Both the position numbers and the translations under genes were made by a program. This document shows, one piece after another, positions 1 to 61,108 of a stretch of DNA of 61,108 nucleotides; positions within the stretch are counted from its first letter, which is position 1; every line of letters starts with the position of its first letter. The stretch lies in the IMG/VR virus record IMGVR_UViG_3300007512_000037, positions 1 through 61,108 of that record. One strand, 5' to 3'. The notes below the pieces were generated by a model. It searched no databases. It saw only the letters and a list, made by a program, of their open reading frames with translations, and was not told the origin of the DNA. The DNA comes from a virus.

Positions 1-69
1 TAGGTAAAACCTAATAAAATAGTTGCGTACAATATTATTAAAATTTAGTAGGGGGTAGTAGGTAAAACC
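1..69. repeat. Left-end direct repeats
   Basis: TAGGTAAAACC occurs at 1-11 and again at 59-69, and the first copy also forms a small hairpin (TAGGT/ACCTA at 1-13). Between them lies a 16-base string, TTTAGTAGGGGGTAGT (44-59), which recurs at 58662-58677. The first copy sits at the window edge, so the array may continue to the left. This stretch lies just downstream of the leftward gene ending at 95. Function unknown. Confidence 0.5.
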
Positions 70-94
70 CGCACCTAAAGGCGACTGAGGTATA

Positions 95-559
95 TTACTC
101 AGGAAATTGGATATCTTTGTAGACTATATTCCAAGCCATAAATACTACAGAATTACAGACCTGCTCCATAGAAATAGACTTAACCTGGATAATCGAATTC
201 CAAGGTAATGATCTCCAAGATTCTTCTGTTAACTCATCTATAGAAGTAACACCCTGTTTGCATAAGTAATCTAAAATGAACTTATTATGGACAGAGAAGA
301 AATTGATAGCTTTGTCGGTGAAAGTACAATCTAGGTAGTCTATTAAAGAGTCAACATCGTGATTATCAAAGAACTGAGATACTTCATTTCCTTTTATTCT
401 TAGAGCCTCTAATTCTGGGTTTATAAATTCTACTTCTTGATCAGTTTCTTCTACCAAACCCACTTCAACTAAACTTACACCAGAAGTTTCATTATCTACA
501 CTAACTGAAACTTCTTCTGAGGAAGAGGATAAAGTTTTGATAACTGATTTGTTATTCAT
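95..559 (-). CDS. Hypothetical protein (154 aa)
   Basis: Unrecognised. The start is placed at the ATG at 559 because an AGAAGGAGG ribosome-binding site lies about 6 bases upstream; the longer reading would begin inside that site. The N-terminal third is Ser/Glu/Val-rich and probably disordered; the rest (SQFFDNHDVDSLIDYLDCTF onward) looks helical and acidic with no catalytic motif I know. It overlaps the stop of the upstream leftward gene by 8 bases, so the two are translationally coupled. A small hairpin (CTGAG/CTCAG) covers the stop codon. Confidence 0.7.
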   Translation of the reverse strand: MNNKSVIKTLSSSSEEVSVSVDNETSGVSLVEVGLVEETDQEVEFINPELEALRIKGNEVSQFFDNHDVDSLIDYLDCTFTDKAINFFSVHNKFILDYLCKQGVTSIDELTEESWRSLPWNSIIQVKSISMEQVCNSVVFMAWNIVYKDIQFPE

Positions 560-980
560 TAGAATCCTCCTTCTCATCTTTCTCGATCCTATCTAAAAGG
601 TTTTCTAACTTGCAGTAAAGGGATAAACTAATAGCTTGAGATTCACTACAAAACCCATTTAAAATCTCACTAATGATTTTTACAGCTTCTATTCTACTTT
701 CTTTTAAATCAATCTCTGGAAACTGTTCTTTCCAAAAGTCTTCTACAAAAGTAAAGTTTTTATCTGCCCCTACTTCTAACCAACCATGATCTACAGCCAA
801 ATAAAGACTCTGGTTTAAATCATGCCCTGATTGTAAAGAAGAAGTTTGATAACATTCCATACAGTCACGAAGGATAAAAGGTTTAAACCCCTGAAACTTA
901 TTAAGCATTTCCATTAACAAGCTATAAATAAAAGTGCTTTGGGTATCCAAACTATCTAACTCTATCTTCTCATATTTCAT
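552..980 (-). CDS. Hypothetical protein (142 aa)
   Basis: Unrecognised small acidic protein, first gene of a leftward pair. The ATG at 980 is chosen because AAGGAA lies 5 bases upstream; a longer TTG-initiated version to 1007 has no such site. It is mostly helical by composition and contains two Cys near the middle (LRDCMECYQ). A perfect TATAAT -10 box lies just upstream (1013-1018), and a leftward terminator further upstream insulates the pair, so it probably has its own promoter. Early, host-directed genes are often of this size and position, but nothing here shows a function. Confidence 0.7.
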   Translation of the reverse strand: MKYEKIELDSLDTQSTFIYSLLMEMLNKFQGFKPFILRDCMECYQTSSLQSGHDLNQSLYLAVDHGWLEVGADKNFTFVEDFWKEQFPEIDLKESRIEAVKIISEILNGFCSESQAISLSLYCKLENLLDRIEKDEKEDSNE

Positions 981-1012
981 GTTTTTCCTTTTTTGCTCAA
1001 TATTCAAATAAT

Positions 1013-1040
1013 ATTATAACTATACTTAAGATTACTTAAA
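1013..1040 (-). promoter_or_regulatory. Candidate leftward promoter
   Basis: Read on the minus strand, a perfect TATAAT (1018-1013) lies about 35 bases before the ATG at 980. The matching -35 (TTTAAG, 1040-1035, 16-base spacer) is poor. Support comes from position: it follows a strong leftward terminator and precedes a leftward gene pair. Confidence 0.4.
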
Positions 1041-1093
1041 TACTAGTATAACACAGTGATTAAGAATTGTATGCTATATTCGTATACTATTAT

Positions 1094-1122
1094 AAAAAAG
1101 TGAAACCCCCGAAGGGGTTTCA
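1094..1122 (-). terminator. Leftward terminator with UUCG loop
   Basis: On the minus strand a perfect 9-bp stem (TGAAACCCC / GGGGTTTCA, 1101-1109 with 1114-1122) closes a TTCG loop in the C(UUCG)G context and is followed by C and a run of six T (1099-1094). It would end transcripts coming from the 1685-2323 gene and separate them from the leftward pair 95-980. Confidence 0.85.
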
Positions 1123-1204
1123 TACTCTTTCGCTGTATTTAACTATCTTCTAGCTTTCATTACCTTCTATTATGTGAAGTTATTTTTTATTTCATACTCA
1201 GACT

Positions 1205-1245
1205 AAAAAAGAATTTTAACTTATAGAGGCGAAGCCTCAAGTTAA
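1205..1245 (-). terminator. Bulged hairpin, possible leftward terminator
   Basis: Stem TTAACTT/AAGTTAA (1216-1222 with 1239-1245) stacks on GAGGC/GCCTC (1226-1230 with 1234-1238) with a 3-base bulge and a 3-base loop. On the minus strand it is followed a few bases later by six T (1210-1205), so it could be a second leftward terminator ahead of the UUCG one. A structural role in an RNA is the alternative. Confidence 0.5.
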
Positions 1246-1289
1246 TCAAAGCAAGTATCTTTAAAAGAGACACAGATTAAAAGTGTTTA

Positions 1290-1326
1290 CCCTGAGGAGT
1301 TGTATTGTATACAAACATTCTCAGGG
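1290..1326. promoter_or_regulatory. Two-tier stem-loop
   Basis: CCCTGAG (1290-1296) pairs with CTCAGGG (1320-1326). Inside it, TTGTAT pairs with ATACAA around a TGT loop. Neither side has a T run, so it is not a terminator. It could be a structured RNA element or a protein-binding palindrome. Confidence 0.45.
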
Positions 1327-1684
1327 CTGTAAATTATTAAAACCATCCCTTACTGGCAGTATTGTGATAGTAATGTGATACCCTGAATCATTCAAAGACT
1401 TATTTCAACTGTCTAAGCCAGTCGAAATTATTCGATAAAGCGAAGCTTCACCTAATAAAAAAAAGAAAGAAAAGGGTAAAAGAAAGAAAAACGATGCCCG
1501 TAGGGGAACATATTTTTTCATATGTTGTCAAATCCGAAATTAAAGTTTTTTTGAAAGTAGGGTAAAAACCCTTTAATACGAATTGAAATAGCTCTAATTT
1601 CTATACAAATACTAGGAAAAACTAGGAATTACGGCTATAAGTAAAAAATTTGTAGCCGGAACTACTGATTAACAGCGGAAACTA

Positions 1685-2323
1685 CTATTTTTTATAAATT
1701 CCACGAAAAAAGAACCAATTTCCATCTTTTTTTATGATTTCGTTTAAAGCTAGGAAATTCATTTTCTTAGGTTGCGGGATATCATACCCGGAGTATCTAA
1801 GCATATTCCACGCACTTTGATAGAGCCTTTCTTGGTGGCGGTCCATTTCTTCTAAAGTACGGAATACCACTTTTATATTTCTACAGGCCAGCTCATATCT
1901 TACTTGCCGGATAAGGAGGAACAGATGGCGGATGCTTTCTTCCTCTATCTCCATTCTAAAATCGAATTCCCAGTTCTCGTAGTCATCCTCGTTTAGCATA
2001 AAAGAGAAGTCTTTGCCTATAACGCATACTGTTACTAATTTATCGTTCTTAGATAAGTAGAGCTTTAATTGCTGGTAAATTTCCTGGAGGTAGGCTACTT
2101 CCCAAGTATCTTTAACTAGCATAGAACGTATGATTGCTCTTTGTTTGCTAACTAAGAATTTGTTATTGAAGAAATCAAACGATATAATACGTATTACATC
2201 GTTCTTTTTAGGTAGCCCAAACTTGAGTTGAACCTTGTTCCTGATCTTCGCCCATTCCCTAGCAAAACTTGGAAGTTTACATAATTGCATTAGCATTTGA
2301 TTTTTTCGTTTATGAGGGTTCAT
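1685..2323 (-). CDS. Hypothetical protein (212 aa)
   Basis: Unrecognised basic protein, divergent from the morphogenesis operon. The ATG at 2323 has an AGGAGA site 11 bases upstream. It mixes basic helices (MNPHKRKNQM at the N-terminus, KFGLPKKNDVIRI) with beta-like stretches; no catalytic motif is evident. The gene is read away from the promoter at 2343-2371 and ends in a long hairpin-rich tail. A DNA- or RNA-binding role would fit its charge, but that is only an inference. Confidence 0.7.
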   Translation of the reverse strand: MNPHKRKNQMLMQLCKLPSFAREWAKIRNKVQLKFGLPKKNDVIRIISFDFFNNKFLVSKQRAIIRSMLVKDTWEVAYLQEIYQQLKLYLSKNDKLVTVCVIGKDFSFMLNEDDYENWEFDFRMEIEEESIRHLFLLIRQVRYELACRNIKVVFRTLEEMDRHQERLYQSAWNMLRYSGYDIPQPKKMNFLALNEIIKKDGNWFFFRGIYKK

Positions 2324-2342
2324 CTAAATAACAATCTCCTAT

Positions 2343-2371
2343 TTGACTTCAAGCTACGTAGACCCGATAAT
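2343..2371 (+). promoter_or_regulatory. Sigma70-type promoter for the head operon
   Basis: TTGACT (2343-2348), a 17-base spacer and GATAAT (2366-2371): five of six matches in each box at ideal spacing. It lies between divergent genes and points into the terminase-portal-capsid block. No SD-like sequence is visible before the first start codon at 2439. Confidence 0.75.
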
Positions 2372-2438
2372 ATAACTATAGCGTTATGGTTTGGGATTAT
2401 CATGCAGATAACCGGGTTTTTCCTAATGCTATGTAATC

Positions 2439-3326
2439 ATGCCTGATACAGAAACTCAAAAAGCTAATACTCTCGGCGATCTTTCCGTAAACATAAATAG
2501 GCTTATTGATGGGGAGTCTATCGAGTCTGAGCGTAAAGACTTAGTTGCTTCTTGGTATCTCAATTCCAAGGTGTTTGAAGGGAAGTTGATTCATTCAACT
2601 AAAACCCTTGCTAAAACTATTTCTAAGAAATTAGATACTGAAATTGACCGCAAGGATATAGAACTAGATATAAGGGAAATTAAGTCTACGATTCGGACTT
2701 CCCTTTCCAACGAAGATAAGGCGGAGATAGTACAGGAACAGGTTGGGCTGATTCTTAATGAGGCACAGAAAGATAGGGGGCGGTCAGTAGAACTTTATGA
2801 GCAGTTACTTATCTCTATCGAGATTGAGCAAAAAAGGTTTGAAGAGCATAAAAGGAAAAACCCGGAACTATATGAGGGAACTGTAGAAAATAAAAAAGGC
2901 TTAGTACATCCTAGAGCAGTTTCGTTCTTTGCTACACCGATAGGTAAAAGCCTTCTATTCTATTTACAGACGCAACAACGGGTGTTATTTGAAGCCAATG
3001 ATCGGGTTTCCTCGATGCTACAGAAAATTCTGGACTTTGGTAACTCAAAAGAAACAGCCGAGCATATAAACCGTATTTTGAATCAGAACTCAGATAGCGC
3101 TAAAGAGCCTCTTACGGTTGAAAAAGCTATGGAGCTTCTTACTTACAGCTCCCCTGATCAAGATATATTACCCCAAGAATCCGGGGCGGTGGATATAGAT
3201 TATGATTCGTTTGAGGTTCCTAGCGAAAATTTAACCCCTGCGCTCCCCGGCCCCTTGCCCGGAAAAGCGCAATTAACGGACCTTACGGATGACCCTTTTT
3301 TGGAAGACTACCCGGAAGTAGCTTGA
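2439..3326 (+). CDS. Putative terminase small subunit (295 aa)
   Basis: First gene of the rightward operon, directly before the large terminase, which is where phages usually carry the small DNA-recognition subunit. It is charged and helical. Residues about 45-85 contain a helix-turn-helix-like stretch (LIHSTKTLAKTISKKL), and the middle is coiled-coil-like; the C-terminus is acidic and Pro/Gly-rich, ending DPFLEDYPEVA. At 295 aa it is long for a small terminase. The start has no clear ribosome-binding site, so an alternative start cannot be excluded. Assignment rests mainly on position. Confidence 0.5.
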   Translation: MPDTETQKANTLGDLSVNINRLIDGESIESERKDLVASWYLNSKVFEGKLIHSTKTLAKTISKKLDTEIDRKDIELDIREIKSTIRTSLSNEDKAEIVQEQVGLILNEAQKDRGRSVELYEQLLISIEIEQKRFEEHKRKNPELYEGTVENKKGLVHPRAVSFFATPIGKSLLFYLQTQQRVLFEANDRVSSMLQKILDFGNSKETAEHINRILNQNSDSAKEPLTVEKAMELLTYSSPDQDILPQESGAVDIDYDSFEVPSENLTPALPGPLPGKAQLTDLTDDPFLEDYPEVA

Positions 3327-3446
3327 CTTTAATATAAGCTAGAGCTTAGCCTTATATAGTCTATGATTGAATAGGCGTAGTCCGTATCAGGTGTGGCTCC
3401 TTGGTTGGCTTTTGGCTTGTCCAAGGGGCCTTGCTTTTTAGAGACT

Positions 3447-5024
3447 ATGAATCTAATCACCGATCCAAAACAACTTGCAATAATGAAAAAATGCAAGTCA
3501 AACCCTGGATTTTTCATAAATAACCATTGCAAGATCATTGATGCTGTAAAGGGGTTAATAAGATTTAAGCTTTTTAAGTTTCAATATTACTGTCTTGCTA
3601 ATTTTCTAAAATCTAGGTTTAGCATAATCCTAAAACCTAGACAGATGGGTATTTCCTACCTTGTCTCTAATTTCTGCCTTTGGTATGCAATCTTTTTTCC
3701 ATACAAAAATATCCTTATTGTCTCCCTGAGGGAAAGAGAAGCAAAACGCTTTTTAGAGAAAATTAAGATTGCTTATAAGGCGCTACCGGAATATATGCAG
3801 TTAGAAATCACTAACGGAAAAAAGGGGGATTACGGAACTACTACTTTGATGGAGTTTACTAATGGCTCTCGTATAGAGTCTGTGCCTACTTCCAAGGATG
3901 CGGGTAGGTCAGAGGGTTTGTCTTTGCTTGTGATTGATGAGGCAGGCTTTGTATCACATATTGAGGATATTTGGGCCGCTGCTAGACCTACTCTAGCGAC
4001 TGGTGGATCGTGCATAATTATGTCTACCATGAATGGTATAGGAAATTTCTTTTATCAAACCTGGACAAAGGCATTAGAAAAAGCGAACAGCTTTAACCCT
4101 ATAAAGCTACACTACAAAATGTTTCCCGGAAGAGACGAAGTATGGGCGGCTAAGGAATTGGCTGATCTTGGGCCTTTGAGATATGCACAAGAGGTTTTAT
4201 GTGAGGCGTTAACTTCTGGTAGAGCTTACTTTAATCTACTGTTTATGCGGGAGCAGGAGGAAGAAGTAAAAGAGAAATGGGATAAAAAGCAGCGCCCTAT
4301 TGATAAGGTAATGCAATATTTTAAAGAACAGTATGCTATAGATGAGAGTAATTACATACAAAGTGGAAGCCACGGCAGGCCTCCAGTGTATCTATCAGAA
4401 GCTTTAATCAGTAAAGAGGATTTATTGATTTGGGAGGAGCCACGCCCGGAGGCTAGATATTGCATGGGCTGTGATGCGGCTAAAGCTCTAACAGATGAGC
4501 ATGATAACCAAGCATTACAAATTGTAAACTACGAGACAAATGAGTTAGCCCTAGAATACATGGGAAAAATAAGCACTAGTCAATATACTTATTTGATCAT
4601 GTATTTGAGCTTTTATTACAATGATGCGTTTACTGCTATCGAGAGTAATTCTATTGGATGGTCTATAATAGAATTATTACTAGAGCTTGGGTTTCCAGAA
4701 GATAGCCTATATACTCAGATTAAACACCAAAGAAAACGTAGCCAATTTGAAGAAGACCAAGATACAGAAACTTTCGGGTTTTACACTAGTCAGACTACTA
4801 AGCCTATAATACTGCAGTATTTGCAAGGCTTGTATGAAGATGGTAGCTTTAAGCAGAGATCGGTTAGGGCTATAAATCAGCACTACACTTATCATTGGCT
4901 TAATAATACGGCTATAGGTGCGTTGCCGGGTTACTGTGATGACTTAGTTATGGCATCGGCTATAACACAAGAATGCAGAAAAAAATATGAGCCTTATTTT
5001 GATGTTGGGATGAGAGTTGGTTAA
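3447..5024 (+). CDS. terL: Terminase large subunit, ATPase and nuclease (525 aa)
   Basis: Motor that translocates DNA into the prohead through the portal and cuts the concatemer. The ATPase domain has a deviant Walker A, KPRQMGIS, with the Lys at the start as in lambda gpA; a Walker B, LLVIDEAGF; and a coupling motif, IIMSTMNG. The C-terminal RNase H-like nuclease domain shows the acidic triad in MGCDAAKAL, AIESNSIGW and YCDDLVMAS. The ATG at 3447 (MNLITDPKQ) is preferred; a GTG at 3393 would add 18 residues that do not resemble the family. The stop overlaps the portal start (TTAATGA). Confidence 0.93.
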   Translation: MNLITDPKQLAIMKKCKSNPGFFINNHCKIIDAVKGLIRFKLFKFQYYCLANFLKSRFSIILKPRQMGISYLVSNFCLWYAIFFPYKNILIVSLREREAKRFLEKIKIAYKALPEYMQLEITNGKKGDYGTTTLMEFTNGSRIESVPTSKDAGRSEGLSLLVIDEAGFVSHIEDIWAAARPTLATGGSCIIMSTMNGIGNFFYQTWTKALEKANSFNPIKLHYKMFPGRDEVWAAKELADLGPLRYAQEVLCEALTSGRAYFNLLFMREQEEEVKEKWDKKQRPIDKVMQYFKEQYAIDESNYIQSGSHGRPPVYLSEALISKEDLLIWEEPRPEARYCMGCDAAKALTDEHDNQALQIVNYETNELALEYMGKISTSQYTYLIMYLSFYYNDAFTAIESNSIGWSIIELLLELGFPEDSLYTQIKHQRKRSQFEEDQDTETFGFYTSQTTKPIILQYLQGLYEDGSFKQRSVRAINQHYTYHWLNNTAIGALPGYCDDLVMASAITQECRKKYEPYFDVGMRVG

Positions 5025-6460
5025 TGAAAATCTCTAATTTAGTAACTCAGTTTGCAAACCAGATCACAAAACCGGACTTCTCTTTTAGTCTCCTGGAAAA
5101 AGGAGGGGAAGCAGAGATTAAACCTACGGTCGATTTTGACTTAATGAATATTCTTACTGAAAAATCAGTATTAATTCCTGATGTATCCCAAGCGGTAAAG
5201 AATGCTCAAAACACCGGCAATACTGATTATACCCTTGAATATGAGTTCGAGGATTCAGTAAACACCGAGGAGAAGAAAGCTGAGATAATCGAAAAAGCGG
5301 CGGATGAGATTCGTAAATTTGCCCGGACTGTTTACCCTTCCTCAAATTTAAAGGGGTTTATTAACGATGCTATCGGTAACATTATGCGTAATGGTGCGAT
5401 TGGTGTTGAATGGGTTCCAAGAAATGACTTAGAGGGAATGCAAAAAGTATTGATTATCCCTACCTACTCAATCCGGTGGTTTAGAAAAAAGGCCGGAAAA
5501 CTTGAGCTAAGGCAAAAAGTACCGATCCGGCTTATGCTTGGACAGAGTAGAACTACCTTTAAGCAGTATATTAAACTCAATGCTAAAACTGTTATTTACA
5601 AAGCTTTGGAAACTATCGATGGAAACCCATACGGCGTTCCCCCTTTCTTATCTGTTTTAACCCCTCTTCAAACTCAAGAAAACTTCTTTGATAACTTGAG
5701 AAAATACGTCAAGAAACTTGGGGTAATGGGGTTTTTGAAAATTCTGTTTAGGCCTCCTGCTAAAGGAAGATCCGAGAGTGATTCTGCCTACGCCGCAAGA
5801 TTGGAGAAACTACTTGATGACAATGTGGAAAAATATAGAGGTAATTTTTCTGATGGCTTAGCCGTAGGGTTCCAAAAACATCACGAAATAGAACACCAGG
5901 ATATAGGAGCGTCAGGGAGCGCAGACGGAGCATATAAGCTTAATCAGATGAATGAGGAGCAGGTGTTTTCCGCCCTTAATCAAGACCCCGCACTAGGAGG
6001 CAGAACCTACTCTACTACTGAAACCTACGCCGGGGTAGTTTATGACAAATACCTTAACGGTATGCACATGCCTCAAAGTATGATTGCCGATATCTTATCT
6101 GTAGGATTGCAGATGCACTTAATAATGAAAGGGTTGCCAATAAAAGAAGTAACTGTAAAGTTTAAGAAAGCAAAATCCCTTACTAATAAAGTCGATGCAG
6201 AAGCTAGTTTTATGGAGCAGAAAGTTCAGCATGGTTTGTATGAAGATGGTATTACAGACCAGAATCAATATGCCGGTAATATGGGCTTTGATAAACCCTC
6301 TTTATCTGAACCTCGTTATCCCTATGCTTCGGATGTTGAAACACAAGCTGAGTTTGATAATCAAGTAAGTAAAAGGGAGGATGAAAATGGCACAAGACAA
6401 ACTAAAGACGAAAAAGAAAAAGGGGTTAAAAAATCTGAGTCAAGAACAAAGAGAAAATGA
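5024..6460 (+). CDS. Portal protein (478 aa)
   Basis: Forms the dodecameric ring at the capsid vertex through which DNA enters and to which the connector binds. Position directly after the large terminase and before the protease-scaffold, the length, and the pattern of an alpha/beta wing followed by a long helical stem (residues about 190-300) fit portal proteins. The segment TYAGVVYDKYLNGMHMP and later text resemble the crown/clip region of large portal families. The lysine-rich C-terminus (from about residue 455) shares DNA with a second frame that encodes the 54-aa ORF at 6387. Confidence 0.8.
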   Translation: MKISNLVTQFANQITKPDFSFSLLEKGGEAEIKPTVDFDLMNILTEKSVLIPDVSQAVKNAQNTGNTDYTLEYEFEDSVNTEEKKAEIIEKAADEIRKFARTVYPSSNLKGFINDAIGNIMRNGAIGVEWVPRNDLEGMQKVLIIPTYSIRWFRKKAGKLELRQKVPIRLMLGQSRTTFKQYIKLNAKTVIYKALETIDGNPYGVPPFLSVLTPLQTQENFFDNLRKYVKKLGVMGFLKILFRPPAKGRSESDSAYAARLEKLLDDNVEKYRGNFSDGLAVGFQKHHEIEHQDIGASGSADGAYKLNQMNEEQVFSALNQDPALGGRTYSTTETYAGVVYDKYLNGMHMPQSMIADILSVGLQMHLIMKGLPIKEVTVKFKKAKSLTNKVDAEASFMEQKVQHGLYEDGITDQNQYAGNMGFDKPSLSEPRYPYASDVETQAEFDNQVSKREDENGTRQTKDEKEKGVKKSESRTKRK

Positions 6461-6551
6461 AATAGAGCAACTAAAGTTTAAGAAACAAAATCTTGATGTT
6501 GACTTTATTAGGGTAAGTTCGGATATTATTAGAGGTAGTACACAGGAGTAA
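6387..6551 (+). CDS. Small basic hypothetical protein (54 aa)
   Basis: A short gene that begins inside the portal gene in another frame and ends 5 bases before the next gene. The ATG at 6387 follows an AGGGAGG site with good spacing. The product is Lys/Gln/Glu-rich (KLKTKKKKGLKN, then a helical stretch). It could be a small head-assembly factor. No recognised family. Confidence 0.6.
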   Translation: MAQDKLKTKKKKGLKNLSQEQRENEIEQLKFKKQNLDVDFIRVSSDIIRGSTQE

Positions 6552-6556
6552 TCACT

Positions 6557-7858
6557 ATGAAATTCACAAAAGAGCAAGTTATACAGTTCTTAAAAGCCCT
6601 CACAGAAGCAGGCAAAGAAGTAAGAACTGAGAAAGAAACTAAGGCTTTAGCTACTCTTCACGGAGAAGATGGGTCTAGTTTTCAAACTACGTTTTCCCTT
6701 AGTGAGGCTGTTGTGCAAGAAGATTCGTTACCTGAGGAAACTAAGTTAACGGAAGAGGGAGTCGCTAAGTTTGAAAAAGGGCTAGACGGCTCAAAACATA
6801 AAAGAAAAATCGAGGCCGATAAAGATAACTTTGTTTCAAAAGTTTATCGAATGCTTTCCGAGCAGGTTGTAGCCGGAATTTATGATTTTTCTCATGTCCC
6901 AGACGGTAAGAAAATTACCGCTTTAGCGCAGGCACAGAAAGATAAAAAATTCGATGATCTAAAATTCTATAAAGATCATGACCTTTCTGTGGACAAGTTG
7001 GTAGGGCTAACTACTAAATCCTGGTTCGATAATAAGAGTGAGGTTTCCGGGGTTAATACTTCGGTTTTTGTTTATAAGCCTCTGGACGAGTCTTTTGCTA
7101 TTAAATTTGCAAAGGAATTTGTGGATTCAGTTAGTGTGGGGGTTTCTTTTGAGAAGAAGCGTTCCCACGAATTTGAAGACCCCTGGGATTTTTGGTATCT
7201 GCTCGGTCACGAGGTAGATGGGGAGCTGGTTAGGTTTCTGGTAACTGAGATTAACTTTGTTCAAGAGCTGTCTTCCGTATATGACGGGGCCGATCCTTCC
7301 GCTAAAGTGGATGGTGGGTTTAGTAAGTCAGAAGCAGAAACTTTTTCTAAGCAAGAAGCTCAGGAAATGATAGAAGCAGGCACTAAGCCCCTCACTGATC
7401 AAATCACAGCCCTAACGAAAGAGCGGGACACCCTGGCAGATGACAAAGAAAATCTACAAAAACAGGTAGATGAGTTCGGTAATGCAGAAGAGTTTCAAAC
7501 TCTAAAATCCGCTTACGGGGTTAGTTTATCTACTTTTGCCAAGTTTGGTTATGATGAATTTGAACGCAAAAAGAAAGAATTACTCAAGTTTTTGCGTTTG
7601 AAAGGTAAACAGAGTTTTATTCCCACAATCGAAAAATCAGAAGATTTCAAAATGGTTTCCGATTTCTTTACTTTATACAAAGAGGAGATTGAAACTGAGT
7701 TTGCTTTGAAATGTTCGGCTTGTGGAAATGATACTACTGTAGACAGGCAATCGTCTCAAGAAGTCGAGTCGGAGCCTGTAGAGCTAACAGTTACTAGTGT
7801 GGACAAAGAGCAAGAAAAAGCTTTAGACGTATTTTGTGAAAAAGTTCACGGAAATTAA
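6557..7858 (+). CDS. Prohead protease fused to scaffold-like domain (433 aa)
   Basis: Likely head-maturation protease with an internal scaffold. Residues about 90-250 carry signs of the serine prohead protease family: SVSVGVSFEKKRSHEFE, then the typical C-terminal strand VTEINFVQELSSVYDGADP. From about residue 265 there is an acidic coiled coil (PLTDQITALTKERDTLADD), as in scaffolding regions. The C-terminal part has a lone CSACG pair. It sits between portal and decoration/capsid genes, the usual place. In HK97-like phages protease and scaffold act inside the prohead and are cleaved out. Exact catalytic residues were not pinned down. Confidence 0.72.
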   Translation: MKFTKEQVIQFLKALTEAGKEVRTEKETKALATLHGEDGSSFQTTFSLSEAVVQEDSLPEETKLTEEGVAKFEKGLDGSKHKRKIEADKDNFVSKVYRMLSEQVVAGIYDFSHVPDGKKITALAQAQKDKKFDDLKFYKDHDLSVDKLVGLTTKSWFDNKSEVSGVNTSVFVYKPLDESFAIKFAKEFVDSVSVGVSFEKKRSHEFEDPWDFWYLLGHEVDGELVRFLVTEINFVQELSSVYDGADPSAKVDGGFSKSEAETFSKQEAQEMIEAGTKPLTDQITALTKERDTLADDKENLQKQVDEFGNAEEFQTLKSAYGVSLSTFAKFGYDEFERKKKELLKFLRLKGKQSFIPTIEKSEDFKMVSDFFTLYKEEIETEFALKCSACGNDTTVDRQSSQEVESEPVELTVTSVDKEQEKALDVFCEKVHGN

Positions 7859-7878
7859 ACTAATTTGGAGGAATTGAC

Positions 7879-8589
7879 ATGGCTAAAAATCGAATGGTGC
7901 AGGAACGGGGCTTACAGCTTACGTTTACACCTAAAACAGGGGTAACTCTGGCGGAAAATGATCAAGTCAGCCTGTCGGGATCGAAAGAAGTTACTAAGAG
8001 TAGTAACGGCAATCCCTTAGCCCTTGGGCGAGTAATTGTCGATGCGACTGGCGTTGTTAACAACTCCAAAGTAACTGTTAGAACCGATTACGGCTCTTTG
8101 ATTAATTATGTAGCGGGCGAGGCTATTAGTGCCGGGCCTGTAATCTTGGGCGCTGATGGTAAAGTCTACGAATGGCATAGAAATACTGCTAACGGCGGGG
8201 CTACTATTACAATCGCAGGAGGAAATGCAGCAGGAACTACTGGGAATAAGATCACGATTGACGGTGTAGACATTACGTTTAACACAGCAAACGGGGATAC
8301 TCCTACAGTTACAGCTACGGCTATTACGGCTCTTATTAATGACAATATTGAGCTAATTAATAAAGGATTGTTTGCTACCTCATCGGGGGCTGTAGTTACT
8401 GTCTCTGCTCCGGGTAAAACTGGAAACGGAATGACAATGGCTAAGACTATTGATGCGGGGGAAACACAGACGTATACTATTCCGGCTACTATTGCCAGCG
8501 GGGTAGGGTATATTGACGCAGCTTTGCATGGATTAGCAATCGAAACCAAGGCTATTACTGAAACTGTGCAAGTTTTGGTGAAGGAGTAA
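7879..8589 (+). CDS. Capsid decoration / cement-like protein (236 aa)
   Basis: Small beta-rich protein immediately before the major capsid gene, with an excellent GGAGGAATTG site upstream. The N-terminal about 90 residues (TLAENDQVSLSGSKEV, LALGRVIVDATG) resemble capsid-stabilising cement folds. Residues about 105-200 are a Thr/Gly/Ala-rich beta domain with GNKITIDGVDITFN. A related pattern recurs in the protein encoded at 35350, suggesting a shared surface module. Function in head stabilisation is inferred from place and composition. Confidence 0.65.
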   Translation: MAKNRMVQERGLQLTFTPKTGVTLAENDQVSLSGSKEVTKSSNGNPLALGRVIVDATGVVNNSKVTVRTDYGSLINYVAGEAISAGPVILGADGKVYEWHRNTANGGATITIAGGNAAGTTGNKITIDGVDITFNTANGDTPTVTATAITALINDNIELINKGLFATSSGAVVTVSAPGKTGNGMTMAKTIDAGETQTYTIPATIASGVGYIDAALHGLAIETKAITETVQVLVKE

Positions 8590-8593
8590 TATC

Positions 8594-9877
8594 ATGCCGA
8601 TTAATTTAAACGTAGTTGATAAGCGGAAAACTCACGAATTCGGAGTTATCCGACAAATCGGTGATGTTACGCAGGAAGGGGAAGAGACTACAGTTAGTCT
8701 TACCGCTCCCGATGTTACGCCGAAAGAGTTCGCTAATTATGATGATTCCCATGTTTTTTATGACAAAGATCATGGAATGGTTAGTATCAAAGAAAATCTG
8801 TCTATTAAGCGGATTATGGCTAACCTTAATAAGCAGCGTAGGGAAGGGTTTCATAACTTAAGCTTGGATGAGTACCTTAAAGGGGCTAATTACAAGAACT
8901 TCAAAACTGGAGAGCCATTTACGATTAAAGACATTTATCGTCAAATGGGTTTTAACCCCGCAAGGGACACGGTTCAGTTTTTGTTAAGCACGGATAAGGT
9001 TACCGGTTCCAGGGAGTTAGTGCCTGAAATTATTCGGGCTTTTATTACCAAAGATTTGATTGAGCAGGGGATGTGGAAAAGCCTAGTCGCTACTGAGCGC
9101 TCTATCTCACAGCCTCAAGAGGATGCTCCCCATATCAACTATTCCGGGTCTAGCGCCCAGATGGAAGAAATAGGGGAAGCTGAGCATGTACCTCTGGGTG
9201 AAGTATCTTTTGGTCGAAAGACTGTAAAGATTACTCGTACCGGGGTGGGTATTGCTCTTACTGATCCTGTTAAGCAGTATGTAACTGTAGACCAGCTTGG
9301 TATTTATTTAGCTGATGTTAGTACCCGACTTAATAATGATCTTACAAGTAAGGCTATTGATATCCTTCTGAATGGGGATAAGCCTAATTTGACTGATCCT
9401 ATCGGGGCTTTAGGGGTTGATAACGTGGGGAATAAAATCAAGTACAAGGATTACATTCGTGCTTTCTTGCGCTATATGAGAACGGCTTATCGTCCTACTC
9501 AGATTATCGCAAACGAGGCCGAGGCTCTAAGGCAATTCCTTGATGCTGATTTTTCTCCTAGTGCTAACAATGCCTCGGCAAGGTTTCAGCTTAATCTGGG
9601 AAATACCAGTGTTCTTTCTAGTGCTACGATGTGGGTTCATGATGACATTGCTAATGATAAGCAGTTGTTTCTTGACCCAAAAGCAGCTCTTGAGTATTTG
9701 GTGTCGGAGCCTATGCACGTTGAAGAGGAGAGAAAGGCTAGTATTGAAACTAACGCTTACTACATTCGTATGACGAGCGGGTTTGCTAACCTGATTCAGG
9801 CGGCTAAGTTCCTTATGGACGGTACCCAGACGTTTGCATCAACTGGCTTTCCTTCCTACTTAGCGTTGAAAAAGTAG
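8594..9877 (+). CDS. Major capsid protein (427 aa)
   Basis: Builds the icosahedral shell. It follows the decoration gene, has the size and content of an HK97-fold capsid protein, and shows an extended N-terminal region followed by a long mixed alpha/beta body (VPEIIRAFITKDLIEQGMW; HINYSGSSAQMEEIGEAEHV; FGRKTVKITRTGVGIALTD). The GEAEHVPLGEVSFGRKTVKI stretch is typical of the E-loop/P-domain transition in such proteins. A strong terminator follows at 9894-9928, as expected for a highly expressed gene. Confidence 0.88.
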   Translation: MPINLNVVDKRKTHEFGVIRQIGDVTQEGEETTVSLTAPDVTPKEFANYDDSHVFYDKDHGMVSIKENLSIKRIMANLNKQRREGFHNLSLDEYLKGANYKNFKTGEPFTIKDIYRQMGFNPARDTVQFLLSTDKVTGSRELVPEIIRAFITKDLIEQGMWKSLVATERSISQPQEDAPHINYSGSSAQMEEIGEAEHVPLGEVSFGRKTVKITRTGVGIALTDPVKQYVTVDQLGIYLADVSTRLNNDLTSKAIDILLNGDKPNLTDPIGALGVDNVGNKIKYKDYIRAFLRYMRTAYRPTQIIANEAEALRQFLDADFSPSANNASARFQLNLGNTSVLSSATMWVHDDIANDKQLFLDPKAALEYLVSEPMHVEEERKASIETNAYYIRMTSGFANLIQAAKFLMDGTQTFASTGFPSYLALKK

Positions 9878-9893
9878 AGGAATTTGTTAACTT

Positions 9894-9928
9894 AAATTAG
9901 GGTGGGGTAAAACCTGCCCTAATTTTTA
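9894..9928 (+). terminator. Terminator after the major capsid gene
   Basis: AAATTAGGG (9894-9902) pairs perfectly with CCCTAATTT (9917-9925); the stem extends inward by two wobble and two G-C pairs around a small A-rich loop, and ends in a short T run. Only partial termination is expected because the following connector genes have no visible promoter. Confidence 0.85.
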
Positions 9929-9945
9929 CACCAAGGATATTGACT

Positions 9946-10404
9946 ATGTTTATTGGAATTTCAAGAATTGGAGACTTGTTCTGCAAGGAAACCAGAGTTT
10001 CTTTCGGGCCTAATTACTATACTCTTTTCTTTGATAAGAGTACGGATGTTATTAACCAAGCAATTAATAACTTTGGTAATCATGAGAATAAGTTTGGGGC
10101 AGCTATTGAGCTTATTTCGCCTGATGATAAGGCAGACCCTAAACTTTTAAAAGCTTTGATTACCGGGTCTACTTTTCCAGGCTCCGGGGTTGAGACTGTA
10201 GACGCTCTTGCGAATGCAAACGAAAACCAGCTTATGAACTGGATTAAAGCATTTCCTAAAGCATTTCCTAAAGAGATTGTAGATAAGCTTAAGAATAAGT
10301 ATAAGACTGCTCCTTCCTGGGAAGATCCTGAGGACGAAGACGAAGAGGGTAAACAACCTCATCCAGACCAGAAAAAAGGAAGAGGAAGGGCTAGAGCTGT
10401 GTAA
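9946..10404 (+). CDS. Hypothetical protein, head region (152 aa)
   Basis: Unrecognised. The ATG at 9946 has AAGGA 8 bases upstream; a TTG 6 bases earlier is less likely. The N-terminal half is mixed alpha/beta, then a helical part contains a tandem 12-base duplication giving KAFPKAFPK (about 10247-10270). The C-terminal 35 residues alternate acidic (EDPEDEDEEGK) and basic (KKGRGRARAV) and look disordered. It lies in the connector slot, which suggests a head-completion or DNA-end-associated role. Confidence 0.65.
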   Translation: MFIGISRIGDLFCKETRVSFGPNYYTLFFDKSTDVINQAINNFGNHENKFGAAIELISPDDKADPKLLKALITGSTFPGSGVETVDALANANENQLMNWIKAFPKAFPKEIVDKLKNKYKTAPSWEDPEDEDEEGKQPHPDQKKGRGRARAV

Positions 10405-10823
10405 TGGCTGCCTCCCTGCTAAACAGAGTAACGCTTAACCTTATCGGGTTTGAGCCTTTGTTTGCAGGGGCTGCTCTGTATACCTTTAACAAGGTACTTA
10501 CAGATATTATAGCTTATACTCTTGAAGACTATGGGCTTACTGAGGGTGACTTAGCGGCAGACGAAGTATTAAGGGAAGGTTTTGTATTAAGAGCTACCCT
10601 TAATGCTTTACTGCCTATAAAAACTATCTATACCAATATACCTAAAAGAAGGCGCATAGAAGTAGGCGTAGAGTCTGAATACCAAGATTATGCTAAAACC
10701 TTAGATAGGTTGTCTGATGATCTTAAAAAAATGATCAGAGAAGTTGATGATAGGCTAGAAGGGTCTAATACTTTTATCCTAAAGTCTATAAACCCAGATA
10801 CAGATGGCTCAAGTGATGCTTAG
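10404..10823 (+). CDS. Putative head-tail connector protein (139 aa)
   Basis: First of a run of overlapping small genes between capsid and tail tube, the slot for adaptor, stopper and neck proteins. The N-terminal half is hydrophobic-helical (FEPLFAGAALYTFNKVLTDIIAYTLEDYG) and the C-terminal half is a charged helix. It overlaps the next start by 20 bases. Which connector role it has cannot be assigned from sequence alone. Confidence 0.6.
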   Translation: MAASLLNRVTLNLIGFEPLFAGAALYTFNKVLTDIIAYTLEDYGLTEGDLAADEVLREGFVLRATLNALLPIKTIYTNIPKRRRIEVGVESEYQDYAKTLDRLSDDLKKMIREVDDRLEGSNTFILKSINPDTDGSSDA

Positions 10824-11172
10824 CCCTAGAACTAAAATAGTAACTATTCTTCACCAGCTCCGGGCTTTGGTGCCGGATGAAAAAGATAGCAATAATGAAA
10901 GCTTAATGTACGACGATGATTTTTATGAGTCGTTAATCACTAGAACAGGGTATAATTCTAATGCTCATTATGCCTCCTTATCCGAGACACAGTATAGAAA
11001 TATGGTTGTTTCTGTGTGGGCTTTTATGGCTGGCGATCATCAAAAAATACGCAAGATGGAAGAGTTAGGCATAATCCAGGGCGAAGCTAATGTCTGGTCA
11101 CATATAAGGATGCTTAAGTTCCACGGATCACAATTTGAAAAGGCTGTGTTCGGTGAAGTATCCATCCCATAG
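10804..11172 (+). CDS. Putative head-tail connector protein (122 aa)
   Basis: Overlaps both neighbours. Largely helical with aromatic residues (YDDDFYESLITRTGYNSNAHYASL), as in adaptor-type proteins; no motif that fixes the role. An internal ATG at 10816 is an alternative start. Placement between capsid and tail genes supports a neck function. Confidence 0.58.
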   Translation: MAQVMLSPRTKIVTILHQLRALVPDEKDSNNESLMYDDDFYESLITRTGYNSNAHYASLSETQYRNMVVSVWAFMAGDHQKIRKMEELGIIQGEANVWSHIRMLKFHGSQFEKAVFGEVSIP

Positions 11173-11491
11173 ATTTAAGCTTACAGTCCTAAAAAACGAT
11201 GCTTCTGTAGTCGATCCTTGGTCTGTAGAAGTAATTTCTAAGCAGGCGTGTAACTTTCGCTCTCAGCTTGATACGGCTACACAAACAGCTAACGAGTACC
11301 AAGACTTTTTTTCGTCTAAAGGGTATTGTGTACTAAAACTCCCCTTTACCGGGTCCGGGGCTATAGAGTCCGGGCAAAGGGCGGTAGTATATAATTCTAA
11401 AGAAGAGGAGCTAGGTAAGTTTGTTATAAGTAAGGTAATGTCACAGGGCAGAACTATGGTTATGGGACTAGATAGAGATTCCGATGAATGA
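11153..11491 (+). CDS. Putative head-closure (stopper-like) protein (112 aa)
   Basis: Beta-rich small protein (RFKLTVLKNDASVVDPWSVE; KEEELGKFVISKVMSQGRTM), the composition seen in head-closure proteins. The GTG at 11153 gives a start that matches the compact domain; the TTG at 11135 would add six residues. It overlaps the previous gene by 20 bases and the next by 8. Assignment is positional. Confidence 0.52.
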   Translation: MKYPSHRFKLTVLKNDASVVDPWSVEVISKQACNFRSQLDTATQTANEYQDFFSSKGYCVLKLPFTGSGAIESGQRAVVYNSKEEELGKFVISKVMSQGRTMVMGLDRDSDE

Positions 11492-12209
11492 GCTAAATAG
11501 TATCTTATACCCGTTGATTGTTGATAAGGCCTCAGAAGCCACTTTAAATATAGTTCAGCCTGTTATGAATTTATCAGTAATGCACAGCTTACAAACTCAG
11601 TATAAAATGCTTAAAGCTACTCAAAACTGGCTACAAAGGAGAGAGTCTTTTCTGTATGGGGCTTTTACTGGGACAGAAGTTGCAAACACAAAAAGAGCCG
11701 GGAACCCGATAACTGGCGCAAAAGCCGGAGCTAGGGCTAGAATGCAGGCCGTGTTTAAAAGGACTAAACTAAGAAATAAGTGGGCTAAGAAAAGGAAAGG
11801 TCTTAGAATGCCTTATACAGATCATACCGGGCAGGCCTCTGGTAGTATAACTATAGATTCTCGGTGGGTTGGGTCCAGTAGTGGTTTAGGCTCCTCCGCA
11901 AATATTAATATAGGTATAGGCGGTTTTATCGACATGATAAAAGGGCATGAGTATGTGGAGAATCTTGATAATATATCCCGTAAAAAATATGGAAAAGGGA
12001 TTATACAGTTTGCGCTACATAGAGCAAAAATTCCTATAAGGCAAAAAATTCGCTGGAAAGACTCTTATGCTACAGTTAAAAGCAGGCTCGGAGATTTCCA
12101 ATTAGGAAGGAAAAAGCACGAAATATCGAAAGCTAAAATGTTGCGTATGATTGCCACAGCTAACGCTCCCGGTAATATTAATACCAAAAATACTACTAAG
12201 ATGGACTAA
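11484..12209 (+). CDS. Putative neck/minor structural protein (241 aa)
   Basis: Basic protein in the position of HK97 gp10-like neck proteins, directly before the tail terminator gene. It has a helical N-terminus, then a strongly basic region (residues about 85-110: KRTKLRNKWAKKRKGLRMP), a Gly/Ser-rich stretch and a basic C-terminus. No catalytic motif. The basic patch could contact DNA in the neck channel. Confidence 0.5.
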   Translation: MNELNSILYPLIVDKASEATLNIVQPVMNLSVMHSLQTQYKMLKATQNWLQRRESFLYGAFTGTEVANTKRAGNPITGAKAGARARMQAVFKRTKLRNKWAKKRKGLRMPYTDHTGQASGSITIDSRWVGSSSGLGSSANINIGIGGFIDMIKGHEYVENLDNISRKKYGKGIIQFALHRAKIPIRQKIRWKDSYATVKSRLGDFQLGRKKHEISKAKMLRMIATANAPGNINTKNTTKMD

Positions 12210-12622
12210 TGGCTACCGGGGATTTAGAGACTAAAGTATTAACAGCCTTAAAAGCTGATGGTACTCTAACTGCTCAAGTTCTGGCTTCTGGTATGTTTGA
12301 TGCCCAGGTTCCGGCTAACACTAAATTAACAACCCCTTATTTAATAATTTCTAGCGATACTAGAAATGTAGGCCCACAAGGTACTAGAATAGGAGAGGGC
12401 CTTTTAGAGATAATTATATTTGATAAGGCTAATAATTATTCTAGGATAAATTCAATAATTGAAGATTTGATTAGAATTTTACATGATAAACATTTTATAA
12501 TCACAGGGAGCTACTTCTGTTTTTTATCTCATGAAGCAGTTTCTATCATGCCGGTGGATGAGGCGAGACAAAGCTTAATATCAAAAAATTGTGTTTTTTC
12601 CATTCACGAATCACATTCTTAA
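12209..12622 (+). CDS. Putative tail terminator protein (137 aa)
   Basis: Alpha/beta protein with the order typical of lambda gpU / HK97 gp10-type terminators: N-terminal helix, PYLIISSDTRNV strand, GEGLLEIIIFDK strand, then NSIIEDLIRILHD helix. It lies just before the tail-tube gene, where terminators sit. It caps the tail and joins it to the neck. Start overlaps the previous stop (TAATG). Confidence 0.65.
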   Translation: MATGDLETKVLTALKADGTLTAQVLASGMFDAQVPANTKLTTPYLIISSDTRNVGPQGTRIGEGLLEIIIFDKANNYSRINSIIEDLIRILHDKHFIITGSYFCFLSHEAVSIMPVDEARQSLISKNCVFSIHESHS

Positions 12623-12634
12623 AAGGAGTTTGAA

Positions 12635-13180
12635 ATGACAACTAGAAATATTTTGGTTTTCGGTGTTAGGGATTTGAAAATTCAAGCTGTAGCTACCGAT
12701 CCTGAGGGCAATAACCCTATGACTTACCCTAATGTTGCGGGGAGTATTATCAGTATTCATGGTATTAATAATGCTAATTTAACCCTGGAACAGGAAGAGG
12801 TCGAGGCTAGAGGAGATGACGTTGTTCAAGGCATAGTAGCCACCCCTGCTAATGTACGTCTTGATTTAGGCAACGCTCAGCTTAATCTCGATGCTATGGG
12901 TGTTTTGTTTGGGGGGGCTAAAACCGATGTTTCCCCAGATGAAATTTTTACGATGGACGGTAGAACATTCGGCCAGTATTTTAGAGCTGAATTTATTGCG
13001 CTTACTGATGATGGTAAGCAGTTTAAAGTAGAGATTGCCAAGATGAAAGCCAGTCAATCTACTGCCCCTTTCGCCGATAAGCAGTTCGCTTCGCCTACTT
13101 TCCAGGCCAGAGGCGTACCGCCTAAAGGCAAAGGTGCAAGTGCTACGCCGATGCTTAAAATGACTTATACCTATGGGTAA
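12635..13180 (+). CDS. Major tail tube protein (181 aa)
   Basis: Beta-rich protein with AAAAGGAG before its ATG, followed by a terminator and then by the frameshifted chaperone and the tape measure, the canonical neighbourhood of the tail tube gene. It has segments expected of tube proteins (ISIHGINNANLTLEQEEVEA, a strand-loop-strand near GQYFRAEFIALTDDG). No sheath gene is seen in the window, consistent with a non-contractile tail. Confidence 0.78.
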   Translation: MTTRNILVFGVRDLKIQAVATDPEGNNPMTYPNVAGSIISIHGINNANLTLEQEEVEARGDDVVQGIVATPANVRLDLGNAQLNLDAMGVLFGGAKTDVSPDEIFTMDGRTFGQYFRAEFIALTDDGKQFKVEIAKMKASQSTAPFADKQFASPTFQARGVPPKGKGASATPMLKMTYTYG

Positions 13181-13204
13181 GTCTTAGTATTAGTTACTAA
13201 TAAG

Positions 13205-13244
13205 TAGGTAGGGTTGGCTTTAGGGCTGCTCTGCCTATTTTTTT
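13205..13244 (+). terminator. Terminator after the tail tube gene
   Basis: TAGGTAGGG (13205-13213) pairs with CTCTGCCTA (13229-13237) through a 9-bp stem with two G-T wobbles, followed by seven T. It would lower expression of the chaperone and tape measure relative to the tube. Confidence 0.8.
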
Positions 13245-13261
13245 ATATAAGGAGATTTTGA

Positions 13262-13867
13262 ATGGAGCAATTACCTGTTGCGGAAGTTATGGAAGAGTAT
13301 AGGATTACAGATAAAAATGGTATTTCTTTAGTTCTTCAAATTAAAAATGTACCCGTAGTTCAAACAGCTAATAAACTAGCTAAAGCGTTGCGTACAATAA
13401 AGAATCATTGGTTTAGTTCCGAGATTATGGAATCTAATTTAGTTGAGCAGCTAAAAGATGATATCCGTAAATTGCGGGATGAGTTCGATGACTTGGAGGC
13501 TAAGGTTCCTGATTTAAAACAGGAGAATACAGAAGACTTGAAGGTATTCATTGAAATTAATGAGAAGCTGGAAAAGTTAGGAAAAGACTTAGCAAATAAA
13601 ACCCAGGAACTAGAGTTTGAAAAGCTGGTAGTCTCTATAGAGAGAGGGTCCACTATGCCCTTGATCGTTATTAAAGAAGTGCTAGGTATTATATGCCCAG
13701 GGACTAACGTAACCGATGATTTAGCTGAGTGTATTTCTTTTAAGGATATCTTAGGCTTAGCTGAAAAGTTCATGGAGGTAAATAAGCTTGACCAGATACC
13801 AAAAAAGCTCCTACCTCAGGGAATGAAAGAACAGATTCAAAAGCTAATCTCTGGGGGTCTGGCTTAG
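13262..13867 (+). CDS. Tail assembly chaperone, short form (201 aa)
   Basis: Counterpart of lambda gpG: an acidic, helical protein between tail tube and tape measure that coats the tape measure during tube assembly. Coiled-coil-like residues about 60-125. AAGGAG precedes the ATG. A slippery heptamer near the 3' end (13801-13807) lets part of the ribosomes change frame and make a longer form. Confidence 0.75.
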   Translation: MEQLPVAEVMEEYRITDKNGISLVLQIKNVPVVQTANKLAKALRTIKNHWFSSEIMESNLVEQLKDDIRKLRDEFDDLEAKVPDLKQENTEDLKVFIEINEKLEKLGKDLANKTQELEFEKLVVSIERGSTMPLIVIKEVLGIICPGTNVTDDLAECISFKDILGLAEKFMEVNKLDQIPKKLLPQGMKEQIQKLISGGLA

Positions 13868-14073
13868 TATGGTTATTGGGGTTAGGTTATAGTAGAGACG
13901 ACATTATTTTAAAGATACGGTTTCCAGAATTGGTTACGCTTATAAGGACGCAATATGCAATGAATGAGCAAATGAACAAAGCTTCTGGTAGCCCAGGAGG
14001 GCTAACCCCTTCCTCGGACCCAAGAATCCAAGCAATGATTTCACAGGCGGAAGCTAAAAAATCTAAAGGTTAA
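13262..14073 (+). CDS. Tail assembly chaperone, -1 frameshift form (about 270 aa)
   Basis: Predicted gpGT-like fusion. Residues 1-182 come from the short form up to the slippery AAG codon ending at 13807; the ribosome then continues in the -1 frame for 88 more residues to 14073. The -1 frame is open only from just after a TGA at 13789-13791, so the slip must occur between there and the zero-frame stop at 13865. The T-like extension carries a helical segment (LVTLIRTQYAMNEQMNK) and a flexible basic tail; in lambda the T part binds the tail tube protein. Confidence 0.72.
13801..13807 (+). promoter_or_regulatory. -1 programmed frameshift site, A AAA AAG
   Basis: In the frame of the chaperone gene the codons are CCA AAA AAG, giving the canonical X XXY YYZ heptamer A AAA AAG, the same as in E. 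coli dnaX. It lies in the short window where the -1 frame is already open. A GGGGGT run at 13853-13858 is a weaker alternative. No strong downstream stem was recognised. Confidence 0.75.
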
Positions 14074-14075
14074 TT

Positions 14076-17000
14076 ATGACAGAAACTCACACTATAGTAG
14101 TAAAAGCTGATATATCTGATGTTAAAAGACAGCTCAGAAGTCTTGAGGACTTCGCTAAGCGTATGGAGGCTCTAAAAGTAGATGGGAAGTTTGACAGAAA
14201 TAGGGTTATAGAAAAACAAAAAGGTCGAGTAAGAATCTTAACCCGTGAAGCATCAAATCTTCTACATATTCATGAGCAAATAGAAGAAACACAAGGTAAG
14301 ATAAATACACAGTATAAGCAGGCCTTAGCCACTGTTCAGGCAGTAAGAGGCCCTAAACACGCACACCGATTTTTTCAAGAGAGGGTAGTAAATCCTGAAA
14401 CAGGTAAAATGAACTTTCAGGATATTGCAAGAGGGGATACACCTACAGGCGTTTTAAAATTTAAGAGGGGCTTAACCGACGAAGCTAAACAAGCGTATAG
14501 GCAGGCGGCGGAGATTACTTCTATATCTGCTCTAGGGAATGTAGATACTTACGACAAGCAGCTACGAACAGCTAAAAGAAAAGCAGATAGATTGTTTGGG
14601 TCTGATGTGGGGTCCGTAACGGATTCTATAGACAGGATGGTCAGCTCCGTAACTGAGGAATCTTTTCTCAGAAAGGGCGGAGTAGTAGCAAATAACAGAG
14701 GTAATCCGGTATTCCCAGACCCCACTAAGCAACTAACAAATGAGCAAGTTGTCAGCATGTTTAAGGCTAATAACCCGCAAGCTAGTAAAGCAGCCCTAAA
14801 CAATTACTTAAAAAGACTGGATAACGACAATTATTTCAGTGATGAATTCGGTAAAGGTAAAACTACGGCTCAGGTAGACTACAGGGTAAAGCAAAGTGAG
14901 GAGGCATTTAAAAAAGCTAAAGGGGCAAAAGACCTTAAGCATATGGAAAAGCTTAGGGGGTCGTTGGAGCAGTATTCTAAAAAATTCATGCACCCTTCTT
15001 TATTGGATAAGGTGCAGCGCTCTTTGGATAAATACGATACGGCTATACGAGTCAGAAGGGATAAGGTAGAGGCGGCGGCCACAAAAGCAGCAACTAGGGC
15101 GGCCAAAGTACAACTCGAACAAACCCACGATAGGCGAATGGGGGAGCTGTCTGGCAAATCCGAGAAGCAAGTTAAAAGCGAGCTTAAGAAGTCTTTAAAA
15201 GCAGAGCAAAAAGCAGCAAAGACTCTTGAAAAATACGGAACCGAAAAGGCTAAAACAGCTCTTGAGCAGGCAACCCTTTATAGAAAAGGGCTTACTACCT
15301 TGGTAGCAAACAAGGAAAAAGAAGCACAAGCTGTGAGTAAAAAACAAAAATCAGATGCCGAAGCTTCTAAAGTAAAGAGAATAGTTGATAGACAAAGAGA
15401 CTTAGGTAATAAGTTTAAAGTCGCTGTTGGTAAAAAAGATTATGCCGATATCCGCAAAGTGGAGGCTATAGCAGCGCAAAGAGGTAAATTTTTAGCAAAG
15501 GATTTCCCGCAGGAGGCAGCTAAATATGATGCTTTATCCGCTAATGCTCAGTCTAAGCTGGAGGGGAGAGGTTTAGGCGTAGGAGGAGGGGCAGTACCTA
15601 GGGGGGTTATAGAGCAGGCAGCTAAACTTAAATCCCTGTCGGAGGCTAATACAGCAGTACAGGCTCAGCAAGCTAGGCTAAGAAAAGCAACCGTAGCTCT
15701 AGGTAAAGAAGATAATGACGTAAATGCCCAGGCGGTAGAACGAGAACGAAAATCTTTAGACCTGCTTAAGGGAAGCCAAAAGGAGTTCAGGGCGCAGGCG
15801 GTAGTACGGAGAAACTTATTCACCAGCTCCTTGCAAGAGGACGTTAAAACAATGTCTGTTCAGCAGTTAAAGAATAAGCTTCTGAGAACAGAAAAGGAAA
15901 TTAAAGAGCAGAGGACTAAAACCGGAACCAGCAGGGATAGTTATGATCTGGCTATTCTTAAGGAACACGAAAAGCGTAAAGGAATTATAGAAAAAGGGAT
16001 TAACGCTAAAGAAAGAGCAGTCAGTAACCAGAAGATTCAAAAGCAGAAGGACACTACCTCATTAATAGATTCTGAGATTAACAGATTAAAGACAAAACAA
16101 AGAGCGTTAAAAAAGGAAGAAAACACCAGAAAAGCTATAACAGAGGCTACTAAGCAATCAGCTTTTGCTAGTAAGGCAGCGGCTTCTATAGTAGGCAGAA
16201 GAGATACTTTACTTAGTAAAGGCTCTTCAAGAACTGCAGCGGAGGGTAGCGAGCTTGACGGGCTTGAAAAAAGGTATGGGAAATTAAGAGGTCTGGAAAG
16301 TAGTTTTAATAACATAGTCACTAAAAACCAAAACGCCAGAGATAGAAAAGCAAAGCAACTCCTGAATCAAAGAGGTCAAAGGAAAAGAAAACAGGAAGCC
16401 GACGATAAAAACAGGGCTAGGTTCGGCAGAAAGGTAGCTGCCGAAGAGTCGAGATTAGCCAAGATTACGGCAACAAATCTAGTAGGCCTTAGAGCAGAGG
16501 CCTCCAAGTATAGGGCAGAGCAAAACCGCATTACGCAGGAGCTTAGAAAGCAGTATAACGCAGGTGAAAAATTAGGAATAGCCCAAGAAGATATGATAGC
16601 CAAAAGTCAAAGATTGGCTAAAAAAGAAAGAGAAGTTCTTAACTTGATTAGGGCGCAGGAAGCGGCGGAATCTTCTGCAGCGTCATTAAGGGAAGGTAAA
16701 ATAGCAAAAGCGGTAAGTAACCGCTACCAAGGGGTAGATACTAAAGTAGGTGCCATATATAGCCGGGGAGCTGCCGGAAAGAGTAGTTTTCTTCCTACTG
16801 TAAGAACTCAAAGGTCTATCTCCCTGCTTAGTAAAGAGCTGGCGCTTACTAGAGAAAAGCTATCTGTTTTAAATAAAACCAAGGAAACTCAACGTAATAC
16901 TTTTCTGATACAAAAGAAAAAGAACGCTTTATTACAGCTTGAGGCTAGTTTGGTGGGCAGAATAGGCAAACTTCAAAAGTTGCAAGGCAGGTTTTGGGGG

Positions 17001-20000
17001 GAGGCCCAGAGAAGTTTTACCCAGTTTAGGCAAGTATTTTTTACTGCTTTAATCGCCTCTGCTACTTTTGTATATCCTATGATGAGGCTTATACGCACAG
17101 CGGGGGAGGCAGAAAAAGCGTTAAATGCTTTGAATAGGCAGGCTAGGTTTAGCGGGATATTTGGGGATAGGGCGCAAAAGACCGTAGCTAATTTAGATAT
17201 TGTTCAGAAAGGTCTAGTATCTATAGGCGAGGCAGGTAAAGCAGTAAGAAATCTAATGAGGATGGGTTTTACTTTTGATGAGGCCGTAGCAGCAGCAAAA
17301 CAAATTACAGAAATATCCATTGAAAATAAACAGTCTGCATTAACACTGGGCCAAGCCCTTGTTTCTACTACCGAGGGTTTTCGTCAAAACTTGTCCGTGT
17401 TGGCCGATGCCGGTGGTATTACTAAAAATATATCACAGATTAATAAAGAGTATGCTGATTCTATAGGTAAGACTGTGGCTCAACTCACGAAAAGAGAGAG
17501 GGTGATGGCCTTACAAAGGGAAATTAGTATAGAGGCTACCCTTGCTTCTGGGGCTTTAGAATCCGTTATGTCTACTTTGGCTGGGTCGGTTGATAGCACT
17601 TCCGGGGCTTTTACTATTATGCAACAAAAACTAGGCTTGGAGCTTAAGCCAGCTATTATTTATATAACGAAGCAACTAAAAGAGTGGATCAAAAGTTTCA
17701 GCGATACTGCTACCGGAGTAGGAAATGTTACATCACGTATAGGGGTTGCTATTTTTGCTATGACTAAGTTTGCGGCTGTTATAGCAATATTGGCTGCGAA
17801 TATTTTCTTGGTTAAAGGGGTTTTAAATAGTTTTGCCGGGGCCATAGCCTGGATTATACCTTTGCTTATTAAAGGGGGCGCTGTGGCGGGTTTTTTAGGC
17901 TCAGCAGCAGGCCCAATAGCTCTCCTTGGTTTAGCTATAGCGGGGTTGACTTACTATATTTACTCAGAAATACAGGCAATGGAAGACCTTACTAAAAAGA
18001 ATAGGGAAGCAGTTAGGCCTATTCACCTAGTAAAAAAAGCTGTGAATGATTTAGGCAGAGAAGCAAATAAAAATCAAAGGGATTTAGCCGACCTTAAAGC
18101 TAGTGTTGATGCTTTTAAAGACACCGGGGAAGGGGTAGATCAGCTAAAGAGTAAGTTTCTACAGTTAGCTGAGGTTCAAAATAGTGCTTTTTTAACCGGT
18201 ATGGTAAATGCTGATAATTTTGGGACTAAAGTAGATAAGGTTTTAGGTATAGTTGAAAGACGAATGAAAGAAACTATGCGCTTAAAGGCCTTAGCTGAGC
18301 GAGATTTAATAAGAACCGAAATTAAGACTAAGGAAGAGGGCTTAAGGAGCTACGGGTCTAGCAAAGGAAATTTTGTAAGATCAAACATAATAGCTGCCAA
18401 GGTTTTAGACGATGAAAACTTTGCTAAACTACCAGGTAACTTTACCTCGGATGATTCACAATTACTGGAGAGGTTTTTACAAAGTACTACCCCGGAGGAG
18501 TTGGCAAATTTAAGGAGCACAGATACTAAAAGCAGGACAGGGGATAGGCTACTGCATATGGTGATGGGTTTATCTGATAGTGCTTTTGGCCCAAACGTAG
18601 CGAATAATATAAAAAAGTATTTTAGGCTCAGCAGCAGGCCCAATAGCTCTCCCGGTTATGGACCCGCAGATCCAGTTCCTGGTAGTAATAGGCAATACGC
18701 TAATAGGCCTAAAGTGCTAGAGGTTCTATATTCTTTGATGGAGAGATATACAGAAGAAGCAAGACAAGGGGAAATTAAAAATCTGGAAGAGCTTAGGTCT
18801 AGGCTAGAGTTAACGAATAAAATTATAGCCGGGAGAGTATTTAAAACTTCTGGGTTATCGTCTGGGGAAGAGGTAACGGAAGACACCACAAAAGAAGATT
18901 TGGAAACAACCCTTAAAAAATTCAAAACATTTGAGAATTTAACAGCCGCTAACTTAGAAATGCAGACCAGATTATCTATAACAGTAAACAACTTACCGAA
19001 AGGTACCCCAAAAGAAAAAAAGAGCTTTTACAGCTCCCTTATCGAGGCTCTAAGAGGTCCTGATAATGAAATAGAGCTAACAAGGGAGGAAATTTCAAAT
19101 TTAACTGAAGAGGAGGTGGAAATAGCAGAACAGGTAAAAAAATTGCTAATAGCCAGGGAGAAGGTTAGGGAAGCAAGAGAAAAGCAAGATGCCAAAAACT
19201 CTAAGAGAAGAGATGAACGGCTAGGCAGAGATTTAGCCGCTTATTCTAATCTTGAAGATTTAGTAAAAGATAAAGGAAAAGAGATAAAGGGTTTGGAAAC
19301 AGAGATTAAAATGCAATATGAGATTCAGGACTTGAACGAAGAACTGAACAAAGCAGAGGAAGGGGGTAAAGCCTCAATACAGGCACAAATTCAAAATCTT
19401 CAAAGAAAGCAAAAACTTGGCAGAATAGTAAATAAATTAATGGGGGAGGCTATAAGACATGAAGATACTACTGCCGAAATGACTTTCTACAAAGACAGGA
19501 AAACAGAGGAGCAAATAAAGGAACACTTAAAAAATGTTCAAGCCCTTATTGCCGTTAAACAGAAGCGATTAAAGCTTGCTAAATCTTTAGGGGTTATAGA
19601 TAAACAACATATAGAAATACTAGAAAAGCAAATTAGCGATAGGGAGAAAGAAGTAAAACATTATCGGGCGCAATTAGCAGATAAGCAAGTACAAAACAGA
19701 GCTTATACGCAAATCCTGGAAAAGGAAAAAGCCTTAAATGAGAAGTATAGAAACAGAATTATCCAAGTGTTTGAGCGCATTAAACTTCGTAGTCAATTAA
19801 GTAAACTTCTGGAAAAAGCTCAAACCGACCCAGCTAAGAATAGGATTAAAAACAAGATATCGACGTTTGATGAAAAGAATCGCCGGGGTATACAGAACTT
19901 AAGTGATCTAAAATCCTACGGTATCGGTGGGGGTATACGAGAGTTGGAGGCCGAGAAGGAAGCAGTAGATAAACTAAGAGAAAGGATCACAAAAGACACT

Positions 20001-20498
20001 AGTATAAACAGAAAAAGTGAGGAGGCTCAGCTTAAAGACTCAGGGGATAGGCTTATACAGATTGATCAACAAATAGCTAATGAGAGAATTCGTATTACTC
20101 AGCAAACAGCTAATACTATGAAAGAAACTTGGACTAGTGGGTTCGCTGATATAATTAAAGGTACTAAAACATGGGGGGATATGCTCTATGATGTTTTTGC
20201 CGGGATTATGGATCGCTTAAATAAATTAGTTATGGAAAGGGCTATAGAAGAATCTTTTTTAGGTAATCTATTTGATAGCATTGCCGGGTCTGTAACTAAG
20301 GGCGGCTTAGGCGGAGCGGATGGTATGCCTAGTTATTTAAGTCCTTCATTAAGCAAAGTGGGTGGCGGGGATATTCATATTAATATTGAAGGGGATGTAA
20401 TGGACCCCGAAGCTATGGTAGAAAAAAGAATGGCTCCGGCAATACAAAAAGTAGTTTATGATACTGGTAGAAAAACTAACTTATTCAAAGGAAATTAG
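14076..20498 (+). CDS. Tape measure protein (2140 aa)
   Basis: Sets tail length and is ejected ahead of DNA. Very long, mostly charged coiled coil rich in Lys, Glu, Ala and Gln, with hydrophobic segments near residue 985 (FFTALIASATFVYP) and about 1220-1300 (several membrane-like helices, e.g. AGFLGSAAGPIALLGLAIAG). The C-terminus ends with a Gly-rich part and an amphipathic strand (GGGDIHINIEGDV). At roughly 1.5 angstroms per residue, a family rule of thumb, the tail would be about 300 nm. Contains a 33-bp repeat read in two frames and the parent copy of a 44-bp element found inverted at the right end. Confidence 0.93.
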   Translation: MTETHTIVVKADISDVKRQLRSLEDFAKRMEALKVDGKFDRNRVIEKQKGRVRILTREASNLLHIHEQIEETQGKINTQYKQALATVQAVRGPKHAHRFFQERVVNPETGKMNFQDIARGDTPTGVLKFKRGLTDEAKQAYRQAAEITSISALGNVDTYDKQLRTAKRKADRLFGSDVGSVTDSIDRMVSSVTEESFLRKGGVVANNRGNPVFPDPTKQLTNEQVVSMFKANNPQASKAALNNYLKRLDNDNYFSDEFGKGKTTAQVDYRVKQSEEAFKKAKGAKDLKHMEKLRGSLEQYSKKFMHPSLLDKVQRSLDKYDTAIRVRRDKVEAAATKAATRAAKVQLEQTHDRRMGELSGKSEKQVKSELKKSLKAEQKAAKTLEKYGTEKAKTALEQATLYRKGLTTLVANKEKEAQAVSKKQKSDAEASKVKRIVDRQRDLGNKFKVAVGKKDYADIRKVEAIAAQRGKFLAKDFPQEAAKYDALSANAQSKLEGRGLGVGGGAVPRGVIEQAAKLKSLSEANTAVQAQQARLRKATVALGKEDNDVNAQAVERERKSLDLLKGSQKEFRAQAVVRRNLFTSSLQEDVKTMSVQQLKNKLLRTEKEIKEQRTKTGTSRDSYDLAILKEHEKRKGIIEKGINAKERAVSNQKIQKQKDTTSLIDSEINRLKTKQRALKKEENTRKAITEATKQSAFASKAAASIVGRRDTLLSKGSSRTAAEGSELDGLEKRYGKLRGLESSFNNIVTKNQNARDRKAKQLLNQRGQRKRKQEADDKNRARFGRKVAAEESRLAKITATNLVGLRAEASKYRAEQNRITQELRKQYNAGEKLGIAQEDMIAKSQRLAKKEREVLNLIRAQEAAESSAASLREGKIAKAVSNRYQGVDTKVGAIYSRGAAGKSSFLPTVRTQRSISLLSKELALTREKLSVLNKTKETQRNTFLIQKKKNALLQLEASLVGRIGKLQKLQGRFWGEAQRSFTQFRQVFFTALIASATFVYPMMRLIRTAGEAEKALNALNRQARFSGIFGDRAQKTVANLDIVQKGLVSIGEAGKAVRNLMRMGFTFDEAVAAAKQITEISIENKQSALTLGQALVSTTEGFRQNLSVLADAGGITKNISQINKEYADSIGKTVAQLTKRERVMALQREISIEATLASGALESVMSTLAGSVDSTSGAFTIMQQKLGLELKPAIIYITKQLKEWIKSFSDTATGVGNVTSRIGVAIFAMTKFAAVIAILAANIFLVKGVLNSFAGAIAWIIPLLIKGGAVAGFLGSAAGPIALLGLAIAGLTYYIYSEIQAMEDLTKKNREAVRPIHLVKKAVNDLGREANKNQRDLADLKASVDAFKDTGEGVDQLKSKFLQLAEVQNSAFLTGMVNADNFGTKVDKVLGIVERRMKETMRLKALAERDLIRTEIKTKEEGLRSYGSSKGNFVRSNIIAAKVLDDENFAKLPGNFTSDDSQLLERFLQSTTPEELANLRSTDTKSRTGDRLLHMVMGLSDSAFGPNVANNIKKYFRLSSRPNSSPGYGPADPVPGSNRQYANRPKVLEVLYSLMERYTEEARQGEIKNLEELRSRLELTNKIIAGRVFKTSGLSSGEEVTEDTTKEDLETTLKKFKTFENLTAANLEMQTRLSITVNNLPKGTPKEKKSFYSSLIEALRGPDNEIELTREEISNLTEEEVEIAEQVKKLLIAREKVREAREKQDAKNSKRRDERLGRDLAAYSNLEDLVKDKGKEIKGLETEIKMQYEIQDLNEELNKAEEGGKASIQAQIQNLQRKQKLGRIVNKLMGEAIRHEDTTAEMTFYKDRKTEEQIKEHLKNVQALIAVKQKRLKLAKSLGVIDKQHIEILEKQISDREKEVKHYRAQLADKQVQNRAYTQILEKEKALNEKYRNRIIQVFERIKLRSQLSKLLEKAQTDPAKNRIKNKISTFDEKNRRGIQNLSDLKSYGIGGGIRELEAEKEAVDKLRERITKDTSINRKSEEAQLKDSGDRLIQIDQQIANERIRITQQTANTMKETWTSGFADIIKGTKTWGDMLYDVFAGIMDRLNKLVMERAIEESFLGNLFDSIAGSVTKGGLGGADGMPSYLSPSLSKVGGGDIHINIEGDVMDPEAMVEKRMAPAIQKVVYDTGRKTNLFKGN
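16068..16111 (+). repeat. 44-bp element, tape-measure copy
   Basis: Encodes DSEINRLKTKQRAL within the tape measure. An inverted copy with 42 of 44 identical bases lies at 60933-60976 outside any clear gene; the only differences are two adjacent bases (AC at 16092-16093). Confidence 0.9.
17893..17925 (+). repeat. 33-bp direct repeat, copy 1
   Basis: Exact 33-base match to 18620-18652, both inside the tape measure gene. Here it is read as a hydrophobic segment (FLGSAAGPIAL) in one of the membrane-like helices. Confidence 0.95.
18620..18652 (+). repeat. 33-bp direct repeat, copy 2
   Basis: Exact match to 17893-17925 but displaced by one base in the reading frame, so it is translated as a polar stretch (FRLSSRPNSSP). 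The frame difference rules out a protein-level domain repeat and points to a short DNA-level duplication. Confidence 0.95.
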
Positions 20499-20500
20499 AT

Positions 20501-20899
20501 ATGGGCGTTCTCTCCCCCTATGTTACTAATCCTGGAGATTTTAAATGGAAGCCGAAGCACACTATTTCGGTGGATGAGGATATACCGAAAGTTTTAAGCA
20601 CTACCGGAACCAATGTTGTAAAAACCGCAATTATAGGTAGTGCGCCTGCTAGATCATGGGAGTTAGAGTTTGAGTGTAGTTTAGCTATTTATCAAGAAAT
20701 TTACACCTTTCTAAGGTCTAAGCGTTTCGGCGGTTTAGAATTTACTTGGAGGGACCAAGAAATAAATAAGCTCTTCACGGTAAGGCAGGCAGAAAAATTG
20801 AAAAGAAAGGTTTATTCAGATAACACAGATAACCAAGATACCCTAGCGGTTCATTTTTCTTTATCTCTAATCCAATCTACGGATGTTGCGACGATCTAA
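20501..20899 (+). CDS. Minor tail protein, lambda M-like (132 aa)
   Basis: First gene after the tape measure, where lambda has M. Small beta-rich protein (ARSWELEFECSLAIYQEIYT; FGGLEFTWRDQEINKLFTVR; LAVHFSLSLIQ), consistent with a distal-tail / tip adaptor. It overlaps the L-like gene by one base (TAATG). Assignment is from order and size. Confidence 0.6.
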   Translation: MGVLSPYVTNPGDFKWKPKHTISVDEDIPKVLSTTGTNVVKTAIIGSAPARSWELEFECSLAIYQEIYTFLRSKRFGGLEFTWRDQEINKLFTVRQAEKLKRKVYSDNTDNQDTLAVHFSLSLIQSTDVATI

Positions 20900-22074
20900 T
20901 GCCTAAAGTTGACCCAGAAATTTCAGCCTATTTCCAAAACCATACGGTTAATATAAGCTTTTTTATGGAAATAGAAGTATCTGTAGGAAGCCCTAATATT
21001 TACTACCGTTACTGCATTAATAATTTCCCGCTAATAACAGATAGCGCTACTGTTAATTGGCTCCCTTGGCCTATTGATATAGAAGAGTTTTTACACCGAT
21101 TAAACGAAACCTCACATTCTGCAAGGGTTAATATTTTTGATCCTGCCGGTATCAATACTCCTGGGTCTATTAAGTCTTTGTTACAAAATGAGCAAATACT
21201 TAATAGGTCTACTTTCAGGATGTGGCTAGTACCTCTGGGCGTTAGAGATAATACTTTTACTACCTGTAAAATACACAGTACAGACCTAAATAAAGTGGTT
21301 AATTTTGCAGGTAATCCGGGGCTTGGGGTTACTGATCTTATAGAGGTAGGGGATAGTAACGGTAACTATGCCGGAGAAGTAATAGCTGTAACTATGAACG
21401 GTGCTGCCGAGGAGATAGAGGTAGATTACGGAGGTAACGGGCCTCAGACATTAAACCAAAACGCCACTATAAAAATACCATTTTATAAGGACAGGCAATT
21501 TTGGGTACAAATGTATGTAGGAAAATTGAATACCGCATCCCCCGGCGAGAGTGGGGTATCTATTGAACTACAGTCAGAGGTTGATTTTTTATCTGGGGAA
21601 ATTCCTAAAGTAACTTATAGCTATACCTGCCCGTATAATACAGGAGACATACATTGCAGTAGAATTACTTCTAATTTTGTTAAAAGTGCCACTTATGATG
21701 TTATTTCCGGGTCTGGTAAAACAATCACAGTAGACAATATACAACCTAGCGGAACGGTAGTCCCCCCCGCAGGGGCTACTGATTTAGCTTATTGGACAAT
21801 GGGGTTATGCACTTTCAAAACTGGGGGGCTGTCTGGTCTTTACAGGATAATCAGGTCTTGTGTTCAAAACGGTACGGGTTACGATTTAACTTTGGATAGG
21901 GCAATACCTGGTTCTATATCCTCTGGAACGGCAGAACTAAAACCAAATTGTAATAGGACTTTCAAAGACTGTAAAGATAGGTTTACTAACAATGTAAATT
22001 TCGATGGTAAGCAGTCTATTATTCGTAGTGTTGGAGGGCTTAATGTGCCACGTACAGAAAATTTTACAGGATGA
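20899..22074 (+). CDS. Minor tail protein, lambda L-like with probable Fe-S cluster (391 aa)
   Basis: Tail-tip protein. Near the C-terminus it has the spaced cysteines of the L family: YTCPYNTGDIHCS and later NCNRTFKDCKDRFTNNVNF. In lambda gpL four cysteines hold an iron-sulfur cluster; the CN.TF..C..RF.N.VNF pattern here is the same signature. Two further Cys lie between. The preceding about 240 residues are beta-rich. Sits between M-like and K-like genes and overlaps the latter. Confidence 0.8.
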   Translation: MPKVDPEISAYFQNHTVNISFFMEIEVSVGSPNIYYRYCINNFPLITDSATVNWLPWPIDIEEFLHRLNETSHSARVNIFDPAGINTPGSIKSLLQNEQILNRSTFRMWLVPLGVRDNTFTTCKIHSTDLNKVVNFAGNPGLGVTDLIEVGDSNGNYAGEVIAVTMNGAAEEIEVDYGGNGPQTLNQNATIKIPFYKDRQFWVQMYVGKLNTASPGESGVSIELQSEVDFLSGEIPKVTYSYTCPYNTGDIHCSRITSNFVKSATYDVISGSGKTITVDNIQPSGTVVPPAGATDLAYWTMGLCTFKTGGLSGLYRIIRSCVQNGTGYDLTLDRAIPGSISSGTAELKPNCNRTFKDCKDRFTNNVNFDGKQSIIRSVGGLNVPRTENFTG

Positions 22075-22477
22075 GTTTTTAGGCAAGCCTTACGTTATAG
22101 GGGGCAGAGGGGATCAAGGCTTTGATTGTTTAACTCTTACTATGGGAGTTCTTAGCAGGTTCAAGGGCATAGTAACAGATAGAGAAGTGATTAAGAAATA
22201 TCGAGAATTCTACTCTTTCAACGATGTTAGGTTTTTATTTAAGGAAATGCAGAAACACTTAGAACTAGTTTGGAAAGGGTCTTACACTAATTTTAAGTGG
22301 CCGCCACTCAAACAGTTCGATGTTTTGATTTTCAGGGTAGAAACTATCCCATGCCACTTAGGTACTTACATAGGAAATAATGAAGTAATAACCACTACGC
22401 AAGATAGTTGTGTGCGTATTATATCCTTAACCGATCCTCATTGGTTTAAAAGGATATACGCACAGTTTAGGGGGTAA
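22043..22477 (+). CDS. Tail-tip NlpC/P60 peptidase, lambda K-like (144 aa)
   Basis: Cysteine peptidase domain thought to help local cell-wall digestion or tip assembly. The nucleophile is in QGFDCLTL and the His in CHLGTYIG, the classical Cys-then-His order. The ATG at 22043 is chosen because GGAGGG lies 5 bases upstream; this gives MCHVQKILQDEFLGKPYVIG, a normal start for this fold. Lambda K also carries an N-terminal JAB domain, which is absent here. Overlaps the L-like gene by 32 bases. No lambda I-like gene follows. Confidence 0.82.
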   Translation: MCHVQKILQDEFLGKPYVIGGRGDQGFDCLTLTMGVLSRFKGIVTDREVIKKYREFYSFNDVRFLFKEMQKHLELVWKGSYTNFKWPPLKQFDVLIFRVETIPCHLGTYIGNNEVITTTQDSCVRIISLTDPHWFKRIYAQFRG

Positions 22478-22479
22478 CT

Positions 22480-25400
22480 ATGCCCGGCGCAGCTACAGCA
22501 ATAATAGGCGGCCTAATGGCCGGAATGCACGTAGGTCAGTTAATTTGGTATGTATCTAGTAATGTAGCATTAAACGCTTGGACTAGGCATAGAAATAAGA
22601 AAAAGCCCCAAGAAATAGGAGGGCGGCAATCCTCAGCCCCTGGAACCAATGTAACTATAGGTGATCCTATAATAGTTGTATTTGGGGTAGTTAACACAGG
22701 CGGGACTTTGTTTGACTCCCTAACCCCATCAAGCGGGGCTTACCCGGTTCACGGCGGTATAGGGTATGCCTTGCCTAGATACTTTTCAGAGGGTATAGAG
22801 CTTATAGATAGAAACTCAATAGCTTTTGATGGGCCTCAGGAATCCTTAAACTATGCAAAATTAACTAAGGATGCAGAGAGTGGAGCAGCGGTTTATGATC
22901 AAACCGAAATCAGAAAAGCTTTAAAGTTCTCTAACGATTCCAACAAAAAAGCTAATAATTTAATCCTAAAGTTTTTTAGTAAAGGAGGTTTTAGTGCGGG
23001 GTCCACTGGGGATATTCTTACTCTTTATGAAAAAATTAATCCTGATAAAAACCCTTTTGTGGTAATACCGCAAGATAGGTATTCAAGAGGCGTACCAAGC
23101 GGAGGTTATGTAAGATCACAAGGATTTTATTTAGATTACTCTTTACCTCCTATAAACGGCGAACCTGCTACACAAATACAAAAAGGTGATATTCTTATTT
23201 TTTATACTGGTAGTGATTTTGTTACTAGGGAAGTTAACGCTGTTGTTTATCCTTATGTAAGAAAGGATTATAGTGGAACTCAGGCTGAGCCTCGATTAGT
23301 AGGTACTACCACGTTCCCAAATACAGTTTTGGTTATGTTCACTACGCCTGTGCGCAGGGATACTTTACAAAAAATAAGCCATGTATGGACTAATTACACT
23401 AAAATTGACGTACTTAGATTTAATGGTGTAACAAACCGTAACCCCGATTCTTTTTTAAGGTTCTCCCAATCAAATTATAATAATAATAATCATCTTGGCT
23501 GGCTTAGTGTAGAGGTTAGAGAGCCCCTCCCCACCACAGACCCTAACGTACAGGAAAAAATAAATAAGACTTCTGTATCTACTGTGCCTAGTATTGTAGG
23601 GTTAATTGCTGATGAGTCCATGCAAATGAGCGTAACTTTGCCCACAAACGCAAACAATGAAACTTTTGCGTTTAGGGTTTCGGGTATTAGCAAAATGTGG
23701 ACTAACCCAATAGCGATTATATATGAGATTTTAACTGATCCAGGTATAGGGCTTGGGCTTGATCCTAAAATTCATATTGATATGGATAATTTTGTAACAA
23801 ACTATAATAAATGCAAAGCCACGGATACTAGTTTAAAACCATCAGGGGGGGATGAGGCTTGGAGGTTCGGCGGTTATGTTTTAGCTAATGTTCAAGAAGC
23901 TAGGGAATACATACAAGATATTCTTAATCACATTCATGGAGACTATGTATGGGATGAAGAAGGAAAATTTAAAATTTTCTTGAATGCAGATGAAGACTAT
24001 ACGCAGTCTTTCACTCAAATCGACATGCGACACATTGTTAGATCAGAGGCTAGGAAAGGGGCTTCTATAGGTTCTTTAATGTTTAAAAGCTCATATACGG
24101 AAGCTAATGATAGGTATAACGAGCTAAACGTGCGCTATATAAAACCAGATAAGGAATTTATAGCAGACTACTTTTTGAAGCTGGTAGACCTACCAGATAT
24201 TACGTTTTCTGGGACTCGTAAAACTAAGAATATGGATTTGTTAGGGTTTATGGAAGATAAATATGCCAGCAAGTCAGCTAACATCCATATGGCTAGAAAT
24301 GCTTTAGAAGATGAGTTTTTTGAAATGGAGCTTAATACTTCTAGGGTAGAGATAACAGCCGGACAGATAATAGAGTTAGTAGCTTTTGATTCTGCGGAAG
24401 ATAACGCAAACATAGAAAGCCAGTATTTTACGGTTAACTCAGTAGAGTCTGATGCTGGGGATCATATTTTAGTCTTTGATGATTCTGAGAATGTACTTAC
24501 CCATGCAGAGATAGAAGCTGGTCAATCTATAGTTAAAGGGCCGACCGTAGGGCCAATAGGAAGACCCGCTAATACTTTTGGTAAACCTAAGATATCTTGG
24601 GGTAAAAACGAGGTTACTTTAACCTTGGATGTAGACCCTACAACTTTGGGGATAGCTGTAAATTCCTGGTTTTCGGTAACGTCCGGTGGTGTTACTAGAG
24701 TTCTGTGCTGTAAAGCTTTGGGCGGTTTTTATGGCGTAACTGCCGCTCTAAGGATTAATGAACTAAAGCCTGGGGATAAGGTAGAGTCTGGAGGAGAAAC
24801 CTTAATTATAGAAGAGGTTGGGCATAAAGAAACAGGAGAGTATTTCGCTAGAGTTACCGGAACTTTTACTACCCCTCCAGTAGGTATACCCGTAAACCTA
24901 AAAAGGCTTAATGGTATTAGACAACTTAAAGAAAGTGTTTTAGCTAGGATAATGGAGGTTAAAGTAAGCCCGGAGTTAAAACTTACTGTAACAGCTAGGA
25001 AAATAGCACCAGAGGCTTATGGGGCAGAAAACCTTAACTTTATCACAGCCTCCTCGCCTGATTATGTAATAAATGATAGCTTATTTTTAACTCCGGGCGC
25101 TCCGGCTTTTACTGAGTTTAAAATATATTCCGCACAAACACCCGCAGGCAGGGGAACCTATGAAGCTTTCGCACAGTTAATAGGGGTTTCTGGTACCAAT
25201 GTAAATAGAACTATAGTTACTATTTATGCTAAAGACTTGAATTTAATGCAGGAAGATCAGGTAGTATTTACTCAAACTTTATATAGAGGGCAAAGCTCTA
25301 TTACTGCTAATCTTAGTAGGGTAACTCAATTTCTAACTGAAAATAATGTTTCTTTTTATGCTTCTGCTATTAACTATAATGAACATAATTTAAGCTCTGA

Positions 25401-34682: not shown

Positions 34683-35350
34683 ATATATTCAAAAAAGCTT
34701 TAAAAGTTCTACGCAAAGGAGCCGACTCTGGGTTAATGGATTTCATACCTGGGGGTAAGGTTTTATCTGGTATTAGCAGTATCTTAGGCAAAGGAAAAAT
34801 AACCGATGCCAGGGGTAATGTGATAGAAGGGGGGAAGTTTACCCTTACCCCTGAGCAAGGCAAGGAGCTTCAAGTAAAGAGTATGCAAATAAGCTTGCAG
34901 GAACTTGAAGAGAACCATGAGCATATAGAAAAAAAGATGAGGCTAGAAATTGATCACTTTGAGGCGGAAACCCAAAGAACAGTAGCTTTTGAGGGTAGTT
35001 TCAAAGATATACCAGAAGAAGCAAAGCTTAAGCGATCTATGATTAGGCCCGATATTGTTAGGGATGTTTGGAATTTAGGTAAATGGATGTTCGGCGTAGA
35101 GGGTATTATACAGGTAGGAGTTCTAAGCTTTTCCATGTATAAGGCAGCTTCAATAGGGGGTAGTAGTGAAATAACCCAGGAAGCTGTTAATGCCTCTTTA
35201 CAGGCATTAGAATCGTTTAAGTATAGGCTGTACCTACCTTGGGACTTCTATAGTTGGGTATTTTCAGGTACAGTTATGGTCTTTTTTGGAAGCAGAACCT
35301 TAGATAAAGGTGTTGCTACATATAAAAAGGGCGATAGTGCGGGGGTTTAA
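34679..35350 (+). CDS. Putative holin, GTA-type three-TM family (223 aa)
   Basis: Membrane protein overlapping the endolysin. Hydrophobic segments lie at about residues 140-160 (MFGVEGIIQVGVLSFSMY) and 190-208 (FYSWVFSGTVMVFFGS), with a possible weak one near the N-terminus. The segment SMIRPDIVRDVWNLGKWMF before the first resembles the Arg-Pro motif of the holin family named after gene-transfer-agent holins. An amphipathic helix (residues about 60-110) precedes it. It would release or let out the endolysin. No spanin pair was found. Confidence 0.68.
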   Translation: MNIFKKALKVLRKGADSGLMDFIPGGKVLSGISSILGKGKITDARGNVIEGGKFTLTPEQGKELQVKSMQISLQELEENHEHIEKKMRLEIDHFEAETQRTVAFEGSFKDIPEEAKLKRSMIRPDIVRDVWNLGKWMFGVEGIIQVGVLSFSMYKAASIGGSSEITQEAVNASLQALESFKYRLYLPWDFYSWVFSGTVMVFFGSRTLDKGVATYKKGDSAGV

Positions 35351-35973
35351 TGCCTAATAGAACAGAGATTTTTTTAGATAAAGCGGAATCGGAAATTTTA
35401 TCTTTCGATTTCTCTGCCCTGCTCAGCGCAGGTGAGGCATATATAGCTTCGACTTACGCAGCTTTGCTTAATCAGGCTCTTACCTATACGGCAATTAAGC
35501 CAGGAACAGCAGGGAACGCAGTTACTATTACCCTAGTTGACCCAGGTACATTACAAGCAACTACTACTTTTTCTGACTCAGGGAATGCTATAACTATAAC
35601 CCTTAGGCACGACGGGGCCGCAATCACGGCTACGGCAACCAACTTAGTTTCTGACTTTGCTTCTGCCCCTTCTTCTGTAAAGGCTTTGTTAAATATTACT
35701 GGGTCCGGGGCCTCGGTGCTTATGGCTGTGAGCAGTACGGCTTTATCTGGTGGAGTAGACAATTTAACGATTACTTGTTATGAGGTTTCTGGGACTACAG
35801 TAATAGATAAGACAGGGACTACGCTTCCGACTTTGCCGGTAAATATAATTAGTAATAAAGTAGAAACTAGGTTTGCCGGGGGGGACTCAACTAGGACTTA
35901 TAGTGTTGAAGTACTAGTAAATACAGATAAGGGGCGGGTACTAAAAGCAGTACAGTACGTTAGTATTTACTAA
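35350..35973 (+). CDS. Putative accessory structural protein (207 aa)
   Basis: Beta-rich Thr/Ala/Gly protein with a repeat unit found in phage virion proteins: GTAGNAVTITLVDPG, DSGNAITITLRHDG, TALSGGVDNLTITC. The same GN.ITI pattern occurs in the decoration protein at 7879, suggesting a shared beta module. It starts at the holin stop (TAATG) and opens a group of five to seven appendage-like genes. Confidence 0.58.
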   Translation: MPNRTEIFLDKAESEILSFDFSALLSAGEAYIASTYAALLNQALTYTAIKPGTAGNAVTITLVDPGTLQATTTFSDSGNAITITLRHDGAAITATATNLVSDFASAPSSVKALLNITGSGASVLMAVSSTALSGGVDNLTITCYEVSGTTVIDKTGTTLPTLPVNIISNKVETRFAGGDSTRTYSVEVLVNTDKGRVLKAVQYVSIY

Positions 35974-36335
35974 TGGGAGTAAAGAATTCTACATATTTTA
36001 AAATCCCGCAAAAAGCAGATGCTATTTTGGAAGATGGATCAATTTATTTTGATCCCGCCGATAAATTAAAAGTAACTGATTACAATTCAGTTGAAAAAAC
36101 AGTAGCTTTTACTGGGGAAAATTCGGTAACATTTATTACTGGACCTGCAACTACGCATATAATTAATCACGGACTCGGTAAAGAAGACTTGGTTTATCAG
36201 GTAAGACTAGATAACGGGGGGAGTCCCGGACAATTACTAGAAGTCGAATCTGAGCCTACAGTAGGGAGTGAAACTACAGCAATCACCCATAGAACGGTGC
36301 AATCTTTAAAGCTTCACACTACTATTTTAAATTAA
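35973..36335 (+). CDS. Putative accessory structural protein (120 aa)
   Basis: Small beta-rich protein. Residues about 55-85 (THIINHGLGKEDLVYQVRLD) resemble a C-terminal module common in phage appendage proteins, with the HxLG..dvv.qv pattern, also present as ETITHNLNSRYVHVTAYTDN in the next gene product. The pair may share a surface fold. Function unassigned. Confidence 0.55.
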   Translation: MGVKNSTYFKIPQKADAILEDGSIYFDPADKLKVTDYNSVEKTVAFTGENSVTFITGPATTHIINHGLGKEDLVYQVRLDNGGSPGQLLEVESEPTVGSETTAITHRTVQSLKLHTTILN

Positions 36336-36356
36336 TTATGACTTTGGAGGTCTAAA

Positions 36357-37562
36357 ATGGCTAAGCGTTTTGGTTCAAATATTCTTTTTCCACTCAATTC
36401 GAGTGATCCCGGCACACCTACGGAGGCGGAAGTCTGGTATAACAGCACTTTGGATAAGTTCAAGTACCAGGACGGTGCTGGAACTAAGGTTATCATGAGT
36501 GAGGAGCTTCTTGCTTCAACCACAGGAGGCGAAGGTTCCGGGCTTGTTGGGTTTTCCGATCCTACCAGTAACTTTACTGCTACTACTGTCCAAGCTGCCC
36601 TTGCTGAGATTAGAGATGATCTTCTTAGCGCAGCTAATGGTAATGGTGCTAGTACCGTTGGAGTAGAGGATTCAGTAGGAAACTTTACTGGGACGGATGT
36701 AGAAGCTGTATTGGCAGAAATTGATCTACGTATTGATGGTATCACTACTGATCGAGACTTCGTTAATTCCGTTAACTTAGACGTTAACTATCTAATGAAT
36801 GCTACGGGAACTCCCGCAGCAGGTTCAGGTAAAACAGAAGGTGAAATTCTGATCAATGCCGTTGATGAAAAGTATTGGAAAGTAGTTTCCGGTGCTTGGG
36901 CAGATCAAGGAGCCTTAGGTACTAAGCGTTTCGTTTTCAAAACAAGCGGTACCGGTACTGGAATGGCTAATGTTACTGCCACCAGCAATAACAAAATTTA
37001 TGACGGAGAATTTTTCTCTACTGCCTTTACCCCTACGATTGGAACTACTTTCGATCATGAAGCAGATCAAAGACAGTGGACGTTTAATAATTCAAGTGTC
37101 TGGGTTAAAACCGGGGCCAGAATTAATCACAATGATCATCCAGATTTGCAGGGCGGGGGAGCAGGAGACTACAACCACCTTACAACCGCAGAGCTAAATC
37201 TACTTCAAGAGATTGATAGTACGGCAGCTACAGAGGGGGCTACTAGAATTGCTCTGGATGCGGCTAGTACGGTTGGTGGTGTTTATTCTAATGTTCAAGC
37301 AGCTCTTACAGCCTTGTATGACGCAGGAGTAAATGCAACCGATACTTATACCGAAGGGGCAACTACCTTAGTAGCCACGGTTGCAGAAACTATTACCCAT
37401 AATCTTAATAGCCGGTATGTTCACGTAACGGCTTATACAGACAACGCTGGTAATCCACAGAATGAGGAAGCGCTTGAAATTGCTGTTACAGGTTTAAACA
37501 CCATTACAGCTACTTCTGTTCCTGGCGGAGCTTATCACTTTGTTGTATCTGCAAAAGAGTAA
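36357..37562 (+). CDS. Appendage/fibre-like structural protein (401 aa)
   Basis: The N-terminus (SSDPGTPTEAEVWYNSTLDKF) is the 'WYNS..dk' entry found in many phage fibre and virion-associated proteins. Two repeats of the type NFTATTVQAALAEI / NFTGTDVEAVLAEI follow, a third diverged (YSNVQAALTALYD), and the C-terminus has the ITHNLN module. TGGAGG precedes the ATG; a strong terminator follows, implying high expression. Confidence 0.7.
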   Translation: MAKRFGSNILFPLNSSDPGTPTEAEVWYNSTLDKFKYQDGAGTKVIMSEELLASTTGGEGSGLVGFSDPTSNFTATTVQAALAEIRDDLLSAANGNGASTVGVEDSVGNFTGTDVEAVLAEIDLRIDGITTDRDFVNSVNLDVNYLMNATGTPAAGSGKTEGEILINAVDEKYWKVVSGAWADQGALGTKRFVFKTSGTGTGMANVTATSNNKIYDGEFFSTAFTPTIGTTFDHEADQRQWTFNNSSVWVKTGARINHNDHPDLQGGGAGDYNHLTTAELNLLQEIDSTAATEGATRIALDAASTVGGVYSNVQAALTALYDAGVNATDTYTEGATTLVATVAETITHNLNSRYVHVTAYTDNAGNPQNEEALEIAVTGLNTITATSVPGGAYHFVVSAKE

Positions 37563-37579
37563 TAGTTTCTGTTAAGATA

Positions 37580-37620
37580 TAGTGAGCTGAGGGTTACACC
37601 TGTCCTCACTCACTATTTTT
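37580..37620 (+). terminator. Terminator after the fibre-like gene
   Basis: ATAGTGAG-(C)-TGAGG pairs with CCTCACTCACTAT over 13 base pairs with one bulged C, followed by a T-rich run. Third strong rightward terminator in the structural region, again behind a probable abundant virion protein. Confidence 0.85.
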
Positions 37621-37637
37621 GTATAAAAGGAAAGGCT

Positions 37638-38099
37638 ATGTCTAAAATTACTAAAATCAGCAAAAAGAAGGAAGATTTACCAGCATTCGATCCTGAACAG
37701 GTAAAACGAATGACAATAAACGAAGAAGACTCTGAGCGACTTGAGAAATTATATGATAAGCAAACAGAGTATGAGCAGGCTTTTATTAGGGCGCAGCTTC
37801 AAATAGAGGAAGCAGAGCGTCAAGTGGCAAAATGGCAGGGGGTACTTGCAACTTCTAAAAAAGAAAAAACTAAGTATATGATTGGCATTGAAGACAGCTC
37901 CAAACAAGCAGAAACGGCTCTGAAAGCTACAATTCTTAAATACTTACCAGAGGTTGCCAAAAAAGATATCCCTGAGGATAAATTAGATGAAAAACTAGAG
38001 GGAGCGATTCGTCTTGGGCCTAACGTGGAACTAGCAAAAAGGCAAGTCACCATCAACCCCAAGATTGAACTAAGATGGGATGATTCAGTATCTAGTTAA
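37638..38099 (+). CDS. Hypothetical coiled-coil protein (153 aa)
   Basis: Highly charged; residues about 30-90 are a clear coiled coil (EYEQAFIRAQLQIEEAERQV). The C-terminal part (VELAKRQVTINPKIELRWDD) is beta-like. AAAGGAAAGG site. Overlaps the next gene by 20 bases. Could be a bridging or chaperone component of the appendage set. Confidence 0.58.
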   Translation: MSKITKISKKKEDLPAFDPEQVKRMTINEEDSERLEKLYDKQTEYEQAFIRAQLQIEEAERQVAKWQGVLATSKKEKTKYMIGIEDSSKQAETALKATILKYLPEVAKKDIPEDKLDEKLEGAIRLGPNVELAKRQVTINPKIELRWDDSVSS

Positions 38100-39111
38100 T
38101 AATAGCACAGGGAACGCAGAAATCTCAGAAGTGGGGTTCGTTCCTTATGAGTTTGAATTTACAACTCAAGCTAAATCTGATGGCTATTTTGACTTAGGTT
38201 TCCTAGTATCTAACCCTAAAGAAGTCTTTGCTAAGATACCCGGAGGCCCGTGGCTGGATAACAGTTTATGGCTTTCTACCGATCCCCCGGACTTTATTTT
38301 AAGCACAGTATCTAACCAAACTAGGTTTACTTTTGTTGACCCTAGTTTATCTGCCGGGCTTCCAAAAACAGGAACTAAGCTTATAGTATTGGTTAAGAAG
38401 CTGGATAATAAAGGAGAGGTAGCCTTGAACAGTGGTATAAGAACTAATGTCTCCTATTTAAAAAGTACCGATACCTTATCTATAGAAGCTTGGTTTACAC
38501 AGAACAGCAAGACTGTACTAACTGCTACTAGCTGTACCATTACTGTTTATAATGATGACGGAGGTATTATTTATGCTCCGGCTGCAAGCACAGACTCAAA
38601 CGGGGAAGGCGTATTCAAGTTTAGTAAAAACCCCTCAGGACTAGTACCGGAAGATTCCTACAGAGCTAAAATTGTAATTGTCATAGACGGGAATACCTAT
38701 AATGAAATGATCTCCATAGGGAAAATTGATATTACTGATAATCCCGTTGGGATAGCAGACCAAGTATGGGACGAGCTTTTAGCAGAACATACTATAGCAG
38801 GCTCTATGGCTCAATCTATGGATGATGCAGTAGAAGGTAACTTAGGTGATATAGCGGAAGCAGTCTGGGATGCAGTTATCAAAAATTATGACGATCCTGG
38901 CAGCTCAGGAAGAGCTTTAAATGATATTTGGGGTATCTCAGGTGTTAATCATAAGAAAACCTTCTCATACCTCGCTAATGGGAGCCTGGATACCGTTACT
39001 ATAAATCTTTACTGGGATAAGAACCTTACAGACCTTAGAAAGACTATTACAGGTCAGGTTTCAAGCTACCTAGGAGCTTTACCGGGTCTTTTAGAAATTA
39101 AGGATTCATAA
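38080..39111 (+). CDS. Appendage-like structural protein (343 aa)
   Basis: Two beta-rich domains in the first about 220 residues, then a helical repeat seen in many phage appendage proteins: IADQVWDELLAEHTIAGSMA and IAEAVWDAVIKNYDDPGSSG. The C-terminus (TVTINLYWDKNLTDLRKTIT) is beta-rich. It follows a coiled-coil protein and precedes a BppU-N-like protein, consistent with a baseplate- or capsid-linked fibre set. Confidence 0.6.
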   Translation: MIQYLVNNSTGNAEISEVGFVPYEFEFTTQAKSDGYFDLGFLVSNPKEVFAKIPGGPWLDNSLWLSTDPPDFILSTVSNQTRFTFVDPSLSAGLPKTGTKLIVLVKKLDNKGEVALNSGIRTNVSYLKSTDTLSIEAWFTQNSKTVLTATSCTITVYNDDGGIIYAPAASTDSNGEGVFKFSKNPSGLVPEDSYRAKIVIVIDGNTYNEMISIGKIDITDNPVGIADQVWDELLAEHTIAGSMAQSMDDAVEGNLGDIAEAVWDAVIKNYDDPGSSGRALNDIWGISGVNHKKTFSYLANGSLDTVTINLYWDKNLTDLRKTITGQVSSYLGALPGLLEIKDS

Positions 39112-39359
39112 TGCCTGTGGCTACTGTTAAGGGGTATGTAAGGGGAGTAGAAGAAGATACCCATAAAAAGCCCCTAGAAATTACCAGTCCGGGGATAACA
39201 GGAGATTCTTTAGGGTGCTTAACCGGGGGTGTTTTATCTGCTAAAGCCCACCTTAAAACCGTGGCTATAACTAAAGGGTATATAACTTCCGTAGCAAAAA
39301 CCGTAAAAGGGTTTATAGGCAATAGCCCTATAATTATCAAAGGATTTGTAAAAAGATGA
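39111..39359 (+). CDS. Hypothetical small structural protein (82 aa)
   Basis: Short basic beta-rich protein with internal similarity: VKGYVRG, TKGYITS, VKGFIGN, IKGFVKR are four short repeats of a K-G-[YF]-[VI] strand motif. Overlaps both neighbours by start/stop fusion. Function unknown. Confidence 0.55.
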   Translation: MPVATVKGYVRGVEEDTHKKPLEITSPGITGDSLGCLTGGVLSAKAHLKTVAITKGYITSVAKTVKGFIGNSPIIIKGFVKR

Positions 39360-39712
39360 GTGTACCTGTAATAAAAATAGGCGAAGGCAGAACTATAAGG
39401 TATGAGCATCACACAGACCCGGACGATCCTTTGAAAAACATTGATTCCACACCCATCGAAGACCTATCAACGATCACTCTTGCGCTGTCAAAAATGTTCT
39501 TTAGAAGCCCCGCTTTGCAGGTGACAGAAATAGTACCGTCGTTCACTACAGACGGCTCTGATGGCCTTCTTGAGTATGCGATACAAGGCAATGAGGAGTG
39601 GTTGGATGTTGCAGGGGATTGGCTTTTTTGGACTCAGCCATACTTCTCAGCAGGATCAGCCCCTATGTCCGATCCTAAGCCTTTTACTGTTAAATACGCA
39701 GTAGATTTGTAA
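39356..39712 (+). CDS. BppU-N-like appendage domain protein (118 aa)
   Basis: Single beta domain with the order seen in upper-baseplate N-terminal domains: a DLSTITLALSK strand, VPSFTTDGSDGLLEYAI, then GDWLFWTQPYFSAGSAP and FTVKYAVDL. These anchor receptor-binding appendages to virions. Last gene of the rightward structural block; the next gene runs leftward. Confidence 0.55.
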   Translation: MSVPVIKIGEGRTIRYEHHTDPDDPLKNIDSTPIEDLSTITLALSKMFFRSPALQVTEIVPSFTTDGSDGLLEYAIQGNEEWLDVAGDWLFWTQPYFSAGSAPMSDPKPFTVKYAVDL

Positions 39713-39785
39713 GTGATATTACAAATACAAGCAGAAATATCCCTATTATTAAAGCACAGGATAAATAATCTACTAAATCCTTCTT

Positions 39786-39798
39786 AAAGCTACGCTTT
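39786..39798. terminator. Weak hairpin between convergent genes
   Basis: AAAGC/GCTTT with a 3-base loop followed by T on the plus strand. It sits between the convergent genes ending at 39712 and 39800. Stem is short, so at most a weak terminator. Confidence 0.35.
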
Positions 39799-39799
39799 T

Positions 39800-40327
39800 C
39801 TACAGTTTTCTTCGATTTCGCAAGTCTATTCCGTATTTATTAAGCATTTTAATAAGCACTTTTTTATCGTGTAAATTAAATATGGGTATGCCTAAATCCC
39901 TGGCAAATCGTAAAGCTTGACCGGTTCCGCCGGAATCTAATCCGTCCCTTGTCCAGCAGATAACAGCTTTACTGTGTGTTTTATTAGCTAGTCCGACAAT
40001 TTGGTGCATGTTTCTAGCCATAAGAGCTTTCACGCCTCGTTTTAAAGAGTACCAATTTGGGTGGTATTTCTCTGCTAACTTATAGGCCCAGTCTTGAGGC
40101 TCAAAGAAAGGGGATTGGTTACCATTAAAACCCTCCCAAGGTAGGTATATATGTTTATTTATGTGATTAGTAACTCCAAACTCGAAAGCAGAGTCTGCAC
40201 CGTAGGCTCCGCCCGATCTAAGCGTGTACCCTCTGCTCTCTAAGTGCCTAGCAATCCTAATCATGTATGCTCGTATTTTTGTAGGGGTAGCTCTTGCCCC
40301 TATGCCTGTATAGTATTTACGTGTCAC
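39800..40327 (-). CDS. SLOG/DprA-like nucleotide-binding protein (175 aa)
   Basis: Rossmann-like SLOG-superfamily protein: YTGIGARATPTKI at the N-terminus, then the glycine-rich GYTLRSGGAYGADSAFE loop that binds a nucleotide, IYLPWEGFNGN, and AVICWTRDG with SGGTGQALRFARDLGIP. Phage members are widespread with unproven roles; relatives bind ssDNA (DprA) or nucleotide-derived ligands. It is last in the leftward helicase operon. The 3' end overlaps an open -1 frame that encodes a membrane-like segment (39690-39830). Confidence 0.8.
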   Translation of the reverse strand: MTRKYYTGIGARATPTKIRAYMIRIARHLESRGYTLRSGGAYGADSAFEFGVTNHINKHIYLPWEGFNGNQSPFFEPQDWAYKLAEKYHPNWYSLKRGVKALMARNMHQIVGLANKTHSKAVICWTRDGLDSGGTGQALRFARDLGIPIFNLHDKKVLIKMLNKYGIDLRNRRKL

Positions 40328-40365
40328 TCAAGCTCTCCATAACTCTAACGTGGTGGGATATTCCA

Positions 40366-41700
40366 TTACTCTTCCTCCATTCTTAATCTAGTCATATCAA
40401 CCTTAACCATCACGGTTTTATACTTATTCCCTACCCTGTTTCTGGCTATGTAGAAGATAAATTTTACGTCTTCCATATCCTGATTTTCATTCTTCTGCAG
40501 TTCATTGATAGATACCAAGCAATCCGGCACTTGCCCCACGGCTTTAGCCTTTCCACAATTCTGTAATTTCAGGGTTTTTACTCTAGGGTCTTTTTCCGCT
40601 GCCTGTATTGCTCCAATACCCGCAACCTCCAATTTTCTAAAAACCCTTTTTACTGCCCTATGTATATCTTCTATTTGTTTCCAGTTCCCCTGTCCCCCCT
40701 CTTCCCCTTCCACTTTAGTTTCCGGTTCTAATAGTTGGGGGTAATCAATAATCACAATATCAAGCTTGATACCTTCTACCTTCTCTAGTTTTCTGGCTAA
40801 GTTATACACTCCCGTAGGCGTAAGCTTATACTCATCACGTTCTACCACAAATAACTTGCCTAATCTCTTATTATCTACTAATTCCTCATGTTTTTGTATA
40901 GCTTTGCTTGCTGCCATGTCCGGCGTTAATCTATGCCTTTGCACACCGGTAGCGGCAGAAACATACTTTTTATAGATTTCTGCTTTGCTGTCCTCAAGGG
41001 TAATATGTAGTACATTTCTGAGGTTTAGCCTTGCTTGATGCCCAAGAGCAACCATAGCAGTAGTTTTACATACGTTCGGGTAACTTAGGAAACAGAAGTA
41101 CTCTCCTCTCGCTATCCCGCCATCTAAAATACTCTGATCATTCAGCGTAGGGGTAAATGTAGGGCAAACTATCTCCCTGGTCTTAGGGTCTAGTAATATG
41201 TGTATATCTTTGGATATCTCTGTAAAGTCTGCCTCTCCTACTTTTCCGATATCAGCCAGCTTTTCCATATCCACCATCATTCGATTGAAGTCTATTTTTC
41301 CGCTTTCTTCAAAAGAATCAACATGAGAATTTAGAAATTTAATCCCTTCCATGTGCTGAATAAATGGGATTAGCTTATCTGATACCCAATCAGAATCAGG
41401 TAGGTTAGACCACACAGATTTAACTAAAGTGTAAACATCCTGCTTAGCGGCGGCGTTCTTTAAAGCATCCGGTAGATTATTACTGTCGTACAGTGTTTTT
41501 ATATGTATCCCTATTTCGCTCTTTTTAGGGCAACGTTCATATTTTTTGGCAAAGTCTACTAATACTGCCAATAGTATTTTCTGTGATGCAGACCTAAAGT
41601 ATGCCTCATCTAGCACAGAGTAAAAATTAAGTAAAAATTCCCTATTCTGTAGGCATAGAGATAAAACCTGTTTTGCAAAGTTGTTGTTATCAAACAGCAC
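40366..41700 (-). CDS. DnaB-like replicative helicase (444 aa)
   Basis: Hexameric 5'-3' helicase of the phage fork. The RecA-like C-terminal domain begins with GGIARGEYFCFLSYPNVCKT, where the family has (G/A)xPxxGKT: the P-loop Gly before Lys is Cys here. Walker B is LDIVIIDYPQLLEP. Later, AIQAAEKDPRV and the Arg-rich YIARNRVGNKYKTVMV match the DnaB/gp41 C-terminal motifs. The N-terminal domain (LSLCLQNREFLLNFYSVLDE) is the usual helical type. Translated after, and overlapping, the 208-aa gene. Confidence 0.86.
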   Translation of the reverse strand: MLFDNNNFAKQVLSLCLQNREFLLNFYSVLDEAYFRSASQKILLAVLVDFAKKYERCPKKSEIGIHIKTLYDSNNLPDALKNAAAKQDVYTLVKSVWSNLPDSDWVSDKLIPFIQHMEGIKFLNSHVDSFEESGKIDFNRMMVDMEKLADIGKVGEADFTEISKDIHILLDPKTREIVCPTFTPTLNDQSILDGGIARGEYFCFLSYPNVCKTTAMVALGHQARLNLRNVLHITLEDSKAEIYKKYVSAATGVQRHRLTPDMAASKAIQKHEELVDNKRLGKLFVVERDEYKLTPTGVYNLARKLEKVEGIKLDIVIIDYPQLLEPETKVEGEEGGQGNWKQIEDIHRAVKRVFRKLEVAGIGAIQAAEKDPRVKTLKLQNCGKAKAVGQVPDCLVSINELQKNENQDMEDVKFIFYIARNRVGNKYKTVMVKVDMTRLRMEEE

Positions 41701-42316
41701 TTGAATTCTCCTTCTTGTAAAATTTAAGCCAATACCACGTATTAAACGGGTACATAGCTTTTTCGTACTCCTTCATTATTTGTTTTCCTATCTGGAATTG
41801 ATTAATTACTTTTAACCTTTTAGTAAAATCATCCGGCAAAGAACCCCACACTAAGCATGGGTAGTGTAATGCCTTCCACCAAGAGTATATTAAGGGGTTT
41901 GCTTGTATTAGAAGGTACTTATCTTCGTCTTCCCGCATACTGTGATACTTGGTAAAGTATTCTTGAGAGGATTTCTGAATCCTGCTTCTTATTTTCTCCA
42001 GGTCTAGCCTATTCCCATTTTCTTGATTAAATTTCTCCGGGAAAATGTTTTCTCTATTAAGTAGTATCCTTTTAATGGCAAACTCAAAATCCCCTCTTAT
42101 CATTCCCGACGGCTTAAAAACCAAATCATAGTCTTTGCAGTACCATATCCACCATTTTACTAGAGCTTCTATAGGCATTTTGTATTGGTTTTCCACGTAG
42201 CCTAAACAATCCCCTAAAAGTTTTGTTTTAGACTCAGTTAACCCCCATTTTAATTCTTCATCATAGAATTTTAGGTATAGTCTACTGACTAATTCTTTTA
42301 TATCTTCATTGTCCAT
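41690..42316 (-). CDS. Hypothetical protein, helicase partner (208 aa)
   Basis: Unrecognised. Trp/Tyr/Lys-rich, probably all helical (IEALVKWWIWYCKDYD; YPCLVWGSLPDDFTKRLKVI). First gene of the leftward operon; its stop overlaps the helicase start by 11 bases. Close coupling to a DnaB-like helicase suggests a loader or accessory factor, but no AAA+ or known loader motif is present. Confidence 0.62.
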   Translation of the reverse strand: MDNEDIKELVSRLYLKFYDEELKWGLTESKTKLLGDCLGYVENQYKMPIEALVKWWIWYCKDYDLVFKPSGMIRGDFEFAIKRILLNRENIFPEKFNQENGNRLDLEKIRSRIQKSSQEYFTKYHSMREDEDKYLLIQANPLIYSWWKALHYPCLVWGSLPDDFTKRLKVINQFQIGKQIMKEYEKAMYPFNTWYWLKFYKKENSSAV

Positions 42317-42342
42317 AAAATCTCTTACTGTTTGGTTTGGTA

Positions 42343-42377
42343 GGGTACAGGCATCAATAAGAATAAAGTCTGTACCC
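42343..42377 (-). promoter_or_regulatory. Inverted repeat in the leftward leader
   Basis: GGGTACAG (42343-42350) and CTGTACCC (42370-42377) are perfect 8-base complements 19 bases apart, in the leader between the candidate leftward promoter and the start at 42316. It could be an RNA hairpin or an operator; there is no T run for termination. Confidence 0.45.
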
Positions 42378-42415
42378 CTTGAAAAGAAAAAAGGGTAAAA
42401 AAGAAAACTGACCCC

Positions 42416-42444
42416 ATGATGCCCCGGTTTTTACCCGGTGTCAA
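42416..42444 (-). promoter_or_regulatory. Candidate leftward promoter for the helicase operon
   Basis: On the minus strand a perfect TTGACA (42444-42439) is followed after 17 bases by CATCAT (42421-42416), four of six for the -10. It reads into the leader of the 208-aa gene. The good -35 and exact spacing support it. Confidence 0.45.
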
Positions 42445-42554
42445 ATTGGCTATACAAAGCTCAAAGTAAAATACCTGATCCAAGTTTTGAATTTTGCCGA
42501 ACTTCTCCCAAATTCATACATTTTCAAACAATTTTATACGAATATAGAAAAAGA

Positions 42555-42584
42555 TTGACAAACCCAAACAAGTCGAGGTATATT
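42555..42584 (+). promoter_or_regulatory. Sigma70-type promoter for the replication operon
   Basis: Perfect TTGACA (42555-42560), 18-base spacer, TATATT (42579-42584; five of six). It is followed by a leader hairpin and the primase gene at 42622. With the leftward candidate at 42416-42444 it makes a divergent control region. Between them (42445-42554) only AT-rich sequence is seen. Confidence 0.78.
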
Positions 42585-42590
42585 GAAAAT

Positions 42591-42609
42591 GGGCCTCTGA
42601 ATCCGGCCC
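42591..42609 (+). promoter_or_regulatory. Leader hairpin GGGCC/GGCCC
   Basis: Five G-C pairs around a 9-base loop, at or near the predicted transcript start and 13 bases before the primase ATG, ending next to the AGGAG site. A 5'-end stem of this kind often stabilises mRNA; it could also affect access of ribosomes. Confidence 0.45.
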
Positions 42610-42621
42610 AGGAGTAAGAGA

Positions 42622-43569
42622 ATGGCCTTAGGCGATAAAAGATTCAAAAGAAAGCAGATTACCTCAAAGTTTTACGGTTTAGTAAATAATACCGAACTTA
42701 GGTATGACTGCCCAGAATGTACGGACACTAAGGGCCGCTTTTTTCTGAATCGTAATACTCAGAAATTTATCTGCCATAATTGCGGTATCCGTGGTCAAGT
42801 TTCTGAATTCGCTGTTGAGCAGTTTAAGAAAGCGGAAACGGGCGAATTGAAATATGCGGGGATGGCGCTATCGGAAGTAGATGCCTCCGAGTATAAGGTT
42901 AGGCTTGACCTAGAAGATGATAAAGAAGCTTTTACTAAGTTTATGTCTTCTAGGGGTTTTCAGGATGTAGAACAGTTTCCTGTTATTCCAATGTGTAAAA
43001 ATGTGCAGTACAGAAATAGATTAGCAATTAAGTGTACTTCTATTTTATCTACTAAAGAGTTTTGGAACTTACGGGATATAACAGGTAAGGCGGATAAGAA
43101 AGTATTGTTTCCTAAAACTTGCGCTAATATTGCTAGAAAATCTAATGCTGTTTTATGGAACCCTGCAGTTAATATTAAAGAATTACTTATAACTAAGGGC
43201 AGTATTATACCTGTAGTAGTAGAGGGGGATATGGCCGCATTATCAGTTTTTAGAAAACTGGGGAATAATTACTACATAGGGTTAGCTGTTTTTGGTAAGG
43301 ATATATCTGCTGCACAGGCTAGGTATTTATCTAGTTTTAAAGAAGTTCTTTATATGCCGGATGCAGACACTACAACTAAAGAACAAGAGAAAGCTATAAA
43401 TAAACTTATGTTGGGCGGTTGCGAAGAAGTTAAAGTTTACCAAGGCTCACAGTATTTAGATGGTAAAGATGACGCTAACGATATTTTTAAGAGACAGGGT
43501 AACTGGGATTGGTTTAACCCTAGTACGTTTACTAAAAGATCAGTTAGTAAGATAAAACTAAAACTTTGA
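42622..43569 (+). CDS. DNA primase (315 aa)
   Basis: Makes primers for lagging-strand synthesis. N-terminal zinc finger: YDCPECTDTKGRF ... FICHNCGIRG (two CxxC pairs). TOPRIM core: VVVEGDMAALSVF with the Glu, and LYMPDADTTTKE with the DxD. Length suits a stand-alone gp61-type primase that works with the DnaB-like helicase encoded divergently. AGGAG site. Confidence 0.85.
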   Translation: MALGDKRFKRKQITSKFYGLVNNTELRYDCPECTDTKGRFFLNRNTQKFICHNCGIRGQVSEFAVEQFKKAETGELKYAGMALSEVDASEYKVRLDLEDDKEAFTKFMSSRGFQDVEQFPVIPMCKNVQYRNRLAIKCTSILSTKEFWNLRDITGKADKKVLFPKTCANIARKSNAVLWNPAVNIKELLITKGSIIPVVVEGDMAALSVFRKLGNNYYIGLAVFGKDISAAQARYLSSFKEVLYMPDADTTTKEQEKAINKLMLGGCEEVKVYQGSQYLDGKDDANDIFKRQGNWDWFNPSTFTKRSVSKIKLKL

Positions 43570-43632
43570 ATCAGTGTTCAAAGATTAACAGGTTACAGGC
43601 TGACCTACTAAAAGCCTATAAGGAGATTTGAT

Positions 43633-44091
43633 ATGGGAAATATTACTTTTAAAGTAAAAAAGATGGATCAGCTTGAAATTTGTATTGAAGGTGTTGATAC
43701 AAACTCTTTAGCTCAGGCACTTGCATATGCGGGTATTCTTAATACAGAAAGTAAAGTGCAAGTTCCGGGCCATGTAAGGGCCTTAGGTAAGGTCGAAGAC
43801 TCCGAGGACTTTCTGTCTGAAACAGAAGAAATTGTTAAAGATACGAAAAGCTCTAAAAAAGAGGCAAGTAAAGGTAAGGCAAAGGAAGATCCTAAAAAGG
43901 AGCCTGAGCCTAAGGAAACAAAAGTTGAAGAACCTGAGGAAAGCTTTAAAGATTCTGTTTCATCGGATGATGATTTTGATGATGAGCCTTTTAAAGATGA
44001 TGAATCTTTGGGGGATGATTTTGAGAACGATTCAAAGGAGGCTACTGATACGGACGATTTTGAATTTTCAGACGACGATTTCAAGGACTAA
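43633..44091 (+). CDS. Acidic protein, replication operon (152 aa)
   Basis: About the first 55 residues look like a small folded domain (NITFKVKKMDQLEICIEGVD). The remainder is disordered, first Lys/Glu-rich then almost entirely Asp/Glu/Ser/Phe, ending FEFSDDDFKD. Acidic tails with a terminal hydrophobic patch mediate contacts in SSB proteins, but this one has no OB-fold signature and the window has a separate gp32-like SSB. Role unknown; a clamp-like or protein-interaction hub in replication is possible. Confidence 0.62.
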   Translation: MGNITFKVKKMDQLEICIEGVDTNSLAQALAYAGILNTESKVQVPGHVRALGKVEDSEDFLSETEEIVKDTKSSKKEASKGKAKEDPKKEPEPKETKVEEPEESFKDSVSSDDDFDDEPFKDDESLGDDFENDSKEATDTDDFEFSDDDFKD

Positions 44092-44116
44092 AGACCCCAT
44101 GCTTTAGTTTTTGAAA

Positions 44117-44193
44117 GGCGGGTAGTGAGGCCTTGTTTTCACGTTCTCTAGTGAAACCCTACTTTCACGCTCTCACGGTTTACACTACCCGCC
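44117..44193 (+). promoter_or_regulatory. Structured leader with alternative hairpins before the polymerase
   Basis: GGCGGGTAGTG (44117-44127) pairs perfectly over 11 bases with CACTACCCGCC (44183-44193). Inside, TTTCAC (44137-44142), GTGAAA (44151-44156) and TTTCAC (44163-44168) allow either of two exclusive inner stems. The element ends 23 bases before the polymerase ATG. The layout resembles an attenuator or autoregulated leader. No T run follows the outer stem. Confidence 0.6.
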
Positions 44194-44216
44194 ACTAACT
44201 TTTATGGAGGAAGATA

Positions 44217-46427
44217 ATGAGTAAAGAATGTACGAAATGCGAATTACATAGGTATGTAAGTGACGAATATCTGGAACAGTACCATAGGACTATTCAGAAA
44301 ATTAATCATGTAGAAGGGGAAGCTCCTGCTTTGCTGGTAATTATGCCTGCTCCTGATTTTGAACAAGATAGAAGAGTAAAGCAGTTTAGAAATCTTATGG
44401 ACAAACATTATAGGCACTATGATGATACTCAGATTTATTTATTTCACGCTGTTAGCTGTAACTACCCGAAGGGGAAAACTCTAAGTAAAAAGTGGATCGG
44501 TTTGTGTTCAGATAATCTAAAATTCGCAATAGAGGCCATAAAGAAAAAGCATAATGTTCTATCGGCCCTAGCTTGCGGGGTTGACTCTATTGTAGCGCTT
44601 AAGAAACTAGGGTTTGAGTTCTCAGATAAGCATAAGTCTTCAATCATGTATAACCGTAGGGTTAGGCATACTATAAATCCTTATGGTATTCCTACTTTTT
44701 GCGCTAGGACGTTCGATAAGCAGACTGTGGGTTCTTATAACGAAATGGTATGGGCTAGTGATCTAAAGTTTATGTGTGATTCCTTGGAAGGAAAGGTAAA
44801 GAAGCTTTCATATAAGCACCAATTAGTTTTAGGATCAGATCAAATAAAGAAGTTACATAGAGTAATTGAGAGAAAAATAAAGGAAAATGGAGAAATATGT
44901 GTATCAATAGATACAGAAACTAATAAGCTATCTATATACGGCAGAGAGTTAAGATTAAAGCTTCTAACAGTTCAGCTATCCTTCGAGTCCGGCAGAGCGT
45001 TTGTAATTCCTATTCAACATAAAGAGACTCCTAAGTTTGAGGATGATTTGAATATTAAATTCCTGCGCTGGTTTCTAAAGAATCCTAAAATCAAAAAAAT
45101 TGCTCATAACGGTATGTACGATTGGAGAGTTTTTAGAAAGTTAGGGTTTCAAATTAATGGGTGGGATTGGGATACCATTCTATTACATCATCTAGCTTAT
45201 GCTACTGAACCTCATGCGTTATCATATATAACTAAAGTTTTCACAGACTATGGGGATTACGACTCCGAGCTAGAGCATTATAAGTCAGATAATCCAGAGG
45301 CAGACCCTGGAAAAGGGGGAACTTACGCTAATGTACCTCTTAAAATACTGGCTAAGTATGGGGCCGGGGATGCGGTAGTTACATACGATTTACTGGCTAT
45401 TTTATTGGATGCTGTGGATGAGCTGGGGTTAAAGGAGTTTTATTTTAATCATGTGCGACGAGCGCAATTAGCTTTTCTGAATATGTCACATACGGGGATG
45501 AATTTAGATGAGGATAAATTGCGCTCGTATTTTAAGGAATACCAAGAGGAGCTGGATAGGTATTACAGGGAAGAAATATCACAACTACCCACAGTAATAG
45601 AGTTTGAAAAGAATAATGAAAAGAATAAGGAATACTGGGAGTTTATTAAAGATAGAGACGCATGGTGGAAAGCTAATCCTAGAAAGAAGAAGCCGCCACA
45701 AAAAAAGGAGTTTAACCCTAAAAGTTCGGATCAGTTAGGGGTATTTTTATCAGAGTTTTGTGATTTGCCTGTATTACTTAGGAGTAAAGGAAAGCAGTTA
45801 CCTTCCTATAGTAAAGAAGTAAGGGAGCATTTAATGTCCCTGCCTGAGGAGAAAAACGAGTATGGGGTAAGCTTTAGAATAGTCCATATTTTACATGACC
45901 ATCTTCTACAACGTCATGAGTTTAATACCTATATAAAAGGGATGTTAAATTCGGATATTATAGGATTAGATGGACGAATTCACGGTAATTTCAAGCTATT
46001 TGGTGCTGTTACTGGTAGAACTAGCTCTAGTGATCCCAATATGCAGAATATCCCAAGAAAGCCGCTGGTTGAGAAGTTTAATATTAAAGGACTGTTCACC
46101 GCGCCTAAAGGTAAAAAAATAATACAAGCCGACTACGGGCAAATGGAGCTTAGAGTAGCGGCCTCGGTATCCCAGGATGAGGGTATGCTTAAAGCTTTTA
46201 ATGACGGGGTGGATATTCATACTCTTACGGCGGCTAGGTTATATGGAATATCTACAGAAGAAGTGACAGATTTACAAAGGTTTTCAGCCAAGGCTATTAA
46301 CTTTGGGCTTATTTACGGCAAGGGGGAGGCTGCCTTAGCAGCCGACTACTACAAAGCGCTAGACGGGGATAAGGAAAAAGCTAAGGAAATGTATAGGAAG
46401 CTAGAACTGGAGGGCTACGGTGTATAG
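44217..46427 (+). CDS. DNA polymerase, family A, N-terminal part (736 aa)
   Basis: Carries, in order: a UDG-4-like domain with CTKCELH at the start (residues about 1-190), as in some phage polymerases; a 3'-5' exonuclease (VSIDTETN near 230, KIAHNGMYDWRVF near 300, GAGDAVVTYDLL near 385); and the polymerase up to the fingers, with motif A IIQADYGQMELRV (about 638) and motif B RFSAKAINFGLIYGKG (about 688). It stops after LELEGYGV, before motif C. The missing palm part is encoded at 46817. Stop overlaps the start of the ORF at 46420. Confidence 0.9.
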   Translation: MSKECTKCELHRYVSDEYLEQYHRTIQKINHVEGEAPALLVIMPAPDFEQDRRVKQFRNLMDKHYRHYDDTQIYLFHAVSCNYPKGKTLSKKWIGLCSDNLKFAIEAIKKKHNVLSALACGVDSIVALKKLGFEFSDKHKSSIMYNRRVRHTINPYGIPTFCARTFDKQTVGSYNEMVWASDLKFMCDSLEGKVKKLSYKHQLVLGSDQIKKLHRVIERKIKENGEICVSIDTETNKLSIYGRELRLKLLTVQLSFESGRAFVIPIQHKETPKFEDDLNIKFLRWFLKNPKIKKIAHNGMYDWRVFRKLGFQINGWDWDTILLHHLAYATEPHALSYITKVFTDYGDYDSELEHYKSDNPEADPGKGGTYANVPLKILAKYGAGDAVVTYDLLAILLDAVDELGLKEFYFNHVRRAQLAFLNMSHTGMNLDEDKLRSYFKEYQEELDRYYREEISQLPTVIEFEKNNEKNKEYWEFIKDRDAWWKANPRKKKPPQKKEFNPKSSDQLGVFLSEFCDLPVLLRSKGKQLPSYSKEVREHLMSLPEEKNEYGVSFRIVHILHDHLLQRHEFNTYIKGMLNSDIIGLDGRIHGNFKLFGAVTGRTSSSDPNMQNIPRKPLVEKFNIKGLFTAPKGKKIIQADYGQMELRVAASVSQDEGMLKAFNDGVDIHTLTAARLYGISTEEVTDLQRFSAKAINFGLIYGKGEAALAADYYKALDGDKEKAKEMYRKLELEGYGV

Positions 46428-46836
46428 GGGCATTATAGATTATAGGAATGCAGAGCTGGAAGATCATTGTTTATGTAATGACCTAAACACAAGGCGGAAG
46501 TTTAAGGCTACCCATGAAAGTACGCCATCCGAGATAGTGTGCATTAGGTGTTTTAAAAAGTATTGGTATGTGTATTCTGATTATTTTACAGATAAGAAAT
46601 TCTTGTTCCCTATAAGAGCTTATACAGAACTGGAAAAGGCTATAAGCATTTTAGGGCTGCCCGAATTAGGCGCACCTAGTTCATGGACTGAGCGCAGGTA
46701 TAACGAAATTTGTGAGCTTGTTTGTATTGACGAAGGGCATAGATCGGAGTTCTTTAATTTTTTTGATGCTTTTAGGTACGGTGTGCTTGAGCATAAGGCA
46801 GATTTGGGGGTTATGAATGGCTCGTTTAGACATTGA
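46420..46836 (+). CDS. Cys-rich ORF between the polymerase halves (138 aa)
   Basis: Unrecognised. Starts at a GTG overlapping the N-part stop by 8 bases and ends 20 bases into the C-part, in a frame different from both. It has CLCND and VCIRCF (CxC and CxxC), suggesting a small zinc ribbon, followed by an aromatic helical region (KKYWYVYSDYF). No HNH, GIY-YIG or LAGLIDADG motif was recognised. Could be a degraded mobile gene that split the polymerase, or a new accessory subunit. Confidence 0.65.
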   Translation: MYRGIIDYRNAELEDHCLCNDLNTRRKFKATHESTPSEIVCIRCFKKYWYVYSDYFTDKKFLFPIRAYTELEKAISILGLPELGAPSSWTERRYNEICELVCIDEGHRSEFFNFFDAFRYGVLEHKADLGVMNGSFRH

Positions 46837-47332
46837 AAGACCTGAGATTTTTGATAAATTAGCAGGCGCTATGATGAAGAAGTATTTTGCGGAATTTCCA
46901 GGGATTGCGGATTGGATTAAGCATACGCAAAGACAGGCTACCCAGGATCAAGTAACGGTTTCTATTTGGGGTAGGCGGGAAGATTTACCAGATATAACTT
47001 CTAAACATAGGATGAAGAAAGAGGAGGCCCTTAGGCAGGCTATTAATATGCCTATTCAGTCTGCTGCTAGTGATATCACTTTAGCAGCAGTATTTAAGGT
47101 GCATGAGTGGATTAATACTGACCCGAAATGTGAAGAAGCGGGATTGGTGATGGTGAATTCGGTTCATGATTCTATCGTATTTGAGTGTAAGGAGAACTAT
47201 GTAGAATGGGCATGTAAGAAAATTAAGTTAATCATGGAGGACAAGACAGGATTAGATTGGTTACTGTGTGTTCCTTCTGTAGATTTTGAAGTTGGAGATA
47301 ATTACGGGGAGCTGGAAGCTCTCGATATTTAA
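46817..47332 (+). CDS. DNA polymerase, family A, C-terminal part (171 aa)
   Basis: Continues the polymerase: YFAEFPGIADWIKHTQRQA (the helix after the fingers), GRREDLPDI, RQAINMPIQSAASDITLAAV and motif C, NSVHDSIVFE, with the catalytic Asp; Ser replaces the usual Glu, as in some other phage enzymes. The ATG directly follows an in-frame TGA (46814-46816), so this is a separate polypeptide, not a frameshift product. The two parts together contain all polymerase motifs, so a heterodimer is expected. Confidence 0.88.
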   Translation: MARLDIERPEIFDKLAGAMMKKYFAEFPGIADWIKHTQRQATQDQVTVSIWGRREDLPDITSKHRMKKEEALRQAINMPIQSAASDITLAAVFKVHEWINTDPKCEEAGLVMVNSVHDSIVFECKENYVEWACKKIKLIMEDKTGLDWLLCVPSVDFEVGDNYGELEALDI

Positions 47333-47343
47333 GGAGAAATATT

Positions 47344-48153
47344 ATGGCTTTAAATAGAGCTAATTTTAAGGGTAGAAAAAAGCTGAGCGATAAGTACCAA
47401 AAGAGTAAAGGGTATGGCCTGGAGTTTAGACCAGAAAAGGACGTTGAATATCAGATAGCTATTATTCCTTTGATGGATATGGAAGGTAATACTTTCCCTA
47501 ATCCAGATGCCGATTTGGTGGATACTGTTAGAGTTCATCAACAAGTAGGAAAAGATAAAAAGCAATCTGTTCTATGTGCTTCTTCTTTTGGCGCTAGGTG
47601 TCAGGTTTGTGAAATTGCTAAAGGGAGGATAACTACCAGGGCTGTTCATACAGTAGTTCTGCTTAAGGAGAGGAAAACTGAGGCAGGTAGTAAGTTTATT
47701 CCAGTTAGTTTACCTATGTCTTTTAATTGCCCTCTTCAAGAACTTGGGGATGGTTACATTGACTGTATTATGAATGAGGATTTTCCTGCTAATGATGATA
47801 TCCGTAAACTTGCGATATTTAAGTATTTTGTGACCGGGGAAAAGATTGATACAGAACATAAACTTACAATCCGCCCCTCCGGTTTTATTTTTGATGTTGC
47901 TACTCTTAGGCGGATAAGGAAGGATGATAATGGGAAAGTAGTCTATGATCCACAAGCCGATAAGGATGAGCTAGTTTTTAAAACTAAGACCGAGCTAATG
48001 ACTGAGCTTTCGTTGCCAGCAGTAGAGAGATTAAGTTGTCCGTATGAAAATCAGCAACTCGCAGCCGCTCGCGGGTTTGATGCTTATGAGAAGAAAGACA
48101 AGCTAGAAAGAATTCTTAGGAAGAATGAAATTATAGGAGGAGAAAATGAGTAA
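47344..48153 (+). CDS. Single-stranded DNA-binding protein, gp32-like (269 aa)
   Basis: Coats ssDNA at forks and recombination intermediates. Residues about 60-85 hold a zinc motif H-x12-C-x7-C-x2-C (HQQV ... LCASSFGARCQVCE), close to T4 gp32's H-x12-C-x9-C-x2-C. The preceding LEFRPEKDVEYQIAIIPL is the typical first OB strand region, and the N-terminal RANFKGRKKL resembles the gp32 cooperativity region. AAGGAG site. The tail ends in a mixed charged region, less acidic than in T4. Confidence 0.82.
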   Translation: MALNRANFKGRKKLSDKYQKSKGYGLEFRPEKDVEYQIAIIPLMDMEGNTFPNPDADLVDTVRVHQQVGKDKKQSVLCASSFGARCQVCEIAKGRITTRAVHTVVLLKERKTEAGSKFIPVSLPMSFNCPLQELGDGYIDCIMNEDFPANDDIRKLAIFKYFVTGEKIDTEHKLTIRPSGFIFDVATLRRIRKDDNGKVVYDPQADKDELVFKTKTELMTELSLPAVERLSCPYENQQLAAARGFDAYEKKDKLERILRKNEIIGGENE

Positions 48154-48436
48154 AGTAAAAAGTTTAAGTTTTGCGCTAGGTATGACTATAGCATTGCCTA
48201 ACTATGAGAATATCAAATTGGATGTTAGCGTGGATATTGATACAGACGTAACAAGCAAGGAAGATATTACAAAAGCATGTAACAAAGCTAAGAAGATTTT
48301 GTTCGCTCAGTTAGAAGAATGCTCAGACAAAAAATTTACAGCTAAGGTTAACGGGCTTAAGCACGAAGCCAGAGAGCTATGGGTTGATACTATGAAGGAA
48401 CAAACCCAGAAGCACCTTAAGCGTTTAGGTAAATGA
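48146..48436 (+). CDS. Hypothetical protein (96 aa)
   Basis: Unrecognised small protein: a beta region (SFALGMTIALPNYENIKLDV) then a charged helix to the C-terminus. Overlaps SSB by 8 bases and the 5' nuclease by 4. This type of small protein often follows phage SSB genes; function unknown. Confidence 0.65.
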   Translation: MSKVKSLSFALGMTIALPNYENIKLDVSVDIDTDVTSKEDITKACNKAKKILFAQLEECSDKKFTAKVNGLKHEARELWVDTMKEQTQKHLKRLGK

Positions 48437-49479
48437 AGCCCTATTCTACAAAAGTAAAGGGCGAGGAATATGCAGGCGGAAAAGTTTGCAAAAATACTCG
48501 CCCTACGCTTGCTTTAATCGACGGTAATAATTGGTGTATACGTGCTTATTTTACCAGCCAGAAACCCGATGAAGGAGATATAGACTTACGCACACAGGCT
48601 TTTGTAATGATTAGTAAATTTCTAAGCACCTACGAGGTTGATGCTTTGGTATTCACCTTTGACGGGGGCCGGGAATGGAGAACGAAACTTATAGAAACTG
48701 GAGATTGGCGTACTAAGTCTGGGAAGAAAGGCTATAAAGGCACTAGAACCTTCCACGATGATAGGGAGTATGCGGTTATAAAGGCAAGCATAAAACAGTT
48801 TGCTCATGATCTCCCTATAAGATTAGGTATACCAGTATTGATGCTAGATACGGTAGAGGCTGATGATGTTATTTTCACGGCTACTAAAATGCTACGAGGC
48901 GTTAATAAGCTGGTTGTATCTACAGATGAGGATTTGGTATTAGCCTGTTTAAACCCTAATACCTACTGGTATTCCCCTTTAAAGGGGATTGTAGTAAGTA
49001 AGCACACATATCCTGATTATAACTACGGTATGCCTTTAAAAGCTTACTCTACCTTAAAGGCTATAGTAGGAGATACTTCGGATAACATAGAGGGGGTTGC
49101 AGGCATTGGAGAACAGACCCTATTTACTTGGGCTAAAAAATCTGGGGTATACCCTTGGAAGTTTTTTGATTGGGTAGATAGGTTTGGGACAATTAACCAA
49201 AAGAAGAAGTATTTGATCGACCCAGGATTTAGAAAGAATTTTCAATTAGCTTTAAAGGCTATTGATTTGAGATTGTATGAAGGTCAAAATTACTCAGAGT
49301 TGGGCTTGCTTAGTGATTTATTAGCTATTAAGCCTTTGGATAGGGTAGAGGTTAAAAAGTTTTGTAAGGAAATTAATTTGGACGTAAAAATACTATCGCA
49401 GATGCACAGACTTATATCTTCGATAGAAAGTAATCAAAGAGGGTTACAAAGGATGGGTAGGATATGGAAAAATCTGTAA
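48433..49479 (+). CDS. 5'-3' exonuclease / RNase H-like flap nuclease (348 aa)
   Basis: PIN/FEN-family enzyme that removes RNA primers. Motifs in order: LALIDGNNWCIRAYF, FTFDGG, GYKGTR, TVEADDVIFT, STDEDLVLA, and the helix-hairpin-helix IVGDTSDNIEGVAGIGEQT. Length is near that of T4 RNase H (305 aa). Works with ligase encoded next to finish Okazaki fragments; the genes overlap by 16 bases. Confidence 0.88.
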   Translation: MKPYSTKVKGEEYAGGKVCKNTRPTLALIDGNNWCIRAYFTSQKPDEGDIDLRTQAFVMISKFLSTYEVDALVFTFDGGREWRTKLIETGDWRTKSGKKGYKGTRTFHDDREYAVIKASIKQFAHDLPIRLGIPVLMLDTVEADDVIFTATKMLRGVNKLVVSTDEDLVLACLNPNTYWYSPLKGIVVSKHTYPDYNYGMPLKAYSTLKAIVGDTSDNIEGVAGIGEQTLFTWAKKSGVYPWKFFDWVDRFGTINQKKKYLIDPGFRKNFQLALKAIDLRLYEGQNYSELGLLSDLLAIKPLDRVEVKKFCKEINLDVKILSQMHRLISSIESNQRGLQRMGRIWKNL

Positions 49480-50813
49480 TTTTTAGGTTATATGCTTTAT
49501 TTAATAGCATTAAGCAAGAATCATCAAGAAATGCTAAGGCGGATATCTTTGAGGCTTTTATGGCTTTAGAGATAGACAAAGGAACATGGGCTGGAGATTT
49601 ACAGTGGCTTTATATGATGTTTTGCGGTGAGTCCACTTTTGGAGTGAGTAAACTGCCAGATTATGAAACTATACCCTTTACAGATGGGGTGTTTAAAGAT
49701 GAGGAAATGTGGAATTTATTGCGTAAGCTAGAAGAAAGGAGATTGACAGGGGATAATGCTAAGAACGCTATTATAGAGTTACTTACTGGCTCAGATTGTC
49801 GGTCCTACGATGTTTTGCATTGGATTGTGAATAAAGACCCGAAAGCAGGGTTTTCTATCAAGTCTATAAATAAGCAGTTAGCTGAGCCTATTCCTACTTT
49901 TGAAAACCACAAAGCTGAGAAAGTCTTCGATATAGGGGAAGACGGGAAGACGGTTATTTTGTGGGATAAGTTACCGGACTTACCCAACTACCTAGTAACT
50001 GTAAAGTATGATGGCAGGAGAACTTATATTGTTATTCCTAAGGAAGGTGCTGAGTTTGCGTATGCCTTGTCTTCTAAGGGGTTTGAAGTACCCGCTGTAA
50101 AGAATTTATGTGTGAAAATAGCAGAACATTTAGATCGTCCTGGCATAGTGTTAGATGGGGAATTCTTTTATAAGGATTTAAACGAGACACAAAGCATTAT
50201 GAGCAAGGATGAGGACCAAGGCACTGAGACAGGGCTTAAGTTCTACTGTATAGGTGCTTTATCTATGAGTGAATGGAAAACAAGTGCCAGGACTTCCTTG
50301 AAAGTGCAGTTAGGAACTATGAGGAATAGAGCAAAGAAGCTGATAGGAGATTCTACTAAGTACCTAACTATGACTAGTGGCAGAATGGTGGCCGGTAAAG
50401 ACAAAACAAAAATTCAGCATTTAATGGACTTGGCTGTGCGTAAGGGGTTCGAGGGGCTAGTAATTCTAAACCCGGAAGAGGTTTACAGCAGATTTAAAGA
50501 AAACCGTAAGGGTATGTGGAAGGCGAAGTATGTAGATGAGTATGATGCTACGATTGTGGATTTTGAAGAAGGTACCGGTAAGCTGAAAGGTAGACTAGGG
50601 GCTTTTATTGTTGAGTTTAACGGTGTTAGGTCTAATGTGGGGGGATCGTTAAAGATAAACAAAGTATCTACACTAGGCGAAGCCGAGCGATTACAGTTTT
50701 GGACACAAAAAACTGAGCTAGTAGATAAAGTTATCCGTGTTCGTTCCTACGGAATAACGGCTGATGGCTGTTTTAGGCACGCCGGTTTTGTCGGTTTTCA
50801 TGAAGGGAAATAA
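49464..50813 (+). CDS. ATP-dependent DNA ligase (449 aa)
   Basis: Adenylation Lys in motif I (VTVKYDGRRTYIV); motif III VLDGEFFYK; motif IV FEGLVILNP; motif V GMWKAKYVDEYDATIVDF; C-terminal OB fold (GRLGAFIVEFNGVRSNVGG). The N-terminal about 150 residues are the helical DNA-binding part. T4-type architecture. The ATG at 49464 lies inside the 3' end of the nuclease gene. Confidence 0.9.
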   Translation: MEKSVIFRLYALFNSIKQESSRNAKADIFEAFMALEIDKGTWAGDLQWLYMMFCGESTFGVSKLPDYETIPFTDGVFKDEEMWNLLRKLEERRLTGDNAKNAIIELLTGSDCRSYDVLHWIVNKDPKAGFSIKSINKQLAEPIPTFENHKAEKVFDIGEDGKTVILWDKLPDLPNYLVTVKYDGRRTYIVIPKEGAEFAYALSSKGFEVPAVKNLCVKIAEHLDRPGIVLDGEFFYKDLNETQSIMSKDEDQGTETGLKFYCIGALSMSEWKTSARTSLKVQLGTMRNRAKKLIGDSTKYLTMTSGRMVAGKDKTKIQHLMDLAVRKGFEGLVILNPEEVYSRFKENRKGMWKAKYVDEYDATIVDFEEGTGKLKGRLGAFIVEFNGVRSNVGGSLKINKVSTLGEAERLQFWTQKTELVDKVIRVRSYGITADGCFRHAGFVGFHEGK

Positions 50814-50815
50814 CA

Positions 50816-51391
50816 ATGAGTAGAAAAGTAAATTTCTCAGATGTAGGTTCTGAGTTCACGCATAAAGCGGCAATGTTTGATAATTCCTTGCCTTTAACAG
50901 AGTGGGTAAACGCACTACTAAAGTACGGCGTAGTCCCTGGGCCAACGACGGACTTAATATGTACTTTACCTTATTTGTCTGGGCTAACTTCCTTGGCAGC
51001 CACAAACAAGGATACAGTAGGGGAAAGTAAGATTTTGTTATCTATGTCTCACTTGCTGTTCCCAGGGTATAAGCCTATAGCTTGTATGTACAAAGGGAAT
51101 ATCTCTGATAACGTAGGGGTATGGAAAGTAAAACACCACGAACCTATAGGGCCAGCCTTTAATGAGTTGGCAGAGTTTAGGAGAGAAAGCGCTAATAAAA
51201 ATCTTGATATTATTCTGCTAGACAGTATTAAATTTTGTACGTTTTCCCTGTTCAAAGTATTTGATGATACTGAGGATACAAAAGGGCTAATGAATATAAT
51301 TCATAAGGGTTTTGAGTTTAATACGGCCAGGTTTAGTTACTATATAGAGGAAGAGGCTTTTAGCCCATCTATGTTAGGTGAGGGGTGTTAG
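50816..51391 (+). CDS. Hypothetical protein (191 aa)
   Basis: Unrecognised, mixed alpha/beta with hydrophobic strands (LDIILLDSIKFCTFSLF). It lies between ligase and the SbcD-like gene, with an overlapping stop/start at the latter, so it probably acts in replication or recombination. No Walker or nuclease motif. Confidence 0.62.
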   Translation: MSRKVNFSDVGSEFTHKAAMFDNSLPLTEWVNALLKYGVVPGPTTDLICTLPYLSGLTSLAATNKDTVGESKILLSMSHLLFPGYKPIACMYKGNISDNVGVWKVKHHEPIGPAFNELAEFRRESANKNLDIILLDSIKFCTFSLFKVFDDTEDTKGLMNIIHKGFEFNTARFSYYIEEEAFSPSMLGEGC

Positions 51392-51393
51392 TT

Positions 51394-52383
51394 ATGTCTT
51401 GCTTAGTAGTAGGAGATTTACACTTAGATACTTACCCTAGTTTTGGAGTTAACTGTGACGGGTTCCCTAAGCGTTTGGATGATATGTCAAAAGCGCTGAA
51501 CTTTTACCTTGAGCAAGCCCGTGAAGACGGGCATAGCTATATAGTCTTCACAGGGGATATTTTTGATAGTAGATTTAGCATTCATGCCCTGGCTTTAGTA
51601 GTTTGGGGTAATTTTTTAGATTGTGCCGCTATTGATGGTATTAAGATCATAGTGTGTGAAGGTAATCATGATCAGTTTGATGATTTCATAAGCTCACTAC
51701 AGGCTTTTAAGTCTAATATTGTTTTGGTTTCTAGCGTTGAGTGCCTAGAGTTGGCAGACGGTACGATATTGGGCGTGATCCCTTATTCTAAAAGCACAGA
51801 AACTCTTATAGAAAATATACAAACTGTTAAAGACTGCGACTTAGTAGTAGGGCATTTTGGCATGGGGGATGTAGAGCTACAGAAAGGGTTTTGCGAAAAG
51901 GATAAGCCTATAGCAGAAGATTTATCGGAAGTTAAGGGTCATGTAATTTTAGGACATTACCACAATTACCACGAAGTAACAGACAGGATCAGGTTTATTG
52001 GTACTCCTTTGGGTATAACATTTGCGGAAGCTAATCAGAAAAAGTACATAGCTGCCTTTGATTTGGCTTCTGGGGTAGAGCTTATAAGCACAGACCACTT
52101 TCCGCAGCTTAGAGAGCTAGGCCCGGAACAAGCTAAGACTATAGGTAAGATGAATGATAATCATTATTACAAAGTTTGGCATACTTCCGACACTAAACCT
52201 CCAAAGAATAAAAAAATAGTACGTACTGTAATGGTGAAAGCAAACGTCGCAAAGAGAATTCAAAACATAGGAAAGAAAACAAAAACGCAGCTAGTAGGAG
52301 AATTCATTAGTAATAAAGAGGATTTACCTTTTAAGAATACCTTATTCAATATGTGTAAAGCTATAGTCACAGAAGCTGCTTAA
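51394..52383 (+). CDS. Recombination endonuclease subunit, gp47/SbcD-like (329 aa)
   Basis: Metallophosphoesterase nuclease that forms a complex with the SbcC-like ATPase next door and processes ends for recombination-dependent replication. Motifs: VVGDLHLD, FTGDIFDSRF, CEGNHDQ, VVGHFGMGD, LGHYHNYHEV. The ATG at 51394 has GAGGGG 8 bases upstream and is preferred to a GTG at 51385. Confidence 0.88.
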   Translation: MSCLVVGDLHLDTYPSFGVNCDGFPKRLDDMSKALNFYLEQAREDGHSYIVFTGDIFDSRFSIHALALVVWGNFLDCAAIDGIKIIVCEGNHDQFDDFISSLQAFKSNIVLVSSVECLELADGTILGVIPYSKSTETLIENIQTVKDCDLVVGHFGMGDVELQKGFCEKDKPIAEDLSEVKGHVILGHYHNYHEVTDRIRFIGTPLGITFAEANQKKYIAAFDLASGVELISTDHFPQLRELGPEQAKTIGKMNDNHYYKVWHTSDTKPPKNKKIVRTVMVKANVAKRIQNIGKKTKTQLVGEFISNKEDLPFKNTLFNMCKAIVTEAA

Positions 52384-52404
52384 AACGGCTTTTTAGGAGA
52401 AAAA

Positions 52405-54222
52405 ATGATATTAAATATAAGTCATATCTATGCCAAAAATTTTCTTAGTTATGATGAGCTTTCCTATGATTTTCAGGAAGGGACTACGATCATACTAGGG
52501 GAAAATCGGGATGAAATGAAGTCTAACGGAGCGGGTAAAACAGCAATATTTGAAGCTGTATACTATGGATTATATGGTGCGCTGATGTTTACCAAGGATC
52601 GTCCTACCAAGACCGGAAAAAAGCAGATGGAGCTTAGGTTAAAGCTGTCTGCTGATGACCAAGAAGTAGAGGTAAGGAGATTTATTAACGGGGCGGCAAG
52701 CCCTAGTCTTCAAGTTTATATAGACTGTAAAGACGCTAGCCGGGGAACTACTACGTTATCTCAGGAGCTTCTACAGGATATTATTAAAGTATCCCCTACT
52801 GTGTTTCTTAATACGGTTATTTTTGGGGGTAAAGCTTCTTCTTTCGCTTATGGGACTGATGCTACACAAAAGCCTATATTAAACAAGATTCTTGGGCTGG
52901 ATGACTGGGAAATTTACCAAGATAAAGCTAAAAAAATAAGAACAAACCACCTGTATAAAAGACAGGAGCTTATAGGGCAAAGAGGCAGCGCAGAGCAGAG
53001 AATTAAACTTTTAGAGGGGGATATAGAAAACTATAAAGAGGACTATGTAAAAGCTGTCGGGGATGTGCCGGTTGATAAATTTGATGAGCGGTTCACGTCC
53101 TTAAAAGAAGAGTACGACCGTGAACGTAAAAGACTGGTAAAAATGGAAGCAAAAGTATCCGAGGAGTCTGTTAGAAACGAGGTAGCAGAAACTAACAAAA
53201 CTACACTAAGCCACTTCAAAGGAGTCCTTAAAGAAGAGCTGTCTCGATGTGAGTTGCTGTCTAAAGAAATCCACGAACTGAATAAAGGCAAGGCCAAGGC
53301 TCAGAGCGGGGTATGCCCTACGTGTGGGCAGACAGTAAAGGATTCCGGCAAGATGGATTCTTACTTGAAAAAATTAGCAGCCAAGGTAGACATATTCCAG
53401 AAAACAGAGAAAAGGAAAGATGAAAGCAGCAGAAAAGTAGCCGACCTGGAAAGTAGTTTAGATGGTTATGACTTTGGGAAGTTTATTAGTATGCAGGCAG
53501 CATTAGATAAGCAAAGAAAAAGAGTATCCATATTATCTAATACAGTAAATGATAGGATCGCAGCCAAGGCAGAACATGATATTAAAGTTGCGGAAGCTAA
53601 TCAAAGAGTGAAAGAAATAAATAGAGCCATAGATAAGGCACGTAAAGATAAAAAAGCAGAAGAGTTATCTATACAAGAGATTGGCCGTAAAATGTCTTAT
53701 CAAGACAAGATGCTTACTTGCTGTGATAACGCAATAGAAATGTTTAGTAGGCAGGGCATACAGTCTCAGCTAATCGGAGATTTTGAGGAAGTTTTAAATC
53801 TTGGGATTGGAAAGTATTTTTCTGCTTTTAATTTCAAAAGTGTAAAACTGTCATTAAGCACACAGAAGAAAAATAGAAATGGGGAATTCAGAGATAAGAT
53901 TGATTTGAAATTAGTGAATAAAGACGGTAAGAAGAGGTCTTTTAGCTCTTTCTCCCCTGGTGAGTGTAAAAGGATAGAGCTGGCTATATTCCTTGCTTTA
54001 AGAGAGGCGGGTGAGGCGGAGGTAGAAATAAACCTAATGCTTATAGATGAGGCCTTGGATAAAGGGGATGAGGACTTACTTTTTAGTCTTATGGAGATTA
54101 TTGATGATCATTTCCCCTATAAATGGAAGTATTTAACATCCCCTAGACTGGTTCAGGGTATGGTATTTAGTAGATCAATAACAGCCGTAAAAAGTAAAGG
54201 GATTTCTAGGTTAGTAGAATGA
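52405..54222 (+). CDS. Recombination endonuclease subunit, gp46/SbcC-like ATPase (605 aa)
   Basis: SMC/Rad50-type ATPase. N-terminal P-loop SNGAGKTAIFEA, about 300 residues of coiled coil interrupted by the zinc hook GVCPTCGQTV, then the signature SFSPGECKRIELAIFL and Walker B LMLIDEALDKGD. The coiled coil is short, as in T4 gp46. Preceded by GGAG and followed by a winged-helix gene that overlaps the stop. Confidence 0.9.
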   Translation: MILNISHIYAKNFLSYDELSYDFQEGTTIILGENRDEMKSNGAGKTAIFEAVYYGLYGALMFTKDRPTKTGKKQMELRLKLSADDQEVEVRRFINGAASPSLQVYIDCKDASRGTTTLSQELLQDIIKVSPTVFLNTVIFGGKASSFAYGTDATQKPILNKILGLDDWEIYQDKAKKIRTNHLYKRQELIGQRGSAEQRIKLLEGDIENYKEDYVKAVGDVPVDKFDERFTSLKEEYDRERKRLVKMEAKVSEESVRNEVAETNKTTLSHFKGVLKEELSRCELLSKEIHELNKGKAKAQSGVCPTCGQTVKDSGKMDSYLKKLAAKVDIFQKTEKRKDESSRKVADLESSLDGYDFGKFISMQAALDKQRKRVSILSNTVNDRIAAKAEHDIKVAEANQRVKEINRAIDKARKDKKAEELSIQEIGRKMSYQDKMLTCCDNAIEMFSRQGIQSQLIGDFEEVLNLGIGKYFSAFNFKSVKLSLSTQKKNRNGEFRDKIDLKLVNKDGKKRSFSSFSPGECKRIELAIFLALREAGEAEVEINLMLIDEALDKGDEDLLFSLMEIIDDHFPYKWKYLTSPRLVQGMVFSRSITAVKSKGISRLVE

Positions 54223-54464
54223 AAATACATAAATCATGCAAGCGCTCTTTATTTAAAATTTTCTCTGCTTTTGATTTTGTGGGCGAAGGTTTAACAAGAA
54301 GGGAAATAGTGCAAAGAGCGGGGGTGGCTACTACTACCTTTTCAAAAAATGTATTTAAGCTTTCTATGCTCGGTATTATAGAAAGCTCCGGCGCAAGGCC
54401 TGTGGTTTACAGAACGATAGCAAATGAGGATTATTTTAGAAAGGTGGTTAAATTTTATGAGTAA
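54219..54464 (+). CDS. Winged-helix DNA-binding protein (81 aa)
   Basis: Contains a helix-turn-helix (LTRREIVQRAGVATTTFSKN) followed by a wing-like GIIESSGARPVVYRT. Size and form fit a small transcription regulator. Overlaps gp46-like stop (ATGA). Its target is not visible; a second similar protein is encoded at 55067. Confidence 0.72.
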   Translation: MKIHKSCKRSLFKIFSAFDFVGEGLTRREIVQRAGVATTTFSKNVFKLSMLGIIESSGARPVVYRTIANEDYFRKVVKFYE

Positions 54465-54627
54465 GGTAAAGATATGCAGAAGGCAAAACCAAAGAAGAGA
54501 AGTAGATAGAGCTTCTACTATGATAGAGCCTGGAAAATTATTCAATGCCGGGGAAGTTACTTTCATTGCTTTATTATGTTTCGGTATTGGCATATTCTTA
54601 GGATATTGCAGGAGTTTTTATTTCTAA
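54457..54627 (+). CDS. Small single-TM protein (56 aa)
   Basis: Basic N-terminus (ICRRQNQRREVDRAS) followed by one membrane helix (FIALLCFGIGIFLGYCRSF). The ATG at 54457 overlaps the previous stop (ATGAG) and the gene ends in TAATG of the next, so it belongs to the chain. Could be an inner-membrane inhibitor or host-takeover peptide; no family recognised. Confidence 0.65.
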   Translation: MSKVKICRRQNQRREVDRASTMIEPGKLFNAGEVTFIALLCFGIGIFLGYCRSFYF

Positions 54628-55070
54628 TGACTAAAAATACTTATTTAATTTTCGTGAAATCCAAGTCTATAAAAGGCTGGCTTATTAGGTTAGTAACAGG
54701 AGAGGATATAGACCATGTAGCTATATATAGCCCTAGAACTAAGACAGTTTACGAAATGGTAGATGGGGGTTTAGAGGGGGTTTTGATGGTTGGTTATAGG
54801 CCAACTATTATCGGGCAGGTTGAGCTATTGTGCTGGGACGTAGTTAGTGATTGGTTAGTGACAAATAGCAAAGTCAAGTATGACTGGGGGCGCACTATTC
54901 TCTGGCCCTTCCGTAAGCTATTTACAGCAGATGACCCTTTTAAGCTTAATTGTGTAGAAATGGGGGAAAGCTTGCCCAAGGCGCACAGGTATGAGCCAGA
55001 GACAGAGCAAAACAGAAGCCCAGGGAAACTATATAAAAGTTTAACTAATGGGCATTGGAAGATTACATGA
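54627..55070 (+). CDS. Permuted NlpC/P60-like (YiiX-type) hydrolase (147 aa)
   Basis: The His comes first in IDHVAIYSP and the Cys later in LNCVEMGESL, the reverse of ordinary NlpC/P60 order and typical of the permuted YaeF/YiiX group. The opening strand YLIFVKSKSIKGWLIRLVTG fits. These enzymes are thiol amidases or acyltransferases with unclear substrates, sometimes lipid. The ATG at 54627 (TAATG) is chosen; AGGAG lies 12 bases upstream. Confidence 0.65.
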   Translation: MTKNTYLIFVKSKSIKGWLIRLVTGEDIDHVAIYSPRTKTVYEMVDGGLEGVLMVGYRPTIIGQVELLCWDVVSDWLVTNSKVKYDWGRTILWPFRKLFTADDPFKLNCVEMGESLPKAHRYEPETEQNRSPGKLYKSLTNGHWKIT

Positions 55071-55276
55071 GAAAAGATAAAAAACCTGCTAAAGACAAGG
55101 TTATAAAGCATTTAAGCTTAGTTAATCCTTTGAATACGAGCCAGCTTATGAGGCTTACTGGGTTAAGTAAGCCATCGGTAAATCAAGCCATAAGAGAGCT
55201 AGAAAAAGAAAGCAGGATAAGAATATCAGAAGCGCTTAGGAATAGAGTTTACACTTTAAAGGAGGAGAATGCATGA
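55067..55276 (+). CDS. Winged-helix DNA-binding protein (69 aa)
   Basis: Classic MarR/ArsR-type helix-turn-helix: LNTSQLMRLTGLSKPSVNQA, then IRELEKESRIRIS and a wing. It starts at an ATGA overlap with the hydrolase and overlaps the Dam start by 4 bases. A candidate regulator of the accessory region. Confidence 0.75.
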   Translation: MRKDKKPAKDKVIKHLSLVNPLNTSQLMRLTGLSKPSVNQAIRELEKESRIRISEALRNRVYTLKEENA

Positions 55277-56163
55277 GATTAAGAAGTCCTATACTCTGGT
55301 TTGGAGGCAAGGGTAATTTCAGAAAAAAAACTTACCCCTACTTGCCCAAAACAAAGTCGTATGTAGAACCGTTCGGAGGGGGTGCTTCTGTTTTGATGGG
55401 CAGAGAGCCGTCAGAAATCGAAACTTATAATGACCTGGACGGGGCCGTGTATGACCTTTTTACGGTCTTGGCAGACCCAGAACTTTTTGAACAATTTTAT
55501 CGCAGGGTTAGTGCGCTCCCGTATTCCAGGCGACTCTTTCTCGAATGTAGAGAGGGCTGGCAGGCCGAGCCAGACAGAATCAAGCGCGTTTCGATGTGGT
55601 ATGTGGTGGCTCGACAGGCGTTTAGTGGGGACCTTGGGTCTGGTTGGGGCTTTGTCTGTACTTCCTCAAGGCGTGGCATGGCCGCCCACGTCAGCAAATG
55701 GCTTACGGCGATTGACAACCTTCCTGAAATCCACAAAAGGCTCTCAAGGGTGCAGATAGAAAACTCAGATTTCAGAAACATTTTTCAGAATTATGATACT
55801 CAGGACACGCTTTTTTATTGTGATCCCCCTTACGTACTGGGAACTAGAAAAAAGGGGGGATACTCATGCGAAATGAGCGACCAAGACCACGCTGATTTAG
55901 TTGACTGTCTGCTCGGCTTGTCTGGGATGGCTGTACTGAGCGGATACAACAGCGGAGTGTACGACGCACTAGAGCAAAACGGATGGATAAGAAAAGATTT
56001 TGAAACCGCTTGCTACGCCGCAGGTCGAACAAAAGCATCGGGCCTTCAAGGTAGGGGCGCGGCACTGGAAAAACAAGCAAGGGTCGAAAGTCTTTGGATA
56101 TGCCCGAAAACTCAAAAACGGCTACAGATGCCCATGCAGATGCCGCTGTTCAAGGTTGGGTAG
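55273..56163 (+). CDS. dam: DNA adenine methylase, Dam/D12 class (296 aa)
   Basis: N6-adenine methyltransferase. ILWFGGKGNFRKK and YVEPFGGGASVLMG bind S-adenosylmethionine (motif I region), and FYCDPPYVLGTR is motif IV with the catalytic DPPY. The target-recognition region lies in about residues 60-150. It probably protects phage DNA from restriction or marks it. From about 55400 the base composition turns distinctly GC-richer than the rest of the genome, suggesting recent transfer. GGAGG site. Confidence 0.88.
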   Translation: MRLRSPILWFGGKGNFRKKTYPYLPKTKSYVEPFGGGASVLMGREPSEIETYNDLDGAVYDLFTVLADPELFEQFYRRVSALPYSRRLFLECREGWQAEPDRIKRVSMWYVVARQAFSGDLGSGWGFVCTSSRRGMAAHVSKWLTAIDNLPEIHKRLSRVQIENSDFRNIFQNYDTQDTLFYCDPPYVLGTRKKGGYSCEMSDQDHADLVDCLLGLSGMAVLSGYNSGVYDALEQNGWIRKDFETACYAAGRTKASGLQGRGAALEKQARVESLWICPKTQKRLQMPMQMPLFKVG

Positions 56164-56214
56164 CCGGTATGTTTTTTAACTTAGGGGGATCGCGTAATTG
56201 GAAAGGAATTAAAA

Positions 56215-56388
56215 ATGGAACTAAAAGCTATAGAACTAACTAAAAAACGCAAGCTTGAAATCCTCCGATCATCGAGAGACAGACTAGACGCGGCCATGTC
56301 TCGTCACCTGGAGGCCGCAAGGTCTTGTGAGCGGGAGTCGAATAGGCTTGAGCGTGAGATTTTGGAGATTGAGAGGGGGCTGGTATGA
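56215..56388 (+). CDS. Small coiled-coil protein (57 aa)
   Basis: Entirely helical and charged (AMSRHLEAARSCERESNRLE), with heptad-like spacing. AAGGAA before the ATG and an ATGA overlap with the next gene. It belongs to the GC-richer island. No family recognised. Confidence 0.62.
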   Translation: MELKAIELTKKRKLEILRSSRDRLDAAMSRHLEAARSCERESNRLEREILEIERGLV

Positions 56389-56951
56389 CACCAGAAAACT
56401 TCAAGCAAGCCATCAGGGGCTTAAAAGACAACCGCCCCACATTTGAGATTGTAGCGGCTCAGTGGTGCGTTGAGTCAGACTATGGGCAATCGGCCTTGTC
56501 CATGTTTAGTCATAACTTTGCTGGCTTGAAATGGCGTGATGACATAGTAGAGCACATGCCAAGCGGCTCTAAGCATCTGATAAGCAAGGGCGACCCGCAC
56601 GAAGATTGGGACAACAAGCTAGATGAGTATGTCTACTGTGCAGACCCCTACTATTTTTATCTGATTTATTTTGCGTTTTTGGAGAGAAGCCCATACGCTA
56701 AATCAACTTGGATTGATTACAAGGGCGACTCGTTACACCTGCAGGTAACTATAAAGTCTTTTCATGACCAACCCTTATCCTTCATGGCGCATATAGTCGA
56801 GTGCGGGTTCTGTGCCTCAGTAAGCGGCTTTCACCGCAAAAACTATAAAACAGACATGGGATACAAAAGAGCGGTTCAAGCAGAGTATATGCGCAGAGTT
56901 TTGAAGGCTTGGTCTAGTAAGAAGTTTAGAGGCTTGATTGAAGCAATTTAA
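56385..56951 (+). CDS. Glucosaminidase-like cell-wall hydrolase, GH73 type (188 aa)
   Basis: Segment VAAQWCVESDYGQSALSMFS followed by HNFAGLKWRDD is the GH73 pattern with the catalytic Glu in VESDYG. The middle is aromatic (YYFYLIYFAFLERSPY), and residues about 120-150 resemble the usual C-terminal helical part. No signal peptide. A second wall enzyme besides the endolysin, far from the lysis cassette and in the GC-richer island; it could be a late lysis helper or a virion enzyme. Confidence 0.7.
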   Translation: MTPENFKQAIRGLKDNRPTFEIVAAQWCVESDYGQSALSMFSHNFAGLKWRDDIVEHMPSGSKHLISKGDPHEDWDNKLDEYVYCADPYYFYLIYFAFLERSPYAKSTWIDYKGDSLHLQVTIKSFHDQPLSFMAHIVECGFCASVSGFHRKNYKTDMGYKRAVQAEYMRRVLKAWSSKKFRGLIEAI

Positions 56952-56962
56952 CAGGAGGAAAA

Positions 56963-57382
56963 ATGAAAAAACCAACAGATATTCCAGAAGCCGTAGACTT
57001 GCGATCCTTGCTTCCTAGCGTATCCCTGATGGATGCCTGGGGTGGGGAAACCGTCATGGGGTACTCGTTCGAACCCGGAAAGGATGAACCCGTCAAGGAA
57101 AACCAAGGCCAGTCCTGCATCGGGGGCATGGTCGATAGCCTAGTAAATCGAATACTGGTAGACCTTGTGCGCTCCAGACCCGTACTGCCAAAGCCAGAGC
57201 CCGTAGACTACTACGAACTAAAAAACACCCTACTGCTACAGGTGGATGGCTTTTTAGTCGCAATGAACAAAGACGACTATGAGGCATGGTATGGCAAACT
57301 AGGGGAAAAAGACTGGGCGGAGATAAGGCGCAAGGCAGACTGGATGGAGGCAAAATATGAACAAGAAACAAAAGCCAAGTGA
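56963..57382 (+). CDS. Papain-like N-terminal fragment or unknown protein (139 aa)
   Basis: The start EAVDLRSLLPSV followed by VKENQGQSCIGGMVDSLVN resembles the beginning of papain-type (C1) peptidases, with the oxyanion Gln and nucleophile Cys. At 139 aa there is no room for the later His and Asn motifs, and none is seen. It may be a truncated enzyme or a different protein that shares this turn. AGGAGGAAAA site. GC-rich like its neighbours; overlaps the next gene by 26 bases. Confidence 0.5.
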   Translation: MKKPTDIPEAVDLRSLLPSVSLMDAWGGETVMGYSFEPGKDEPVKENQGQSCIGGMVDSLVNRILVDLVRSRPVLPKPEPVDYYELKNTLLLQVDGFLVAMNKDDYEAWYGKLGEKDWAEIRRKADWMEAKYEQETKAK

Positions 57383-57731
57383 AAAAACCAGTGATGATGT
57401 GGTGTTGTCCTGGAAACTCTCTGGCCCCAGTGGGGAGTTAGCAACCCCCCCAGCGGCGCTGTTTTCCAAGGCCACACCCCATATAATGTCTGTCCTGGAG
57501 GTTGCGGTGTCAGGCGGATGTAGCCTCCACCCCAAACCAATCCCGCTGTATGAAAACAGGGGGTCAATCGTTTTTATGTGGGGTGATTTTGTTTCGGCCA
57601 CTACCAGGCAAAAATATCAAGCCACCTACGGCCCCATCGAAAAGAATGATTTTTACCACCAGAGAATGACGAGGGAGGGTATACGTGCGGGATATTACTG
57701 GGGAAGATTACGAAGTACAGGAAACGTATGA
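57357..57731 (+). CDS. Hypothetical protein (124 aa)
   Basis: Unrecognised. Pro/Gly/Ser-rich first half (SGPSGELATPPAALFS), aromatic second half (GSIVFMWGDFVSATTRQKYQ). Last full gene of the GC-richer island. Begins inside the previous gene in another frame. Confidence 0.52.
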   Translation: MNKKQKPSEKTSDDVVLSWKLSGPSGELATPPAALFSKATPHIMSVLEVAVSGGCSLHPKPIPLYENRGSIVFMWGDFVSATTRQKYQATYGPIEKNDFYHQRMTREGIRAGYYWGRLRSTGNV

Positions 57732-57777
57732 GGAGCTTATGAGTAAGCTTTTTAAAGGTGGGCTTTGTTCCTTATGA
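57685..57777 (+). CDS. Short ORF (30 aa), possible leader peptide
   Basis: A GTG at 57685 preceded by GAGGGAGGG opens a 30-codon frame that ends in the ATGA joining to the gene at 57774. It may only couple translation of that gene. It sits at the right edge of the GC-richer island. Confidence 0.35.
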   Translation: MRDITGEDYEVQETYEELMSKLFKGGLCSL

Positions 57778-58049
57778 ATACGTGGTACAAAGTGTTTAAA
57801 TCTGATTTAGCTTACAGCCCAGCAGGGATAGGTTTAAGAGAAACTGAAAACTATGTAGATTTAGAAAGCGGAGGCAGTATATCTAGGGTAAAAAAGAATT
57901 CAAAGTTATTTATGTATTTTAGGGATAAAAGAAGGGCTTTAGATTACTGTGAAAGAAATTTAACAATCAGAATGGAGTCTCTACAATTTAAAGTAAGTGT
58001 ACTGAGCCATAAAAGATCGGCAGTACGGGGGGAGCTGAGAAAATGTTGA
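57774..58049 (+). CDS. Hypothetical protein (91 aa)
   Basis: Unrecognised, basic, mixed alpha/beta (KLFMYFRDKRRALDYCERNL). Start at the ATGA overlap with the 30-codon ORF; overlaps the kinase gene by 7 bases. Base composition returns to the AT-rich norm here. Confidence 0.62.
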   Translation: MNTWYKVFKSDLAYSPAGIGLRETENYVDLESGGSISRVKKNSKLFMYFRDKRRALDYCERNLTIRMESLQFKVSVLSHKRSAVRGELRKC

Positions 58050-58600
58050 TATTAGGATTAGCGGGACATGCAGGAACGGGGAAAGATTTTCTTTGTGAGC
58101 AGATAATTAAGAACTACCCTGAGTATAGGTTTCATAGGTATGCGTTAGCAGATTTTCTTAAGGAGCTGATGTGTGTTGTACTCGATATGTCTATGGAGGA
58201 GATTAACGAGAGGAAAGGGGATAAAGACTTTAGGCAAAGGTTAATTGATTTTTCAGAGCTTGGGATTAAAAAAGTGGATCATGAGTTCTGGATTAAGAAG
58301 TTTTGGAAGGATGCACAACAAAAACGCAGGAACTACATTATTACCGATCTTAGATACCATGAAGAGCTTCATTTTATGGAAAAGCTACACGGCAAAGATA
58401 ACGTAGTATTCTTTTCTACTTACGTAAAAAGGGTACATGCAGGTGTTTATAGGCATTGCGGGATGCAGATTGCGCCTTTTCAGTGTGATACATATATTGA
58501 TCATATAGATATAAGTAATCTGGAAAGATATAAAGATAATCTTAGGCAACTTATTAGGACTGTTAATAGGGCCGTAAGCGCCTCTTGTATACGGGCTTGA
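58043..58600 (+). CDS. Deoxynucleoside monophosphate kinase (185 aa)
   Basis: P-loop kinase: ILGLAGHAGTGKDFLCEQI at the N-terminus, then HRYALADFLKELM and later NYIITDLRYHEELHFM, matching phage dNMP kinases (T4 gp1 type), though shorter than T4 gp1. It would phosphorylate dNMPs to raise dNTP pools or salvage degraded host DNA. GGGGGGAG site. Followed by a 100-base intergenic stretch. Confidence 0.8.
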   Translation: MLILGLAGHAGTGKDFLCEQIIKNYPEYRFHRYALADFLKELMCVVLDMSMEEINERKGDKDFRQRLIDFSELGIKKVDHEFWIKKFWKDAQQKRRNYIITDLRYHEELHFMEKLHGKDNVVFFSTYVKRVHAGVYRHCGMQIAPFQCDTYIDHIDISNLERYKDNLRQLIRTVNRAVSASCIRA

Positions 58601-58699
58601 TCAGATAAAAACTAAAAATTAAAATCAAATTGCCAAATCACGAAAATTTATTTTAGTAAATTTTAGTAGGGGGTAGTCCTAAAATAAAGGAGAAAGATA
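58601..58699 (+). promoter_or_regulatory. Intergenic region with shared 16-base motif
   Basis: AT-rich spacer. TTTAGTAGGGGGTAGT (58662-58677) is also at 44-59. A TTGCCA box near 58630 could be a -35, but no good -10 follows at standard spacing. The motif is near the ribosome-binding site AAAGGAG of the next gene. Possibly an operator shared by the two genome ends. Confidence 0.4.
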
Positions 58700-59185
58700 A
58701 TGAATGGAAAAGGTAGGCAAAATAAAGGCAAGAACTGGGAAAGACGCTGTGCTAAAGCTCTCAGTGATTGGTCTGGCATAGAATTTCGCAGAACAAAAGG
58801 ATCGGGGGCGGATAAGGATGCTTATACCCTAGCCCACGAATTAGGGGATATTAGGCCGAAAGACCCCCTGCATTTTGAGCAATTTCCGTTATTAGTTGAA
58901 TGCAAGGCAGTAGGAAAATTCCCATTTCACCAGATTTTACTAGGACAATGTAAGGTTTTGGATTCGTGGATAGGGCAGGTATTTGGAGATAGAAAGATAT
59001 TGCAGGAGAAGGCGGGACTTAAAAAGGACTGTATAGTGATATTTAAGGCTAATAACGTGCCTGCTATGGTAGTCATAAATATACCTGTTTTAAGTAACTG
59101 TATTTATAGGGGTTGGAGGGTATTAGCTCTTGATACCTTACTGTCAACCTTTAGCTTAAAAGACCTTTGCAATTATAAAAAGTAG
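58700..59185 (+). CDS. PD-(D/E)XK nuclease, resolvase-like (161 aa)
   Basis: NKGKNWERRCAKALSDWSG with a Glu in the first helix, RRTKGSG, then ELGDIRPKD and FPLLVECKAVGKF form the E...GD...ExK pattern of restriction-like nucleases, close to Holliday-junction resolvase-like phage proteins. It could resolve branched DNA before packaging, complementing gp46/47. AAGGAG site. Confidence 0.72.
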   Translation: MNGKGRQNKGKNWERRCAKALSDWSGIEFRRTKGSGADKDAYTLAHELGDIRPKDPLHFEQFPLLVECKAVGKFPFHQILLGQCKVLDSWIGQVFGDRKILQEKAGLKKDCIVIFKANNVPAMVVINIPVLSNCIYRGWRVLALDTLLSTFSLKDLCNYKK

Positions 59186-59190
59186 GGTGT

Positions 59191-59430
59191 ATGATCAGGT
59201 GTGAGGGATGTGGCTTTTCCTCGGTGGATTTTCGGGATTTCAAAACTACTATTATCCCATTCCCAAGAGGCCGAAAAATAGACCCCAACATAAGCGATAG
59301 GAATAAGTTATTCGTTGTGTTGGAAGGCAATTTCGTTAGCTTTCGCTGTCCCAAGTGTAAAACGCTTTATACAACTAAACCAAGCGAGATTACTTTGATT
59401 TCGCTTCAAACAAAAGGACAGGGTGATTAG
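59191..59430 (+). CDS. Zinc-ribbon protein (79 aa)
   Basis: Two CxxC pairs, MIRCEGCGFSS and FRCPKCKTLYT, on either side of a beta segment (LFVVLEGNFVSF): a small zinc ribbon. Typical of phage transcription or nucleic-acid adaptor proteins. Starts 5 bases after the nuclease. Confidence 0.7.
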   Translation: MIRCEGCGFSSVDFRDFKTTIIPFPRGRKIDPNISDRNKLFVVLEGNFVSFRCPKCKTLYTTKPSEITLISLQTKGQGD

Positions 59431-59431
59431 T

Positions 59432-59596
59432 GTGGAATCTTTACCTATAGTTAAAGATGATGAGATAATTACAAATTACTACACAGGCGAGAAGTGGTAT
59501 TTAGTGAGCATAAACGGTAATCAAACATATGTAAATGAGGCAAAGTATAAGCAATTACAAGGCCCAAGCGAGAAATTAATTCCTAATATTACTTGA
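59432..59596 (+). CDS. Small hypothetical protein (54 aa)
   Basis: GTG start immediately after the zinc-ribbon stop, AGGG 8 bases upstream. Beta-rich short protein (EKWYLVSINGNQTYVNEAKY). Last gene before a strong terminator. No family recognised. Confidence 0.55.
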   Translation: MESLPIVKDDEIITNYYTGEKWYLVSINGNQTYVNEAKYKQLQGPSEKLIPNIT

Positions 59597-59647
59597 TTTT
59601 ATACTATATTCGCAGTAAACTAAAAATAACCGAAGTAAGCCACCATT

Positions 59648-59684
59648 AAACGGTAAGGATTTTTATAGTTCTTACCGTTTTTTT
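59648..59684 (+). terminator. Terminator abutting the next start codon
   Basis: AAACGGTAAG (59648-59657) and CTTACCGTTT (59671-59680) are perfect 10-base arms followed by T residues. The ATG of the next gene begins directly after the run (59685). As a terminator it would end the upstream operon; if transcribed through, it covers the place where a ribosome-binding site should be. Confidence 0.85.

Positions 59685-61108: not shown

What the first reader, a model, noticed from the sequence alone, without database searches (positions are those of the whole stretch)
44217..47332. Family A DNA polymerase split into two genes with an unknown Cys-rich ORF between them
The N-part has exonuclease, motif A and motif B; the C-part has the post-finger helix and motif C. 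The break is between the fingers and motif C. The intervening 138-aa ORF overlaps both parts and all three frames differ, so neither a frameshift nor an intein explains it. A gene inserted at a conserved polymerase site recalls homing-endonuclease splits of T4-type gene 43 (e.g. Aeromonas phage 25), but no homing-nuclease motif is recognised. The ORF may be a decayed mobile gene or a third subunit bridging the halves.
Basis: partly seen in the sequence, partly recalled or inferred. Interest (0 to 1): 0.82.

Follow-up and report, generated by a model that had tools for sequence, protein, structure and literature searches.

The report
Phage DNA polymerase in two pieces
An uncultured phage appears to make its family A DNA polymerase as two separate proteins, with a third, unknown cysteine-rich protein encoded between them and no detectable intron or intein to rejoin the pieces; such splits are known, but the break point and the inserted gene look new.

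Summary
A family A DNA polymerase lies in three overlapping genes: N-part (44217-46427; exonuclease, motifs A and B), a 138-aa ORF (46420-46836) and C-part (46817-47332; motif C). All catalytic motifs I looked for are present. About 30 intact relatives cross this site in one reading frame. The break falls between the O and P helices of the fingers.

I find no support for one. Rfam finds nothing at E<=10, while it scores polA introns in SPO1, Youna2 and phiAGATE. The ORF fills most of the ~482-nt insert. Coding signal follows the three frames and switches at the proposed starts. Both internal starts have strong Shine-Dalgarno sites. The C-part's extra N-terminus is coding-like, and a structure model shows it supplying its own helix P.

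Best reading: a genes-in-pieces polymerase whose halves are translated separately and assemble. The ORF has no detectable homologue or homing-nuclease motif, so its role is open. A published precedent exists: OM43 phages MEP401/MEP402 have a split family A polymerase with a different small unknown ORF at a different position. New variant of a known kind.

The parts
44217..46427 (+). N-part of the family A DNA polymerase: N-terminal Cys-containing region, 3'-5' exonuclease, palm motif A, fingers motif B (736 aa)
   Evidence: Pfam PF01612 and PF00476 27-242; motifs at 232, 298, 381, 639, 688; Klenow homology to about residue 709
46420..46836 (+). ORF138, GTG start, Cys-rich (CxC-21-CxxC plus C98, C102), unknown function
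   Evidence: Coding score +0.14 per codon against -0.20 and -0.49 in the shifted frames; no family, no homologue
46817..47332 (+). C-part of the polymerase: helix P onward, motif C VHDS (171 aa)
   Evidence: Pfam PF00476 232-381; AlphaFold2 mean pLDDT 88.4 with helix 9-26; Foldseek matches to Taq, Bacillus and E. coli Pol I and Pol theta
46395..46876 (+). Minimal insert relative to intact relatives (482 nt). Boundaries are ambiguous: certain polymerase homology ends near 46343 on the left and resumes near 46850-46862 on the right
   Evidence: Alignments with intact relatives and with Klenow; length modulo 3 matches the frame offset
46409..46414 (+). Shine-Dalgarno GGAGGG for ORF138
   Evidence: Duplex -9.8 kcal/mol, 2.8% of other start codons do as well
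46806..46810 (+). Shine-Dalgarno GGGGG for the C-part
   Evidence: Duplex -9.6 kcal/mol, 3.1% of other start codons do as well
46817..46876 (+). N-terminal extension of the C-part, MARLDIERPEIFDKLAGAMM; predicted to form most of helix P
   Evidence: Coding score 0.43 per codon, with the switch at 46817; helix 9-26 in the model; anchored helix profile P about 0.02
46392..46460 (+). Imperfect 20-nt direct repeat (16/20), copies 46392-46411 and 46441-46460; the first copy starts at the break
   Evidence: 2.5% of shuffles give as good a repeat within 100 nt, 0 of 300 give one at the junction. Post hoc

Best explanation
A genes-in-pieces family A DNA polymerase. A ~0.5-kb segment carrying ORF138 was inserted between helices O and P of the fingers, and both polymerase halves became independently translated genes. 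Shown by sequence: three overlapping coding frames, each with its own ribosome-binding site; complete catalytic motifs across the two halves; an uninterrupted site in relatives. Inferred: the three proteins are made from one transcript with coupled translation; N-part (exonuclease, motif A, O helix) and C-part (helix P, rest of the palm, motif C) bind each other to rebuild one active site; ORF138 is either the insertion's own product (an unrecognised mobile-gene product) or, less likely, an added subunit.
For: Pfam halves tile the domain; all catalytic motifs kept; coding signal switches N to ORF138 to C with the C frame starting at 46817; strong Shine-Dalgarno sites at both internal starts; C-part folds confidently with its own helix P (pLDDT 88.4) and matches Pol I structures; about 30 relatives, 28 of them phage or viral contigs, are uninterrupted here and 47 of 60 phage records sampled across the ranking bridge the site in one piece at 79% coverage or more; no intron although Rfam scores polA introns in SPO1, Youna2 and phiAGATE; natural precedents with activity for split gp43 and NrdA (PMC2988022) and a published split family A polymerase in MEP401/402 (PMC10580990).
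Against: No close relative was found, so conservation of the split and selection on the halves could not be measured. Neither half's helix-P stretch scores as well as any of 26 relatives (3.5 and 0.2 against 13.7 or more). Assembly of the halves and activity are unproven. The window is a metagenomic contig, so a misassembly cannot be formally excluded.
Confidence: 0.7

Rival explanations
1. A self-splicing intron (group I, or an undescribed kind) interrupts an ordinary polymerase gene; ORF138 is the intron ORF and one polymerase is made after splicing.
For: Group I introns are common in phage polA (PMC11878797) and two of my comparison phages, Youna2 and phiAGATE, carry introns in this part of the gene. 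Removing 482 nt would restore one frame, with U before and G at the end of the insert at one choice of boundaries.
Against: No Rfam match at E<=10 in 1.4 kb or 531 nt; fold no better than shuffles (z +0.89); at most about 65 nt of the insert lies outside ORF138, against 350 +/- 108 nt of non-coding sequence in Bastillevirinae introns; the C-frame is coding-like inside the supposed intron and both internal starts have strong Shine-Dalgarno sites.
Confidence: 0.12
2. ORF138 is a third subunit that bridges or stabilises the two polymerase halves, like an added processivity or assembly factor, and is needed for activity.
For: It is co-transcribed and overlaps both halves; it has a strong ribosome-binding site and positive coding scores; its Cys pattern could bind zinc. 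MEP401/402 also keep a small unknown ORF between their polymerase halves.
Against: No homologue, no confident fold (pLDDT 43.7), no similarity to MEP401 gp14 (E 0.56). Position between the halves is equally expected for a passenger gene.
Confidence: 0.15
3. Two programmed +1 frameshifts at the stop codons (TAG-G and TGA-A) join all three ORFs into one polymerase with a ~160-aa insert domain.
For: Both frame changes are +1.
Against: Independent Shine-Dalgarno sites at both starts; two recoding events in one gene; no prfB-like spacing at either stop; no relative has such an insert domain.
Confidence: 0.03
4. Assembly chimera or sequencing errors in a metagenomic contig, or a dead polymerase gene.
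For: Single metagenomic record; reads are not available here.
Against: A 482-nt coding insert with matched start signals is not a simple error; all catalytic motifs are intact; base composition of the insert (40% G+C) matches the flanks (38% and 41%).
Confidence: 0.08

Closest known systems
Split family A DNA polymerase of Methylophilales (OM43) phages MEP401 and MEP402 (Zobellviridae; PMC10580990, OP830906/OP830907)
   Same: Family A polymerase in two ORFs (exonuclease plus N-terminal polymerase; C-terminal polymerase) separated by one small unknown ORF; tight gene packing; no group I intron found by Rfam in MEP401
   Different: Their break is before motif A, ours after motif B; gp14 (77 aa) is not similar to ORF138; theirs is seen in two isolates and most group I metagenomic genomes, ours in one contig
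Aeromonas phage 25 / 44RR split gene 43 and Aeh1 split nrdA (genes-in-pieces; PMC2988022)
   Same: Essential phage replication enzyme split by an inserted segment; separately translated halves that assemble into active enzyme
   Different: Family B polymerase or ribonucleotide reductase; in phage 25 and Aeh1 the inserted gene is a recognisable homing endonuclease (seg, mobE)
Group I introns in polA of SPO1, Bastille, phiAGATE, Youna2
   Same: Interruption of a phage family A polymerase in or near the fingers, with an ORF in the insert
   Different: Those have a detectable ribozyme core, a long non-coding part and usually a homing-nuclease ORF; none of these is detectable here
Split PolB with intein in jumbo phage MIJ3 (PMC6892783)
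   Same: Polymerase gene split in two with an ORF between
   Different: Intein blocks at the break; none here

Membership tests
Family A DNA polymerase | DNA_pol_A domain with motifs A, B and C and the 3'-5' exonuclease motifs | tested here: met
   domain tiled 27-242 and 232-381; all motifs present across the two ORFs
Genes-in-pieces phage enzyme (Aeh1 nrdA, phage 25 gene 43 type) | Halves encoded by separate, separately translated genes | tested here: met
   By sequence only: coding frames and Shine-Dalgarno sites; protein not observed
Genes-in-pieces phage enzyme (Aeh1 nrdA, phage 25 gene 43 type) | Relatives have an uninterrupted gene at the site | tested here: met
   About 30 relatives
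Genes-in-pieces phage enzyme (Aeh1 nrdA, phage 25 gene 43 type) | Inserted gene is a homing endonuclease | tested here: not met
   No family match and no LAGLIDADG, GIY-YIG or HNH pattern
Genes-in-pieces phage enzyme (Aeh1 nrdA, phage 25 gene 43 type) | Halves assemble into active enzyme | not testable with these tools
   Needs expression and assay
Group I intron-interrupted polA | Group I ribozyme core | tested here: not met
   No Rfam hit at E<=10; SPO1, Youna2 and phiAGATE introns scored
Group I intron-interrupted polA | Transcript is spliced | not testable with these tools
   No RNA data
Intein or split intein | Intein in frame with both exteins, or intein fragments on both halves | tested here: not met
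   Three different frames, tails of 8 and about 20 aa, no HN[CST] end in ORF138, no intein family match
MEP401-type split polymerase | Break before motif A with a gp14-like ORF | tested here: not met
   Break after motif B; ORF138 against gp14 E 0.56

The most novel reading that the evidence does not exclude
A three-subunit family A replicative polymerase in which the inserted Cys-rich ORF138 has become a required zinc-binding subunit that holds the two halves of the fingers together.
Probability: 0.12. Interest if true: 0.8.

Novelty: new variant of a known kind. Interest (0 to 1): 0.52.

Why it matters
If the halves work as separate proteins, the O/P junction in the fingers, a part that moves at every nucleotide addition, tolerates a chain break. 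That would give a natural split site for family A polymerases and a second independent case, after MEP401/402, of a family A polymerase divided around a small unknown gene. It would also allow a direct test of whether such small ORFs are passengers or subunits.

Tried and rejected
Group I or group II intron: Rfam on 1.4 kb and 531 nt, RNA folding against shuffles, with SPO1, Youna2 and phiAGATE as positive controls. Intein and homing-nuclease patterns: none. Homologues of ORF138: tblastn in phages and plasmids, none; pattern-seeded scans of viral and genome contigs, none, but these only see close relatives; none in 1.25 Mb of fetched loci (best E 0.5). AlphaFold2 on ORF138 alone was poor (pLDDT 43.7), so no fold search was run on it. 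Close relatives of the phage: scans with N-part, C-part, the SbcC-like protein and alignments gave only distant polymerases; two degenerate DNA patterns gave nothing. 'Helix P is duplicated in both halves' was considered: the anchored profile gives P about 0.007 and 0.02, suggestive only. The genome-contig scan with the polymerase alignment returned bacterial Pol I and was not used. Two top 'phage' hits, MT837997 and MT838268, look like bacterial Pol I contigs; they were kept in the helix-profile panel and MT837997 in alignment A5, not counted as phage relatives.

Full report
What is there. Three overlapping + strand ORFs occupy 44217-47332: N-part (736 aa), ORF138 (138 aa, GTG start) and C-part (171 aa), each in a different frame. 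The first and last tile the Pfam family A polymerase domain almost exactly (27-242 and 232-381 of 381), and the N-part also carries the 3'-5' exonuclease domain. Exonuclease motifs, motif A and motif B are in the N-part and motif C is in the C-part. Nothing catalytic that I looked for is missing.

Where the break is. Sequence comparison with E. coli Klenow places the end of clear homology of the N-part at chain position 452 and the start of the C-part's at 459. From established Pol I structure this is between the O/O1 helices and helix P of the fingers. Against gapless relatives the smallest insert is 482 nt (46395-46876), but the boundaries are uncertain by tens of bases on each side. About 30 relatives, 28 of them phage or viral contigs, run through this point in one open frame. 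In a sample of 60 records spread over the 5000 best phage matches, the 47 that cover at least 79% of a joined query all do so as one alignment piece.

Is it an intron? Phage polA is a favourite home of group I introns (PMC11878797). Two comparison phages fetched here, Youna2 and phiAGATE, have introns in this part of the gene, and Youna2's two exons are annotated as separate proteins. Rfam scores those and SPO1's (31.4, 16.7 and 25.6 bits) but gives nothing at E<=10 for this window in 1.4 kb or 531 nt. The insert RNA folds no better than shuffled sequence (z +0.89). ORF138 leaves at most about 65 nt of the insert free, against 350 +/- 108 nt of non-coding sequence in Bastillevirinae introns. 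An undescribed intron type cannot be excluded without RNA data.

Are three proteins made? Codon usage scored against this phage's own genes is positive in the N frame up to the break, then in the ORF138 frame, then in the C frame. ORF138 scores +0.14 per codon in frame and -0.20 and -0.49 out of frame. The C frame becomes strongly positive (0.43) in the window that starts at 46817, that is, already in the stretch which is not clear polymerase. ORF138's score is lower than the phage average (0.28) and within the range of some long ORFs that overlap real genes on the other strand, so this evidence alone is moderate. Both internal starts also have strong Shine-Dalgarno sites, GGAGGG for 46420 and GGGGG for 46817 (-9.8 and -9.6 kcal/mol; about 3% of other start codons do as well; the mean of listed genes is -6.7).

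Does the C-part make sense alone? AlphaFold2 with 16 viral-contig homologues gives mean pLDDT 88.4. Residues 9-26 form a helix that includes the extension, and only residues 1-6 are below 50. Foldseek matches the model to Taq, Bacillus and E. coli Pol I and to Pol theta. The homologue rows include helix P, which may help the prediction. An anchored profile of helix P from relatives scores the C-part stretch at P about 0.02 and the N-part stretch at P about 0.007 against decoys, both weaker than every relative. The likely picture is that each half carries a version of this helix; I regard that as suggestive.

What ORF138 may be. It is Cys-rich (CxC-21-CxxC and two more; P about 4e-4 for the count) and has no LAGLIDADG, GIY-YIG, HNH or intein-end pattern. 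It matches no family or solved structure and has no homologue in 50,697 phage or 72,556 plasmid records by tblastn. It is not similar to the intron ORFs of Youna2 or phiAGATE, to SPO1 gp31.2 or to MEP401 gp14. Its single-sequence fold is not reliable. A CxC...CxxC pattern is compatible with a zinc ribbon, which is a guess. A 20-nt imperfect repeat joins the break (46392) to the start of ORF138 (46441), in frame in both; it might be a scar of the insertion but was found post hoc.

Most likely mechanism. A segment carrying ORF138 entered the fingers and the polymerase survived as two separately translated chains that associate. Shown: anatomy, start signals, empty site in relatives. Inferred: association, activity, origin of ORF138. 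T4-type precedents show that such halves can be active: Aeh1 NrdA is fully functional and phage 25 gp43A/B co-purify with polymerase activity (PMC2988022).

Known or new. The closest case is in print. MEP401 and MEP402 have a family A polymerase in two ORFs with a small unknown ORF between, in most members of their group, and the authors could not say whether it is an intron (PMC10580990). I read the MEP401 and MEP402 sequences: the break there is before motif A, gp14 is 77 aa and unrelated to ORF138, and Rfam finds no group I intron in MEP401. The present case is therefore a new variant: another break point, another inserted gene.

Limits. No close relative was found, the viral and genome scans use short exact patterns and see only near relatives, no metagenome scan was available, and the record is a single metagenomic contig.

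Noticed in passing
L012 (Weizmannia phage Youna2, OM293949) 3133-3839: The two 'DNA polymerase' genes annotated in Youna2 are probably exons of one polA split by a group I intron (Rfam Intron_gpI 31.4 bits, E 1.9e-4), with a 132-aa ORF inside.
   Followed up: partly
L007 (MT121964) 3923-7685: The polA of phage DP SC_6_H4_2017 is one 1092-aa ORF with what looks like an intein (HNH-like core) inserted just before the TGR/SGR motif, and an HNH-like gene follows directly.
   Followed up: no
window 44217-44770: The N-terminal ~180 aa of the polymerase N-part carry Cys at 5, 8, 81 and 97, a spacing like the iron-sulphur Cys of family 4 uracil-DNA glycosylases; Youna2 polymerase has a similar N-terminal region (weak BLAST, E 0.013). 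Pfam gives no match.
   Followed up: partly
window 47344-48153: The 269-aa gene right after the C-part has no Pfam, PHROG, NCBIfam or phage tblastn match; its position next to the polymerase suggests a single-stranded DNA binding protein.
   Followed up: partly
window 46392-46411 and 46441-46460: Imperfect 20-nt direct repeat (80%) linking the end of the N-part to the start of ORF138, in frame in both (YRKLELE / YRNAELE).
   Followed up: partly
L008 (MT837997) and L009 (MT838268): Two GenBank records named 'Bacteriophage sp.' (marked UNVERIFIED) carry ordinary bacterial-type DNA polymerase I and look like bacterial contigs.
   Followed up: no
window 58043-58600 and 58700-59185: Phosphomevalonate/deoxynucleotide monophosphate kinase-like gene and a phage PDDEXK_15 nuclease gene.
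   Followed up: no
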